Assembly: GCA_001661515.1 (NCBI GenBank)
Contig: LUVW01000002.1
Coordinates: forward strand, 1,048,768 to 1,112,767
Reading direction: 5' to 3'
Source of the DNA: Capniomyces stellatus
Taxonomy: Eukaryota; Kickxellomycota; Harpellomycetes; Harpellales; Legeriomycetaceae
Length of the DNA stretch: 64,000 nucleotides
Shown: one piece after another, positions 1 through 64,000 of the stretch
Numbering within the stretch: position 1 is the first letter of the stretch
How the letters are laid out: each line of letters opens with the position of its first letter
Translations under genes and position numbers: made by a program
Notes under the pieces: model-generated
Told to the model about the DNA's origin: nothing
Database searches by the model: none
Seen by the model: only the letters and a program-made list of their open reading frames with translations

Positions 1-659
1 AATACCAGTTCAAACCAATTTGGTGATTAAAAGCCCGCGTCCTGTTTAAAACTCGAACTGCACGCTATTCTGGATATTATTTTCACTTTAAAACTTGTCA
101 ATGTTTTTTTTAATACACCAAACCGGAACGTACCATATTAAACCATGAAATACACACAGCCTAAATGGCGAATATATTGGCCATGTACCCTGTTTTTTCC
201 CCTCACACTTCTTCTCACTTTGGAAAAAGTATCTTAAAGCGCCAAGTTTTACAAGCCCAAAATAAAAGAGTAGTCCATTTTGACCAAAAACGGCTCTTTA
301 ATTAGATTAAAGCCTAAATCAGTAAAGTGTTATCAAAATGTTCAAATACTTTGGTCTGTATAATGGAGAAATTGTTTTTATCTAACCATCACTGCCGTTA
401 GAGCTTGAATTGTTGATTTGCGACAAGAAATCAAGAATCACACCCTCCACAAGCACGTGGTTCCGTTTTTCGACTCCTACTACCTTTTTGCGTCATAATA
501 AGATGCTGTACCACAAACAATGATGGTATGGCTCCTGTTTAAAATAAAGTGCACTTTGAAGGCCAGTATAGTGCAATAAGCCCAAACCCAATAACAGAAA
601 CTACCTTGTCAAACAATAAGCCTGTATGTGTATAAATTCGGATTTCATGCTGTCAATGA

Positions 660-667
660 TATAAATA
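660..667 (+). promoter_or_regulatory. TATA-like box upstream of secreted protein gene
   Basis: A TATAAATA sequence lies about 105 bp before the ATG at 772. A TATATAAA element sits at about the same distance before the paralogous gene starting at 20915 on the minus strand, which supports it as a real core promoter. The role is inferred from position only. Confidence 0.45.
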
Positions 668-771
668 GAACGCATGTTGGTGAAATCAAACATGTGCCTT
701 CAAGGCCCTGCAGTCAAGCAATAAACAAGCGATAACATCTAAACACAAGAAATACACTAAAAAAGATCAAA

Positions 772-1365
772 ATGTACCCAACCAAACTCGTGGCATACAC
801 CGTTCTTAACGTTCTGCTCTTTAGAGGCTTGCTCGCTGAACAGGACGAGATTTTTAAGCTATCAAAAGAAAAAAGAATATCATCCGATTATAGCAAGTAC
901 AATAGTGGCCGCCTGATCATCTCTATCTTAAGAAACTACACGCCATACAAAAACAGTCCTGAAATAGTTGGTTATACACAAGTACCGTTTGCTAGTGATA
1001 GCCTGTCTTTTGACAATGAGAGCTCTGATGCCAGGTACTATATCAAGGAAGTTTGCAATCTTGGTGGTTTAATTAGCGTCAACACCGTGCCTTGGGTTTT
1101 TAAGGATGCACGCGTTAACAATTCTGCAGCCGGTAGGGAATGTAGGTACCCTATCTACGAATCACCCTTGTTTAACTACGAATTTAGCAACTCTAGAAAA
1201 ATGATAAATTTCATAAGGTTAGAGTTGTGTATTTCAGAAAATACTTACAATGTTGATTATAAGGTAATAGCCTCAATTGACGGGGAGGGCACCGACAAGC
1301 CTGTTAAGCCCAACTGTGCCTACTCTTTGTTCTCCCCCGTTTTTAATGTTCAATATGATTCTTAA
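772..1365 (+). CDS. Small secreted protein, cysteine-containing family (paralog 1)
   Basis: This is an intronless 197-aa protein. A hydrophobic N-terminus (about residues 5-22, ending LLAEQ) looks like a cleavable signal peptide, so export is predicted. It shares an ordered set of motifs with the proteins at 20325-20915 and 21512-22117: a YTPYK-type block, then IVGYTQVPF, YYIKEVC, a W about 12 residues later, G-x-x-C-x-YPIYE, a LELC block and a C-terminal NCAYSLFSPVF. Four cysteines are common to all three and could form two disulfides. I do not recognise the family from any named domain. The role is unknown; a surface, wall or host-facing secreted protein is plausible. A TATA-like element lies about 105 bp upstream. 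The gene is certain as an ORF; the family assignment rests on the shared motifs I can see. Confidence 0.8.
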   Translation: MYPTKLVAYTVLNVLLFRGLLAEQDEIFKLSKEKRISSDYSKYNSGRLIISILRNYTPYKNSPEIVGYTQVPFASDSLSFDNESSDARYYIKEVCNLGGLISVNTVPWVFKDARVNNSAAGRECRYPIYESPLFNYEFSNSRKMINFIRLELCISENTYNVDYKVIASIDGEGTDKPVKPNCAYSLFSPVFNVQYDS

Positions 1366-3109
1366 ATCACTAACACTGCCTTTTCTTTTCTCATTACTCA
1401 TTTTATGGAAATAAAGTTTGATTTGATTTTAAACAGCTCAAAGGCGCCAACTTATTTTACTAATTAAGCTCTTACAAACAAAAATACAGAGTATCAGTAC
1501 AAAATAAACTGAGCTGGTATAAAATACGTAAATGGTAGAAAATAAAAACAATAGTGCCGGTGAATCAGAAAAAACCCTATCCCGCAATCGCACTAGGACT
1601 CGATGTGGCCGAGTCAAATAGGAGAGAATAGTGAATATGCACAACCAGACTTTTCGGGTTTACTCATATTTGTGCTCTTATAGGTGGTAAACTTGGAGTC
1701 AACAGCGCATTCGTGGTTTTTAATACATGCATGCCTCAATTATTATATAATACATTTCAAATATGGATTCCGGATATTCGTACAACATATAAGGCGCTGT
1801 GTATAGTGGGTACTCGCAATCAATTCCATTGACTGAATAGTTGTTTTTTTTTCCCGGTTTAGCGACCACTTGTTTTATCAACTACGCTGTAATGTTGGTT
1901 TAGATATAGATAAATGTGATCGGGAAAGAATCACATCATTACTTTGCATGCAGACGATTCACGTTTATAATTTTGTTTATCAAGTCTAATACTTTTATTT
2001 TGTATTAAACTGGAAACCGGTGAATTACATTGCGTTAAATTATTTACTTATTATATATAAGAAATAGCTAGCTTAGTTTGGTTTATTGAATAATTATCAA
2101 TAAGGCCATCTCAACATTGTTTCAAGAGTCACTCAAAAGCTTAAAGCACATCATTACTATGCACACAGACGATTCCCGTTTATACTTTTGTTTATTGGAC
2201 TTGGTCTTTTTTTTTTGCATGTCTCTTGTACATGGTCTTAATATATTGTTTTTAGATATCGAGTTCTAAATGGCACCAACACTTTTCATTTCAATAAAAA
2301 AAAATAACGCTTTTCTTTCCTTTGCTTTTACCCGTATAGTGTGGTTGGTTTAGCGAGTAAGGGAATAACAAAGTGGTTGGTTGAGGAGTTAGAGACATGA
2401 ATTGATTCCCAAAACAGAAATCCAAAAAGAAAATCCAACAAATCTGACGAATAAAAGAGCGGAGTTTGATAGGCTCAGAAATAAAAGAGTAAGCGAGTAG
2501 TTGTTCAAACATCCAAAATCACAGCTCTCGATTTGCTAAATGCACAGATTGTATTAAGTAGTGAATGTAGCATAGACACGACTTTCATCAAGTGGGAAAA
2601 GGCTTTGTTGATTACATACAAATCACATTCAATTGCTTTGCACGTGATTAAAATATAAAGATTCACTACTGATTGATGAACAACAGAACTTGGGAAGGAC
2701 GCACTTTCAACTAAATCAAATTTTGCAAACCATGGCTTACAGGCTAAAGCTACGAATAGTAAATTGCGGAAATTGTGGTGAAAAGTAGCAACGCTTAGCT
2801 AAACACAACACAAGTCATTATTGGATGGCTGGAGAGAAGTGTTAAGGAACAATATTATCACTATAGGCTAATTTCAATTCTGCCAAATACAAGATATTTT
2901 TTTAACGCTCTTGTTCAGAATTTAACTTAAAAATCAAAAAGCCAAGGTGTAGGAATTATATACACAACCAGTAAAGCTAACCGAGGCGTTTTAGTTTAGC
3001 AATATTCACCTTTATTATTTACTTTTTTTTAAATATATATTTCCCAACACTTGGATTAGAATTTGCAAGGTTTTATTTGCGTATCTGCTTTATTAACAAG
3101 AATAACAAG
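1366..3109. other. Intergenic, 1.7 kb, no supported gene
   Basis: This AT-rich spacer separates the secreted protein gene from MPDU1. Only short, low-complexity ORFs are present on either strand, and none has a recognisable domain or splice support. A TATA-type AT-rich tract lies just before 3060. Confidence 0.5.
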
Positions 3110-3850
3110 ATGTGGGTACCGGAAGTAATCAGGAATTTGGCTGTTGGGTTGATTGGGGAAAGATGTACTGAGGTTGTGGTTGACAATTTAAACGTGTTTG
3201 AGCCAACCTGCTTTAAGCTGCTGATTTCGAAGGGATTGGGGGTCGGTATAGTTCTGGGAGGGTGTATAGTGAAGCTTCCACAGATCCGAAAGATGTTGAA
3301 ATCCAAATCCTCTGAAGGATTGTCGCTTATTTCGTATATCCTGGAGACCTTTGCAAACATAGTGGTGGTTTCATACAGCATCCGCAACAACTTTCCGTTT
3401 ACGACCTATGGAGAGAGTTTGTTTATTGGGTTTCAAAATGCATTTATCACGACTTTAATCCTGCTGCTGGCAAACAAAGAGAGCATCGGAATGTCACTGG
3501 CTGGATTAATGGTGGTTGTCACATACATACTACTTGATGCCAGCTGGACAAGCGCGCATTTACTGGGAGTCTTGCAAGCCGCTACTATCCCAATTGTTAT
3601 CAGCAGCAGAATCCCTCAGATCATGAAGATTCATCGCGAAAAGAGCACCGGTCAGCTATCGGCTTTTGCAGTCTTTAACTACTTTTTGGGGACTTTGGCG
3701 CGAGTCTACACGACTTTTGTTGAAATCGACAATGTGCTTATTCTTGTTGGGTACGTTTTGAGTTTGCTTACCAACTCTATTCTGGCCTACCAAATGATCT
3801 ACTACTGGAACGCATCTTCTTCCAAAAAAGGCAAGAAGAAGAAGGAGTGA
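3110..3850 (+). CDS. MPDU1: MPDU1-like PQ-loop membrane protein (mannose-P-dolichol utilization)
   Basis: A single-exon membrane protein. I place the start at the ATG at 3110 (MWVPEVIRN), giving 246 aa; an upstream in-frame codon at 3077 would add 11 residues. Two PQ-loop motifs are visible: GGCIVKLPQIRKMLKSKSSE, and later SSRIPQIMKIHREKSTGQLS. Several hydrophobic segments lie between and after them, and the tail is lysine-rich (KKGKKKKE), consistent with ER retention. This order and length match the MPDU1/Lec35 family, which is needed for use of dolichol-phosphate mannose and glucose in ER N-glycan and GPI synthesis. The gene is convergent with CAC2, with about 530 bp between the two stop codons. 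Other PQ-loop transporters are less likely given the double motif spacing and the basic tail. Confidence 0.88.
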   Translation: MWVPEVIRNLAVGLIGERCTEVVVDNLNVFEPTCFKLLISKGLGVGIVLGGCIVKLPQIRKMLKSKSSEGLSLISYILETFANIVVVSYSIRNNFPFTTYGESLFIGFQNAFITTLILLLANKESIGMSLAGLMVVVTYILLDASWTSAHLLGVLQAATIPIVISSRIPQIMKIHREKSTGQLSAFAVFNYFLGTLARVYTTFVEIDNVLILVGYVLSLLTNSILAYQMIYYWNASSSKKGKKKKE

Positions 3851-4384
3851 TCAGTATAAAATACCATCATCAACACTATGGCTGTTTCTTTCTCGTTATC
3901 ATTATTATTATTATTACCACTACTACTGACACTGTCAAATTTATGTTATCTTTCAATTGTTTTTCATAAATCTTACTCGTATCATTTACTTTTTTCTAAC
4001 AATAATACAATAAAAATCGAATGAAAACAAAGCGTGCTGGCAAATACGCTTATTAACATTTACAAGCAAAGGCAAAAGTGGCGGTTCAAATTTGGTGAAC
4101 GGTCGTTGTTAATGAATGTTTAAATACCGCAATTAATTATCAGAGACGAAATGGGTAAACAATGTCAGAGCTGGAACATAGTGGCCAAGATAAGATGTTC
4201 AAGTATATTATAGAATTTACAAAAATAAACAGAGTCTTGGATATGAAATAAATAAATGAGCAAAGGGGTTCCAAACAGTAGCTAGTTACACCTTGAACAT
4301 GTCAAATGTAAAAGGCGAATTAAAAAAAAGGAAGATGATTAAACAATAAATATAAAGTGTAGCGAGTTGGCCAGGTAATGAGTG
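3851..4384. other. Convergent intergenic region
   Basis: This is the 3' flank shared by MPDU1 (+) and CAC2 (-). It contains a short (ATT)n/(ACT)n microsatellite near 3897-3930 and AT-rich tracts that could carry polyadenylation signals. No gene is seen. Confidence 0.5.
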
Positions 4385-7300
4385 CTATAGATTGGTGGAT
4401 ACAAGAGTAGGGGCGATTCTACGTTTTTTAACAGGGGGACTGTGGATGACCTCCACAGACTTTGATGAACCCAGCAGAGCTTTTGAACCTGGAACTGCAC
4501 AAGGAATCAACGGACCTTGACTTGATTCCGGCTGCTCTGCACACGTTGAGCTTACTCTGCATGCCTGTTTTAAATACTCTGTTGTCAATTCAACGTTGTC
4601 TTGCGTTTGTTGGCTTGGTCTACAGTAAAACGAACCAGTTAAAAGTAATTATTAACCAAGTATAAGTACAAGTATAAATATTATAGCATCATAGTATGTT
4701 TATGACTGTTTAAACATGATGCTATGGTATCAAGGCAGCAAAAGCCGCAATGATTGTGTACTTACACCAAGTCAAGCGTGGTCGAGAATGCCCGGGAGTT
4801 ATTCTTGGTTGGATTTGCGCTTCCCATTTCTGTAGTTGTAGACAATTCGAATTGGACAGGAGAGCCCAGATCGCCGTTTTCAAAAGAGGCAATCGAGGCA
4901 AACCCATCGGTTGAAACTATCATCAAGAACCTACCATCGGGCGACCTAAATACAAGCAAAAGCCGTCGAGTAAATTAGTAACATGACGCACTGTCATTGG
5001 GCCAAAGAAGATAGTTCACTGCCAACTATAACAAAATCGTATGAGGGGCTACTTACCATGATAGATCGGTTATAGCACCATAATGCAACCCGCCAAAATA
5101 AGCAACGGCACAGGATGTGCTGGTGGGCTCGTCCCCCTGAATAGTGTCGGTGTTAGTGGACCCAATGTCGTATAGTATTGTTGCGTCCTGACTTGCAATG
5201 GCCACAATGGTCCTACGACTACGACCTTCCCCCCCAGAAGAGTGTTTTTTAGCACTACTATTATCATCTTTGCAGACGGTAGTGTCATTATCCAATATTT
5301 CTCCAGGATTCTCGTCTAGCTTTTCGTCTTGTCTATCCCTGCATTCTGGATTGGGCATAAACTGAACTGGACAAGGCCGAATCGAAACTGTTGGTCTTTT
5401 ATGGCCGGGAAAGTGAGCACTGGGATTTCTATTATCAACATTAGCAATGCGTAAAAAGCATACAATTATTAATATTTAGAAAAATCTAGGCTACATACCC
5501 AAGGCTATATAAGCCAATATTTATTCCAGCAGAGCAACCAACTATAAGCGCTAATGTGGTATTGACTGCGCTTACTCGATAATCGAATTCCGAGACCATG
5601 CATACACCGTCTCCATAGGTGGTAGCTTGGTTTTAACGCTTAGTTCGTCCACTTTATTCGATTTATAAACACCTGTTGGAACAAACAGCATACTGCCATC
5701 AGGAAGAAAACTCAACCTTCTGAAAAACGAGTTTAAATTGTCGTCATGGAACAGCTTGAAGGGCTTGGTTATGGCTTTGTCTTTATTATCTATAGTAGTG
5801 CCACTGGTGTCTACACCAGAGCCTTTGTTCTTGTCTACGCTCACAGCTTTAGACCCATCGTTGTTGCTGTCATTGGAACCAGCCCTCGTAAGATCCATGT
5901 CAGAGGTTTTCTTTGGCTTGTCGGTCTTTTCGAATTTGCTCAGCACTCCAAATTTAGTCAATTGATTTGTTCCTTTCCTAGTGTTACTTTGCCACTTGTA
6001 CAGTTGAACGGTTCTAAAGTCAGTCAAAAAGAAGATAAAAAGAAAGAAAAGGCAGTTAGTTTTTATTTTGGTTCTAACAAACATGTTTTAGCTAGTCAAG
6101 CCCGCACCAAAACTTAATATTACAAAAACACCAGTGTCGCTCTTTGCTGATTGTTTGAGTGCTTACCTATCACAACTCTGAGTAGCCACAATCTGACCCA
6201 GTGGATCCCAAGCAACTCCCTGTACGTAATGTGTGTGGTCTGTTAGAACCTGTATGCATTTTGCTGATTGTATCAAGTTGTATTACACTGTATTAGACTC
6301 TTTCTTTGGTTTGGATCAGCATTCGCAATGATTATTTCCTGGGGTTTATGGATCGATTTATAATATAATTATCCAAAAAGTTATGCTTACCAGTTTGGAC
6401 ATCCCAAACTCTTGCCGTGTTATCAATCGATCCACTGATGATATATCTACCGTCTGGCGACCAAGCCAGATCATACACATCTGCCAACGATCCTCTAATC
6501 AAATTGTCACACACACACGTACACTTTTATACTTGATCTTGAACCCATATCGGTTCTGTAAAAAAATATTTTGTATGTGTGGGGGGGGGGATGTTTATTT
6601 ATGCAATTACCGTAGTATCGATATCGGCTTCCATACTTCTGGTTCTTGTGCATTAGGCTCGTCTCCATACGTGCTGCTCTCTAGATTCCCAACACTTCCG
6701 GTATTTTCCCACTCCTTCCATAGTATTATAGACCCATCTATTTTGTAGTTCCACAATAGCTTCTTGTTTACTTTTATTGTTTTTGCTATCAACTTTATTT
6801 CTATGACTATCGGTGCTGAAGTACCAGTTTTACAATTGTACATTGAACATAAAGTTGTTATTGCTGGTCGAAATAAAAAGACGCTCTTACCGTCTCCTGC
6901 TGTAGCCAACGTCGAGTCTACAAGATATTTTGAGAATTCACACACATTATTTTTACAATTAAACCGACCTTAACAAATCACCAGCTGCAGCACACAGATC
7001 AATACGTTGCTAGTATGCTTATTAGTTATATAATGTACCGTACCTTTTGGCGAAAATCTAACCGAATTTACTGGCGAGGTATGTCGACTTAGGTTAGCTC
7101 TAAACTCGACTATTTCGTTTGTTTTCATTGCTTCATTATCTAGCACCCTCCAAATCTACTTTAATTGTTGTTTTATTTATAATCAATAAAACTAAACTGA
7201 TTGTGTATACCCCCCCCCCCCCTCAAACTTAGTGTATTTTGCAATAAAAATAAAGAGTAAAAATGTGTTGTATAAATGTTCTCCTGTACTTACCCGGACA

Positions 7301-7581
7301 TTGTTATCAGCACCTCCAGTTGCGAATCTTAAACCCTTGGATCTATTCCCTATCTCGATATCTTTCTTTTGTGCAAGCTCTGAATTCACGGCGTTATCCA
7401 AGCTCTCCGAGTCTTCAACTTCCATACCGGCATTGTGGGTTTTTACTTTTTCCGCGCCTTCTCCCTGAGTCTCTTTTTCATCAGCGCCACTGCTTGGAGT
7501 TTTGTTGTAATTTGTGTCGAAATCCACACAGAATATCGGTAGTTTTTCGTGCCAGTTTATTTGTATTGTTTTGACCTTCAT
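4385..7581 (-). CDS. CAC2: Chromatin assembly factor 1 subunit B (CAC2/p60), WD40 protein
   Basis: Ten exons reconstructed on the minus strand: 7294-7581, 7044-7155, 6891-6917, 6611-6737, 6391-6494, 6167-6263, 5576-6013, 5057-5428, 4766-4945, 4385-4556. The lengths sum to 1917 nt (638 aa) with consistent phase. The N-terminus [20 protein letters not shown] matches CAF-1 p60. Successive WD40 blades follow: VRFSPK..., [70 protein letters not shown] and [21 protein letters not shown]. The tail [12 protein letters not shown] is typical of fungal Cac2. CAF-1 deposits newly made H3-H4 on replicating DNA. The first exon contains an acidic, low-complexity insert between the first blade strands. The exon 1/2 and exon 4/5 introns carry poly-C and poly-G runs (7210-7222 and 6581-6590). 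The last acceptor (after 4556) is the least certain junction. Confidence 0.92.
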
Positions 7582-8280
7582 TTCTGTATATTTTATGTAT
7601 GTATTCCGTTATCTCAAAGTCAAGATTGAAATGCGTGTTTTGGCCAATGTACGAATATCTTTTTAAAGTCTGAATATCAGTAAAGCAAAAAAAACAGTGA
7701 TTTATAGCCTTGATTATAACTCCAGTTCAAGTGCTTTTACTATAAAGACTGTTTGGATTGCTTGACTCTGGATTGTTTACTAGACAGCGACAATTTATGA
7801 TGGAGTTTAACGGATTTGTTATTTTGCTAGACAAGCTCTTTAAAATGGTGTTTTGGTTTATAATTCATCGTTTTCTAATCTTGGATACTAATTTGCGTAT
7901 TTAAGTATTTTTCAACAACAATCACCGAGCTTTTATTTTTGTTAATGTAAACAAAATCAGTTCAAAAAAACAATAGTATTGCCCAATAAAAAAGCACTGT
8001 TACGCAACTTTTAGCTATATATTAGTTGATCGTTAAGATTAAAGTTTCGTTTGTCTCTGAACAACCTTGTCAGCTTTCCCAAGTTTTAATGTTTCAGCAA
8101 AACAATAACAGGCCGGGAGGTAGTCAGATGGACAGGTCATAGTAGCCAAATAGCCACATCACTTTTCTTTATTTCTAATAAACGAAAAAGCAATCAATAT
8201 TTTATACATTCTTTCATTTTTACAAGGAGCTTGAAAATAGTATATTAAAATGCATCAGTCAGTGGTATGTACAGGCGAGT
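7582..8280. other. Intergenic, likely CAC2 promoter and PGS1 3' flank
   Basis: About 700 bp of AT-rich sequence lies between the CAC2 start and the PGS1 stop, both on the minus strand. No ORF or RNA gene is recognised. Confidence 0.5.
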
Positions 8281-10392
8281 CTACATCTTGTCTTTAAGTG
8301 TGGATCTAGCAAGTTTAACCCATAGAGGGACAGCCCTACTAACATCGCACTCCAAGCTTTTTTCGTTGACGGGCTTCGAGAATTTTCTTAAATGCTCAAG
8401 TTCCTAAATATTCAGTTTAAACGCGTCAGCATAATGTATACGCTTAAAGTAATAATTTCCCTCATTTTCCACTTTTTAGCTCAAGTGAATGGATTGCCAG
8501 TATAAAATAAAGCAGTGTGACGTGAAATGAAAAAACAACAACAGTAGTGAAAATGGAAAATTTGCAGTAATATGATGAACCTACTTGTCCCAGCCGCCTT
8601 TGAAGATCAACGTTTTTAGTGACAATGGTTAGCTGTGTTTCCAAATCTCTAGAGTATGAGCGTTCGCCAAAGTTTGAGGACCCAATTATAGTCATGACAG
8701 GATGTTCTTGGTCTAGGTAGCACCAGAATCCTAAAAATATCAACACAGCAACGTTGGTGGTTAGTACTATACCACAGCCAGAAAGCGTATTCCACAAAAG
8801 CAACCAACGCCAGCACAGAAAACAAGGTTTGGAGGCCCAGTCAAGTATGTTGCCATTTCTATTAATATGAAATAATCGGTATAGGCAAACTCACCTTTTC
8901 CATGATACGTCCAACCAGTGCGAGTGTACTCTTGGATTTTCACACAGTCCGACCTGTTCAGACTGCGCAGGTGTTGTATGAACTCCAACTCAAACATAGA
9001 GTATGCATTTGGAATATGTCTAGAAATCCCCTTCGACCCATAAAACCCACTAGCTTCGGGCGACGCAATCAAAAAGTTGAAGCTCCCTGTTGAGTTCAAG
9101 ATCGCTTTTATATGCAAGTCTGCAAAATTAAAATAAGCCGATGTAACATCAGTTCTGCAACTACCTGTTTGTTTAGCAAAGCTATCCAGCAGCCTAAACA
9201 GCGACTCTGTGTGTATTTGGTCATCGTATATAAATAGCTGTGCCATTTGTAATGTCGGTGTCACAATTGTGTCTGTGTTGCTTTTCATAGCTCGGCTGCT
9301 CTTTTTAAACTCAATGGGTTTGCCCGCGCCAGGTATGCCATCAGCCTCCACATTCATCAACGCCGTGTCCACGTCTGTATTAGAGTATGCACTCCATTTT
9401 GACATGAACTCAGTCATGATTTTGTTTGCATATTTCTTAAACTCTGTTGGGCTCTTTGTTGGGTCCGGACAGCCTTCCTTCATTTGAAGTTTATACGGTA
9501 ATTCGACTCGATTCTTTCTTGTGTTGCTATTGGTCATGTTGTTTGCTGGACATGCTCTGTCGCTTTTTAAAAGCTGAAATGAAAATTTGCATATGTTCGA
9601 CACTAGATTTGCCAAGTACTCGGCCAGGTCAGGCTCGTTTTTAAATATAAAGTACCTGTCTTGTCTGTTTGTAAAGTAATCGCGGCTCAAGTTGGCTCCC
9701 GTCATTATGACATTGTCATCAAATATGTATGCTTTTATATGTTGCACACCAATTACCTCGTTTATTCTTGCCGGATACACTTTTTTTCTTATCCCTGATA
9801 GTTCAGGGGTATGGTATAGGCTCACATTAACTCTGCTGCCAAAACTCTTAACCAGCTCTGTTAGAAGCGTCGCTGTACTTTTTCCATCTCTCTCAATCCG
9901 CGTTCCTCGTAAACAGTCGGCTAGTATAGTCACTTTGAGTTCTGGATTTCCCATCAGCGCTTCTGACAAGGTTTCTATTAGCTCGACTTCAGAGTTTCCG
10001 ATATACAAGGTGCTTAGTACGATCCTCTGCTTTGCTTCTAGAATATGTCTTTTCAAGCTTTCGTAAAAATCAACTGGCTCAGAAAGTATTGATATATTTT
10101 TGCCATCAACAGAAAAGTTGGGCTTTCCTTCTGTGATCTTTGAAAATGTTTTAAAATGATTCTTTTCATTTACTGTGTTTGGTTTTAATTCGGAGTTGGT
10201 GTTGGGATTTGGAATTTCTGTTTTTTGTCTAGGAGGCACAGCTTCTAAAGGAGTTTGGGTGTTGTTTGATGTTGTGTGGTGAATCGAGCTTGAGATTTTC
10301 TCAATTTGGTTAAAACTGTGAATGTTTCTAAAAGTATTCCTGGGTTTTAGAGGCAGTAGTACCCTTTGTCGGATCATGCTTGACCTACTCAT
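8281..10392 (-). CDS. PGS1: CDP-diacylglycerol-glycerol-3-phosphate 3-phosphatidyltransferase, mitochondrial
   Basis: Three exons (8895-10392, 8585-8730, 8281-8403) give 588 aa with exact phase. PGS1 makes phosphatidylglycerol phosphate, the committed step to cardiolipin in the mitochondrial inner membrane. The N-terminus is rich in Arg/Ser with no early acidic residues, as for a mitochondrial presequence. Two phospholipase-D-type HxK motifs are visible: HIKAYIFDD near residue 211 and TYHGKG near residue 497. The second is split by intron 1 and continues FWCYLDQEHPVMTIIGSSNF. The short last exon encodes the conserved C-terminal ELEHLRKF and VPLWVKLARSTL segments. Length is close to animal and fungal PGS1. 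The low-complexity Asn/Thr stretch around residues 38-75 is probably lineage-specific. Confidence 0.93.
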
Positions 10393-10684
10393 TCTTTGTT
10401 TGTCTATTATATTTTTGCTACTACTAGCTTTGCTGCTGCTTTATTCAGTGATAATAAATATGGATAAAGGTACAAACAAGAACATATCAACAAAGGTAGT
10501 ACTAGAAAGACTGAAATCAATTACGTTCCAGATAATAAGCCATAATCATTTCTACACGTTTATCTTTTTTCTCTCAATAAGAAATAAAGCTAAATTCAAC
10601 GAAATAAATTGCTAAAGTTTGCGATCCAATTAACATACTTGATCCAGTCTATCTTTATTTTTTTACCTTATTCTTAACGCGCTA

Positions 10685-10700
10685 AGCCTATCGATAGGCT
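10685..10700. repeat. 16-bp perfect palindrome
   Basis: AGCCTATCGATAGGCT is a perfect inverted repeat centred on ATCGAT. It lies 73 bp beyond the 3' end of the tRNA-Ile gene and upstream of PGS1. No function is assigned. Confidence 0.6.
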
Positions 10701-10772
10701 AATTGCAATTCAAATCCTCGGTCGGTAATGGTAATAAAAAAAAAAAGAACAGAAAGTTAAAAAACAAGTTTC

Positions 10773-10846
10773 TGCTCTGTACAGGGGTCGAACCTGTGAC
10801 CTTGGCGTTATTAGCACCACGCTCTAACCAACTGAGCTAACAGAGC
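10773..10846 (-). tRNA. tRNA-Ile (anticodon AAU), intronless
   Basis: Read on the minus strand, this 74-nt segment folds as a cloverleaf. The acceptor stem GCTCTGT pairs with ACAGAGC, with discriminator A. The D-arm is GCTCAGTTGGTTAGAGC, the anticodon loop is CTAATAA with anticodon AAT, and the T-arm contains GGTTCGACC. CCA is not encoded and no intron is seen, as expected for a eukaryotic tRNA-Ile(AAU). A T-rich stretch a few bases after the 3' end (10761-10772 read in reverse) suits Pol III termination. Confidence 0.95.
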
Positions 10847-11812
10847 TGAATAAATTTTTTAGCTTTTACAAATACAAGTTCTATAAGCAGGAATTAAACT
10901 TTAATAAATCAAACGTCGGCGAGTTTGTTGTATTGGCATATAGTGGCATCGGTACGTCTGTTTCCACGTTTAGTTGGGGTATAGCATTACTCCTGAAGTT
11001 TACGGCTACTGGGGTGGTGGTGGGAGGTCAGTGGTAATCTACTTTATGCGGCTTGTTTTTGGAGACAAGAGTCAAGTTCAGAAAAAAAGTGGTGTTTTTT
11101 TTTTTAATGAGTTGCCAAGAAGCTTGAACCATTGAGCTTTTATTGGGCTATAATGCATTGGTGATAGATACTTTGTGAAGCTCGAATTTTTGTTGTGTAC
11201 TGATGGTTTATTGGCTATAATTGTTGGGTAATTCTTAATATCACTTGTTCAAGATTTTGAATTTTTCATTGTGACAATAAATGCTAGAATCTACCTGGTG
11301 CTTTCTTTACAGTTTTGAAAGTGAGTTTGGGTAAAAAAAATGGGAAAAGGGGGGGGAAAAAAAGGGAAAAAAAGAGAAGCTTAAAGGAAATGGGCCCATT
11401 GACAGAACTAAAATTAGATGGAAGTTTAACTAGATGTCCTGAATTTCTAAAACAGAGCCAAGATTTCAATGAGCAAAGTAATAGGGCAATAGAGACTCAT
11501 TAATGAAAAAGGCTAAAGAGCAGATACTACAAATAACTGGTATCAAAAATAAGTGAAGGCTTGGAGTTTATACCACACAACTCGTTGAAATAAGTTGGTT
11601 TAAAGTGTTTTTTTTTTATTCCTTTGAGAATTTAGATTGCCAGATTGAAATAATATATCTAGAGTACGAAATAAAGCTTAAAGCAACAACATCTCCCGAT
11701 TAGCTTAAATAAGTAGATAAATATTAATCAAGGGCAAGCCAAACTTTGAAAAAAGGAATAAGGGAAAAAAAAGGAAAAAAGGAATAAATACAGATAAGCA
11801 ATCGTATATAAA
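10847..11812. other. Intergenic, upstream of ArfGAP gene
   Basis: This 970-bp spacer contains A/G-rich and homopolymer-rich tracts (for example 11333-11385). A small ORF on each strand overlaps the same low-complexity stretch and neither is convincing. No RNA gene is seen. Confidence 0.5.
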
Positions 11813-13773
11813 ATGAGCACGGTGAATGAAAAGGAAAAGAAGAGGCTGTTTGATAAGCATGCCAAAATATTAAATGACATGCTGAAGCAGCCAGCGAATT
11901 CAGTTTGTGCAGATTGTGGATCGCAGTCGCCACGATGGGCTTCGTGGAATCTTGGGGTGTTTCTGTGTATTAGATGTGGTGGGTTTCATCGAAGAATAGG
12001 GACGCATATCACTAAAGTGAAGTCTATTAGTCTGGACAATTGGACGCCGGAGCAAATAGAGCATTTCCGAAAGCTCGGAAATGAGATTGCTAATGGATAC
12101 TTTACCCCAAGCGGAAACCAAAATTCGGCAACACGCACGGATAACCAGCTTGAGCGGTTTATCCGGGACAAGTACGAGCGTCGAATGTTTGTTGATAGAA
12201 GAAATGGGGTTTCAGATCCAACAGTTGTATCGAGTGACTCGAATTATACCAGCAACAGGGGCCATAGCGGCAGTGGGCGTGATGAGGTTACGGGAATGAC
12301 ACGGTTGCGAGAAATGGGATACACGGATGTACGTAAGAACCACGAGGCGCTTAGTCGGTACAACTTTGATGTACAGGCAGCGGCGTTGTACCTGAGCGGG
12401 CCAAAAAGCAGCACGACAGGGCCAAGAGCGTATGAGGTTTCGGATCCAAAAGTCAAGCAGCTTGTTGGCATGGGATTTGACGACGTGGGACAAAACATCA
12501 AAGCATTGCAGCAGACAAAGGGCGATGTAACAGCGTCGATAGAGTTGCTACTAAGCGGAGCCACTATACTCTCGCAGGGACCAACGCAGGGCAGGGGTGG
12601 AAGCAGCGGTGGTGGAGGAAGACATGCACCACCACCAGTTCCACCAAAGAACGAGCCTAAAAAAAACATAGTCACAAAGGATCTGTTGAGCATGGACTTT
12701 GAGACTTTGAGCTTTAATGATGCACCAGCAGCTGGGCCACAGTCAGTCAAAAAGAGTGTAAGTCAAAGCCACAAGACCAAACTAGTCCAAATAGCGTGTA
12801 TTGCCGCTTCAAAGAAGACTGCGTTGGCTTTATTGATGTAAAAAAATATAATTTGCTTTTAATAGACCGACGACGATCCATTTGGCGAGTTCCTAAGTGC
12901 CTCGACACCAGTACAAGACAACTTTAATTTCAATAGCATAGAAACAACAACACCAGTAGCCAGTCAACCAGGACCAACAGCAGCGGCACCGGCTACAAAC
13001 AGCTCTGCTGGTAAGTGCCTGTTTGCCATACTTGGTAGAAGGGTCGATAAAGTAGCAAAAGTATTTATATGTGTGTTATACTGAGTATGTGGAACTGATA
13101 TGTAAATACAAAATTATTTTTTTGCCAACGAATTTTGGATTGTATAGGCAACAAAGAAAAGTCGGTGTTTGATAAGGACTTTATTTTGTCGCTGTATTCC
13201 CAGAGTAATTCTCAACAGCCAAGCAACCAGAACAACTTTGGTGGGTTCAGCAGAACGGGGTCTAACCCAAGTGTAGTATCGCCAATTGCATCGCCTTTAA
13301 CAGCCTCAAGCAACGCGTTTTCTTCATTTACTGACTCTCAACCCAAACCACAATCAAACAATTTGGTTGATTTTGGTGATTTGATGAGTTCAAACACAAC
13401 CACAAACACAACCACAAATGCAAATGCAAATGCAACTACAACTATAAACACAAGCATGAATTCCATCACTAACAACAATATGTTCACACAAGCCCAACCC
13501 TTTGGTCACCAGTCAATGCAGCCAGTATCCATGACATCATCCATTTCAGCTTCGATATCAAACACCAACTCCATGCCTGTCAGCTTTACCAGCTCCTCTG
13601 CCAAATCCAATGTACACTCGCTATACCAGCCCCAGCAACAGTCTCAGCGTGCAAACACTCAATTAGGTGTTAACAGCTTGAACATTGACGCTATTAACCC
13701 TTGGGGCCAGCAAAAGACTGATAATGATGGCAGCAAAAACAATTTCTCTGACTTGGACAAGTACTTTAAATAA
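11813..13773 (+). CDS. ArfGAP protein with two UBA-like domains (Gts1/SMAP-like)
   Basis: Three exons (11813-12757, 12866-13010, 13148-13773) give 571 aa with exact phase. The ArfGAP domain occupies about residues 13-130. Its zinc finger CADC...CIRC is followed by GGFHRRIGTHITKVKSISLD, including the catalytic Arg of the family. It should stimulate GTP hydrolysis by Arf GTPases in vesicle traffic. Two UBA-type modules follow: TRLREMGYTDVRKNHEALSR near residue 161 and VKQLVGMGFDDVGQNIKALQ near residue 214, each ending in ALYL/ELLL SG. Then come a Gly/Pro-rich linker, a DDDPFGEFL motif, a DFILSLYSQ motif like that of SMAP proteins, and a long Asn/Ser/Thr/Gln-rich tail. Gts1 of yeast has one UBA and a Gln-rich tail. 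Two UBA modules is less usual. Confidence 0.88.
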
Positions 13774-14217
13774 TCTCCAACTTTCCTTCAACCTTATTTT
13801 TTTTTTTCAGCGGTTTGGGTATACACACTTGCGACCGTTTATCCAGTTTCACCTTTTTTTTATTTTAGTTTATATTACTTTAGTGTTGGCTATTAAAAGC
13901 GCGAGTTTCTTTATTAATTTAATATTGTTTTTTTTTTTATAATGGGATTCAAGAGTTTGTATTGTTTGGTTAATTAATTGGAGTAAAATAATCAATAAAC
14001 AGCAAAATTGAAAGCGGTTGTTTGCATTTTTTATTTTTATTTTAGTTCCATTTTAATATTTTCTATTTATTTGTTTGGTTGTTTCCTGCCTTGGTTGATT
14101 TTACTCGGTGCCCGATACTTTGTACAGTAGTGTTTTTTATATTACACAAATTAAAGTACAAGTAAATAGATATATACAAGAAAGAAATAAAGAAAGAAAG
14201 AAAGAAGGTATATTACG
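13774..14217. other. Intergenic with GAAA-type microsatellite before next gene
   Basis: T-rich 3' flank of the ArfGAP gene, then the presumed promoter and leader of the gene at 14218. An (AAAG)n microsatellite lies at 14180-14207, directly before the ATG. No gene is seen. Confidence 0.5.
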
Positions 14218-15120
14218 ATGGAGCCAGAGTTTACAAATGAAGCAGAGCAGCCTGCACCGAAAAAGTTGATTTCCGAGCCAAGTTTATTGGGGCAGATTGA
14301 GGGAGTGGAGAGGAGTATGGCGTTGTTGGATCAGATAGCGGCTGGTATGAACGAGATTTATTCAAAGGTTAATGTATCGAGCCAAGCGGCAAGCAAAAGT
14401 TATGGTTCAATGCAACAAGCAACTGAGCTGCAAAGCAGATTGAATGAAGGGGGGGAAACTCGTGATGCGGTTGCTGGGGCAGGTAGGTTGGAGGAAGTGA
14501 GGCGGTTGAATTCAGGGCTAATGGATCTGATTAATGAGTTGGAATCGATATCTTCGAAAACCGGGCTTGGAAGTTTACCAATAGCTATGGATGGAGCATT
14601 GGCTACACATGGCGAGGTAATAAACCGTGGGGTTGAGGTGGAGCTGCAAGGGTTTAAAAACAATGGATTGGGACGTTTTGGAGCAAGAGGTGAAGGAAGC
14701 AGCAACAAGAAAAGCACACATTCAGGAGCACATAACGATTGGTTGTGGCAAGCAATATACAACGAACGTACAAAGTTTGAACCAACAAAAAGACAATGCG
14801 CAGAAGTATTGGATGGTAAAGCAGCGAGCCAACCAGAAACACACGAAGGATCTTCAACACTTGCAGTTTCAACAGCGCAAAATTCGACAAACAGCAGCAA
14901 TATCGACGATTCAAGCGCGATGGCTGTTGACAAAAAAGACGAACTAACAACAAATCGCGAAACTTTCAAGAACGCAGACTTGGAAAGGGTTGAAGAGTGG
15001 ATACAGGCTGACAGCGAAGAGATTCAAAAATACTACAAGGAACTGGTCCGAGTAAGGGGTAACGCGCAGGCAGCATTATCAGCACCACCGCCACCGAACT
15101 TCAGCACGATGCCGCTATAG
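14218..15120 (+). CDS. Hypothetical helical/acidic protein, unrecognised
   Basis: A 300-aa open frame with no recognised domain. Residues 22-70 (starting SLLGQIEGVERSMALLDQIA) and 86-112 are predicted amphipathic helices, possibly coiled coil. The middle (about 190-245) is Ser/Thr/Asn-rich and likely disordered. A second charged helical stretch (ADLERVEEWIQADSEEIQKY, about 255-285) precedes a Pro-rich tail APPPPNFSTMPL. The pattern would suit a subunit of a larger complex, but I cannot name it. Another frame is open at 14627-14947 and also encodes a charged helical sequence, so an unrecognised intron or frameshift in the middle is possible. The gene is convergent with the importin gene, with only 185 bp between stop codons. 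Confidence 0.6.
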   Translation: MEPEFTNEAEQPAPKKLISEPSLLGQIEGVERSMALLDQIAAGMNEIYSKVNVSSQAASKSYGSMQQATELQSRLNEGGETRDAVAGAGRLEEVRRLNSGLMDLINELESISSKTGLGSLPIAMDGALATHGEVINRGVEVELQGFKNNGLGRFGARGEGSSNKKSTHSGAHNDWLWQAIYNERTKFEPTKRQCAEVLDGKAASQPETHEGSSTLAVSTAQNSTNSSNIDDSSAMAVDKKDELTTNRETFKNADLERVEEWIQADSEEIQKYYKELVRVRGNAQAALSAPPPPNFSTMPL

Positions 15121-15305
15121 CCACACAACTACAAATACAAATACAAATACAAATACAACTACAAATACAACTACAACTACAACTACACGTTTTATAAATA
15201 TTTTGTTTATTAGTTGATAAATAAAAAATTAAATTAAATAAATTAAAGTCAAACAGAAACAGAAACAGAAAAAGAAAAAGAAAAAGAAAAAGAAAAAAAA
15301 AGGAA
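15121..15305. repeat. Two hexamer microsatellites in the convergent 3' regions
   Basis: Directly after the stop codon at 15118-15120 there is a run of about ten (ACAAAT/ACAACT) hexamers (15125-15186). Just before the importin stop codon lies a run of (AGAAAC/AGAAAA) hexamers (about 15250-15300). Both probably fall in 3' UTRs. Confidence 0.75.
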
Positions 15306-18300
15306 TTATTGACATATTTGGTAGAGAGAGGATTGTTCGGATTTGTTGAGCATGGGAGCAACGATTTCAAGGAGATCAGGGTGGTTGGTCTTGTACTGAA
15401 CAAAGAACTGTTTGATGGTGTCGCGGGTTGGTTTCAGATAGACGGGATCGTTAATGATGTCGGGGTCGTTATCATCGTCGTCAAAGGAATCGTCATTGTC
15501 GTTGAACCCGAGATTGGCAAAGACAGAGTTAGAGTGCTGTTTGGACCTGGAGTTGTAGAGGGATGAGGTTATAAGGTCGGAGGAATATATTTCAGAGGAA
15601 GAGTTGGCCTCGTCCTCCCAGTCGTCACTAGCATCATCGCTAGCACCATCATCATCGTCAAGCAGGCCGGGCTCGCTGGGGTATGAGGTGGGAATGGTGG
15701 ATGAGGATTGGTGGGAGATTTCAAAGGGTTCAAAAACGTTAGAATATTCTTCAATCAGCAGTTTGATAAGCTTAACAACAGCCGGGATTTTGGAATAGGT
15801 TTGCTGGACCTTTGCGGACCGGGACCGCAAGTTGATGTGGGTAGTGGCAAGCAGGTCGGTTTGGTGGGCAGGATGGACAGGAATCGGGTCACCGTTGACA
15901 AAGACGTTGTTTACGCGGCTGTCGTTGAGGCTGATGAGCTGGATCATGGCGGCAGTGGAGATCTTGTTGGAGTAAACACCCTGGATGTCAAAGGCCGACT
16001 CGCAGAACTTTGTAAGCAGAACGTTGAGGCCAGTGATTTTGGCACCAGTCAGACTGCAGTCAAACCGGATCGAGTCGACAATCTCGACTATTTGCAAAGG
16101 AGACCTGACTATCAGCTGGCAGACTGGAGGCAGCAGCGACGCAACAAAGACTGACGACTTGGACGTGGAAAGCCGGTTGACCAGCAGCACAACCAGATCG
16201 ACCATCGATTGGTCCGTCATGTACCCTGCACCCTTTATGACCAGCTTAGTGATCAGGTCGCCAACAAACAAAGCTGCACTTTCGCTGCAGCTCGGGTCCA
16301 AGTTCAGCCTGATAAACTTGAACATCAGGTCCAACCCATTGATGCTCTCCTTCGTCTGCTCGTCCACGTACTGCCACTCAATGATTTGCCGGATGTCCTT
16401 CTGCACAAAGTACTTGAGACACTCCTGCCCGCTCTGCAAAACTCCGCTCTCGCCGCTGTTCTCCAGTGCCCTCAGCAGCACTGGGAACACCGCCCCCACA
16501 CACCCGCCAGGTAGCGGCGACGGTCCGCCCCTCACTACCGCCGCTAGCAGGTCAATCGCGCTTGGCAGCATCATCTCGTTCTCCACATTCCCTATCGCCT
16601 CCACCACCAATGGCAGAATCCGCATGTACAGCCCCCCAAACGACTCGGGCGACTTTGCCAATTCCAGCGCCAAATCTACCACTAAACTCTCGATAATCGT
16701 GTCCCCCCCAAACCGCACCCACGAATCAACCAGCAATGGCCCTACTATCGACTCGATCTTTACTCTGGTCTCGCTTGCAATCCCCTCAATCTTTATACAC
16801 GCTAGAATCGTCTCTAAAGGAATGTGGATCGAGTCCTGCCCCAAAATACTTATCACCGAACACGCTGCTCCAATCATGTTCTCTACATACCCCAACGTCA
16901 CGTGTTTTCCCAAAACCTGACAGAAACTATTTATCACCAATCATCATTTAGTCTACTTTTTCCCAACCTCTCCACTCTCCCCCTCCCTCCCTCCCTTTTG
17001 CTATACCACTAATCAATATTTACTCCCCTCCCCACTTACTTTGTCAATGCTCTCAATGCACTTATTCGAACCGCTGGGTGTCCTGCCTCGCTAGTCTCCT
17101 GCCCCCAGCATGATACATTCGATGCCGCCATCACCAAAGTACTCGTAATGCTATCTGGCAAGATCTTTGCCAGTAAACTAGCCAGTACAAACGCCCGGCC
17201 CTGGGCAAAAGGTACCGACGAGTCCTGCGCCAACGGCAAAACTACACTCGAAAATAACCCCTCAATGTCAAACTTGTTTTTGCCTCCTGTCGCCGAGTTC
17301 ACATTCGCCACTATTCCATCCGAACTGTTCTCAAGCCCAAACAGCACCGACTCCTGAACCACCCACGGGATATAATTCTTTACCCCGCTCGCATTTACGC
17401 TTATTTCTGACAGCCTGTTTGAACTCGCCAGCTGTAACGCTGAGATGTGGATTGGCCCATACACATCCCCAATCGCATTTATCAGATCTTGACTCGCAAC
17501 TCTAACACTAAACCCAAACCCTTCATCCTCTTCATCTGCCACATATTGATCTATATCGTTTGTCCACGTCTCCAACTATCCATTTTATTTATTTGTTAAT
17601 CCATTTACTCTTTTACTCTTTTACTCTTTTGCTCTTTTACTCTTTTACTATTATTGCTACTATTACTATTATCACTGTAATCACTGTAATCATCACTAAT
17701 ACTTACTGTTTCCTTTGATACTTGTAAATACGCCAATGATATTGTTTCCAATGACACTAAAATCGAGCTTGGTTCGCTGACATACTTTTTTTCCGTTACA
17801 AACTCTTTGCTGACCAAAATCTCCTTTGCTGCCTTTTGTCCAACAGCAACCGTCATGTAGTCCAGCAGCCCCATTATATAGCTGCTCATTTCCAATTCCT
17901 CACTGCTTCCATTATCAAAACTCACTTTCCACTCCTCACCTTCTTCATCCTCTCCAACAAATATGTATTGCTTCTGGTACTCCTCAATGTTCTTCATCAG
18001 CTCATAAAACACGATTTCAAATCCTGCCTTGTAATACTTGCTCCACAGCTTTGAAAATCCCTGCGAAAGCCTTCTTAGTGCCTACAAAATCCGCAATTTT
18101 ATCTTCAAATCAATTCTCGTATTTACCCCCCCCCCCCCCCCNCCTTTTTTCCCCCCCCCCCCCCCATTATCTTCACAGCCTTCTCTTTTATTAAACAATC
18201 AGCCCACTTTTTTGCTCTTACCCCAACCGACCCTAGCTTTATTGCCAACACATCCGATGTCTCCGCTGTTACCGTCTCCTGCACTATCCTCATCAAACTC

Positions 18301-19652
18301 CCAACCCACTCGTCCAACATTGGCTCTACCACATCTCTACCTATTTGCTTTGAGTCAACTACAACCAAACTCAGCATCTCTATACTCTCTGAAAACGTTT
18401 CTATCGCCATATACCTCGTTTCTATACTGTGAGTCTATTATTTATTTATCATTATCTTGTTATTATTATCATTATCATCATATTATTATTATCACCATAT
18501 CATCATTACTACAATCTCGTCATCATCCTCACCTGCACTTGCTCTACTATCTTCTTGAGCTCAGGTAACAATCTGGTAAGCTCATGCATTTGCTCCGAGC
18601 TCATGTCTCTGCTGATTATCTCTACATGTCCCAACCATATCATTTATCGTTATCAACCTGCTACTAATCACCAATTAATTTCATAGCCCATATTAACCCT
18701 CCCCCCCTCCCATACTATCTTGTTTTCTCGCATTGTATAGTAATCTTTTTTTACACTCCGACTACCAATATTACCTTTAAATACTTTTATCGCCGAGTGT
18801 ACTTGCCCTACTGTGCCATTTTGTAACATATACAGCAGCTGGTTGAAAAGTTGTGGCCACTCATCAGGCCAATCATACCTTGCTATTATACTAATCACAT
18901 AAGCCTATCAAATCCACCATTACATTCCCATATTGTAAATTTCATATCAGTCTGAACCTATTCAACCACATATCCTTATTCTCGAGTTGATCCGTATCGA
19001 TTAGTCCTTCCAACTTACCGAGGCATTTTGTATTTTTTTGCTGGTTTCTGATAGCAATCCAAAAATCATTTCCCGAACAATTTCCTTATTCTATTTTTAC
19101 AAGTTTAAAAAAGTAATAAATCAATCACCCTGTATTACTATCAACACAGAATTACCTACCGAATCCCAGTTCTCATACTACCAACACAAACTAAAACTAG
19201 GCCCCAAATCCAAGCTCTCCTGCCATCTAAGAGTATTTGCTTACTTTTGGTGTCGCTACTGGTCCCTCCACATACTTTTCGCTGCCCAGATTCCATCTTG
19301 TGTCCACAAAAGTTCTCAGCACTAACAAGCTGCTCTGCCGCACATTCTCCTCAACCGTCAAGCTACAGGCAATCTTGGCCAGTGCCACACAGAATTCTAA
19401 TATTTCCACACCATCTTTTTTTTAATATCTTCAAAAATACATATCTCGAATTTTTCTCCCTTTTTCCCTCTTTCCCCTTTTCAATTAGTTATTCTCAACG
19501 CTATATATCTTCATTTCTACACTTAGATTCTCAGCCTATATTGTCTTACCTGGCTCCACTTGTAGCAATGCCAAGGATTCCTCCCCCTGTGTTCGTATAG
19601 CTACTTCCCCTTCAAGCGAGTACTTTAAGCTTTCGTATACCTTTTGCTCCAT
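15306..19652 (-). CDS. KAP114: Importin-9/Kap114-type karyopherin beta
   Basis: Nine exons: 19550-19652, 19245-19414, 19019-19090, 18775-18904, 18533-18621, about 18127-18434, 17707-18081, 17040-17575, 15306-16926 (about 1,120 aa). The N-terminus MEQKVYESLKYSLEGEVAIR begins an importin-beta N-domain. The family blocks IARYDWPDEWPQLFNQLL, ETWTNDIDQYVADEEDEGFG with RVASQDLINAI, and AVRISALRAL match importin-9 order. The C-terminus carries the acidic Asp-rich loop typical of Kap114/IPO9 and ends with a short helical repeat. The protein carries histones H2A-H2B and other cargoes into the nucleus. All junctions keep phase except the end of exon 6, where poly-C runs and an N (18126-18165) make the length unreliable. 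Several introns hold microsatellites. Confidence 0.9.
17606..17650. repeat. (TTTTACTC)n microsatellite in importin intron
   Basis: Roughly six imperfect TTTTACTC/TTTTGCTC octamers lie in the intron between the exons at 17707-18081 and 17040-17575, followed by ATT/ACT trinucleotide runs. A similar (ATT/ATC)n stretch lies in the next upstream intron (about 18436-18505). Confidence 0.7.
18126..18165. other. Poly-C tracts with an N inside importin exon/intron (assembly gap)
   Basis: C16, an N at 18142, CC, T6 and C15 lie in succession at the 3' end of a coding exon read on the minus strand. With a donor at 18121-18126 the exon length breaks phase with the next exon. The run lengths are therefore probably wrong, and the true protein sequence here cannot be read. 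Confidence 0.85.
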
Positions 19653-20324
19653 TATTTTTCTGATTGTCTTTACCCTTTTTAGTCTTTTTCTTTTTCTTTT
19701 TCTTACTCTCTTTTCCCTGTTTTTACCTCCAAATAGCCTTTTTAGGTCGCTTCTTTCCTGGTTAAGCCTGATACTCCCATCTACCTGGCCCCTCTTTATC
19801 TTATATCTCGGTTTCTTTTTCTTTTTGAACTTTTTTTGGTTTTGTGTTTATTTTGAAAACTTTTTAATTCTATTTATTCTCGCTTTTTTCCAACATGGAG
19901 AATACACCAATTTAATGCAAATTCTGACCAAGTAATGGATTTAATTTGTCTACCAGCTTTGTTATTGTTTTGATTAAAGTTATCTCTGCTACTTTCTTCC
20001 TTTAATTGTTTGGTTTTAGTGATGTCTTCCATCCAATCGAATACATTGGCTTCGAACATTTAAAACTGTTTACGGTTGTGGCTTTTGAGCTTTATTAACC
20101 AATTCATATATTCGTACTCTCAAATACTCGCAACAGGTGCACCTACCAACGTCGGCTAGTTTGTACCAGCACCATTGTATCTAGATAGCCAATGTTTATT
20201 AACACAATCAAACCCACAAAGACCATTTCAATAATAATAATAATAATAAAGCAAAAAAAACAAAAAAAAAACTACAAAGACCCCAAAACTATAAAATAGC
20301 ACTATCGGTTACTAGCGGCTTGAC
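19653..20324. other. Intergenic between importin and secreted protein genes
   Basis: T/C-rich importin promoter region, then an AT-rich stretch with an (AAT)n run at 20230-20250. A 61-codon ORF on the minus strand (19874-20059) has no domain and is not called. Confidence 0.5.
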
Positions 20325-20915
20325 TTAAGCGCGCTTGTAAATAGGCGTGAACAACGCAAAAGCACAGCTATTCACATCTGGTCTACGTATAGGCTGCCCG
20401 TCTTGGGTATCAAGATAGTTATACCCCAATGTATGGGCTTTAACAAAAACACAAAGACTCAGCTGGATAAACATGCTCTTGTTGAGATTTTCTGCAAGAC
20501 TAAACTCGTTGTCTCCTGCAGTATATATAGGGTAGCTGCATTTTTTTCCATTTGTCTTGCCATCCAACCGGTCAGTGTTTTTGTCCCAGCGCACAGTGGA
20601 GTTTTGTATCTCACCAGACACTTCACACTTTTTCTTTATATAGAGTATATCGCCATTCACGCTATTTACAGGCTCCTTATAAAATGGTATCTGCTTATAA
20701 CCAACAATATCCGAGTCCCTAGCATATGGCCTGAGCCTCTTGATTGCCTTTGTGATCAACTTTTCAGTAGTGCAATTTTCTCTACTCGCATCGGCAATCC
20801 TCTGTTTGGCAAACTCGTAGATATTATCACTGTTGGTCCCGTAAAAAAGGCTCAACGAAATAAAGGCTCCTATCAGTGTATCGTTTAGGAAATACATGGC
20901 GACGCAGTTCTTCAA
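20325..20915 (-). CDS. Small secreted protein, cysteine-containing family (paralog 2)
   Basis: An intronless 196-aa protein with a hydrophobic N-terminal stretch (about residues 5-26, DTLIGAFISLSLFYG) that could act as a signal peptide or anchor. It shares the family motifs with the genes at 772 and 22117: RPYARDSDIVGYKQIPF, YIKKKC, a W, GKKCSYPIYT, FIQLSLCVF and a C-terminal NSCAFALFTPIY. The four family cysteines are kept and there is at least one additional Cys (NCTTEK near residue 47). Function is unknown. A TATATAAA element lies about 105 bp upstream on this strand (21017-21024). It is tandem with the next paralog, in the same direction, with about 600 bp between them, which suggests local duplication. 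Confidence 0.8.
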   Translation of the reverse strand: MKNCVAMYFLNDTLIGAFISLSLFYGTNSDNIYEFAKQRIADASRENCTTEKLITKAIKRLRPYARDSDIVGYKQIPFYKEPVNSVNGDILYIKKKCEVSGEIQNSTVRWDKNTDRLDGKTNGKKCSYPIYTAGDNEFSLAENLNKSMFIQLSLCVFVKAHTLGYNYLDTQDGQPIRRPDVNSCAFALFTPIYKRA

Positions 20916-21016
20916 TTTATTTGGTAGCGGTGCGTTTAGCTATTAATTCCAGTAGCACTGACTGTATTGTTTCTCGTGTGTTGTTGGTCTGGCTGCTAAT
21001 TCGAACATACATTGCC

Positions 21017-21024
21017 TTTATATA
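21017..21024 (-). promoter_or_regulatory. TATA-like box upstream of secreted paralog 2
   Basis: TATATAAA on the minus strand lies about 105 bp before the start at 20915. This is the same spacing as for the paralog at 772. Assigned by position and consensus only. Confidence 0.45.
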
Positions 21025-21511
21025 CCTTCAAGAGTGTTTAACGAGCCTACGCTTCAACCGTCTTTGTATTAGAATTGCTATGCAAGAAAAAAATAAATAA
21101 TATTGATATTTTGTGGTCGCGATTACAACACACTAAATACGACTTTAGACTCAACTAATACACACTCGTTTTATACACCAGATTTTGTTCTTGTTTTAGT
21201 AAACAGGGTTTTGGCCATCCAAGTTTTATTAATGCAACTCTGGTTTTCTATCCTTTTTTTATTTTTTTATTTTGCAGAACGTAAACACCTTGGGAATTAT
21301 CAACAGGGCTTGTACATACATTGAAAGTGAAATCGATAACAGACCAGTGAATAAATGCCAGATCCCGTTTCCAACAAACACACCTGTTACACGGTATTTA
21401 TTTAATTACTCGCTTTTTCCTGCACAAAAATAATCGAACGAAATCCAATAAACAAATAGAAGAATAAGAAGAAAACAACAGCACCAATTCGAGCGCATGG
21501 GTTTCCAGCTA

Positions 21512-22117
21512 CTAGCCTGTATAATTAAAGCTACGGTCATAACGTACTGGGGAAAATAATGAGTATGCACAGTTACCTCTTATAGGTCTGTTTATACCAT
21601 TGCCATTATTATGTTTGACAATTTCAGAATCAACGTAATACCCTTTGTTGATAACGCAGAACTCGGCTATTATAAAGTGCTCCTCCGAACTTGAGTCTGC
21701 AGTTTGGAATGAAAGGTACGCTGCATCATAAATAGGATAGGTACACACCATCTCTCCGTTAGAGCTGTCGATTTTTTCATGGTTTGTGCTCCAAGCTAGA
21801 GTCCTGACAATATTGGCATTTCTAAAAGTACATGTCTCCTTGATGTAGTAGTCTTGTATCGAAGCCATAACTTTGAGACTAACTTGTGGGTCATTTGCGA
21901 ATGGCATTTTAACATACCCTAATATCTCTGGGTCTTTTGAGTATGGTGCTAATTCGAATGTTGCTCTGGCGATCAGCTCCTTGTCAGTGTACGCTTGATA
22001 AATAGCCAGCAGGCCTTTTGAAGCCAACAGTTCGTAAACCTCGTCTCTCACAACTGAAATTCCAAAGGTGGACAAAATCCCGGCAAAGAAAAAAGCGATA
22101 TGTTTGATTTGAGTCAT
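21512..22117 (-). CDS. Small secreted protein, cysteine-containing family (paralog 3)
   Basis: An intronless 201-aa protein. Residues 5-22 (KHIAFFFAGILSTFGISV) form a likely signal peptide. Family motifs run in order: LAPYSKDPEILGYVKMPF, QDYYIKETC, LAW, GEMVCTYPIYDAAYLSF, FIIAEFCV and GNCAYSLFSPV. It is closer in motif detail to the gene at 772 (YYIKE-C, CAYSLFSPV) than to its tandem neighbour at 20325. A TTATAAATAAA element lies about 160 bp upstream. No enzyme signature is seen. Export is inferred from the N-terminus; the role is unknown. Confidence 0.8.
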   Translation of the reverse strand: MTQIKHIAFFFAGILSTFGISVVRDEVYELLASKGLLAIYQAYTDKELIARATFELAPYSKDPEILGYVKMPFANDPQVSLKVMASIQDYYIKETCTFRNANIVRTLAWSTNHEKIDSSNGEMVCTYPIYDAAYLSFQTADSSSEEHFIIAEFCVINKGYYVDSEIVKHNNGNGINRPIRGNCAYSLFSPVRYDRSFNYTG

Positions 22118-22559
22118 AATCTAGTTTGGTCGAGTAATTAAATGCTGCAGTAACAGGATCAATGTTTTTGATTTTTTTCTATTGAAATAGGAAAGATACT
22201 TTTGACTTTTCTTTTTACGACTAAAGAGAAAATAATTGCTTCTATTTTCTAAAATTGGCTAGTTGCAGACGCAACTTTATTTATAAGGAATTCCCAACTT
22301 GAGCAGATGTAAATTATTGAAAGCCCAAGCCCAGAACACGAGTAGATACACACTCGTACACTTAGTAAATTGGTCTGTTTTAACATAAAACTGCCACATT
22401 ACACCTCCGGTTGGTGATGTATACATTTGCCATTTTGTATTTTGTATTCAAGTCTAACAATTGGCATTTATTAACATAAACATGATTTATCAGTCCAGTT
22501 TAATATGGCAGTACTTGTGCCTATCAACGTCCACCAAGTATCGCCAACTTGATTCAGAC

Positions 22560-22665
22560 ATTTACAGAAACTCGTAGCGTGTTTGTAAAGTAGGCACCAG
22601 AGTATTCCAGTCTAAAGAGTGACAGGTTTCCTTGAAGTAATACTTGTAGATATACTACTCACGGT
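22560..22665 (-). pseudogene. Decayed relic of the small secreted protein family
   Basis: On the minus strand one frame reads YKYYFKETCHSLDWNTLVPT, which resembles the YYIKETC...LAW block of the intact paralog ending at 22117. The frame is closed by stops on both sides and no start, signal peptide or YPIY block is found nearby. It lies 440 bp upstream of paralog 3, consistent with a dead tandem copy. The match is short, so this is tentative. Confidence 0.4.
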
Positions 22666-22906
22666 TTAAGTCAGGCCTGATTGGAGAATTCTCAGTTTTG
22701 TGGAATAGCCATTTAGACCAGGCTTATCCAATCCACAATATCACAAAGGAGTGTTATCAAGCCATCACAGCCAGTATTCCTGCTGCTGTAATGAGCCTAG
22801 GTTGTATTCTGGAAGAATAGAAACGCAACTAGCTACATCTTGGCCATTATTTAACTTTGCCATACCCAATAAAATTATAAAGACAAACCTAGCTTAGCTG
22901 GGGAAA

Positions 22907-23077
22907 ATGATAGATACTTTCGTCATACTTTACGATATAGGGATGTTTGCAACAGTGATTTGGCTTTTTCTACTATTGCTTGTGTTGGTTGTATGCACAA
23001 AAGATGGCAAATACAGCGGTAATTCAAAGAGTTGGGCATGCTACAGCATTCTGTGCTTTAAACTAACGTATAAGTAG
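22907..23077 (+). CDS. Possible small single-pass membrane protein (56 aa)
   Basis: A short ATG-started ORF encodes a polar start, a strongly hydrophobic core of about 22 residues (MFATVIWLFLLLLVLVVC), then a basic Ser/Lys-rich stretch with three further Cys. This layout fits a small tail-in membrane protein. I see no homologous family, no obvious promoter and no splice support. It lies in an otherwise empty 1.5-kb region between the secreted family and COQ6. A chance ORF cannot be excluded. Confidence 0.3.
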   Translation: MIDTFVILYDIGMFATVIWLFLLLLVLVVCTKDGKYSGNSKSWACYSILCFKLTYK

Positions 23078-23667
23078 CTCGATTTGGATAGGCAGGCGGG
23101 CTGAGCCGTTTATCCCAGTTGAAAAGGAAGTCAGGCACGAGATGGCTTTATACAGCAATTTCTCATATATATACTAATCAAATAAATCCCTGTACTATAA
23201 GAATAGCAAACTATGAGCGGAGGGTAGCCGCTTTATTTGCCATGGGATGATATCGTAAATAGGGTATATATTTAATGATTGTGGTTTTGGAAGGCTTAGA
23301 GATTTTATTATACCATTTTGTAATTGAATATGTTTTTTTCCATTAGTACTTTTCCTTGGTGCTGATGTTGATTTAATTTGATCAAGATAAATATAAAATG
23401 TGATTTAAACAAAACCAATGAGATGTAGAGAACCTAAAAGCAAATTACTATCAAAAAGAAAAGATAGACTGGTGAGACAAATTGGAATTAAACATTTGAT
23501 GTTATTATAACAAAAAAAAACCAAAAGTAATAGTATTAATATGCTGAGTTCCAGCTTTCAATAACACGGAATAATAGCTTAGCTCTGAATAATTAGCCCA
23601 GGCCACTAAAACCGCGCAGCACCAAGTTTATACCTAGAACCGGAAAGGTGGAGAAATTAGCGCCAAA

Positions 23668-26058
23668 ATGTATTCAAATCTGGGTGTAAGGCAACTACTA
23701 AGAATCAAAACAGTGGCAAGATCGAGGATTGAAAACCAATACCTGGCAACATGCAACAGCACATTGAGTTATAGAAAAAGAGGCTTTGCCACAGAAACGG
23801 GCGATGGAGTAGGTGTAGAAGCTGACGCTTCCCAGAAATACGACGTTGTAATTGTGGGAGGAGGGATTGCAGGAAGCGTTATGGCTTGTGCTCTAGGTCA
23901 GTGTTTAAATGGGACAAAGTTAATCTGTTTACTGATGAATTAGCTAATTGGCTATTGAATGTGGTTTAAAGCTCAGGCAAAAAACAATGAAAATGAAAAT
24001 GTTGCTTGTATAATCTTTTGTTATCGTTACTGTGGCGTTGAAGCAGTATCAAGCCAGCAACAAAAGTTTATATTTATTCCCATTTCAATTTCAAATTCAA
24101 TTTATTTTTGTTAACTCTGCTTTTATTTTATAAAAACAGGGTCGTCAAATTTGATGAAGGGGACGAGGATAGCCTTAGTTGACCCTGGAACCGAGGAAAA
24201 GATAAGGAATTGGGATATACCAAAGACAAGCTTCTGCAACAGAACAGTTCAAGTTACACTCAAAAACAAAAAGTTTCTATCAAGTAAGTGTGTTGGAATA
24301 AGCAAAAGTAGTAACAGCAACAATGTTGGTTTACTACCAAGATACATGTAGCATCCAATTTGCGCTGAGTTGCTGAATTGTTTGGTATATTCAAATTTTA
24401 TCTGAGAGGAAATGACGAAATGTGCATTAGGCTTGGGGATTTGGGAAAAGATGGTGCTGGACAGGGTCCAGCCTTACAACCGAGCGATTGTAAGTGATGG
24501 TGCAAGTGGTAGTGCTGTCGAGTTCTCTTCACTGTTAGAAACGGTTCCTAAACACCAAAAAGAGCAACATGAGGGCAGTGATGACATCAACGGGACAGAG
24601 GGCGCGGAGGATTACCCTGCATACCTAGTAGAGAATAACAATCTTCATTATGGGTGTATGAACAGACTGTATGAAATAAACAGCAACTCGGCTGAGGGTA
24701 GCGAGGGTTACAACAGAGTAGATGTGATTGATCAAGTTAAGGTTCAAGAGATAACAAGGCTAAAGGGCGACAATAGCGAAGTTGAGGACTCGAGCGAGTA
24801 CCCTGTTCTCAGACTATCAGACAACCGCAAAATACAAGCCAAGTTGCTCGTAAGTTGACTAGATATGCACGCTTTTTTAGTTGACATAGTGTGCTTTATT
24901 ATACCCGATACCAGATGATGTGTAGAGCATGAAACTCTAAAACTAAGCTTTCTACTACTGCTAGATTGGTACTGATGGGATAAACAGCTCGGTCAGAAAG
25001 TTTGCAGGAATTGAAAACTACGGACACGACTACAACCAGTTTGGAATGGTTGCAAATCTATCGTTTGATTGCATCAACACAACTGCCTTTCAAAAGTTCC
25101 TGCCCACAGGTCCAATAGCGCTACTGCCAGTAAGTGCTCGTCTTGCATACGATACCCATCTTTAAACTTTTGAGCCTTTGTTTGTGCTTTTTTTTTATTT
25201 TTTATTGAGATATTGTTTAGTTTGGGAGGCTACTAACCATGTGTTCATTTGGTCTACAGCTGCCTAATGGGTTTGCCAACTTGGTTTGGTCAATGTCAAC
25301 AGAGCAGTTTCACAAAATCTCAAAGCTCTCAGACTCTGATTTCCTGTACTTGATTAACTTGGCGTTTAAAAGCAAAAACAATGCAGACTTTATGTACACG
25401 CTTTCGCAGATATCACAGAGCGGAAAATTATTAAACAAAGAGGACCTGCCTTCACTAACTGAAACGGGGGACTACGACTTCATGAGGTTCGGTATGGATC
25501 CACCAACCGTGGTGGATGTAAGCCAAGGCACCCGCCAAGCATTCCCGCTTAGACTTAGAAATAGTGACAGATACTTTGCCCAAAACGTTGCCTTGGTAGG
25601 CGATGCTGCCCACACGATGCATCCGCTGGCTGGACAGGGACTTAACAATGGGCTGTATGACGTACAATCGCTTGCAAAGAACATAAAGGAGGCTCGAAGA
25701 TGTGGCGTCAAGATCACTGACACCAAATTTGTGCTTGAAAAGTACAACTCCGACCGATACTTCCAGAATGTCATGGCCATGGGGATTGTTGATAAAATAT
25801 GGATGCTATTCAATAGCAACAACCGCTTCGTTGTACTGGGAAGGGGTTTTGGCATGGACCTTTTGCAAAAGTTTTCAACGGTCAAGGTAAATGCATCTCT
25901 AAATCAACTCGCGTACATACTTGTCTGTTAGCTTATTTGTTGTTTTTTCTTATTTAGAGGGCCGTTTTGCCTCTATTGTAAAATAGCATCAGCTGTATTA
26001 ATTGTTTTTGTTTTTGACATTTAATTAGGACCAAATTGTCAAACTGGCAATGAAATGA
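23668..26058 (+). CDS. COQ6: Ubiquinone biosynthesis flavin monooxygenase COQ6, mitochondrial
   Basis: Six exons (23668-23896, 24140-24283, 24431-24849, 24965-25129, 25260-25886, 26029-26058) give 537 aa with consistent phase. The N-terminus is basic and Ser/Arg-rich, as for mitochondrial import. The FAD-binding Rossmann motif is YDVVIVGGGIAGSVMACALG. The second FAD block is IGTDGINSSVRK, and the third is VALVGDAAHTMHPLAGQGLN. The sequence LPTGPIALLPLPNGFANLVWS spans an intron, as in the human protein. COQ6 performs the C5 ring hydroxylation of the coenzyme Q precursor on the matrix side of the inner membrane. The first donor is GTCAGT, weaker than the GTAAGT used elsewhere here. The last exon encodes only nine residues plus the stop. 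Confidence 0.93.
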
Positions 26059-26507
26059 TTCGTATCTGTAGAATAAGCATGCCAGAGTTCAACATTTTCA
26101 GTATAACATCCATGCTGACTCGTTTCTATTGTTTCTACTCTTCCAACTATTAATAGTCGTTTATAAACCCTTTAAACTTTTTTAAAACCCTTGCTGTTAA
26201 CCAAGAGTTCAAAACAAATCTGGAATCATAAATTACAAAACCATAAATCATACCACCAATTTGATAAGCTAAATCAAAGATAAAGTAAAATCAAAACATA
26301 AAAAAAACGTGATTGTTCAAGTTACTTGCACGCTACTCAAAACTGAAAGTGTTGATGGGGAGAGGGGAAGATAAAAGCAACAATAATAACAATTAGATAA
26401 AACAAAGCTTTGGTGAATATATTATAAAAATTTATTAATTATAATTTTTTAAATGGCAATACTTTAAAACAAAGGAAAATACGCAACAAAAAAACTAGTA
26501 ATTAAAT
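26059..26507. other. Convergent intergenic region
   Basis: AT-rich 3' flanks of COQ6 (+) and RPS0 (-). No gene is seen. Confidence 0.5.
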
Positions 26508-27740
26508 TTATGCGTTCCATAAAGAGCTTGAGGCACCATCGGCGGCCCATTCTTGGGATGGAGCACCATCGGCAGCCCAGTCAGCACCAGCTGCGGCACC
26601 GCTAGCCAAAGCAGCAACACCAGTAGATTCGCCAGACCACTATTGGGTAGATTGACAAATAGCAAGAGCAGAGCAGAGCGGTTAATTAAAGCGCAAATAA
26701 GAGTAGTATAATAGACAATGTATCAAATTGGCTATATTTAAGTACTGATAGAAATAACAAAAGGCAAGACTTACTTCAGCATTGTTGGCACCTGAGGCAT
26801 CCCAGTTGTCTGATGGGTATTCGATCTTGTCACCTTCGGCGGCAGCTTCGGCATCTTTTTCAGCCTCCTCTGGGTCGCGGTAGAAGAACATATCAACCAT
26901 GACGGACCATTGTTCGGTACGCTTGATTGATCCACGGATGCGGAGAACTTCACGAGCCAACATCCAGAAACCAAGACCAATGGCGTGTTTACCAGAGTTA
27001 TTGATTGGGATGGCAATATCAACGTGAGGCATTGGTGAGTCAGTGTTGCAGAAAGCAATGACTGGGATGTTTACATATGATGCTTCTGTGATAGCTTGGT
27101 GGTCAGCACGGGGATCAGCAACAATAATCAAACGTGGTTCTTTGAACTGACGTGTGTTGTAATTGGTGAAATTTCCTGGTGTGAATCTTCCAGCAATAGC
27201 TTGAGCGCCAGTGTTGTTGGCGTATTTGAGCACGGCACGTTGACCAAATGGACGGGCTGAGATGACACAGACATCCAATGGGTTCTCAATTCCGGCAATA
27301 ATACGGGCAGCCAAAACCAATTTTTCCCAGGTCTTTCCGGCGTTGATCAAGTGGATACCTAAGTTCGTTTTGATTTCATTTCGATTTAATTAGTTTAGAG
27401 TACTTTAGCCATCTTCTACAAAGTGCTTGTCTGGATTAAGTAAAATAGACAAAGCCAACAGCCTTAAATACGCTATAACAAACTTATATCTGTAATTACC
27501 ATCAGCACGGCGTTTGTACACATATGGGAGCATATGTGAATCAACGTTTTGTGATCCTAAGTGTGCCTTGGCTGAGAGAAGAAGTTGAATATCATTCTCG
27601 GTGGCTATTTAGAATCGTAATCAAGCAAGAAAAATAAATCGTTAGTTTACACAAGCTACTACAACATAGAAGCAAGTATCTGGCGTTTCAATAAATAGCG
27701 TAGAGTAATTACCGTTCAAAGCTTCTGGTAAGTTTGACAT
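26508..27740 (-). CDS. RPS0: 40S ribosomal protein uS2 (Rps0/SA)
   Basis: Four exons (27713-27740, 27500-27604, 26775-27358, 26508-26639) give 282 aa with exact phase. The start [20 protein letters not shown], the core [20 protein letters not shown], the [19 protein letters not shown] block and [20 protein letters not shown] are diagnostic of eukaryotic uS2. The C-terminus carries the fungal Rps0 pattern of repeated ADW/EW motifs ([17 protein letters not shown]) and ends LWNA. It is a structural protein of the 40S subunit needed for 20S pre-rRNA maturation. The first intron follows only nine codons, a common layout for fungal ribosomal protein genes. Confidence 0.97.
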
Positions 27741-29764
27741 CTTGTATTAATCTATATTGCAAAAAATGGGCAGCAAGGTAAGGTTAAAATCGGCATATAT
27801 GAAAAAGTATTTAGAGATTCGACACTGTAGTTTAGACGTAATTTCAAAAAGAATCCCAAACTTTTTTTAAAAAAAGCGAATCCACTATACAGTTAGTTGT
27901 TGGATTTGATTTTTTTTTAAATTGTTTTTCCGGATTAGACTGTGTTGATGTGTTAATAAGGCTTTAGAGATCGGCATATTATGTTTCCACATACATAGTG
28001 TGAATATATGTGAAACAGCTCATATAAACCGATCCAGTCCAGCCGAATGTAAAACAAAAACCACCGTTTAGCTTGTAAAATAACGTGTTGAATATCCGCT
28101 TTGCTTTTGGAACAATAGTCATCTGGACGATTCGAATCCGTTATGTTTCATGGTTTTCTGCTATCAATTCTTATTGTCTATAAAAATAACACTGTAATGT
28201 ATTGATAATATGTTATTCTTACTTCAATTATATAACGGCACTGTCCACAGGTGAAGAGAAAGATGCCCATAAATATGAGTTTGCTGTTATTTAGCTCGAC
28301 TCTAATTTTTATTATGTATTTCAACTTTTTTTTTCTTTCTTTTTTCTTTTCTTTTTTTTAATGGTTGTTAATTTACACGCACTAATTAAATTGGCTGTTT
28401 TGGCCAAATCTAAACTTTTTATCGCTATTTCTTTTCCACTTGGCCATCCTGCTTTAACCATTGTTATTAAAAAAAAATTGAATCCTCTTGCAATTAGTAT
28501 TCTGTTTTTATTCTATAGCAAATAACTCAAAACTATTTGGACTTTTTTAATAAGTTAGCCAATAGCCTGATGAAAACAATTCCTTTATGCTTAATCAAAT
28601 ACCAACGCACTACGATAATATGTATCAATAATTTCAACTATTCTAGCCTAGCTAAACCAATATCAAAAGTCGTCTTTATTTTTATTTTTTTATTTACAAA
28701 AACAACTTGGTCATTTATTAGACAGGATACGCATAATACTTTTATGGATGATACAAAGTCTACGTCTAAATATGCAGCGCACATATCCCATCTTGCCTTA
28801 ACTCACTCCATTCCATAACATCACATCTCATAGTATCATCTCACATTCCATTACACACTGACCCATCAGACACCATGACATCTCATCACACTAGCTTGTT
28901 TTGCTTTTGGTTGAAAATAAAAAGCCTCGACTATTAGTGCTCTGATAATACAAGTTGGCCATGATCTGTGTTTATTGTTGGGCAAAGGCTAATTGTGTTT
29001 CCTGATAAAGTTGTATAGTTGCAATCAAGCTATTAGACCAGTGTAACACAGCAATAAATGGACCCACTATCCGAATTCTGACGCCGCCATTTAAAACTCA
29101 AAGCCTAAGGCCGAATAAGTCTATTTCAGCCAAAGTAAAGTAGGAGTTGATCGTTTAGTAATGTCAAATTTTCTAACAAATTACTGGTTTGTTATGATTT
29201 TTTTTATAAAAAAAACTGCAAATAAAACGTGTGGAAATTCCAATATTTTAATATTATTGGATATTGAGTTATTTTCATTGTTAATAAATCGTAAAGTACA
29301 TGTTGAAATAAAAGCAAATGTTAAAAAAAATGAAAAGACGAGAATTGAAAACTGAAAACTGAAAACTGAAAAACTAACCCCATAAGCGTATCAGTACAAA
29401 ATTATTTGCAACAAAAGTAAAATCATTCAGGCAAAATTATCTGGTTTAAGTGGCCTATGATGACAACCACTAACGATATGCTTGATGGAATGTTTTTTCC
29501 CGGTGAGAGCAATCAAATAGACTACAACGGTATCTGAGGCGTTTAATAACCTACAAGGTCCACAGATCCATGATGGTTTTTTATTATTATATTGATGTAG
29601 ATATAGTATAAAGCTAAACCTAGAGAAAATTACAGGCCAATTAATTAAACGACAATGGTAGTTGAAATAGAACTAACCAAGTGTATTCATTTTTTTTTAA
29701 AATAAAAAAAAATTATAGCAAGAGCAATCTATGTAAAATAGAAACAACAGACAGAAGGCAAATC
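27741..29764. other. Intergenic, 2.0 kb, no supported gene
   Basis: The RPS0 promoter side and the 3' flank of the LisH gene. T-rich tracts (28325-28365) and a degenerate stretch of CATCTCAT-like units (about 28800-28885) are visible. A 93-codon ORF at 28537-28818 is AT-driven and lacks a domain. No RNA gene is recognised. Confidence 0.5.
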
Positions 29765-32083
29765 TCAGCTAGAAGTTTCAGGGATTGTGGTGGTGTTTGT
29801 CTCCAAAAAGTTGTTAAGTGACCAATTCTTGTTGTTTGGCTTTGCGGTGCTTGATGGCTTTAGTCTTACAAAGGTCTGCATGGTAGCTGACGTTTGCTGC
29901 ACCAGTTTGACCAATGCGGTCTCTGGAGGAAACCCGATTGTCTCTATTTACAATATTCAAACAATTAGTTGACCAGCTAGAATTTATACCAACAGGTTTA
30001 CGCTTTACTGCAAAATACTCGATATTTGAAATTAATTGCTTGGGCTGTCAAACTTACTGAGTATGGCGCTGTTCAGAACTTCAGCAAGCTCTGTACGGTA
30101 CTCCAGCTTTAAAAACCCAGAGACCGGACTAAACTGTGGCGCGGGGTAAGCGATCAGCGAGCATATATCGCGAAAGTGTTTTTCAATCTCTATGTATGCT
30201 ATTTTATATTCATTTCTAATGGCTACGTTTGAGTGAATTGTATTGCTATTTGGACAGTAAACGACTGTATTCGCTAGATGGTTGTTTAACTTCAGGTTTT
30301 TTATGGCGTTTTTTCCCCCAAGTGAATAAGACGAGCTGTTATACATCGACAAGTCAATACATGACCCATTGTCGCACGATTTGTGGATCGGTTTGTAGTC
30401 AAAAAAATCATTTTTCATCTGAGCAGCTAGCTTGGAAGATTCTTGAGCTTGCTGTAGCGGGCTTGTGCTATTGGCCGTACTATCTGTATTTGGAATTCCA
30501 GCTTCACACAAACCGCTGTGTTCAAGCTTTGGGTTAAGAGGTGTTATGTTGTTGATGTATCTGGATTTGATTTCCGAAAGCAAAGTGTGTGGAATAACGT
30601 CCATTGACTCTAAACAAAATCACACATGGCAAATTAGTCGTAGTCAGCTGTTGAACTATACCAATATACATCTTGATACTTGGCATTTAAATTAATTAAA
30701 AGATACCTAGCAACATTTAAATATACACATATATATATATCAACCAGTTAACCAATCAACCAATCAATTTGGCCAATATCATTAAAATCATCACCAAACT
30801 CACCGCAGTATAGCGCGCTTTCATTCCACATTTTCAGCAGTTCTTTATAAATTACTAACGTTTCTTGCGAAAATTTAACAGCTCCATGTATGTCCCCAGC
30901 TCGAACCATTTCTATAAACTTTTGCGAGTCAAGTCTGTACCTCAGCAATACTTTAGACAAGCTTTGGCCATGCGCAAACACAGGCTCCATTGATAGAATC
31001 TCTGCCGAACTAAGACTCTTTTTTTTGGAAACAACAGGGTCCTGAGATCCATTGTCAAACTCATTCCCATCATACATGTTTACTATCACTGAGGGGAAGT
31101 TTGTAGTTACCAACTTCATCGCCAAGTCTATTTTTCCTGCACACACGTTGTTGTATATCTCTATATAATCGATTGTTTTAAAACACAAACATTAGCGTAA
31201 CTTCATTAAGGCACCGGTCTACTTAATCCAACATTATATTCGCAGTCATCACCTTTCCGTGTCTTCAGCAGCTCTGTGTGATGCTCAATTAGGTCCGGCA
31301 ACCTTACATTGCCTGGTATAAATTTACTCGCTACGTTTAATTGGCAGAACAAAACATAGAAAATTAAAACAAAATAAAACAAAATAAAACAAAATAAACA
31401 AAATAAACAAAATGAACAAAATGAACAAAATAAACAAAATAAAAAACACGACTCAACTCATTGCAGTCGAGTTGGTTGTACATAGCATGCACAAAGTCAA
31501 AGCGTATATGCCCACATGGAAACATCCAACATTCTATATCACATTGTAATTTGCTATGTATTTTTTTTCTATTGAAAATATACTTACTTTTCTCTTTATT
31601 GTTTTTCTCAAGGGATCTGGTGTATATCCTATTTACCTCCTGGTTTTGCCTCCTCTGAAAAATCGAGATTTGTTTGTTTGGGTATGTATCAGGAGGAACC
31701 AGCTCAAAGCTTGTCAACCCGGTATATGTCATCCCCGTTTTGTTGACTCTAGAATATTCTGCTTGAATCTCGTTATCATTTCCGCCATCGTCTTTACCAA
31801 AACATCCTTTTGTTTCCTCTCGACTCTCTAAAATCGACTCTACTGTCTTTTTGTACGACTTGGTTAGAAAACTGGGAAAATCGTTTAAATTTGTTTTGCT
31901 TTGGTTAACCAACCCGCCTGTTCTAGCAAAGGTGTCCGCCGTAAGCTCGTAATTATTGTGCAGCAAGTATGTGTACACTAGAACATGCACCGAAAACGAG
32001 TTGTTAGTTCCATTCTCTGAATGGGAAATTAACTCACTACCCTTAAACCCTGACTTTAAGCACTCTGCTTCCGAAACTGTCAT
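29765..32083 (-). CDS. LisH-CTLH/CRA protein, RanBPM (GID1/RANBP9)-like, without SPRY
   Basis: Six exons: 31588-32083, 31458-31533, 31253-31326, 30804-31160, 30058-30609, 29765-29943 (577 aa; the short second and third exons are the least certain). A LisH motif lies near residues 34-58 (VLVYTYLLHNNYELTADTFA). A CTLH-type segment KEIYNNVCAGKIDLAMKLVT follows, with FPSVI after it. The C-terminal CRA block SLIAYPAPQFSPVSG plus LAEVLNSAIL closely mirrors RANBP9/10. These proteins scaffold the GID/CTLH ubiquitin ligase. Family members normally have a SPRY domain before LisH, and none is encoded here or detected upstream. The spacer between LisH and CTLH and the one before CRA are long and low in complexity. 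GID4, another subunit, lies at 58.3 kb in this window. Confidence 0.78.
31360..31446. repeat. AAAATAAAC/AAAATGAAC minisatellite in intron
   Basis: About nine imperfect copies of a 9-10 bp A-rich unit lie within the second intron of the LisH gene (intron 31327-31457). It is a simple repeat with no sign of function. Confidence 0.7.
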
Positions 32084-33804
32084 TGTCTAGCTTTACCCGT
32101 CTGGCTTAAAGATTTTAAATTGTTTTTTTCTTTCCTGTTTGTTTACTATTTTACTCTCAACTTACTAAAAATTGGATTCTTTACTTCCAAATGAGTAGCT
32201 TGGTCACTTGCAAGAATATTTTATGACAAATATGGCTTGTCGCTTGTGCAAATGTATAACTGTGGAAATATAAAGTGTATTATCACAACCCCTGTCTAGT
32301 TTTGAGTAGCTTTTATAATCGAACTACAGTTTTAGGCGAATAACTCTTTCTACGGTATATAAACTGTTTGTTGAAAAAAAAAGCTTAAATTGCTTTTCTT
32401 TGTGTTTGTTGGGAAATTATGTAATTTACGCATTATAGCCTTTTTAAGCCACGGAACCTCAAAGCTTAATGAGTCTGTCACCAAGGACTATTTTCTTTTT
32501 GTCAAAACTGAGGCAGGCTAACCCCACTCGTGTTCTAGTTGAGCTATCTTGCTCGTATTTAAAGCTTGCATTTTCTTTCAAGAAAGCGTGCCCACACAAG
32601 CTCTTCTAGCTATCTAATAGCTCTAGATACGTGATTACTCTTTCCTTATTTAGCTTGGCAGGCTGTTTTAGATTTTCTACCCTCAATTTTTTAGGCCAAG
32701 CACCAAATTCGTACAATTAGCTGCATCAACCTTTAAATAATTGTCATTTGGAAAATGTTTATTGATAAAATATGCGCAAACAATGGAAATGTTGGTTGTT
32801 TGCTTGTTTGCTTAAGCAACTATACGCTTTTAGTCAATCAACGCAATACGGTCCTCACGGATAGCATCAACGGCAAAAATGCACACAAATCGCTAAACAT
32901 TCAAGCAGAAAACGAGAAATTTGCAAAATATCTAGTCTAAAAAAAATATGTCGAAGGGAAATATGAAAATAAAGACATTTATGATATTGGGCACATCTCC
33001 ACACATTCTGTCAAGTGGTAGAATTTCGTATATACTCTCCACATTTGGGCCTTGAGGTTCTATAAATAAGGGCTTTGGCCAAAGAGCCTATTCACTTGTT
33101 ATTTAGATGCGTTTCACAGAAATAGAAAGGGCAGAATGTCCTTAGAAGGGACCAATAAAGGAATACTGACACACTTTAGCATGCTAGCTCTGGGCTAAAT
33201 TTCAGCTTGAAGAAGCTGACTTTCACAGTCTCATATTAGCCGCAAATATCTTAAAGGAGTGCCGGCCCATACAACTTATATCTACAAAGACAATATAGAT
33301 TCAAGAATAACCTTCAATCACACGGATGATTTATTATTGAGCGAGTTTTGAACCAATACTGTTTGCGTTTGATGGACGCCATAAAGTGCAGTTGCCGTTT
33401 GGATGCTATTGGGCCATGACCAAAAAAAAAAGGCATTCAATGTCCAAAAATTCGGATCAAAATTTTTTTATTGAAATAATACGGTTCTTTTTTCTTTCTT
33501 TTTCTGACGATTAATTTTTCCATGTAGACGGAATTAAAGAAAAGAAATAAAGTTAGTTGGAAGCAGCAAAACTTGGATTGACGATACCAATCCGCTAAAA
33601 AGTAAAGTAGTGAAAAAGGCACAATCTCTTGCCAAATAATAATAGCAACAACAGCACAAGACCGCATAAAGGAGCAGTAGACAATATAAAGTTTTGAGCA
33701 ATTACCAAGCTTCTTCAATCGGATTTGAGAATCTCAAACTGCTAAACGATTACCATTCTCTTTCTTTTTCTGTTAGAGTTTAAATTTATAAACTGAAATC
33801 CAAG
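32084..33804. other. Intergenic between divergent genes, with promoter-like stretch
   Basis: Shared upstream region of the LisH gene (-) and THG1 (+), 1.7 kb. At 33061-33084 a TATAAATAAG is followed by the palindrome CTTTGGCCAAAG (33073-33084), then a frame with stops. This may be a decayed gene. ORFs at 32755-32940 and 33437-33718 have no support. Confidence 0.4.
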
Positions 33805-35197
33805 ATGGCGAATTCGAAATACGAATATGTGCGAAAATTCGAGACTTTCAATGCAATACTACCAGAGACCTACTTTGTGGTACGACTTGATGGCCAAGGA
33901 TTCACAAAATTTACAACAGCTCACGATTTTGAAAAACCAAACGACATCAGAGCGTTGAACTTAATGAATGAATGCGCTAAACAGGTTATGATGAAGGCCT
34001 CAGACATTGTCCTGGCTTATGGACAAAGCGACGAATATAGGTATACTGCGAATATGGTTGTCGTATTAATTGCCTAATAGTTGATGCATGTAAATTTCTT
34101 GTTGGCTAAACGTTTGCCTTTACAACATCAAATAGCTTTGTGTTTTCAAAGAAGAGCCAGTACTTTTTGCGGCGCGAAAGGTAACTTTATTCAGTGTAGT
34201 GGCTATTTCTTACTATTGGACTGAATATAAAATTTCAATCTAATCAACCGAAACCATAATCTGTTGTAAAGAAAAAACGTATTTACTAATATTTAAACCT
34301 AAACATACTTTGTGTCGTTTTAATACCTTTGGCCCTAAAAGCAAGATTATCAGCATACTTGCCGGTCAATTTTCTGCCTGTTACACATTCTACTGGCCCA
34401 CTTTCTTTCCTGACACTCCGTTAAAAAGCCCACCGACCTTTGATGCGAGAATAGTTGTATACCCTACCGAAACCCACCTAAGAGACTATCTTAGCTGGAG
34501 ACAAGTTGATTGTAAGAGACTTTGTTCGCCTTTTAAAGAGTTTATCGCAATTAAAATTTCCGAATAGAACACATAGCCTTAAAGCCAATTGACAGGATAT
34601 GTTATGTGCCCAATTTTTTACTATTAGGCCATATAAACAACCTTTACAATACCTGTTTCTGGGGCCTTGTCAAATCCGGAGTGCCTAACAAAGAGGCAGA
34701 GAATATCTTATGCGTAAGCTGTCACTATGCTTTATACACAGTGTAATAATGTTTAAAAAAGAAAAAGGAAGAATCAAGTGTTCTAACAAAAAGCAAAAGG
34801 CACAAAACAGAGCATTTTTAAAAGTAATTATATTGCATACATATTTATAGCGGACGGTTTCTTCAGAGAAAAACGAGATGCTATTCTCAAGATTTCAGAT
34901 AAACTACAACGACATTCCAGAGATATTTCGTAAAGGGTCGGTGTTGATCCGGAAAGAGGTAAGAGGGAGTGTACTCTGGCTCTACCCTGGCTTTGTCAAA
35001 CGTGCTATATTGACTGGGTTTTTATATCTCAATTATAAAAAATGCTTTATTGACGCTTGATAATACTGTTGTAGGAACATTTTGAAATATTGGATCAAGA
35101 CGGCAAGCCAGCAAAAAGGGTAAAGAAGTCGATACAGATTCTCCACTGCGACATTGTTAGAGACAAGTTTTGGAAGGAGCATGACTATATTTTATAA
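33805..35197 (+). CDS. THG1: tRNA(His) guanylyltransferase
   Basis: Six exons (33805-34040, 34136-34180, 34342-34511, 34628-34713, 34851-34958, 35075-35197) give 255 aa with exact phase. Thg1 adds the essential G-1 to the 5' end of tRNA-His by 3'-5' polymerisation. The N-terminus MANSKYEYVRKFETFNAILP is canonical. The metal-binding motif RLDGQGFTKF and the catalytic SDEYSFVFSKKS (spanning intron 1) are present. The conserved RQVDCHINNLYNTCFW spans intron 3, and the C-terminal block includes FRKGSVLIRKE. Length is near that of yeast Thg1 (237 aa). Nothing appears truncated. Confidence 0.95.
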
Positions 35198-35368
35198 GTT
35201 ATACTGAGGCGAGGCTATATATTATTTTGGCAATAAAAAAACACGGCTGCTATTTGGTACAATACACACCGCAGCTTTATAAATTTGTTATTTATGCTCT
35301 CCTTTATTATATAATCTATCAATCTATTGTTAATAAAGGTACATTCTTATCAGTTGACAAAGACATGA

Positions 35369-35407
35369 ATAGTGATAAATAGTGATAAATAGTGATAAAT
35401 AGTGATA
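35369..35407. repeat. 10-bp tandem repeat (AGTGATAAAT) x ~4
   Basis: Three perfect and one partial copy of AGTGATAAAT lie in the 250-bp convergent spacer between the THG1 and FIT-family stop codons. Seen directly; no role assigned. Confidence 0.85.
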
Positions 35408-35448
35408 GGTAATATAAAACGGCGTGTATAGAATACAGCAGTGGTTGG

Positions 35449-36390
35449 CTAGTTTGCTTTTGCATGGCCATTTTGTACAGACTTGGTTGTGGGTGTCAAA
35501 ACACGAGTAACCATTTCGCTGAGTACTATGTAAAATACACCAAAAGCTGTGCCAAACACAATTTCCAAGTAATTATGGAACAGCCAAGATGTTACAAAAA
35601 GCTGAATGCCCCACATGGCTATTAGCAAACATATCAGATATGCGCTGGCTCTGTGGGTAGTTTTGGCAAACAAACTCGAGGCAGATGGAATCGGGGTTTC
35701 CAAGTAAACTTTTATTGCCTCTTCAAACAAAAAGAACACTGAATGTATCAATAGAAAGCAATGTCCAGAAACATCCACGCCACCGGACCATTCTCCTTTA
35801 AGCTTTCTACATCCAGCATAAGTGCGGACGCTTGCGTCAGAAACCGCAGCGTTTCCCATTGCATCAATTACTAAACACCTGCCACCCGTCATTACAAATA
35901 TTCTGTCAAATATCGATGGACCAATGAACCAATTGACCAGAAATATCCAGTATGTTGTCGCAAGAACGTATTTAAGGATCGAAATATACACAAAATTCGA
36001 CTTGGACTTATTGCTCACAGATGGCTTGGTGTAGACAAATACCGCAAACAGAGCTGTAGTCCAGCCCCAAGCATACTTTGAAAAATACGCATTTATCGGA
36101 TTTCGCTTATTCAACAAGAAGGCTATTGATGGTGATCCAGATCCGGGCTTTGCGATTATTGGCTCCGTGGTATGGACTCTGGCGCCGGTTGCAGGTGCTC
36201 TACCGTCTCGTTCTAATACATCGTCGCTTTTCTCCGACTTTCCTACTTTGGGTTGGCTTTTTGTTTTTACTCCCGCGCCTTTAAACGTTACAGCTGATTC
36301 CGGGACGTACACTATCTGCATAAGTAGTCCAGCAAATATGATCGTCAGAAAAATATATAATAATCTGGAGCTGGTCTTGTTTTGAACCAT
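35449..36390 (-). CDS. FIT/Scs3 family ER membrane protein (acyl-CoA diphosphatase, lipid droplets)
   Basis: An intronless membrane protein. I place the start at 36390 (MVQNKTSSRLLYIF, 313 aa); an upstream ATG at 36474 would add a low-complexity 28-residue leader. A hydrophobic segment at residues 9-27 is followed by a polar loop, then several membrane spans. The FIT2 signature is clear: DVSGHCFLLIHSVFF near residue 203 and FHNYLEIVFG near residue 272. These contain the two catalytic-site histidines of this LPP-like fold, and GEWSGGVDVSGHC matches the family context. FIT proteins cleave fatty acyl-CoA at the ER and are needed for lipid-droplet budding and phospholipid balance. The polar insert at residues 40-75 is a lineage feature. 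Confidence 0.88.
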   Translation of the reverse strand: MVQNKTSSRLLYIFLTIIFAGLLMQIVYVPESAVTFKGAGVKTKSQPKVGKSEKSDDVLERDGRAPATGARVHTTEPIIAKPGSGSPSIAFLLNKRNPINAYFSKYAWGWTTALFAVFVYTKPSVSNKSKSNFVYISILKYVLATTYWIFLVNWFIGPSIFDRIFVMTGGRCLVIDAMGNAAVSDASVRTYAGCRKLKGEWSGGVDVSGHCFLLIHSVFFLFEEAIKVYLETPIPSASSLFAKTTHRASAYLICLLIAMWGIQLFVTSWLFHNYLEIVFGTAFGVFYIVLSEMVTRVLTPTTKSVQNGHAKAN

Positions 36391-38844
36391 GTTTATAAAT
36401 CTAAAATGTAAATATAAAAAATAAGATCTAAAATATAAAGTAAAAGTAAAAGTAAAATGTAATTGGAAATTCAAATGTAAAAGTAAATTTCAATAATTAA
36501 AAAGCCAAACTTCAAAATTGAGACTGAAAATTGGTCGAACTATTTATCGGTTTTTTTCTTATTGATTGATTTTAAAGCGACTATGTTTAGACTTACTGGC
36601 AGAGTCAGTAATTATTGAACATTTATAAATGGTTATGGCTTCAGTAACTAATTGGATCTAGCTTATTTTCATTCTCTTACTTTACAAAAAAAAGTCGGTT
36701 GGTAAATCGTGGTTAATGGACGAATAAAATAAAAACAACTAAACAAAAAAAATCGAGCAAATAAAAAAATAAGTAACAGATAAAAAAACAACAAATATTC
36801 AATGCTCAATATATACATAAAGTGAAAAAATAAGTGTTTAACCAAGACACATTCACATTCGCTATTTACTACTTGCTACACACATTTTCTTACTGATATT
36901 TGAGAGGGGGGGGAGAGGAGGTTTATACTTTGAATGAATAGTTGTATACCTTTCCTTGGTGTCCTTTCAAAGTGAGAGAATGCCAATGTTTGGTGATTTT
37001 ACTCGCTGGATTCTTTGCTCAGGGTACAATCAACAAAAACCCAAAAATAACATCAGTAAACTCTCTGTTGTAGCCACATTTATTTAACTGTATTTAGTAA
37101 CCACCATCTTGCTATCCTAGGCGACAGCCGATATAGATACACAATTAGGCGAAAGTTTAGTTTAGTTACCAAAATTCTATTCTTTGGTCGATACAAAGTC
37201 ATTTCTGGTCAGATATAATAATAAAACAAAGAAAAGCACCTGGCCATGTCGCTAAATTGGTGTTATAATTGATAAATCCGACATCGGTGGACTTCACTTG
37301 TATTTTGTTATTCAATAATGCCATACAGACTATACTATCTCTATAATATTATACGTCGTGCTATTATCAGCTTGTTGCTGAAACTGAAAGATGGGAAGGT
37401 CGTTAAATAAGAATAAATCGAAAATAAGGGAAATCTGAGCAATTAAACAATCCTTTTACTTTATTTTTATTGAAATAATCAAACAATTGTTAGTTAGCTG
37501 AATGTGTCATTGATTCAACTGTCCAAGTTTGGTCAGATCTTGGTGATTAGTAGTACACAACTGAAATTGAGAAAAAAAAAGTGACGAGCTGAAGGTATAG
37601 TAGCATAATCATGCTGGAGCACATATTTGACAGAATAGACGGATTGGTTAGCCAACAAAGGTTGAGAAAAATAAAAGGTAGGGATGAGCAAGTGCACAAG
37701 ATAGTGCGCAGTTTTAGATCCGCTTAAAATGGGTATCATGGATGTTAGGCTGCTATTGCTGCAGCATAGCGATGTTGATCAGTGTAAACAATAATTAAAG
37801 AGAAAAATAGCCCATACCCAAGGCGAATTACAATAATTGCAAAGGCTTGGGACTGGGCTGACTCAAGTTCAAATAAGAGTAGATTTGAAAACAGCGAAAT
37901 AAGTTAACAAACCATTTTGAAATCAGCCAAAAGCCAAACATTGGTTGAAATCAAGGAATGGATCGCCACTGGTGCTGGTCAAATGTTGTTGGCTAGATAT
38001 TAAGAGATTTTCAGTTTTGCCAAATTTGCCGCTGAAATAGCACACTGAAAAATAATTTGTATAGGTTTTGTTTCAATTGCAGTGTCACCAAGCACTTTAA
38101 TAGCAAGAAAATCAAAATCAAATTCAAAAAAAGGTACAAAAGTAAAGAAAACAGGTATTTAAACGCAGCTAGGTGTGTGTAAATTTATAAATCGAAATTT
38201 GGATTAGCCCAATACACAGGAAGAAAAAGGATACCAATTAAAAAAAATCATCGAGTAAAGAAAAAGATCAACCAAGTAAAATTTACTGAAGAGCTGGTTA
38301 GTGCCATTGAGGCGTGAATTTTTGGGATAATTACTAGTATTATAAACACCCATCGATACTCATTGTCAATCATACGCTGGTAGATCGCCCTGAAACCAGA
38401 TGTATTCTACGTCAACGCGAGTTAGAGTTACTACAAAAGGACAGCTCTTCTAAATACAAACACACACACATACACACACACAACGTCAAATTCGATTAGG
38501 CCAAAGTGGGTGCAAGGAGGGGTATGGTAAAGAACTGCAACATATAAACCAAACAGCTGTCAGATATGTCGAAGTCAAGCAAAAGTTAGGCTTAGGCTTT
38601 GTGTTTGCTTTAGTTTACAATTGTTGCACTCTAGCTTAAAAGCGTTCTGTAATTACTATCTTTTTAAAAAAAGAAAAAGAAAATGAGAGTATAAAAAGAA
38701 AGTATAAAAATATATAAAAGCCCCCGTAAACATATCTACGCACCTTTTTATTTCGTTCTACAAACATAAACATAAACGCATAAGCAAATAAATACTTGCA
38801 ACTATAAGCAGTCAGTTAAATCCGGGTATTTAAGCTAGTTGGAA
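36391..38844. other. Intergenic, 2.4 kb, no supported gene
   Basis: AT-rich spacer with a G8 run at 36906-36913, an (AC)n run around 38457-38482 and A-rich tracts. No ORF with a domain or RNA gene is recognised. The last 130 bp carry the TATA element of the next gene. Confidence 0.5.
38711..38720 (+). promoter_or_regulatory. TATA box before GH18-like repeat protein gene
   Basis: TATATAAAAG lies about 125 bp upstream of the ATG at 38845. This matches the TATA-to-ATG distance seen for the other secreted-type genes in the window. Confidence 0.5.
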
Positions 38845-41280
38845 ATGAAGTTTTTAAATTTAGTAAAGTCGTATCTCTTCTACAATACAGTGGATGTTGG
38901 AAAAGGTGGCCTTAATGAGCTATCTAACAATGTTATAAGCACAACATTAAACTTTAATATAGCTGCAAAAGATCATTTGGGATCCTCAGAAGCCGTTCGT
39001 ATTCTTGAACTGTACTGTAATGATGGTTTAACAAGCATCATTACACTGACATTTAGTGGATCATTGGATGCAGGTAGCAAAACAGTTTCGGATCTGTGCA
39101 GCAATGAGAGTGACTGTTTTGAATTCAATAGGGCTATCAAGGCGTGTTCAGCCAACAGAAAGAAAATATACTTGGGAATTGAAAATTTGGCAGACACAGT
39201 TGACTATAGCTCACCTAACAGGGAAAACGAGTTTCTGGGACTAGTTTGGGACATGTTCTTTTCCAACAAGGGTGACACCAAGAACCTGCTGTCAAATGTC
39301 AAATTTGATGGGGTTGGAGCAAATATGGTAAACAACTCGCCATTTGACTACCCCAACTTTTTTGCTATGCTCAACAAAAAGCAAAGCGAGGTCTCCTCAC
39401 AAAACCTGTCAGTTGACATGAACGTTCATTGCAGTATACCAAGCGACGTGGTAGTTGCTCAACTGCAAAAAAACTATATCGACAATGTGTCTATACAACT
39501 GGGTCAAGATGGCTGTGAAGGGAAAGATGATAGAATTTCAGACATAGGAAGTTGGGCAGAGGTCATCAAAGGCAGCGCAGCAGAAAAAAGCGTGAAAATT
39601 CTATTAGCAGTTGACTTCATCCAAAGCAAAGCAGACAGTCAGTCTGAAACAGCAGAATCGTTGTTTGGAAGCCAAAACTCTGCAATAAAAGCAAATGCAG
39701 ATGTTATTGGTGGGTTCAAGTTGGTATCTCGCAAGAACGGATTGGCAAGATTTGGCACAGTTAAAGATGTTCTTAAAGAGCTTAGCGACGTCAATAAAGC
39801 CGCGGCTTCTAACTCTGAAAACATTGAAGAGAAGGCCAAGTTAATTAAACAGTTTGACGACAACACAGGCCAAAATTACGGATTGAAGTTTGCAGAGGAT
39901 GGATCAGAGGACGGTGAAATGCCAAAAAACAATAAGGGTGGATTTAAGAAGCGTGAGTTTAACGTTGAAAAGGGCAACATGTTGGTGAGAAATATCGATA
40001 TTGATGGCAATTTGGATTCCGGTGATAAAGTTGCCACCAAAAACGTTACAGAGGTCAAGACAGAGAATGTACTGGTTGTTGAGACTAGGGTAAAAACACA
40101 CACACCAGTAGTTACTGTAAAAGCAAGTGTCAATGGTTTAAAAAAGAGTGGCAGCGCAAAGCTTTCAACAGAAACACTAGTCAAGACGGCTGTTGAAAAA
40201 GTGCTTGTAACAGAAACAGTAAAAGTCGAGAGCTTGGTTATGAGCACAAATACAGTGGTCAAGATGGAAACATCAAATGTGATTGTTACAGAAGTTGTAC
40301 GCCTTCAAAGTCTAGTCAAGAGATTCGATACAGTTGTAGAAACAGAGGTTCAGAATTTGGTGGTTACCGTAACAGAAAAGGAAGCAACAGAAACAATTGC
40401 TGGGAATACGTTGATAGTAACAGAGAAGTCAGTAGTTGTTGTGACTGAAACTGAAGGCCGCATCACTGAAACTGTGTCAGACTCTGTTGCAACTATCGTG
40501 GAGACCCTTGTTGAAACAGCGGTTACACACGTAACAGTAAAAGGAGATGATGTCACCGAGACAGTTGCTGGAAATACCATCATCGTGACAGAAAAATCGG
40601 TGGTTGTTGTAACTGAAACTGAAGGCCGCATCACTGAAACCGTGTCAGACTCCGCTGCAACTATTGTGGAAACCCTTGTTGAAACAGCGGTTACACACGT
40701 AACAGTAAAAGGAGATGATGTCACCGAGACAGTTGCTGGAAATACCATCATCGTGACAGAGAAGTCAGTGGTTGTTGTGACTGAAACTGAAGGCCGCATC
40801 ACTGAAACTGTGTCAGAATCTGTTGCAACTATCGTGGAAACCCTTGTTGAGACATCAGTATTGCACGTAACAGTAAAAGGAGATGATGTTACTGAAACAG
40901 TTGCTGGAAACGTTGTGATAGTGACAGAAAAGGCAGTGGTAACTGTAACGGAAACAGATAGCAGGGTTGTCAAAACCGTTACAGAGTCCATTGCGACTGT
41001 AATTGAAACCAAGATCGAAACCAAGGTTGAGCACACAGTAGTTACTGAAAGGGTGCCTACATTGACTGTTGGAGGGTCTACGGTGACAGTTGTTGAGCAA
41101 TCTGTAATTACTGTTACCGAGGACGGGAACTTGCTTTTGAAAACCATATCGACATCTGTTGCAACGCTATTTGAAACCTTATTCGAGACATTGGTCAGAA
41201 CAAAAACTGAAAACGTTGTACACACCGTAACCGAAACTGTAGAAACAGGAATAGTAGAAACAGAAACTGTCAGTGCTTAG
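38845..41280 (+). CDS. Catalytically degenerate GH18 (class III chitinase-like) protein with VTET tandem repeats
   Basis: An intronless gene of about 811 aa. Residues about 10-310 follow the order of class III (hevamine-type) chitinases: CNDGLTSIITLTFSG, NRKKIYLGIENLAD, VKFDGVGANMVNNS, FDYPNFFAML, HCSIPSDVVVAQLQ, YIDNVSIQLGQDGC and VIGGFKLVSRKNGLARFG. The catalytic DGxDxDxE motif is replaced by DGVGANMVNN, so the general acid Glu and both upstream Asp of the DxDxE are gone and chitin hydrolysis is not expected. A charged linker follows, then about five units of a 56-aa Val/Thr/Glu-rich repeat (VTETVAGNTIIVTEKSVVVV...) to the C-terminus. No clear signal peptide is seen at this start; an upstream exon cannot be excluded. 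A wall, spore-coat or adhesive role is inference. Confidence 0.78.
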   Translation: MKFLNLVKSYLFYNTVDVGKGGLNELSNNVISTTLNFNIAAKDHLGSSEAVRILELYCNDGLTSIITLTFSGSLDAGSKTVSDLCSNESDCFEFNRAIKACSANRKKIYLGIENLADTVDYSSPNRENEFLGLVWDMFFSNKGDTKNLLSNVKFDGVGANMVNNSPFDYPNFFAMLNKKQSEVSSQNLSVDMNVHCSIPSDVVVAQLQKNYIDNVSIQLGQDGCEGKDDRISDIGSWAEVIKGSAAEKSVKILLAVDFIQSKADSQSETAESLFGSQNSAIKANADVIGGFKLVSRKNGLARFGTVKDVLKELSDVNKAAASNSENIEEKAKLIKQFDDNTGQNYGLKFAEDGSEDGEMPKNNKGGFKKREFNVEKGNMLVRNIDIDGNLDSGDKVATKNVTEVKTENVLVVETRVKTHTPVVTVKASVNGLKKSGSAKLSTETLVKTAVEKVLVTETVKVESLVMSTNTVVKMETSNVIVTEVVRLQSLVKRFDTVVETEVQNLVVTVTEKEATETIAGNTLIVTEKSVVVVTETEGRITETVSDSVATIVETLVETAVTHVTVKGDDVTETVAGNTIIVTEKSVVVVTETEGRITETVSDSAATIVETLVETAVTHVTVKGDDVTETVAGNTIIVTEKSVVVVTETEGRITETVSESVATIVETLVETSVLHVTVKGDDVTETVAGNVVIVTEKAVVTVTETDSRVVKTVTESIATVIETKIETKVEHTVVTERVPTLTVGGSTVTVVEQSVITVTEDGNLLLKTISTSVATLFETLFETLVRTKTENVVHTVTETVETGIVETETVSA
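40399..41234 (+). repeat. 168-bp in-frame coding tandem repeat, ~5 units
   Basis: Units begin at 40399, 40567, 40735 and 40903, each exactly 168 bp apart (56 codons). A diverged fifth unit starts near 41069. Units 1-3 are nearly identical at nucleotide level; unit 4 is partly diverged. The encoded repeat alternates hydrophobic Val/Ile with Thr and Glu, suggesting extended beta-strands. Confidence 0.9.
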
Positions 41281-41623
41281 AATACAAGTATAGACTGTCC
41301 TAAATTCAAATACGATACATTTAAAATAAACAACTCAATATCAATACATCAAGTGTTTTTATGTATAAATAGTAGTAAAAGCACACTTTTCATAATAGTA
41401 TTTTTTTTTTTTTACATATACGTTTAATCGATTAAATAAATCAAATTGCTGGTAAAAATAAAAGATAGAAGAAAACTGACATGCCCAAAGAGTAGGGTCA
41501 GGCGCTAAATCGCTACGTTACATTCAAATCAAGCATTCTGCTGCTATATTTTATTTAAAGGTTGTATTATTAAGACAAAGTAGAAGAAAGGAAAAAAGAA
41601 AGAAAGAAAAATAAAACAAAAAA
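41281..41623. other. Convergent intergenic region
   Basis: AT-rich 3' flanks of the repeat protein gene (+) and OCT1 (-), with a T12 run near 41400. No gene is seen. Confidence 0.5.
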
Positions 41624-44347
41624 CTATGTGCTAGGCAGACCCCAATGGCCAACGATTTTCATCGCGTTAACGCCTCCTCGAGAAAGTTGGTCAATTTCGG
41701 TTGGAGTAAAAGTCAAACGAGCAGAAGTATTGTCGCCAGCAATAGAGTTGCTCTTCTCCAAAAGCTTTGCGAGACTAACCCATGGATCCCTGCCACCTCC
41801 CCAGTCTAAAATTTCGGTTCTATAAATCTCACCACCTATCCTCAGGTCGTTCTGATTCTCAAGCTGAAAAAGATTCTTGTAAATCAAGCCAGCCATGACC
41901 CGATCGAACAGGTACGAGTAGTAGGAGGAGCCATACCCAATTAGATGAGTGAAGCGGGTGTGCCATCTTGTGCCATCAACATAAGGAAAGATGTTGCCAA
42001 CAGAAGAACCGAAATGGGGATGCAGGTGGATATTTTTGATTACCTGTGTGCTCCAATCAAAGGCAGACCTATTGGTACTGTTTTTGCTACCGCCAAGTAG
42101 GCCATTTGGGCCATTTAGGCCATTTGAGCCGCTTGAATGGAGTTCCAGGTCTAAAGCAGACATAAACAGCTGGCTATTTGTATCCAAAGAGGAAAAGTTC
42201 CGGCGCGAAGCCAGGTGCATTTTTATAATGTCTGGACTTAGTTTTTCGCCAGTTAGATAATTGCTAGAAAAAGAAGAAATTATGTGCGGCGATCGAGAAA
42301 AGTGTTCCATAAGAACGGAGGGCAATTCTACAAAGTCGATTGGACATCTAGTGCCGCTAACATTGTGAAAGTCAGTTTGGCCAAACATAGAGTGCATAGC
42401 ATGACCAAGCTCGTGGAACAGAGTCTCAATTTCGTACTGTGAAAGCAGGGGAGGACACGTCTGAGTACCAGGCTTGAAGTTGCAAAGCAAAACGACTATT
42501 GGAACCTGGTACTTTTTGTTGTCTCTTGCTACACATTTACCCTGGCTGAAATACGTCGATGTCTTAAAGTCATTGTCCACGCGTCGCGAGCACCGAACTG
42601 TAAAGTGTGCTGCGCCAACAACGTTCTTGTTTGGTCTGTGGATCAGGTCGCAGTATATCGTGCCCAGTAGATTTCCGTTTTCATCCACAGCATCAATCCG
42701 CTTGACCCTGTCTTCCCAAACCTCTCCGCCCTCAACGGTAACTGGCTTTAGCCTGACGCCATACATCCTGTTTATCAGGTCTGAAAACCCAACAAACGTT
42801 CTTCCAAGGCTAAAATAGTTCTTTGTCGATGGCAGTACAGTGCTCGAGCTGTGTGCTATATCCACTAAATACTCTCTATTCCACAATTCCAGCGTCCTCT
42901 TGTTTTTGATTGGTGTAGATTCGCTTTGCACTTTAAGCAAGTAATCCGTCAGTGTTTTCCACTTTGGGTGTTCTTGCTCTGCCAAACTGGCTAAAAACAT
43001 CGACACGTTTTCCGGTGTCTTTGCCATCTTATCCTTCAGCGCCATCGACCCAAACGACTCAAACCCAACCAAACTCGAAAGCTCCTGTCTCTTTGACAGC
43101 ACCGCCTCCAGTATCCCTGCCGTCAGCTCGTTATTTCCATACAGGCTCCTATAAACATTATATCTAACCAGCTCATCCTGGCTGTCTCTAAGAAGGTTCT
43201 GCCCAACAAACTCCGTCAAATCAATCCGAATCATCCCATTCCCCAATAACTTTCCAGTCTTCTCTATTTCGCTCTTTACACTAGGCACAATCCCGCTCAG
43301 GCTGCTTATCGGAATATCAATGCTCCTGTCTTCCTCGCTTTTGCTGTACTGCCCCTGCCTCCCCATAAACTCCCGGCTTAATTCGTTTATTTCGCTGCTG
43401 ATTCTTATAAACTTTTCTTTTGACATTTTGTTTAAATGGATCCCTGATTTTTCAAAGTCGTCTCTAAACGATTTTGCCACGTGTTCCTCAACAACACCAA
43501 ATGTTTTTGATATCCTCGCATCCCCCATAACCTCGACAACTCTCTATAAACACGCATATTCATAACATTCCCCCCCCCCCACCCAAAAATATCAGCCAAT
43601 TATTTCGCTCAACTTTAATTCTCTCAATTTTAACTTGCTTATACTCGTCAACTAAAAACCGTTTACGTTATTCAGACACAACAGTTTAGCACTTACATTG
43701 TAAATTCCAACATGGGTGTTCAGCTCGTTCATATACTCTAGCATGTCAGAGTACACCGTTTCTGCTGAATTTATCCACTCCGAGTCCACACTCACTTGCC
43801 TAATCACCTCTGCTGAATCCATAATCTGACACAGGGTATCGCTGATCTGATCCAGCCATTTAACCACCATCCGCTTCTTTTCAAACTCTGTTGCCTCAAC
43901 AATCAACCCAACGAGCTCCTCACACGACTTTATGCTTTCAATTGCCGCCTTTTTAAACGTCTTTGGTGTAGAAAGTCTATTGTCCATAAAATACCCTTTG
44001 CTGCTCGATAATCCACGGAGCTTGGTTTGGTTTGATCTGGGTTCTGGCGTATCAAACAGCATTCGAAGCTCATACTGCTCGCTTGTCTCTGTGGGCTCTT
44101 GGTCATAATATCTATAAATGCCTTCAACTCGAGAGTGGTGTCTTTTGTTTGCGTTCTGAAAATCACAGCCCACATCCAGCTTTTTAACATCTAAAAAGCC
44201 GAATCCTGTGTTTCTACATTGTTTGGCCTTGTCCAGTCGTATTAGGCTGCTTTTTAGTGTCGAAATCGATCTACTCGATCTTGCTTTTTGGAACCCAACT
44301 AGCTTAAAAAAATCATTCTTGCTTTGTGACGATCGTTTAATAAACAT
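41624..44347 (-). CDS. OCT1: Mitochondrial intermediate peptidase (M3 metalloprotease)
   Basis: Two exons (43697-44347, 41624-43543) give 856 aa in phase. The M3 zinc motif HELGHAMHSMFGQ lies near residue 592, followed by GTRCPIDFVELPSVLMEHF, which matches MIP/Oct1. MIP removes octapeptides from matrix precursors after the first processing step. The N-terminus is basic and Ser-rich (MFIKRSSQSKNDFFKLVGFQ), as for a mitochondrial presequence. FDTPEPRSNQTKLRGLSSS followed by GYFMDNRLSTP matches the family's first conserved block. The intron holds a C11 run at 43570-43580. An insertion of Asn/Gly/Leu-rich low complexity interrupts the region after the zinc motif (about residues 680-700). Length is slightly above typical fungal Oct1. 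Confidence 0.94.
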
Positions 44348-45233
44348 ACTCGAATCACAAGTATACTTTTGTTGCTACTGCTGTCTTCCTTTATCGGATT
44401 GAAACGTCTATTAGTTCCTTCTGAATGCCATGTAGTTCCTTTTGCCTATTTACACTTTTGTTTTTTAATACGAAATTCAGGAGTTTCAGTTTTTTTTTGC
44501 CTTTTTTTTTTTTAATGCTATTTTAGCTTCAAATTGTTTTTCCTAATCCGATTGATTCATTTTTATTCGTGTAAACCCAAATCGTTGACTTTTGCTATTG
44601 AATTATGAATAACAGAGCAACTTTCAATTAGCAAATACCCAATAAGCTGCCAGTTGAATTGTGAACTTGGGTATTGCAAATTGGACTGACAAAAAGTATG
44701 ATTTTACAATTAACTAGAATCCTGAATAGTAATAATTCGATCAAGACAAGCCGTACTTTAGCCAAGGGTGGGAGAGGGGGAGCCTTCCTGGTAGCTGCCA
44801 CACAGCACCTTTATCCTTCTTCTAAAACAAAAACAGAAGGGAGTTGTAGCAGTTCATGCTAAACTAGATAAGCCTTACTAAAGTTGGACAAAAATAAGCG
44901 TTGCTACCATCATCACAAGACAAAATGGGCCAACACAAAGGTGTGGTTGTGTTACGTAAATTATGCATTCTCATTTGCTGGCGTTGTTTATTTACAATTA
45001 GCTGAAAAGTGACTAAAAAGAATAACTGAATCAAAGTCTACAATCAATAAACCACAACTCAATTAAAAAAAAAAAATTAAACCTAAATAATAAAGAAATT
45101 TAGTTAAACACACGCTTTAACATTGATGGCTTGAACACACACAGTTAGACAGTCACCTTTTTACAAAAACAAAAGTAAACTGAAGAAAGTAGTAAGAGAT
45201 AACGAGCGCAATAAACCCCACCCAAATTTAGTC
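44348..45233. other. Intergenic between divergent genes
   Basis: Shared promoter region of OCT1 (-) and the BRCT gene (+). It contains T-rich tracts and the small ORF at 44698-44862 described separately. Confidence 0.5.
44698..44862 (+). CDS. Possible small ORF with mitochondrial-presequence-like start (54 aa)
   Basis: An ATG-started 54-codon ORF. Its first 30 residues (starting MILQLTRILNSNNSIKTSRT) lack acidic residues and are rich in Arg/Ser/Thr, as in mitochondrial import signals. A Gly-rich then hydrophobic stretch (GGRGGAFLVAATQHLYP) follows, with a Ser/Cys-rich end. No family is recognised and no splice continuation is clear. Chance is a real alternative. Confidence 0.25.
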   Translation: MILQLTRILNSNNSIKTSRTLAKGGRGGAFLVAATQHLYPSSKTKTEGSCSSSC

Positions 45234-48200
45234 ATGCTAGGATATGAAAGCTTTGACGAAAATGAGTGCGAGTATGGAAAGAGCAATTTGATAGACACTG
45301 ACAGCTGCAGCGACAACGAAACAGTTGAAGGGACGCAAATGAGTCTGCTACCTCCAAAGTCGATTTTTAGTAATTCCATACCAGAAACCAAAACAAACGA
45401 GTTAATCCGTGTTTCTAATCGGACAGGGGTAAGCAACGCTAAGGCGGCAGGGTTTGGGGTAAGCGATAAAGCAGTGTCAACAAGCAGCAGGTTTGATCTC
45501 TCTGCACACAATACTAAAAGTAGAGATAAGGGACGAGGAAATAGTGCAGACAGGACCGAGATATTATGTAATAATACGATAGAAATCCAAGAAACTTCGG
45601 AAATGGCAGTAAATGAAGATATTCAAAAAGATGAAGGCGAAGGATATTTTGGAAGCATAAGCAGAAATAGCGATGGGAGCGGTAGCGAAAGCGAGATTGA
45701 GGCCACACAGTATACGGGGACCAGGAGTTACAAGGGTATGAATGATAAAACGCTATTTGAGACGAATTTGGAGCACAAAACGAAACAGGTTGGTGGGGAT
45801 ATCGAGGTGACTAGTTCAAGCACAGTGGCGAATTCGGGGAGAGAAATGGACAAGCTGGATTTGATGGATTCGTTTAATGAAGGGCTTTTAACGAATTTTA
45901 GCATGAGTGTGGGCACTGGCGACATAAATGCGACGCCAGACTGGAACCGATATAACCAGACCCGGACAATGTTCAAGAATCAAGCAGGAACTGAGAAGGA
46001 TAGATCTGGGGGGTTTGAAGGAGACGGATCTGGGATTGAATCAGATATAGAGTTGGAAAATGACAATAGCTTTGGGTTTGGTGCTGACAGTTTTTTGATG
46101 GAATATGGATCGATTAGAAAAAAGGAGTCCGAGTCAAGGCTGGAAAAGGGAACACCGACGAACTCGATAATCAGAAATGGGATAGGAAAGAAGAATAAGA
46201 AGAAGCAAGTTGCATTTTTGGAAAACAGCGACGAAGATGGCAAAGAAAGCAATGGCGACACAAGCAAAGAAAAGGTAGGGAACATGCATAATCTAGCTAT
46301 GGATACACAGTTTGATTCACCAGAGCACAAAGGCAAGAATCAGCACCAAAACAGTGGCTTCTTGATTGAGGAGACGCAGTTTGATAACAACAGCGTGGCG
46401 CTGGACTCATACAGCACAAACCAACGCGTAGAGGAGTTGGGTGAGATGTCTATGATTGGCGAGACTCAAGGCCATGTTTTTTTCAATGATGAGACGCAAA
46501 CCCAGTCACCTACAGAAACAAGAAACAAGTATGAAGACTCAAGAGAGAGTTTGGTGCTAGCAACACAACTTCAGGAACATAATGATGTGGTCAGGGCTGG
46601 AAACAAAGATGGAGAGTATTGTGTAGATAAGGAGGATACCGAGGCAAGCTATTTGGAAGAAAACACTGACATAAAGGCAGCGGAGACAAGCGAGTTTGTT
46701 TATGAATTTGATACTGAAGATGAGAATGCAAATACCAATATGGATGGCCATGAAGAGGCGGACATTTCGGTTCTAGAAAACGACTCTATAGTGGAAAGTG
46801 CAAACGAGTCGATGATAATTGAGGGTTTTAGCATTGAGGATGGCGGGAATGGCATGTTTTTGGGACAAGAAAGCCAGGCGGTGTCAGGGATAGATGGGAG
46901 TTTGGTGGCAGGAATAGAGGCAGTGTATAACAAGCACAATGCAAGAAGCACAGACAACCAAGATGAAGAAGCGGCAAACGACGTGATTATTGAGAACAAA
47001 GAGATAGGAGAGGAATCAACAGGTAACTATGACGACAGCAGCAGTGAAAGCAATGGATATTTGGAGGATGAATTTGGGGACAGCACCATAACATTGGATA
47101 TTGGAAACACAAGTGTGGGTTTAGGTTTGGATTCAAGCACTAACAAGCCAGAGGTAGAGTTAGAATTAGAGTTGGATTCGGAGCCAGTGGGAAAACCGAG
47201 TGGTAAAAACAAGAGAAAACTTGTAGGATCACACGCGTTTCAATTAAACAAAGGTTCAAGCGAAAACGGGATAGGTAATGACAAAAGCAAAGGTAATGGG
47301 GTTGGTCTAGGGAGAGGGTTTGGGATAGGGGGTGTGGCTGAGGAAGACTTGGAGCTGGGATCGGAGCTGGGGCTGGATTTAGGGCTTGGGACTGGGTTTG
47401 GTAGCACAGGTAAAAACAGAGCAAAGAATAAATACAGAACAAAAGACAGCAACAGTGCAGTAAATGGCAGAAAAATCGATGTTTTGGAGGACATAGAACC
47501 GATTCCCAGAAAGTTGGTGTTTGAAAAGATAAATTTCACGCTGTCAAAAGCCAAGAACGCGGGAGTTAGCAGTAGCGACAAGCCAGGTCCAACCGGACTG
47601 ATCGACAACTTGACAAACCTGAACATCCGAATCAAAAGGAGTAAAGGGAACGAAACAAAGCGTATAATCAGCGAGGTTAAAAGCAAGCGCCAGAGTTTCC
47701 AAGTAGGCAATTTTTGGCAATCAAATCCAGTCCTCATTCCCAGTGCCAAAAACAAAACCATAAAGTCGTACCTCAACTCCAGAAGCTCCATGGACCACAG
47801 GGACCCAAGCCAGACCACCGCCAGCAAAGATGGGAATCCAAATGCAGAAAGTACGCCATCCAGTACAGACGCAGAGTTGGGTATCAGGGGAAGATCTGGG
47901 TTTGGGAACTCGTTTGGCAGCACGAAATCGCCTAATAAAAACACCAGCGTAATTGGGGTGCTAGCAAACAGACTGTCGTTTAACCTGAGAAACCCCAGTA
48001 TAGGTAGCGGTAAAAAGAGCAGAGACAATGAGGATGGAGATGAAGACAAAAATGAAAATGAAAATAAGGGTGAAAATGAAAGTGAGGATGAAAACGAGGA
48101 TGTGAGAAGGGATTCTTTTGCCAAAGTAAACACACCTGTTTTGATAAACAAGGGTAAAGACAAAGACAAAAACATCGCTTTGCCTGACTCAATAGTTCAA

Positions 48201-50075
48201 AGGCATGATATCACGCCAGGGTTGGAGGAAAGTAGCTTTAGAACTACGCCAGGATTGATTTCGATGAATACACCATGCACGCCCGGGTCATTGGTGCGAA
48301 GAAGCAGGAACACGCCGGGGTCGCTGGGGTCGCTGGGGAGAAGCAACCAGAACACGCCAGGGTCAATAGGGAGATTTACGCGAACCAATGGTGGGTGGGT
48401 GTGGTTTTCGCTTCCAGGAAACAAGCTGACTTATGTCCCAGCGATTCTGATGTCGTCAGACTCAATAGCCAACCCATTGGACCGCGGTGGGGGCAAAAGG
48501 CTGGCCGCTGTAACCGTATCACCAGCGCAGCCAAAGTCTCGAGGCTTTACTGTGTTCCCAGTCGACTCATTAACGCCCTCCAACATCAAGCCGCTAAGCT
48601 GCGGGGATAGAGTGTGGGCAGTTAGGAAGCGAAGAAGAATAGTTGAAAGCGCGACTGTGCTATTTGCACCAAACAAACAAACAACGGATGGAATGAAAAT
48701 TTGTCTGGGCGGAAAAGAGAAGCAGAAGAGCAAGGAATCACAGATTGAGCTGGTTTTACAGTTTGACAAGGACTGTATCCAGCAGTCTGTCCCAATCCAC
48801 AAAGTCTACACTTCCAGGATACTGCTGTGTTTGCCAGACTCGGTACACAAAAGCGGCCGGGAATCCTGGAGCAGAAATAGAAATAGAAATAGAGATAGCA
48901 ACGGTACAGGGAAAAGAAAACAGAGGCGAAACGATATAAGCTACCTGGATGAGCTGGACGACACTCCAAGCAACAGGCAGAGACTAAAGCCAATGTCAAG
49001 AACCACATCCATAGACGTAGACGTGGATGTGGACGAGGACATGGTAAGCAGCAACGAGACACAGCAAGACAGAGTTTCCAGAGGTCCTGTAAGCCAGATA
49101 TTCAAGCACTACTCGTTCCTTATAACCATCAGCCCTACATTCAGCAAGTCAGAGTACTTTGCTGATCTGTACACAAGGTTCCTGGACATTGAGAACGGCT
49201 GCAGAACACAGGAAGAGTCGCAGAATAACATTGGCGCTGAGAATCTGCTGCCCATCTGGCCCACAAACGCCTCCTCAAATCAAAAAACCGCTGCTGCCAG
49301 TTTGCACCTGCTGAGCTTTGACAAGGTGCTGCTGGCAAAGTCTATCAAGTTGCGAGGCGGCAAAATAGTCTCTGATCCGTTTAGCCCTGAAGTTGGCTGC
49401 CTTGACCCAGAACTCACCATTGTTATTGCCGACACCCCCTCAGCCACCCCCAAGTACCTGGTGGGTCTGGCCAACGGGTTCAAGCTAGTTTCGCTGGTTT
49501 GGGCTTTGAAGTCTGTTGTTAATAACTGCATTGAGCCTCTACACTTCTACTATCTTGCCAATGGCTGGTCAGATGAACTGAACAGCGCCTGTGTGTCCCC
49601 ATTCCAGCCCGCCTTTATGTCTGGGTACAAAGTCATGGTGTTTGGCTCCTCTTTGTTCCAAACCAATTGGTCCTCTATTTTCAAGTCTATTGGCGCCACC
49701 TTGGTCCCTCCCCCATCCAGGTCTGTACTGCCTCCTCCAACTCCCTCGTCCACCCCATCTGCCCCCACTCGCTCGCCACCTTCTGCTCTCTCAATCACCA
49801 CCAAACTATCTCTTGACTTTGTTCTAACCGAATCCCCCCCTGACATAATTTGGAGATCGCAGATCTGCTCAATATACAATACCTGCCATCCTGCCCTAGT
49901 TCCTTCCAACTGCCACAACAATCCCAACACCGCTTTCCCTGCTTTCGTCTCAAGTTTGTGGGCCAGACAGTCCCTAATAAACCAAAGAGTCATGTCTGAT
50001 CTAGACCTTGTTAACTCCTACCAGGTTTATACCCATAAAGCCACCAACTCTATGAAACTCATCAAACTTTCTTGA
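45234..50075 (+). CDS. crb2: Crb2/Rad9/53BP1-type DNA-damage checkpoint mediator with Tudor-like and tandem BRCT domains
   Basis: A single 1,613-aa open frame with no intron, unusual among its intron-rich neighbours. The N-terminal two thirds are acidic and disordered, with repeated TQ sites in similar contexts (EGTQ, EATQ, MDTQFDSP, EETQFDNN, GETQ, DETQTQ, LATQ), as in ATM/ATR-phosphorylated mediators. A block of TPG motifs (about residues 1000-1045) directly precedes a Tudor-like domain starting GGWVWFSLPGNKLTYVPAIL (about 1050-1155). Tandem BRCT repeats follow from HYSFLITISP (about 1290) to the end, including LVSLVWALKSV and GYKVMVFGSS. The layout matches Crb2, Rad9 and 53BP1, which bind methylated histone H4 and gamma-H2A and activate checkpoint kinase. 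Pro/Ser-rich insertion splits the second BRCT. Confidence 0.85.
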   Translation: MLGYESFDENECEYGKSNLIDTDSCSDNETVEGTQMSLLPPKSIFSNSIPETKTNELIRVSNRTGVSNAKAAGFGVSDKAVSTSSRFDLSAHNTKSRDKGRGNSADRTEILCNNTIEIQETSEMAVNEDIQKDEGEGYFGSISRNSDGSGSESEIEATQYTGTRSYKGMNDKTLFETNLEHKTKQVGGDIEVTSSSTVANSGREMDKLDLMDSFNEGLLTNFSMSVGTGDINATPDWNRYNQTRTMFKNQAGTEKDRSGGFEGDGSGIESDIELENDNSFGFGADSFLMEYGSIRKKESESRLEKGTPTNSIIRNGIGKKNKKKQVAFLENSDEDGKESNGDTSKEKVGNMHNLAMDTQFDSPEHKGKNQHQNSGFLIEETQFDNNSVALDSYSTNQRVEELGEMSMIGETQGHVFFNDETQTQSPTETRNKYEDSRESLVLATQLQEHNDVVRAGNKDGEYCVDKEDTEASYLEENTDIKAAETSEFVYEFDTEDENANTNMDGHEEADISVLENDSIVESANESMIIEGFSIEDGGNGMFLGQESQAVSGIDGSLVAGIEAVYNKHNARSTDNQDEEAANDVIIENKEIGEESTGNYDDSSSESNGYLEDEFGDSTITLDIGNTSVGLGLDSSTNKPEVELELELDSEPVGKPSGKNKRKLVGSHAFQLNKGSSENGIGNDKSKGNGVGLGRGFGIGGVAEEDLELGSELGLDLGLGTGFGSTGKNRAKNKYRTKDSNSAVNGRKIDVLEDIEPIPRKLVFEKINFTLSKAKNAGVSSSDKPGPTGLIDNLTNLNIRIKRSKGNETKRIISEVKSKRQSFQVGNFWQSNPVLIPSAKNKTIKSYLNSRSSMDHRDPSQTTASKDGNPNAESTPSSTDAELGIRGRSGFGNSFGSTKSPNKNTSVIGVLANRLSFNLRNPSIGSGKKSRDNEDGDEDKNENENKGENESEDENEDVRRDSFAKVNTPVLINKGKDKDKNIALPDSIVQRHDITPGLEESSFRTTPGLISMNTPCTPGSLVRRSRNTPGSLGSLGRSNQNTPGSIGRFTRTNGGWVWFSLPGNKLTYVPAILMSSDSIANPLDRGGGKRLAAVTVSPAQPKSRGFTVFPVDSLTPSNIKPLSCGDRVWAVRKRRRIVESATVLFAPNKQTTDGMKICLGGKEKQKSKESQIELVLQFDKDCIQQSVPIHKVYTSRILLCLPDSVHKSGRESWSRNRNRNRDSNGTGKRKQRRNDISYLDELDDTPSNRQRLKPMSRTTSIDVDVDVDEDMVSSNETQQDRVSRGPVSQIFKHYSFLITISPTFSKSEYFADLYTRFLDIENGCRTQEESQNNIGAENLLPIWPTNASSNQKTAAASLHLLSFDKVLLAKSIKLRGGKIVSDPFSPEVGCLDPELTIVIADTPSATPKYLVGLANGFKLVSLVWALKSVVNNCIEPLHFYYLANGWSDELNSACVSPFQPAFMSGYKVMVFGSSLFQTNWSSIFKSIGATLVPPPSRSVLPPPTPSSTPSAPTRSPPSALSITTKLSLDFVLTESPPDIIWRSQICSIYNTCHPALVPSNCHNNPNTAFPAFVSSLWARQSLINQRVMSDLDLVNSYQVYTHKATNSMKLIKLS

Positions 50076-50583
50076 CTTTTTTTATATTTATTTTACCTTC
50101 TCAAAACAACACCAAAGCATCAACCCATAACCCTTTCTTAAGTGTAGTTGTGCATTTCTACAGTTTCAATAAACTTTGCTCCATTATACCAATGTCAAGT
50201 TTTTTATTTTTTTGTTTTTTTTTGGAATATTACAAGCCCAAATTCTCGAGTTTATGTTGGTGTGCTATATCCCAATTGCAGATATCATTTTCTGCCGTTT
50301 TTATTCTATTACCATTGGAATTAATATCCGAGTTCTAGCTTTAAATCCCGCACTAATAATCGGTAAAATAAAAAAATATAGTAAAACACAAACTAATTGC
50401 GCATCTTTTTCAACCAAAGCCACCATTTCTCAATTTGTTATTTTCTTCTTTCTTTTCTTTCGCTTTTCCTCCTTATTAATATAATTTATATCGTTAAATA
50501 TCTGCAAAAGTATACATTTGCCAAAAACAAAACACACAAATACAGTCTACTCTACCCTATAAACAAATCCTTTACCAGCGGAA
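50076..50583. other. Intergenic between BRCT gene and HbrB gene
   Basis: T-rich 3' flank, then the presumed promoter of the HbrB gene. Short T-driven ORFs only. Confidence 0.5.
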
Positions 50584-51705
50584 ATGAATCCCTCGATAAT
50601 CGACCCTGATTTAAAAACTGGAATCAAAGATGCAATCCATTTCAAAGTCGGTTCTGCAAACGAAAATAAATGGATGCTTTTGAAATCCCAAGTTTTGACC
50701 TTGTTCAAAGACGACACTCTAGATTTAAATATTCAATACAAAAACAGAACTCTCAGGTAAAAGCAAAACACCACTCATATTACAACCACCTTCCGCCTTT
50801 ATGCTTCAGTGATGCTGTTTATTCGGAGAAACAGCAAATACATTTACACGTTACTAGCAATTCAAAAGCGAGCTCAGCACAACTAACACCAACCACAACT
50901 CCTAACTTTAGGGACTGTCTTAGACTAAACATGGAAACCACTGTTGTCGAAGTGAGATCAATTCTCCAATCCTCAATCATTATTTTGCAAGAACGAATAA
51001 AACTGAAATGCAAAAACACGGATTTCCCCGACCTTGACTCTAATAAAGACATTGGCGACAATATATACATGCCCCCCTATGGCTCTCTAGAAAACGTCTA
51101 CGAATTCCTGGAAACTAACCGCCTCGCCTCAACCCCATTCAAAATATCCTCTACTTTTAAAAACGCCATCTCCGACTCTGACCCTTGTATAGTAGTTGAG
51201 GTTCTTGCCCAAGTTTGGATAATTTACTACTCAAATCTGCTTCCTTTTCTAGAAGCTGTCTTTTTGCCCTTCCAAATGGAATTCAAAAATGCTCTCATAA
51301 ACATGTTTGGCTTTATAATCGATATAAACCACGAATCTCTTGTTGCCTTTCGAGGCTTTATTGTCGTGCCGTTGTTATTAAAACTCCGAGGTAATACTTG
51401 CCAAACAAATTTGCAATTTCCTTTTATCCCAAGCACAGCCTATACATTTATACCTGCTTTTACCAAACCTTGATACAAAGTTCTTTGGCGCTAAATTGAA
51501 CTTGAAAGCAGTGCCTCTGTTTCTAATTTATTGCAACTGTTGAATAGAATTTATCGAAGTCAGCAAAAGCGGTGTTTTAAATGTACCCAAGGAGTATGTT
51601 CTGATAACTTTGCAAATGCTGTGCATTATCCTGCAGCTCCCGGATTCAGACTCTACCGCCGAGATTGATGAGATCGCCATTGCTATTAGAAAACTAATTC
51701 CGTAA
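50584..51705 (+). CDS. BIT61: TORC2 subunit of HbrB/Bit61/Protor family
   Basis: Three exons (50584-50756, 50912-51390, 51548-51705) give 269 aa with exact phase. Exon 1 encodes NKWMLLKSQVLTLFKDDTLD, matching the family start W-x-x-LK-x-x-VLPLF-x-GE. Exon 2 contains LPFLEAVFLPFQMEFKNALI and ESLVAFRGFIVVPLL, the central HbrB signature. Exon 3 ends with KEYVLITLQMLCIILQ and the terminal IAIAIRKLIP. Bit61/Protor proteins associate with TOR complex 2 at the plasma membrane and influence actin and polarity signalling. A longer continuous frame from 50670 reads through intron 1 in a different phase and should not be used. The protein is compact compared with yeast Bit61, lacking its long N-terminal extension. 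Confidence 0.85.
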
Positions 51706-52255
51706 TCTTGGCTTGATTTATTAAGCCTGTTTGTTTTTCTTTCTTTCTTGGAAACCCAACCGCTCTTTGTATTTATTATCCATTTATTACCCCCCAATGT
51801 CCATGTACTTTCTTCAGCTAGAATTATACAAACATTAGACGTTTTTAGCCTTTTTGTTACAACGCGACGACTGAAGACGACACCAGTTAACTAGGTTTGT
51901 CGATACCACCATTCTAATTAAAGAATCGCTGGACTATGCTGTTGAAACTGTGCATATGATAGATATTGGCTAGGATAACAGTCACATCCAAATAAAACAC
52001 CTCGACCTTTATATATACGGTGCACAATATGTCCTTAATTAGATACACAAATCATCCATCCATCAACAGATTATTATTTCTCAATAAAGACCCAAATAAA
52101 AAAATCAAGTTAAAAAAGGCAATAACCAGCAATAAACCATGTGCTTTCGAGATATTTTTCTTGATAAAAAATAAATCTACAATAAATATAATATATGCTA
52201 CAATAGCTTAGATTCGAAACATAGCTGTTGGTAAACGGGAAAGAATTTTATCGAC
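51706..52255. other. Convergent intergenic region
   Basis: Flanks of HbrB (+) and ADK1 (-). AT-rich; no gene or RNA recognised. Confidence 0.5.
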
Positions 52256-53199
<944 letters not shown>

Positions 53200-55595
53200 T
53201 GTGCCGGATATAGGGTTTGTGTGTTTTTTACTTTCTAAAGATTTACTTGATTAAATAAAGACGGTTTGCCAAAATAAACATCCAGAGTACTAATTAAATT
53301 ATCAAAAAAAAATTACTTGCGAATAAAATAGCCTTAGTCGTAGCAAAAGTTGACTAAAAGTAAATGTTAATAATGCTAGTAACTACTGCTTAATGGCATC
53401 AGTAATATCAAAAAAAAAAAAGGTAAAACAAACTCTGATTATAAAGCCAAAACCCCAATACCATTACCAAAATTAAATTAAAAGTTCATATGAAAACCGT
53501 ATTTGTTGGATTTGATCCACTAATATATTTGAAAAAAAACTCAAATTTCTAGTGGGCCTAAATCCCTCCCTCTTCACTCTTCACAGCAAATAATATTTTG
53601 TATTTGGTTTATCTGTTTTAACGATGATTAATAACTAAGGCTTTCTTAGCTGTACTACTGTTGGCCTTGCGTCTTTGTTTTTTGCATCTTTACTTTTTCT
53701 CAAACTTGAACCTTTTTTTTATCTCACTCTACTTTTTTTGCTTTATCTTTTTTTACTGTCCTTGACTAATCTTTTCTTTCTCCTTGCTCGCCAATTTGCT
53801 GCTCATCTCTTTCCACTTTAAAGCTGAATTTTGATTTGGTTTCGAGTTTGGGTTTAGATTTGGACTTGAGCAAAAAACCCTTTAGTTGCTTTTGCTAAAC
53901 TTTAATTCATGAAACTCAAAAGCGCATTTAGTCTAGACCAATTATCATGCAAACATACCAGTAAGGAGTTTTGGTGAATTTCAAAGGCAGGTTGAAGTTT
54001 GAAGATACTCTTTTTTTTTTTATTTGCCTTACAATCTAGAATCAATCAGCGTTTATGTTAATGTGTCAAGTACAACAAGTGGCCAATAAACGTGCAGTTT
54101 AGCAAAACTCATCATTTCACCATTTAGACTTTGAAATTTCATTCGATTGTTTTTTTATTCTTCTTTTCAAAACAGACTTTGAAACTTATTTTTGCTTTTC
54201 ATGCTCGAAATAAATGAGTAAACAGCATTTTGCTCGGTGTCTCTTGGACAAAAGTGTAGCTAGAGCGCGTTTATTAATTTTCCGACTAGGCTTATCTAAC
54301 TCAACCAAATTGGGGGGTGGGGGGTTATTTATTTTTTTCTAATCCGAACTATAATCACAGTTTACTATCCTCACTGATAAAGAACTGGGAAAACATAGGC
54401 TACCTCTTTCCACGAGAAAAAAGCAAGCGAAAAACAAACAAAAACTCCCACTAAATCAAACTAAGTCGTTTTCCTTTGGCGAATGGTGTATGGTTATCTT
54501 ATCTAGGTAAATCAAAATTAGTAGACGCCAAATTAATCATTTTACATCTGCAATACCTGCTTTTACAAGCCCAATCGATAAAAGTTGCTACACCTGTTGC
54601 AAAATATAAGCTGTTGACAAAAAATGACAGCGTTGTAAAGCAAAGCGACAACCAGCAGTCATCTGAGTCATGCACCATAGACACGTTATCTATAAATGTA
54701 TGATTTTATACTAGTTGCCTATTCAACCTTGTGGCATACTCATATCACGACTGCATAAGCTGCAGCTATAAAGTCGCCATAAAGGGGGCGGGATGAGTGG
54801 GAGATAAATGTGATGCTTTGATAGCAAAAAGGACGCAAAGAGCTAATAATGTACAGTCGCAGGTTGCAGCACCGGCGCATTCAACGCCTACGTGCCATAT
54901 GAAACAAGTGAAAACGATTGTATAAAACATCAAACAAAACCCTCAAAAAATATACACCTTATCAAGCTGATAGTAAAATCCAACCATACATCTAAAAAGA
55001 GCGATTATTACTTGGAATCAATTTATTTATGTAACTGTTGGTGAAACTATGAGCTGATTATTTATTTATTTTCACTTTTCTTTTTATGCTGTAACGAGAT
55101 TACCAAGAAGCTGTTGGCAGTACACATAAGTTGCTGTTATATTGACGATAAAATCTATTAGTAAAAACTGGCTATACACCAATTACCTCTTCAAGCTGAT
55201 TAAACTTTCGAGCTTAGTGTAGGTATCAAGTGATTGAATAATTTTAATCGCTCAACCAACAGTTTTAAAGTTGGCGTTTTCGGTTTGAATTATCTATTTA
55301 AAAACAGATAACGCATTGACATAAACTAACATTGCGTTGTAGCCGGCTCAGGCTGTTATGGTATTAGTACCATCTATTTATTTTTTAAAAAAAATAAAAA
55401 AATAAAAGGTAAACCTGTTTTAGCTAATCTAAATATTCGATCTAAAAGTGCAATTTTAAGCACAAATTGGCGTTAAAATCGACTAGATCAAACTGGTAAT
55501 TGTATTAATATTTACACTGCTACAATCTTTTGGACTCGGATATACACACTGAAGTTAATTCGCTGCACCCTCGAGTCATTTTACTTAAATTTCTT
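53200..55595. other. Intergenic, 2.4 kb, no supported gene
   Basis: AT-rich, with long T tracts (53640-54190) and a G6TG6 stretch at 54312-54324. A 75-codon ORF at 54476-54703 has no domain or context support. No tRNA or other RNA gene is recognised. Confidence 0.5.
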
Positions 55596-56036
55596 TCAGC
55601 ACAGCATGTCTAAACAGCAACAAATCGCCATACCCGCACATAGGGCAGCACAGCACCCTGGACCATCCTTCTCCTTTGGTTGCTGCATAACTACAACCTG
55701 TTGTGGCCCGTTAGGATTTTGATTCGGATACCCCTGCTGCTGCCCTGGATGCCCCTGTTGTTGTCCTGGGTATCCCTGTTGTTGTCCCGGATATCCCTGT
55801 TGTTGTCCTGGATACCCCTGCTGTTGTCCTGGATACACCTGCTGTTGCCCCGGATATCCCTGCTGTGGTCCTGGATACCCTTGTTGTGGTCCTGGATACC
55901 CTTGCTGTTGCTCTGGATACACCTGTCTGGTTTGGTTATCAGTTCCTAATTTTGCCTGTTCGCCATATGCTTGGGCTGGCATATCATCGTAACCTTCGAC
56001 CATTGGTTGGGGATACTTTGGTGGTACTTCGCTCAT
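55596..56036 (-). CDS. GYPGQQQ-repeat protein with C-terminal Cys-rich transmembrane (CYSTM-like) module
   Basis: A 146-aa intronless protein. After a polar N-terminus (MSEVPPKYPQPMVEGYDDMP) there are about ten heptapeptide repeats of type GYPGQQQ/GYPGPQQ (residues about 42-108). A KEKDGPGCCAALCAGMAICC segment then leads into a Cys-rich hydrophobic end. This is the CYSTM arrangement of small stress-related membrane proteins in fungi and plants, in which the palmitoylatable Cys-rich helix anchors a Pro/Gln/Gly/Tyr-rich tail. The cellular role is inferred only from the family. Confidence 0.82.
   Translation of the reverse strand: MSEVPPKYPQPMVEGYDDMPAQAYGEQAKLGTDNQTRQVYPEQQQGYPGPQQGYPGPQQGYPGQQQVYPGQQQGYPGQQQGYPGQQQGYPGQQQGHPGQQQGYPNQNPNGPQQVVVMQQPKEKDGPGCCAALCAGMAICCCLDMLC
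55722..55920 (-). repeat. 21-bp coding tandem repeat encoding GYPGQQQ
   Basis: About nine to ten 21-bp units within the CYSTM-like gene. Internal units are almost identical, so copy number is likely variable and prone to assembly collapse. Confidence 0.85.
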
Positions 56037-58299
56037 ACTCGCTAGGCTAACTATGTCTGTTTCTACAATAATAAGGTTTATATTATGAAAATTATTCTAA
56101 TAAGTGGCGCTTTTGTATTAAAGTCTTACTAAAAAGAATGATATACAGACACAATAATTTGTATAATGTGTATAAACTACTTTATATTAGCTATAATGAC
56201 GCAAGTGTATGCTTTACCTTTGCTTTGGTCATCAAGGTGTTGAGAAAAGTATGCTATTATAATGCTTTGATTCGTTTTTTTATTTTAAAAAAAGTAAAAA
56301 GCTGTGAATATTTCCTCAGACATACTTTCCACATCAAGCGCTTCCCTCAAAAGTCACTAAATACAACATAAAGCTTGTGATAGGATTGAATGTCAGTAGT
56401 ATTTCATGCATTGAATTTTTTTTTAAAGGATTAGGGTGTGTGCGTCTAAACTAATGAAGCTGCTACAATACCACAACTACGCCTTTCCACCTCCCCCGCT
56501 TTATTGGCTTTTTTTTTTGAAATAGTTGCCAATATAACCTCCTAGTTTTTGAAGGTTAAGATCGTGGAGGTTGAGTTTAAAAGAATAAAGTCACTATGGC
56601 ATTTTACTTGGGTTTCCCCGAGTATCGGATGATTTGTTTAGAAAAGAAACAAGCGTGATAGAGACAAAGGAGACCACTACCATTGACGAAACTAGGGAAA
56701 ATTTGGCACAAAAGAAAAGTTTAATTGTGGAGTAATGTGTGGGAATATCAAGAACAGCAAAAATAACCCGTTGTATGTAACTACAGTCACAGTTATAGCG
56801 CAGTAGGTTTGCCATTGGTTTTAAGATACGTGTGGTGTTTTTCTTTGGGGGGGGATTGTTGTTTAATTAGCAAAAAAATAAAGTTGCTGTTGGAATTAAA
56901 TTGCGCTCTGATATTGCTATAATAAGGTATGACTTGGATACTGGTGTCGTTAGGCGGTCGCCCTGGGTAAATATATATGTTGTTGTACACCATTTGTATA
57001 TACTTTATTACTGTCAAATCATGTAACCAGCTTGGCCAAACAGCTTGAATGCTACTAAATTGAAATATATAGCGCATGTGGGCCAAATTTTTCGAAGAGA
57101 ACGATGATTGATGTTTTTTTATTTATCGAAATAGATGATTGATGTATTAGCTTGTGATTTGTTTTGTATTATTCCGCGACTTTTCTTTAAAAAAAAATTA
57201 CCTGGGATTCTTTCCTGAACAAACAATTTGTCTCGAGGAATTTACGTGGTGAAAAAAGAAAAAAAAATTGGCTTCGTTATAACTAACACATGTACTATAC
57301 AGGCCAGACAAAGTATTTGACGCGCTCGGTAAAGTGTATAAATTGCTGTAAGTACCAATGTTAGTATAAACATCGATTAGGGCCGATTATTTGCCTAATT
57401 GCCATTTCTCTATTAATACGCTGACTTTTTACCCTTGTTCACATTGGCCATCCCACAAGTCTTTCCTGCTTTTGAAACAGCTTTGCACGAAAATAATATG
57501 CCAGCGTTTAACACATGTACAGTGATCCAATCAATCAAAATGCTGTATTCTAGACAATTGCTTGTCTTAACCCCACACTAGCAATTGGTAAATGCAATCA
57601 AAACATCTTGATATAACACCCATTATATTAATGAAAGGAACCCTATTTATTCGTTTACTTCACGAATATAAAGGCTATCCCCGCCCACCAAGCGCCTTGT
57701 TTGAATACAAGCATGCTGATACGATTTGACCTGAGATAAATTGTGTTCATCTAGTTTTAAAAAATATGCACAAAAAGAAACAATATGCATTGTTTGCAAA
57801 AGTTTACAACCAACAGGAGGCGGGAATTAACAATAATGGGACATGGGCATGATTGTTTTTGATTGTTTTATAGGACATTCGTGTACTGTAAAAGCTTATT
57901 TTAATAATCAGTGTTATGCTGTTTTATAATAGCCCATTCAAGCAAACTTTGAAATATAATTTAATATAAGATCTGGTGCATGTATTTGGGTGAAGGTTTT
58001 TTTTTAAATGGAAAAAGCACTTTATTGAATTTATTTAACCGCTTAGCTGTTGGTTATGGCCCATTAAATAAACACGCAAACTTTGAGTATATTGAAAAGC
58101 AAACAAAACTCCCGGATACATACTTTTAACCAAAGAAGAAAAGATAACTAGAAAAAAAACTAAAAGCATAGGCCTGGGATAAACCAAAAATAGTTTAAAG
58201 CCTAGATATTTTAAATGGCCTTGTGAAATAGAATACTTGTGCAGCTTAACATTACAAAAATTATAATAGCACTGATACGCTAAACATTTACACGTAACC
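56037..58299. other. Intergenic between divergent genes, 2.3 kb
   Basis: Upstream of both the CYSTM gene (-) and GID4 (+). AT-rich with a G8 run at 56847-56854. Short ORFs on both strands lack domains. Nothing else is recognised. Confidence 0.5.
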
Positions 58300-59763
58300 A
58301 TGCCTGTATCATATTCATCAAACTCTGTTCTATACCACGGAAATACGTCTAAGTCATATAACGGTGACAGCGAGAAATACAAAAGACCATTAAGGTTACA
58401 GAGAAGCACTTACAGGTTTTTTCGAAAAGAGTCGTTCGATGAGCCTGACTTGGGTACGTGTGTTAATCGAAATTCAAGTATTGTGTCGCTAAGCACAAGT
58501 TCAAACGATGAATACACTATACTGAGTGTAAGCTGCAGTGGCAAAGGAATGGGTGGTATAATAGGTAAGATTGTAGTACAGCACACACATACGCGTCCAT
58601 CTATTATGTTCTGGGAGTATACGTTTTACGCTGTGTAATTCTAAAAAAGACAAAGCTATAATGCAGATAAATACTAAAACCTAATGCTGAAGTCCATGCG
58701 TATGATATATTGAAGGTGTGTGCTACGATTAACAAGGCCAAGCTACCAATGTTTTATAGTAGATAAAAGTGAGCTACCTAGTCCCTACGAAATAATGCTA
58801 AATGATATACCCAGAGAGATAGCAGCTTCGTACGATTTGCTATACTCAGGAAGCACATTTATAGGGAAGCAGTCAAACGAATCAAAGCAGTATAACGTCA
58901 AGGTGGCACTGAAATACGTGGATATATCTCGGGGAACATTGTGCGGGTATCTTAACATTGAGGGGTTGACATCGGACCACGACTTTTTGACGACATACTT
59001 TGAGTCTGAAATTATAGGATATGGCGATAACACGTTTCTGACAAAAAAATGGGATGCAGATTTACAAACCGATATTCAGCATTGGGTAATATACAACACC
59101 TTGGCATTGGGATTTCTTGTTTATGTCACATAAGTTGTATACTTATCCTTTGGACAATGTGTGTTTTTACTCTATAAAATTAACTTGGAACGATTTATTA
59201 ATTGGAACTGTAGTCGAAAATAAACGAGTTCAAGAAATACGAGTCCGAGATATTAAACAAAAATTTTGAGTATAATTTTCTTGATGATGACTTTATTTTC
59301 ATGAGATGGAAAGAACATTTCTTAGTTCCAGATCACCGTGTCAGCCATATCAACGGAGCGGTAAGTATACACGTGTCACATGTATATTTAATGATGCTAT
59401 TTTTGTGGAGATGTTGGGTCGAGTAGTGACATGGGCTTTGCTGAATTCTGTTACAACTTAGAGCTTTGCAGGATTCTACTACATGTGCTTTAACCCGGTC
59501 AATGCTTGTTTTTTTGGGTATTATTTCCATAAAGATTCGGAAAGATTTCAGAAAATCACTCTTCAGCACAAACCCAGCCAAAGTTCTTCGTAAGTTTGAT
59601 CAATTAGCTATCATCTTGTACACTTAACCAACACAGTAAGCGAGAATTGGAGACACGTGATGCTCCAAACTCGCTCTTTTGCTCGTTTTGTTGAATTCAA
59701 TTCCTATTTATATATGTATACCAACATTTCCTTTCAATTAATAGGTTTTTCGAATTGGCATAG
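58300..59763 (+). CDS. GID4: GID4/Vid24 substrate receptor of the GID/CTLH ubiquitin ligase
   Basis: Five exons (58300-58564, 58760-59085, 59214-59360, 59462-59589, 59745-59763) give 294 aa with exact phase. The GID4 beta-barrel is clear: LLYSGSTFIGKQ, LCGYLNIEGLTSDHDFLTTY, ITKKWDAD-type block (LTKKWDADLQTDIQHW), FIFMRWKEHFLVPDHRV, FAGFYYMCFN and a C-terminal aromatic-Glu end SSFFELA. GID4 binds Pro/N-degrons and directs ubiquitylation, for example of gluconeogenic enzymes in yeast. The 100-residue N-terminus is Ser/Arg-rich and not conserved, so exon 1 is less certain than the rest. An alternative start is the ATG in MLNDIPREI within exon 2. A RanBPM-like GID-type scaffold gene lies at 29.8-32.1 kb. 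Confidence 0.9.
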
Positions 59764-60044
59764 TAAACGCTGAACCTAATAGGATAATAACGACGATAGA
59801 AACACAGTACCGTTTCCATACGCATATTTGCATTTGAAGACTTATAATGTACCCTGAATCAAGATTTTAACCCCAACAACAGAAATACAATACCGAATAG
59901 AAATCAATTGGATAGTTCAATAATTTATTTATTTTTTAAAAAAAAGAGCCATGAAACAACAAGTATGGTATGGTAAAACTGGGGAAGTGTGTGTTTGGAT
60001 AGACAACAGTTAAAATATATACAAAAAAAAACGATATTAAGCAT

Positions 60045-60752
60045 GTGACTGGAAACGGAATGCTATATGAACTGATGTTTGTAAGTATCATAAGGCGAAC
60101 CTCACTGATCTACCCTGATTACAAAAAGGGACTAGATATCCTAGCAAGAATCAGAATAGGGCAGTATTGGACCGCAGAAAGATACGCCTATACTGGAGTT
60201 ATTAGCCATGATTATACAAAAAAATGCCCACACTGCGGACAGGAGACGCCAGAAACAATTGAGCATATTCTACTAGATTGCAGCAGATGGGCAGCAATAC
60301 GTGCAGATAAAATGGAGCCCCATATTAGCCAATATAAAAATAAGCTAAAAGGGCCAAAAAGAAAACCGAATTCGCCTACTATAATCTCACAGAGATTGGT
60401 GGGCAAGCTCCTGGGAGAGGAGTTAAAACAACCAACCGCCAAGATTCTCAAGAATCCTGACACCCTCGGCGCCAAGACGATGCTGGCAACAGCGTCGTTT
60501 TTGGAGGCCATCCACAAACCCCGTTACTTGATCCTGTCCAGGCTTAAAGTAGCACCAATCTCCCTGAACCAATGCCCATCGGGTACGGACGATCTAATTG
60601 ATCGAAGGGGTGTTGGCTAATAGAGTCATTTAACATGTCAAAATAGCACAGTGTTTTATAGTATTTTTATGGTATTGTTTAATATTGTATGTTTTGTTGT
60701 GTTGATTTTGTTACCAATAAACCACATAAATAAAAAAAATAAAATAAAAGGC
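60045..60752 (+). mobile_element. 5'-truncated non-LTR retrotransposon remnant (RT C-terminal zinc region)
   Basis: An open frame from 60045 to 60620 (191 codons, GTG at the first position so no true start) resembles the C-terminal part of LINE-type reverse transcriptases. It reads ILARIRIGQYWTAERYAYTG, then the zinc-binding CPHCGQETPETIEHILLDCS, which is the CCHC-like C-x2-C-x7-H-x4-C arrangement of the zf-RVT module. After the stop a 100-bp tail ends in an A-rich stretch (ATAAATAAAAAAAATAAAATAAAA, about 60724-60750) like a retrotransposon 3' end. No RT catalytic domain (YxDD) or endonuclease is present upstream, consistent with 5' truncation. A similar but decayed sequence lies near 63540-63845. 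Confidence 0.75.
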
Positions 60753-61126
60753 GAACCTCACCACCACCCCCTCACAGACTAAAGAGTCGGTAATATGATA
60801 TATTCGATGTCTTTCCAAAAAGAAAAATCAGACAATGGCAAAATTATGGATCAACAAAAACACGTCTATTCAAAATAACCATTTAAACGTGCCAAATTAG
60901 TAAAGAATTTGAATTCCTAGTTGACATGTCGGGACTATTCTGAGAAATCCGCTAAACTCGAGAATACGTCGCTACGTCCTCGTCATCCACATTATGTTAT
61001 ATTATATCCATGTGCCTGTGACTAGAATTAAGTTGAATCCATCTACAATTCAAAAACAAAGTGGATTTATAGCATACACTTTGCGCTCAACTAACACCAA
61101 CTGCCCAACAGGTCACTAAAGTTATG

Positions 61127-61225
61127 TTTGGGGTCAAATGTTGGGGTCAACTGTTGGGTGGAGCAATTGTTTGGGGAAATTGTTTGGGGGCAATTGTTGG
61201 GGGCAGTTGTTGGGTGGGTTCAATG
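61127..61225 (+). repeat. G-rich degenerate minisatellite (~14-bp TTGGGGNCAATTG units)
   Basis: Seven imperfect 13-16 bp units of type TTTGGGG(T/G)CAA(A/T)TG stand in a row, giving eight G3-G5 runs on the plus strand. G-quadruplex formation is possible. It lies about 300 bp upstream of the trypsin-like gene. The last bases of the window (GGGGCAAAATGTTGGG) resemble the same unit. Confidence 0.8.
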
Positions 61226-61386
61226 GCCGGTTTTGGCTTATTATATTATTCTTGATATTGCCATGGTGACGATGTCTACACTTGTAAACACCTGATCAGC
61301 TTTATAAAGTGTTACCGAAAGCTAAACATCATTCAGTCTATATTTTCTAAACTGTACATATCTGAACAATCACACTTTATATTCGG

Positions 61387-61394
61387 TATAAATA
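61387..61394 (+). promoter_or_regulatory. TATA-like box of trypsin-like protein gene
   Basis: TATAAATA about 140 bp before the ATG at 61531, the only TATA-type element in the proximal upstream region except TTATAAAG near 61302. Confidence 0.4.
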
Positions 61395-61530
61395 GACATG
61401 TACCAAACCGAGAAAATTCAAAATTCCCTTAAAAATATTTCTCTGGAACACTCCTAAACAACAAATCAACAACAATAACACAAATAACAATACAAACAAA
61501 AATATCAAACAAAATAAAAGCAAGCCAACT

Positions 61531-63117
61531 ATGAAAATCATTATACTGAACTTGGGATTGATAATTGCTTTTCCAAGCCAGACGCCAGGCGTTGCTGAGA
61601 ATCCTGGCGTAAATATGACATTGCACAAGAGAGTTATCGGCGACGGACCTATACCCATAACTGATCTGCCATACGTTGTAACAATAAGGATCCCTGAAAT
61701 ACCTGGAAAGGAAAATGATTATAACTACTGTGGAGGATCGATAATCTCACATGAATATATTCTCACCGCTGCTCATTGCGTGAGAGATACTGCATTAAAC
61801 ATGTTGGCTGGACAAATAAGATTCACTGCAAACACTAACACCAGGATAAATGAAAAAAGCAAAGGATATAAAATAAGCATGATTATAATTCATCCCATGT
61901 ACGATAATTTTAACTGTTTTAATGATCTTGCTTTGCTGAAGATCGATGCCGAAGACTCTAAAAAACTCGAAATGGAACCAGCCAAACTCTACAGCAAGGA
62001 GATTAGTTTTCCCCTCGCTGCCAAAACTGCTTGTTGGGGGGGCGTTGATACGGATATAGACATCCATGAGCCCTTTAAATTAGAAGCTCGTGAATGTGAT
62101 ATACTGGATGGGATCAAAGTTAAACAGTCTATTGTTGAAGAATATTATTTCATGAACAACGTTTTATTTTCGTACAGCAAAGATAGTGTTGGTTTTGCAT
62201 ATGGTGACCCTGGCGGGCCAATATACTCGCCATCAGATAAAAATGCTATAGTTGGAATTGTTTCACAAAGTACGTTTATTACTCCCAATGATGAAAATAT
62301 TGTTGGATTTAAGAAACCGCCAAGAATTAAGGTAGACTTGAGAATGGATGTTCATTTGATCTGGTTCATTGGCTGGATTCTTAAAGAAACTAAACTGAGT
62401 GAGCACAATTTGCTAAGCCATGTCGATGAATATAAACAATGGAGCGCAATGCAGGCCGGAAGAGATGAAGAGGAAAGTGAAATCAAAAAAAATATCATGG
62501 ATAAATTACAAGAAGATCTGGATAACAAGGTCAAAGATGCTAAGAAAAATATGGATAAGCTTGTACTTGGAGTGATTGAGCAAAGCAAAGGTGAAGTAAA
62601 GCACGAGTTGAAGCTTTTGATTAAAGAACTGGAACCATCAAAAACAATAAATTATGACAAAGACGGCACCATTAGCGCAGAATATAAAGAAAGGTTTGAC
62701 AAACTAAATATTAGTTTGGTTATCAAGCGTAACATGCCTTCCAACGACCAATTGGCAAACCGTTTTGTATATGACGCTGTAATAGAATCCAAAAATTTAG
62801 CCGAGAAAACAGCGAAAGATATGCTTAGCCTGAGCAAAATATACGGCTTTCAAATCATAAATGATATACATAACTTTGAAACCGGGAAAACCAAAGCCAA
62901 GGTGCGTGAAGCCAGTTTGAAGTACCTGGAATCCCCAACTCAGCCATCCAAGACTTCAGAAATACTTAATGGATCAACTTTTCAAGCTATGTTTAACAAA
63001 TTCGCTATTGAAAAGACCGAATTGTACGCCGAGGAAAGTAAAGCAGTCAAAAAAAGTCTAAAGGGCCAGATAAAGCGTCTCAAAAGTGCGCTACAACTGT
63101 ACTTTAAGATGAAGTAG
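61531..63117 (+). CDS. Secreted trypsin-like (S1) protein with inactivated catalytic serine and long C-terminal extension
   Basis: A 528-aa intronless protein. Residues 1-18 form a signal peptide. KR-VIGDG at 33-39 resembles the trypsin activation site (R-IVGG). The catalytic His is in ILTAAHC (His82) and the Asp in NDLALLKI (Asp132). The serine box reads YGDPGGPIY, so the nucleophile Ser is Pro227 and proteolysis is not expected. A flanking block (AIVGIVSQ) supports the fold. Residues about 290-528 are a Lys/Glu-rich, helical extension (DKLQEDLDNKVKDAKKNMDK) without a recognised domain, probably coiled coil. Trypsin-like pseudoproteases act as binding or regulatory proteins in animals, and a similar secreted role is inference. 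It lies between two retrotransposon remnants. Confidence 0.85.
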   Translation: MKIIILNLGLIIAFPSQTPGVAENPGVNMTLHKRVIGDGPIPITDLPYVVTIRIPEIPGKENDYNYCGGSIISHEYILTAAHCVRDTALNMLAGQIRFTANTNTRINEKSKGYKISMIIIHPMYDNFNCFNDLALLKIDAEDSKKLEMEPAKLYSKEISFPLAAKTACWGGVDTDIDIHEPFKLEARECDILDGIKVKQSIVEEYYFMNNVLFSYSKDSVGFAYGDPGGPIYSPSDKNAIVGIVSQSTFITPNDENIVGFKKPPRIKVDLRMDVHLIWFIGWILKETKLSEHNLLSHVDEYKQWSAMQAGRDEEESEIKKNIMDKLQEDLDNKVKDAKKNMDKLVLGVIEQSKGEVKHELKLLIKELEPSKTINYDKDGTISAEYKERFDKLNISLVIKRNMPSNDQLANRFVYDAVIESKNLAEKTAKDMLSLSKIYGFQIINDIHNFETGKTKAKVREASLKYLESPTQPSKTSEILNGSTFQAMFNKFAIEKTELYAEESKAVKKSLKGQIKRLKSALQLYFKMK

Positions 63118-63539
63118 CCTGGACTTCATCTAGTTTCCAAAAAGTAGCTAGCAGATTTTCTGGTTTTATAAGTCGATTCTTGGCTACAATTGGTCATATC
63201 TCGCTACAATCAATCATTATTCACGACTACACTAGTTCTTACTCTAATTCTTAATCTAGCCTTTAATATCATTTTTGGCGTTTTATTCAACTGTTAAAAA
63301 TATATTTCATATTGCAACAAGACAATAATCAACCAACACCATTCCTCTCTTTGCCACTCAGAATTTGGCTGTGGTTTTATATGTCACCACTTTTCTATTA
63401 TCAAGCATACATGCTAGGATACTTTTAATACACCTGACTATCTTCAGAAGGAATCAAAGAAATAAGAAAAATAAGAATCGGATGTGTTTCGAACTCAGAA
63501 AGACTAGCAAACAGCCGCTTTATAAACACCAAGTACAAA
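63118..63539. other. Intergenic 3' flank of trypsin-like gene
   Basis: AT-rich sequence. A 65-codon ORF (63365-63562) overlaps the start of the decayed retroelement in another frame and is not called. Confidence 0.4.
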
Positions 63540-63845
63540 GAATACTGCCCAATGTACAATAAGAGACATCCAAAAACAATATAGCACATTCTACTTGACT
63601 ATTGCAAGTGGGAAGATGCTAGAGAAATCACCCTAAATGAATCTATTTATGTCAACTTTTACCAGAGCTCATCAAATTCTGACTTTGTTTACATTTCAGC
63701 CCGAAAAAAGCTGTTAGGAAAGTTACTTGAGGGGGGGGGAGGGACTAAAGATGAAAGTCTCTGTCATCCAAAAAAAGAACCCGAGTATTTGGTCTCAATA
63801 ACGCTTTCAGCAGCCTCACTCCTGACTTTAACACGCACAACCTGA
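63540..63845 (+). pseudogene. Decayed second copy of the RT C-terminal zinc region
   Basis: One frame from 63543 reads YCPMYNKRHPKTI, stop (63582-63584), HILLDYCKWEDARE, which parallels CPHCGQETPETIEHILLDCS of the remnant at 60.0 kb. Further on, KKLLGKLLEG and LVSITLSAASLL parallel RLVGKLLGEE and TMLATASFLEA. The internal stop, loss of the second Cys and a G9 run (63731-63739) mark it as dead. The copies are diverged, so they are not a recent duplication. Confidence 0.6.
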
Positions 63846-64000
63846 TTGCTAAAACTGGGAGATGTTGGTAAATAAACGGTCCCTATGACCCAAAGTCATC
63901 AAGACATGTTTATCTGTAGCGGGACAAAAAGTAATAGAATAATAATAAATATATTTTTGAGCCTATTAACATTGCAGGTATTATGGGGCAAAATGTTGGG
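63846..64000. other. Window end, retroelement tail-like sequence
   Basis: AT-rich, with AATAATAATAAATATA near 63938-63955, possibly the 3' tail of the decayed retroelement. It ends in GGGGCAAAATGTTGGG. No gene is seen. Confidence 0.35.

What the first reader, a model, noticed from the sequence alone, without database searches (positions are those of the whole stretch)
38845..41280. Pseudo-chitinase fused to a VTET repeat domain
The N-terminal half aligns by motif order to class III GH18 chitinases, but the DxDxE catalytic motif reads GVGANMV. The catalytic Glu and its partner Asp are missing while the rest of the barrel is kept. The C-terminal half is a 56-aa Val/Thr/Glu repeat. A chitin-binding but non-hydrolysing surface or spore protein with an extended stalk would be a neat solution for attachment in a chitin-lined gut. 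The attachment role is inference.
Basis: partly seen in the sequence, partly recalled or inferred. Interest (0 to 1): 0.75.

Follow-up and report, generated by a model that had tools for sequence, protein, structure and literature searches.

The report
Dead chitinases on repeat stalks
A fungus that appears to live in insect guts carries three related proteins in which a chitin-cutting enzyme has lost its active site and been joined to a long repetitive tail, which suggests that an enzyme was recycled into a structural or sticky outer protein.

Summary
The ORF at 38845-41280 (+) encodes 811 aa. Residues ~30-322 are a highly diverged class III GH18 domain (ScCts1 E=6e-6; profile-profile 99.1%; predicted eight-stranded barrel). 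The catalytic motif reads DGVGANMV. The tail holds five 56-aa Val/Thr/Glu repeats.

New here: (1) Searches of its genome find two paralogs. The catalytic Glu is missing in 3 of 3, the tails differ, and no intact class III GH18 was found; 4 of 4 Pfam-detected GH18 genes keep DxDxE. (2) The sugar cleft is gone as well (1 of 18 chosen positions kept, 26 of 61 other invariant ones), while all six class III cysteines remain. (3) Three near-identical repeat copies show dN/dS 0.08-0.17, so the tail is maintained as protein. (4) The genome is Harpellales, most likely Capniomyces stellatus from stonefly hindgut.

So 'pseudo-chitinase' is supported, but chitin binding through the old cleft is unlikely, and no GPI or membrane anchor is evident. 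Best reading: an extracellular structural or adhesive protein with an inert or re-purposed barrel head. That role is inference. New variant of a known kind (GH18 pseudoenzymes).

The parts
38845..41280 (+). Whole gene: single-exon ORF of 811 aa, pseudo-GH18 head plus repeat tail
38845..38919 (+). Residues 1-25: weak signal-like N-terminus, aligned with those of the paralogs
   Evidence: best 10-residue hydropathy 1.17 against 1.48 (L011) and 2.34 (L012); alignment; no signal predictor available
38932..39810 (+). Residues 30-322: diverged class III GH18 barrel, first strand to last helix of the model
39307..39330 (+). Residues 155-162, DGVGANMV, at the place of the DxxDxDxE catalytic motif
39811..40386 (+). 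Residues 323-514: linker, then Val/Thr-rich stretch without a clear 56-aa register; holds KKR at residues 368-370, a possible Kex2-type site (specificity recalled)
40387..41226 (+). Residues 515-794: five 56-aa Val/Thr/Glu repeat units (three near-identical, two diverged)
41227..41280 (+). Residues 795-811 and stop: charged and polar end, no GPI-like or transmembrane segment

Best explanation
This is one of three paralogous pseudoenzymes derived from a class III (Cts1-type) GH18 chitinase. The barrel is kept as a disulfide-held folded head, the catalytic residues and the sugar cleft are lost, and the head is fused to a long repeat tail peculiar to each paralog. The protein most likely goes through the secretory pathway and acts outside the cell as a non-enzymatic structural or adhesive component of the wall, spore coat or holdfast material: the tail gives reach or self-association, and the head is a folded end that binds something other than chitin, or nothing. 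Shown: homology, fold class (low to moderate model confidence), loss of catalytic and cleft residues, retention of the cysteines, two paralogs, purifying selection on the repeats. Inferred: secretion, location, structural or adhesive role.
For: Homology and fold. Catalytic Glu lost in 3 of 3 paralogs (V, I, D). Cleft 1 of 18 kept against 26 of 61 elsewhere, one-sided Fisher p=0.0023. The protein has six cysteines, all in the head at class III positions; L012 has cysteines at the same six residue numbers. Repeat dN/dS 0.08, 0.17 and 0.13 between the three near-identical copies, on 4 to 7 amino-acid-changing differences per pair. No intact class III gene found with ScCts1 or a Conidiobolus homolog as query. 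Harpellales attach by secreted holdfasts (passages), and their spores are reported to release glue (passage).
Against: No direct evidence of secretion, location or adhesion. The signal-like N-terminus of this copy is weak and no anchor is evident. The tail model is uninterpretable (pLDDT 31.7). The paralog L011 has lost roughly half the barrel, so the head may be dispensable or decaying. No homolog with this architecture was found outside this genome: 0 of 4107 candidates.
Confidence: 0.5

Rival explanations
1. Chitin-binding, non-hydrolysing anchor: the dead barrel still holds chitin of the gut lining or of the fungal wall, and the tail displays it.
For: Class III origin; gut habitat; MpChi is a precedent for an inactive GH18 that binds chitin (review passages).
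Against: MpChi is described with two substitutions, whereas here 17 of 18 chosen cleft positions are changed, including the strand-8 Trp position (the Trp was placed by hand).
Confidence: 0.15
2. Protein-binding head, like the plant GH18-derived inhibitors XIP and XAIP: the barrel surface binds a gut or bacterial enzyme or another wall protein.
Against: Sequence identity is only 14-16%; no conserved surface patch could be tested with three sequences.
Confidence: 0.12
3. Head and tail are cut apart by a Kex2-like protease after secretion, so the barrel may be only a pro-domain or folding aid for the repeat protein.
For: KR dibasic sites follow the head in all three paralogs (KKR at residues 368-370 here, IKKRQ in L011, AKRN and NKRL in L012); a half-lost barrel in L011 would be tolerated.
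Against: KR pairs are common enough by chance that three of three is weak; no statistic was run.
Confidence: 0.1
4. Decaying gene: a former chitinase under relaxed constraint, without function.
For: Extreme divergence (19-26% identity between paralogs); half barrel in L011.
Against: Three intact frames of 811, 975 and 1303 aa; all six cysteines kept; repeat dN/dS well below 1.
Confidence: 0.08
5. New enzyme: the barrel acts on another sugar.
For: The barrel fold is kept.
Against: No new acid pair is shared by the three heads; among invariant columns of the three-way alignment the acids are D155 and D168 only.
Confidence: 0.05

Closest known systems
S. cerevisiae Cts1 and other fungal class III GH18 chitinases (AfChiA1)
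   Same: Barrel fold, six cysteines, order of motifs; Cts1 also carries a Ser/Thr-rich region after its catalytic domain (recalled)
   Different: Catalytic Asp, Asp and Glu and nearly the whole cleft lost; tail is a Val/Thr/Glu 56-aa repeat; no Pfam-detectable domain at all
MpChi of Moniliophthora perniciosa (inactive GH18 effector)
   Same: Fungal, secreted-type GH18 with a broken catalytic motif (review passages in PMC8960721)
   Different: MpChi is described with two substitutions and binds chitin oligomers; no repeat tail is mentioned in the passages read; here the cleft is erased
Plant XIP-I, XAIP and concanavalin B (GH18-derived inhibitors and lectin-like proteins)
   Same: Class III-type barrel re-used without chitinase activity (non-enzymatic roles recalled); high in the structural lists
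   Different: Plant proteins without a repeat tail; 14-16% identity
Yeast-type modular adhesins (Flo, Als)
   Same: Folded head plus Thr-rich repeats of variable length (recalled)
   Different: Enzyme-derived barrel head; no GPI-like end
Histoplasma Cts7
   Same: A GH18 lacking active-site Asp residues, with a Ser/Thr-rich region (passage in PMC8042737)
   Different: It belongs to subclade A-IV there, not the B clade; no 56-aa repeat is mentioned

Membership tests
GH18 class III chitinase (active enzyme) | Class III-type barrel, by sequence and predicted fold | tested here: met
   model confidence is only pLDDT 60
GH18 class III chitinase (active enzyme) | DxxDxDxE catalytic motif | tested here: not met
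   DGVGANMV at residues 155-162
GH18 class III chitinase (active enzyme) | Substrate cleft motifs of strands 1, 3, 5, 6 and 8 | tested here: not met
   1 of 18 cleft positions (catalytic ones included) kept
GH18 class III chitinase (active enzyme) | Six conserved cysteines | tested here: met
   C58, C85, C91, C101, C196, C224
GH18 class III chitinase (active enzyme) | Pfam PF00704 match | tested here: not met
   none at E<=10 for the whole protein and the 345-aa head; no match in the genome search with PF00704
Inactive chitin-binding GH18 (MpChi type) | Broken catalytic motif with the cleft preserved | tested here: not met
   cleft not preserved
Inactive chitin-binding GH18 (MpChi type) | Binding of chitin oligomers | not testable with these tools
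   needs expressed protein
GPI-anchored fungal adhesin | C-terminal GPI signal | tested here: not met
   judged by eye and hydropathy: the sequence ends VETGIVETETVSA and the best window near the C-terminus is 1.28; no predictor available
GPI-anchored fungal adhesin | N-terminal signal peptide | tested here: inconclusive
   weak here, stronger in L012, hydropathy only
GPI-anchored fungal adhesin | Thr-rich tandem repeat region | tested here: met
   five 56-aa units; tail 22% Val, 19% Thr, 12% Glu
XIP-type GH18-derived inhibitor | Inhibition of a glycoside hydrolase | not testable with these tools
   only fold similarity seen, tied with active enzymes

The most novel reading that the evidence does not exclude
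In this gut-fungus lineage the class III chitinases lost catalysis and chitin binding, probably before they duplicated, and became a family of secreted repeat proteins that build the holdfast glue or the thread-like spore appendages used to hold on in the gut. No active class III enzyme remains, and Pfam-based surveys miss the family.
Probability: 0.15. Interest if true: 0.75.

Novelty: new variant of a known kind. Interest (0 to 1): 0.5.

Why it matters
How Harpellales hold on to the gut lining seems open at the molecular level: Wang et al. 2018 propose a fasciclin-domain protein and recall that spores release glue (passages of PMC5954228). A three-gene family of cleft-less chitinase heads on separate repeat tails is a concrete, testable candidate. 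It also suggests that class III GH18 can persist as a family in which every copy found in a genome is catalytically dead and none is seen by Pfam. A survey of 373 fungal genomes names, for its B clade, only Basidiobolus and Mucorales among early-diverging fungi (section 6 of PMC8042737 read; that the B clade is class III is recalled). If surveys rely on Pfam, remnants like these would be overlooked.

Tried and rejected
Missing upstream exon: thought unnecessary. The paralogs begin at aligned Met codons, the one upstream ATG frame of 12 or more codons in the 650 bases checked is 17 codons and does not look like a signal peptide, and the motif is internal. A spliced leader exon is not formally excluded.

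Hidden intact class III enzyme: searched with ScCts1, a Conidiobolus homolog and each of the three heads. Only the three genes came up, plus two weak hits (L026 E=0.065, L030 E=0.22). L026 was read and shows no GH18 motif; L030 was not followed up. Searches are exon by exon on an incomplete assembly.

Repeat tail as a shared module: the window tail and the L011 tail each matched only themselves. The L012 tail was not searched.

Homologs elsewhere: 0 of 4107 candidates for the head searched in full-length context; 4 of 6786 for the three-head profile, 4 of 4 with an intact motif. The database holds Zancudomyces, Smittium and Coemansia proteins, so the absence means something, but candidates must share 5-residue words and lie within length limits.

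Tail structure: pLDDT 31.7, not used.

Repeat selection in the paralogs: the four L012 copies compared are identical in DNA and so uninformative. For one L011 unit the search key was the whole unit, so zero amino-acid change is by construction. Other L011 units point the same way (pooled pS 0.48 and 0.40 against pN 0.04 and 0.02), but their keys also pre-selected similar copies. None of this is counted as evidence.

Limits of the cleft test: the 18 positions are my choice from recalled class III motifs. Seventeen are invariant where present in the four intact sequences; Trp 294 was placed by hand because the aligner misplaced it. D155 was counted with the scaffold; moving it gives 2 of 19 against 25 of 60 (my arithmetic). 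P0003, a partial barrel, was left out of the intact set. P0004 and P0005 are near relatives of each other, so the four sequences are not independent. In one search the P0002 row was truncated by a script error; it was redone, and one search is not relied on.

Full report

The genome and the host. The window is the last 64 kb of a 1.11-Mb contig in a 24.51-Mb, 59-contig genome; the window has 38.8% GC. The neighbouring M3 peptidase is closest to Zancudomyces culisetae (51%), then Smittium angustum (46%) and Coemansia (40-44%) among the best 120 of 1541 hits listed. Capniomyces stellatus has 24.8 Mb in 72 scaffolds, 37.8% GC, and lives in the hindgut of stoneflies (PMC4974312, whole text read; table passage of PMC5954228). 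The best Zancudomyces assembly has 27.2 Mb and 35.6% GC (passages of PMC12611240). That the genome is C. stellatus or a close relative is an inference from these numbers.

A family of three. The head finds two paralogs on contig C59. L011 encodes 975 aa with DGIEIPVI at the motif, roughly half a barrel, and 13- and 15-aa tail repeats. L012 encodes 1303 aa with DGIDLDLD, a stronger signal-like N-terminus, and a tail of 39% Thr with 47-aa repeats. Each also matches class III structures by itself: L012 hits ScCts1 at 8.3e-14, L011 hits ICChI at 2.5e-5. The catalytic Glu is replaced in 3 of 3 (V, I, D). ScCts1 and an intact Conidiobolus protein used as queries recover only these three genes. By contrast, the six PF00704 matches in the genome belong to four genes by my merging, and 4 of 4 keep DxDxE: L013, L014 and L015, and L016, which reads NGIDIDWE and was missed by the stricter pattern. 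Within the limits of exon-by-exon search, class III catalysis thus appears absent from this genome while the class III fold persists in three diverged copies.

What was lost and what was kept. Measured against four intact sequences (ScCts1, P0002, P0004, P0005), 1 of 18 cleft positions is retained in the window protein against 26 of 61 other invariant columns (one-sided Fisher p=0.0023; limits of this test under Tried and rejected). The motifs of strands 1, 3, 4, 5, 6 and 8 are all altered. By my count, L012 keeps 4 of the 17 machine-aligned cleft positions, so it is less eroded, although its Glu is Asp. The window protein has exactly six cysteines, all in the head at class III positions; L012 has cysteines at the same six residue numbers, and L011 keeps four that align. 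Retained disulfide cysteines suggest a folded, secreted head; the erased cleft argues against chitin as its ligand. Because the Glu is gone in all three and most cleft losses are shared by the window protein and L012, the simplest history is inactivation before duplication. That is an inference from three very divergent sequences and was not tested with a tree.

The tail. Five 56-aa units lie at residues 515-794. Between the three near-identical copies dS is 0.32-0.44 and dN 0.03-0.06, giving ratios of 0.08, 0.17 and 0.13 on 4 to 7 amino-acid-changing differences per pair. The repeats are thus under purifying selection as protein, which argues against a dead gene. The tail has no other match in the genome at E<=0.01. 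Its structure could not be predicted (pLDDT 31.7). No GPI-like or transmembrane end is seen in this copy. Dibasic KR sites follow the head in all three paralogs, so cleavage between head and tail is possible.

How it probably works. A protein with a disulfide-held but cleft-less barrel head and a long Val/Thr-rich tail is best read as an extracellular structural or adhesive component. Harpellales attach by secreted holdfasts (passages of PMC7270078), and their spores are reported to release glue in the gut (passage of PMC5954228). A role there is plausible but unproved. A protein-binding (XIP-like) role, and a pro-domain role for the head, stay open.

Novelty. Dead GH18 proteins are known in plants and fungi. 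MpChi is reported with two substitutions and binds chitin (review passages of PMC8960721). Histoplasma Cts7 lacks active-site Asp residues and has a Ser/Thr-rich region (passage of PMC8042737), so a dead GH18 with such a region is not new in itself. Paper searches for inactive or pseudo-GH18 with repeats or adhesins, for inactive chitinase effectors, for Harpellales holdfasts, for Capniomyces, and for GH18 in Kickxellomycotina showed no description of this family in the listings and passages seen. They cover open-licence papers only, and each listed only the top rows. I rate it a new variant of a known kind.

Noticed in passing
window 61531-63117 (+): Trypsin-domain gene near the contig end (PF00089 E=2.7e-21). 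The genome gives 120 trypsin matches, some of them exon pieces of one gene; the window copy and one on contig C27 score identically, suggesting a recent duplication.
   Followed up: partly
L016 841-4906 (-): Large GH18 gene in two ORFs with an acidic stretch and LysM-like and chitin-binding-like repeats before the intact GH18 motif and a long extra C-terminal part; it recalls yeast killer-toxin-like chitinases (resemblance recalled, not tested).
   Followed up: no
L012 tail: Four 47-aa repeat units of the paralog are identical in DNA, pointing to recent expansion or homogenisation, unlike the window repeats.
   Followed up: partly
window 38845-41280 (+): Third-position GC is 0.41 in the head and 0.36 in the tail, against 0.50 in two neighbouring large ORFs; cause unknown.
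   Followed up: no
window 45234-50075 (+): 1613-aa ORF with a weak BRCT match at the cut-off (21.3 bits), a possible large repair or replication protein.
   Followed up: no
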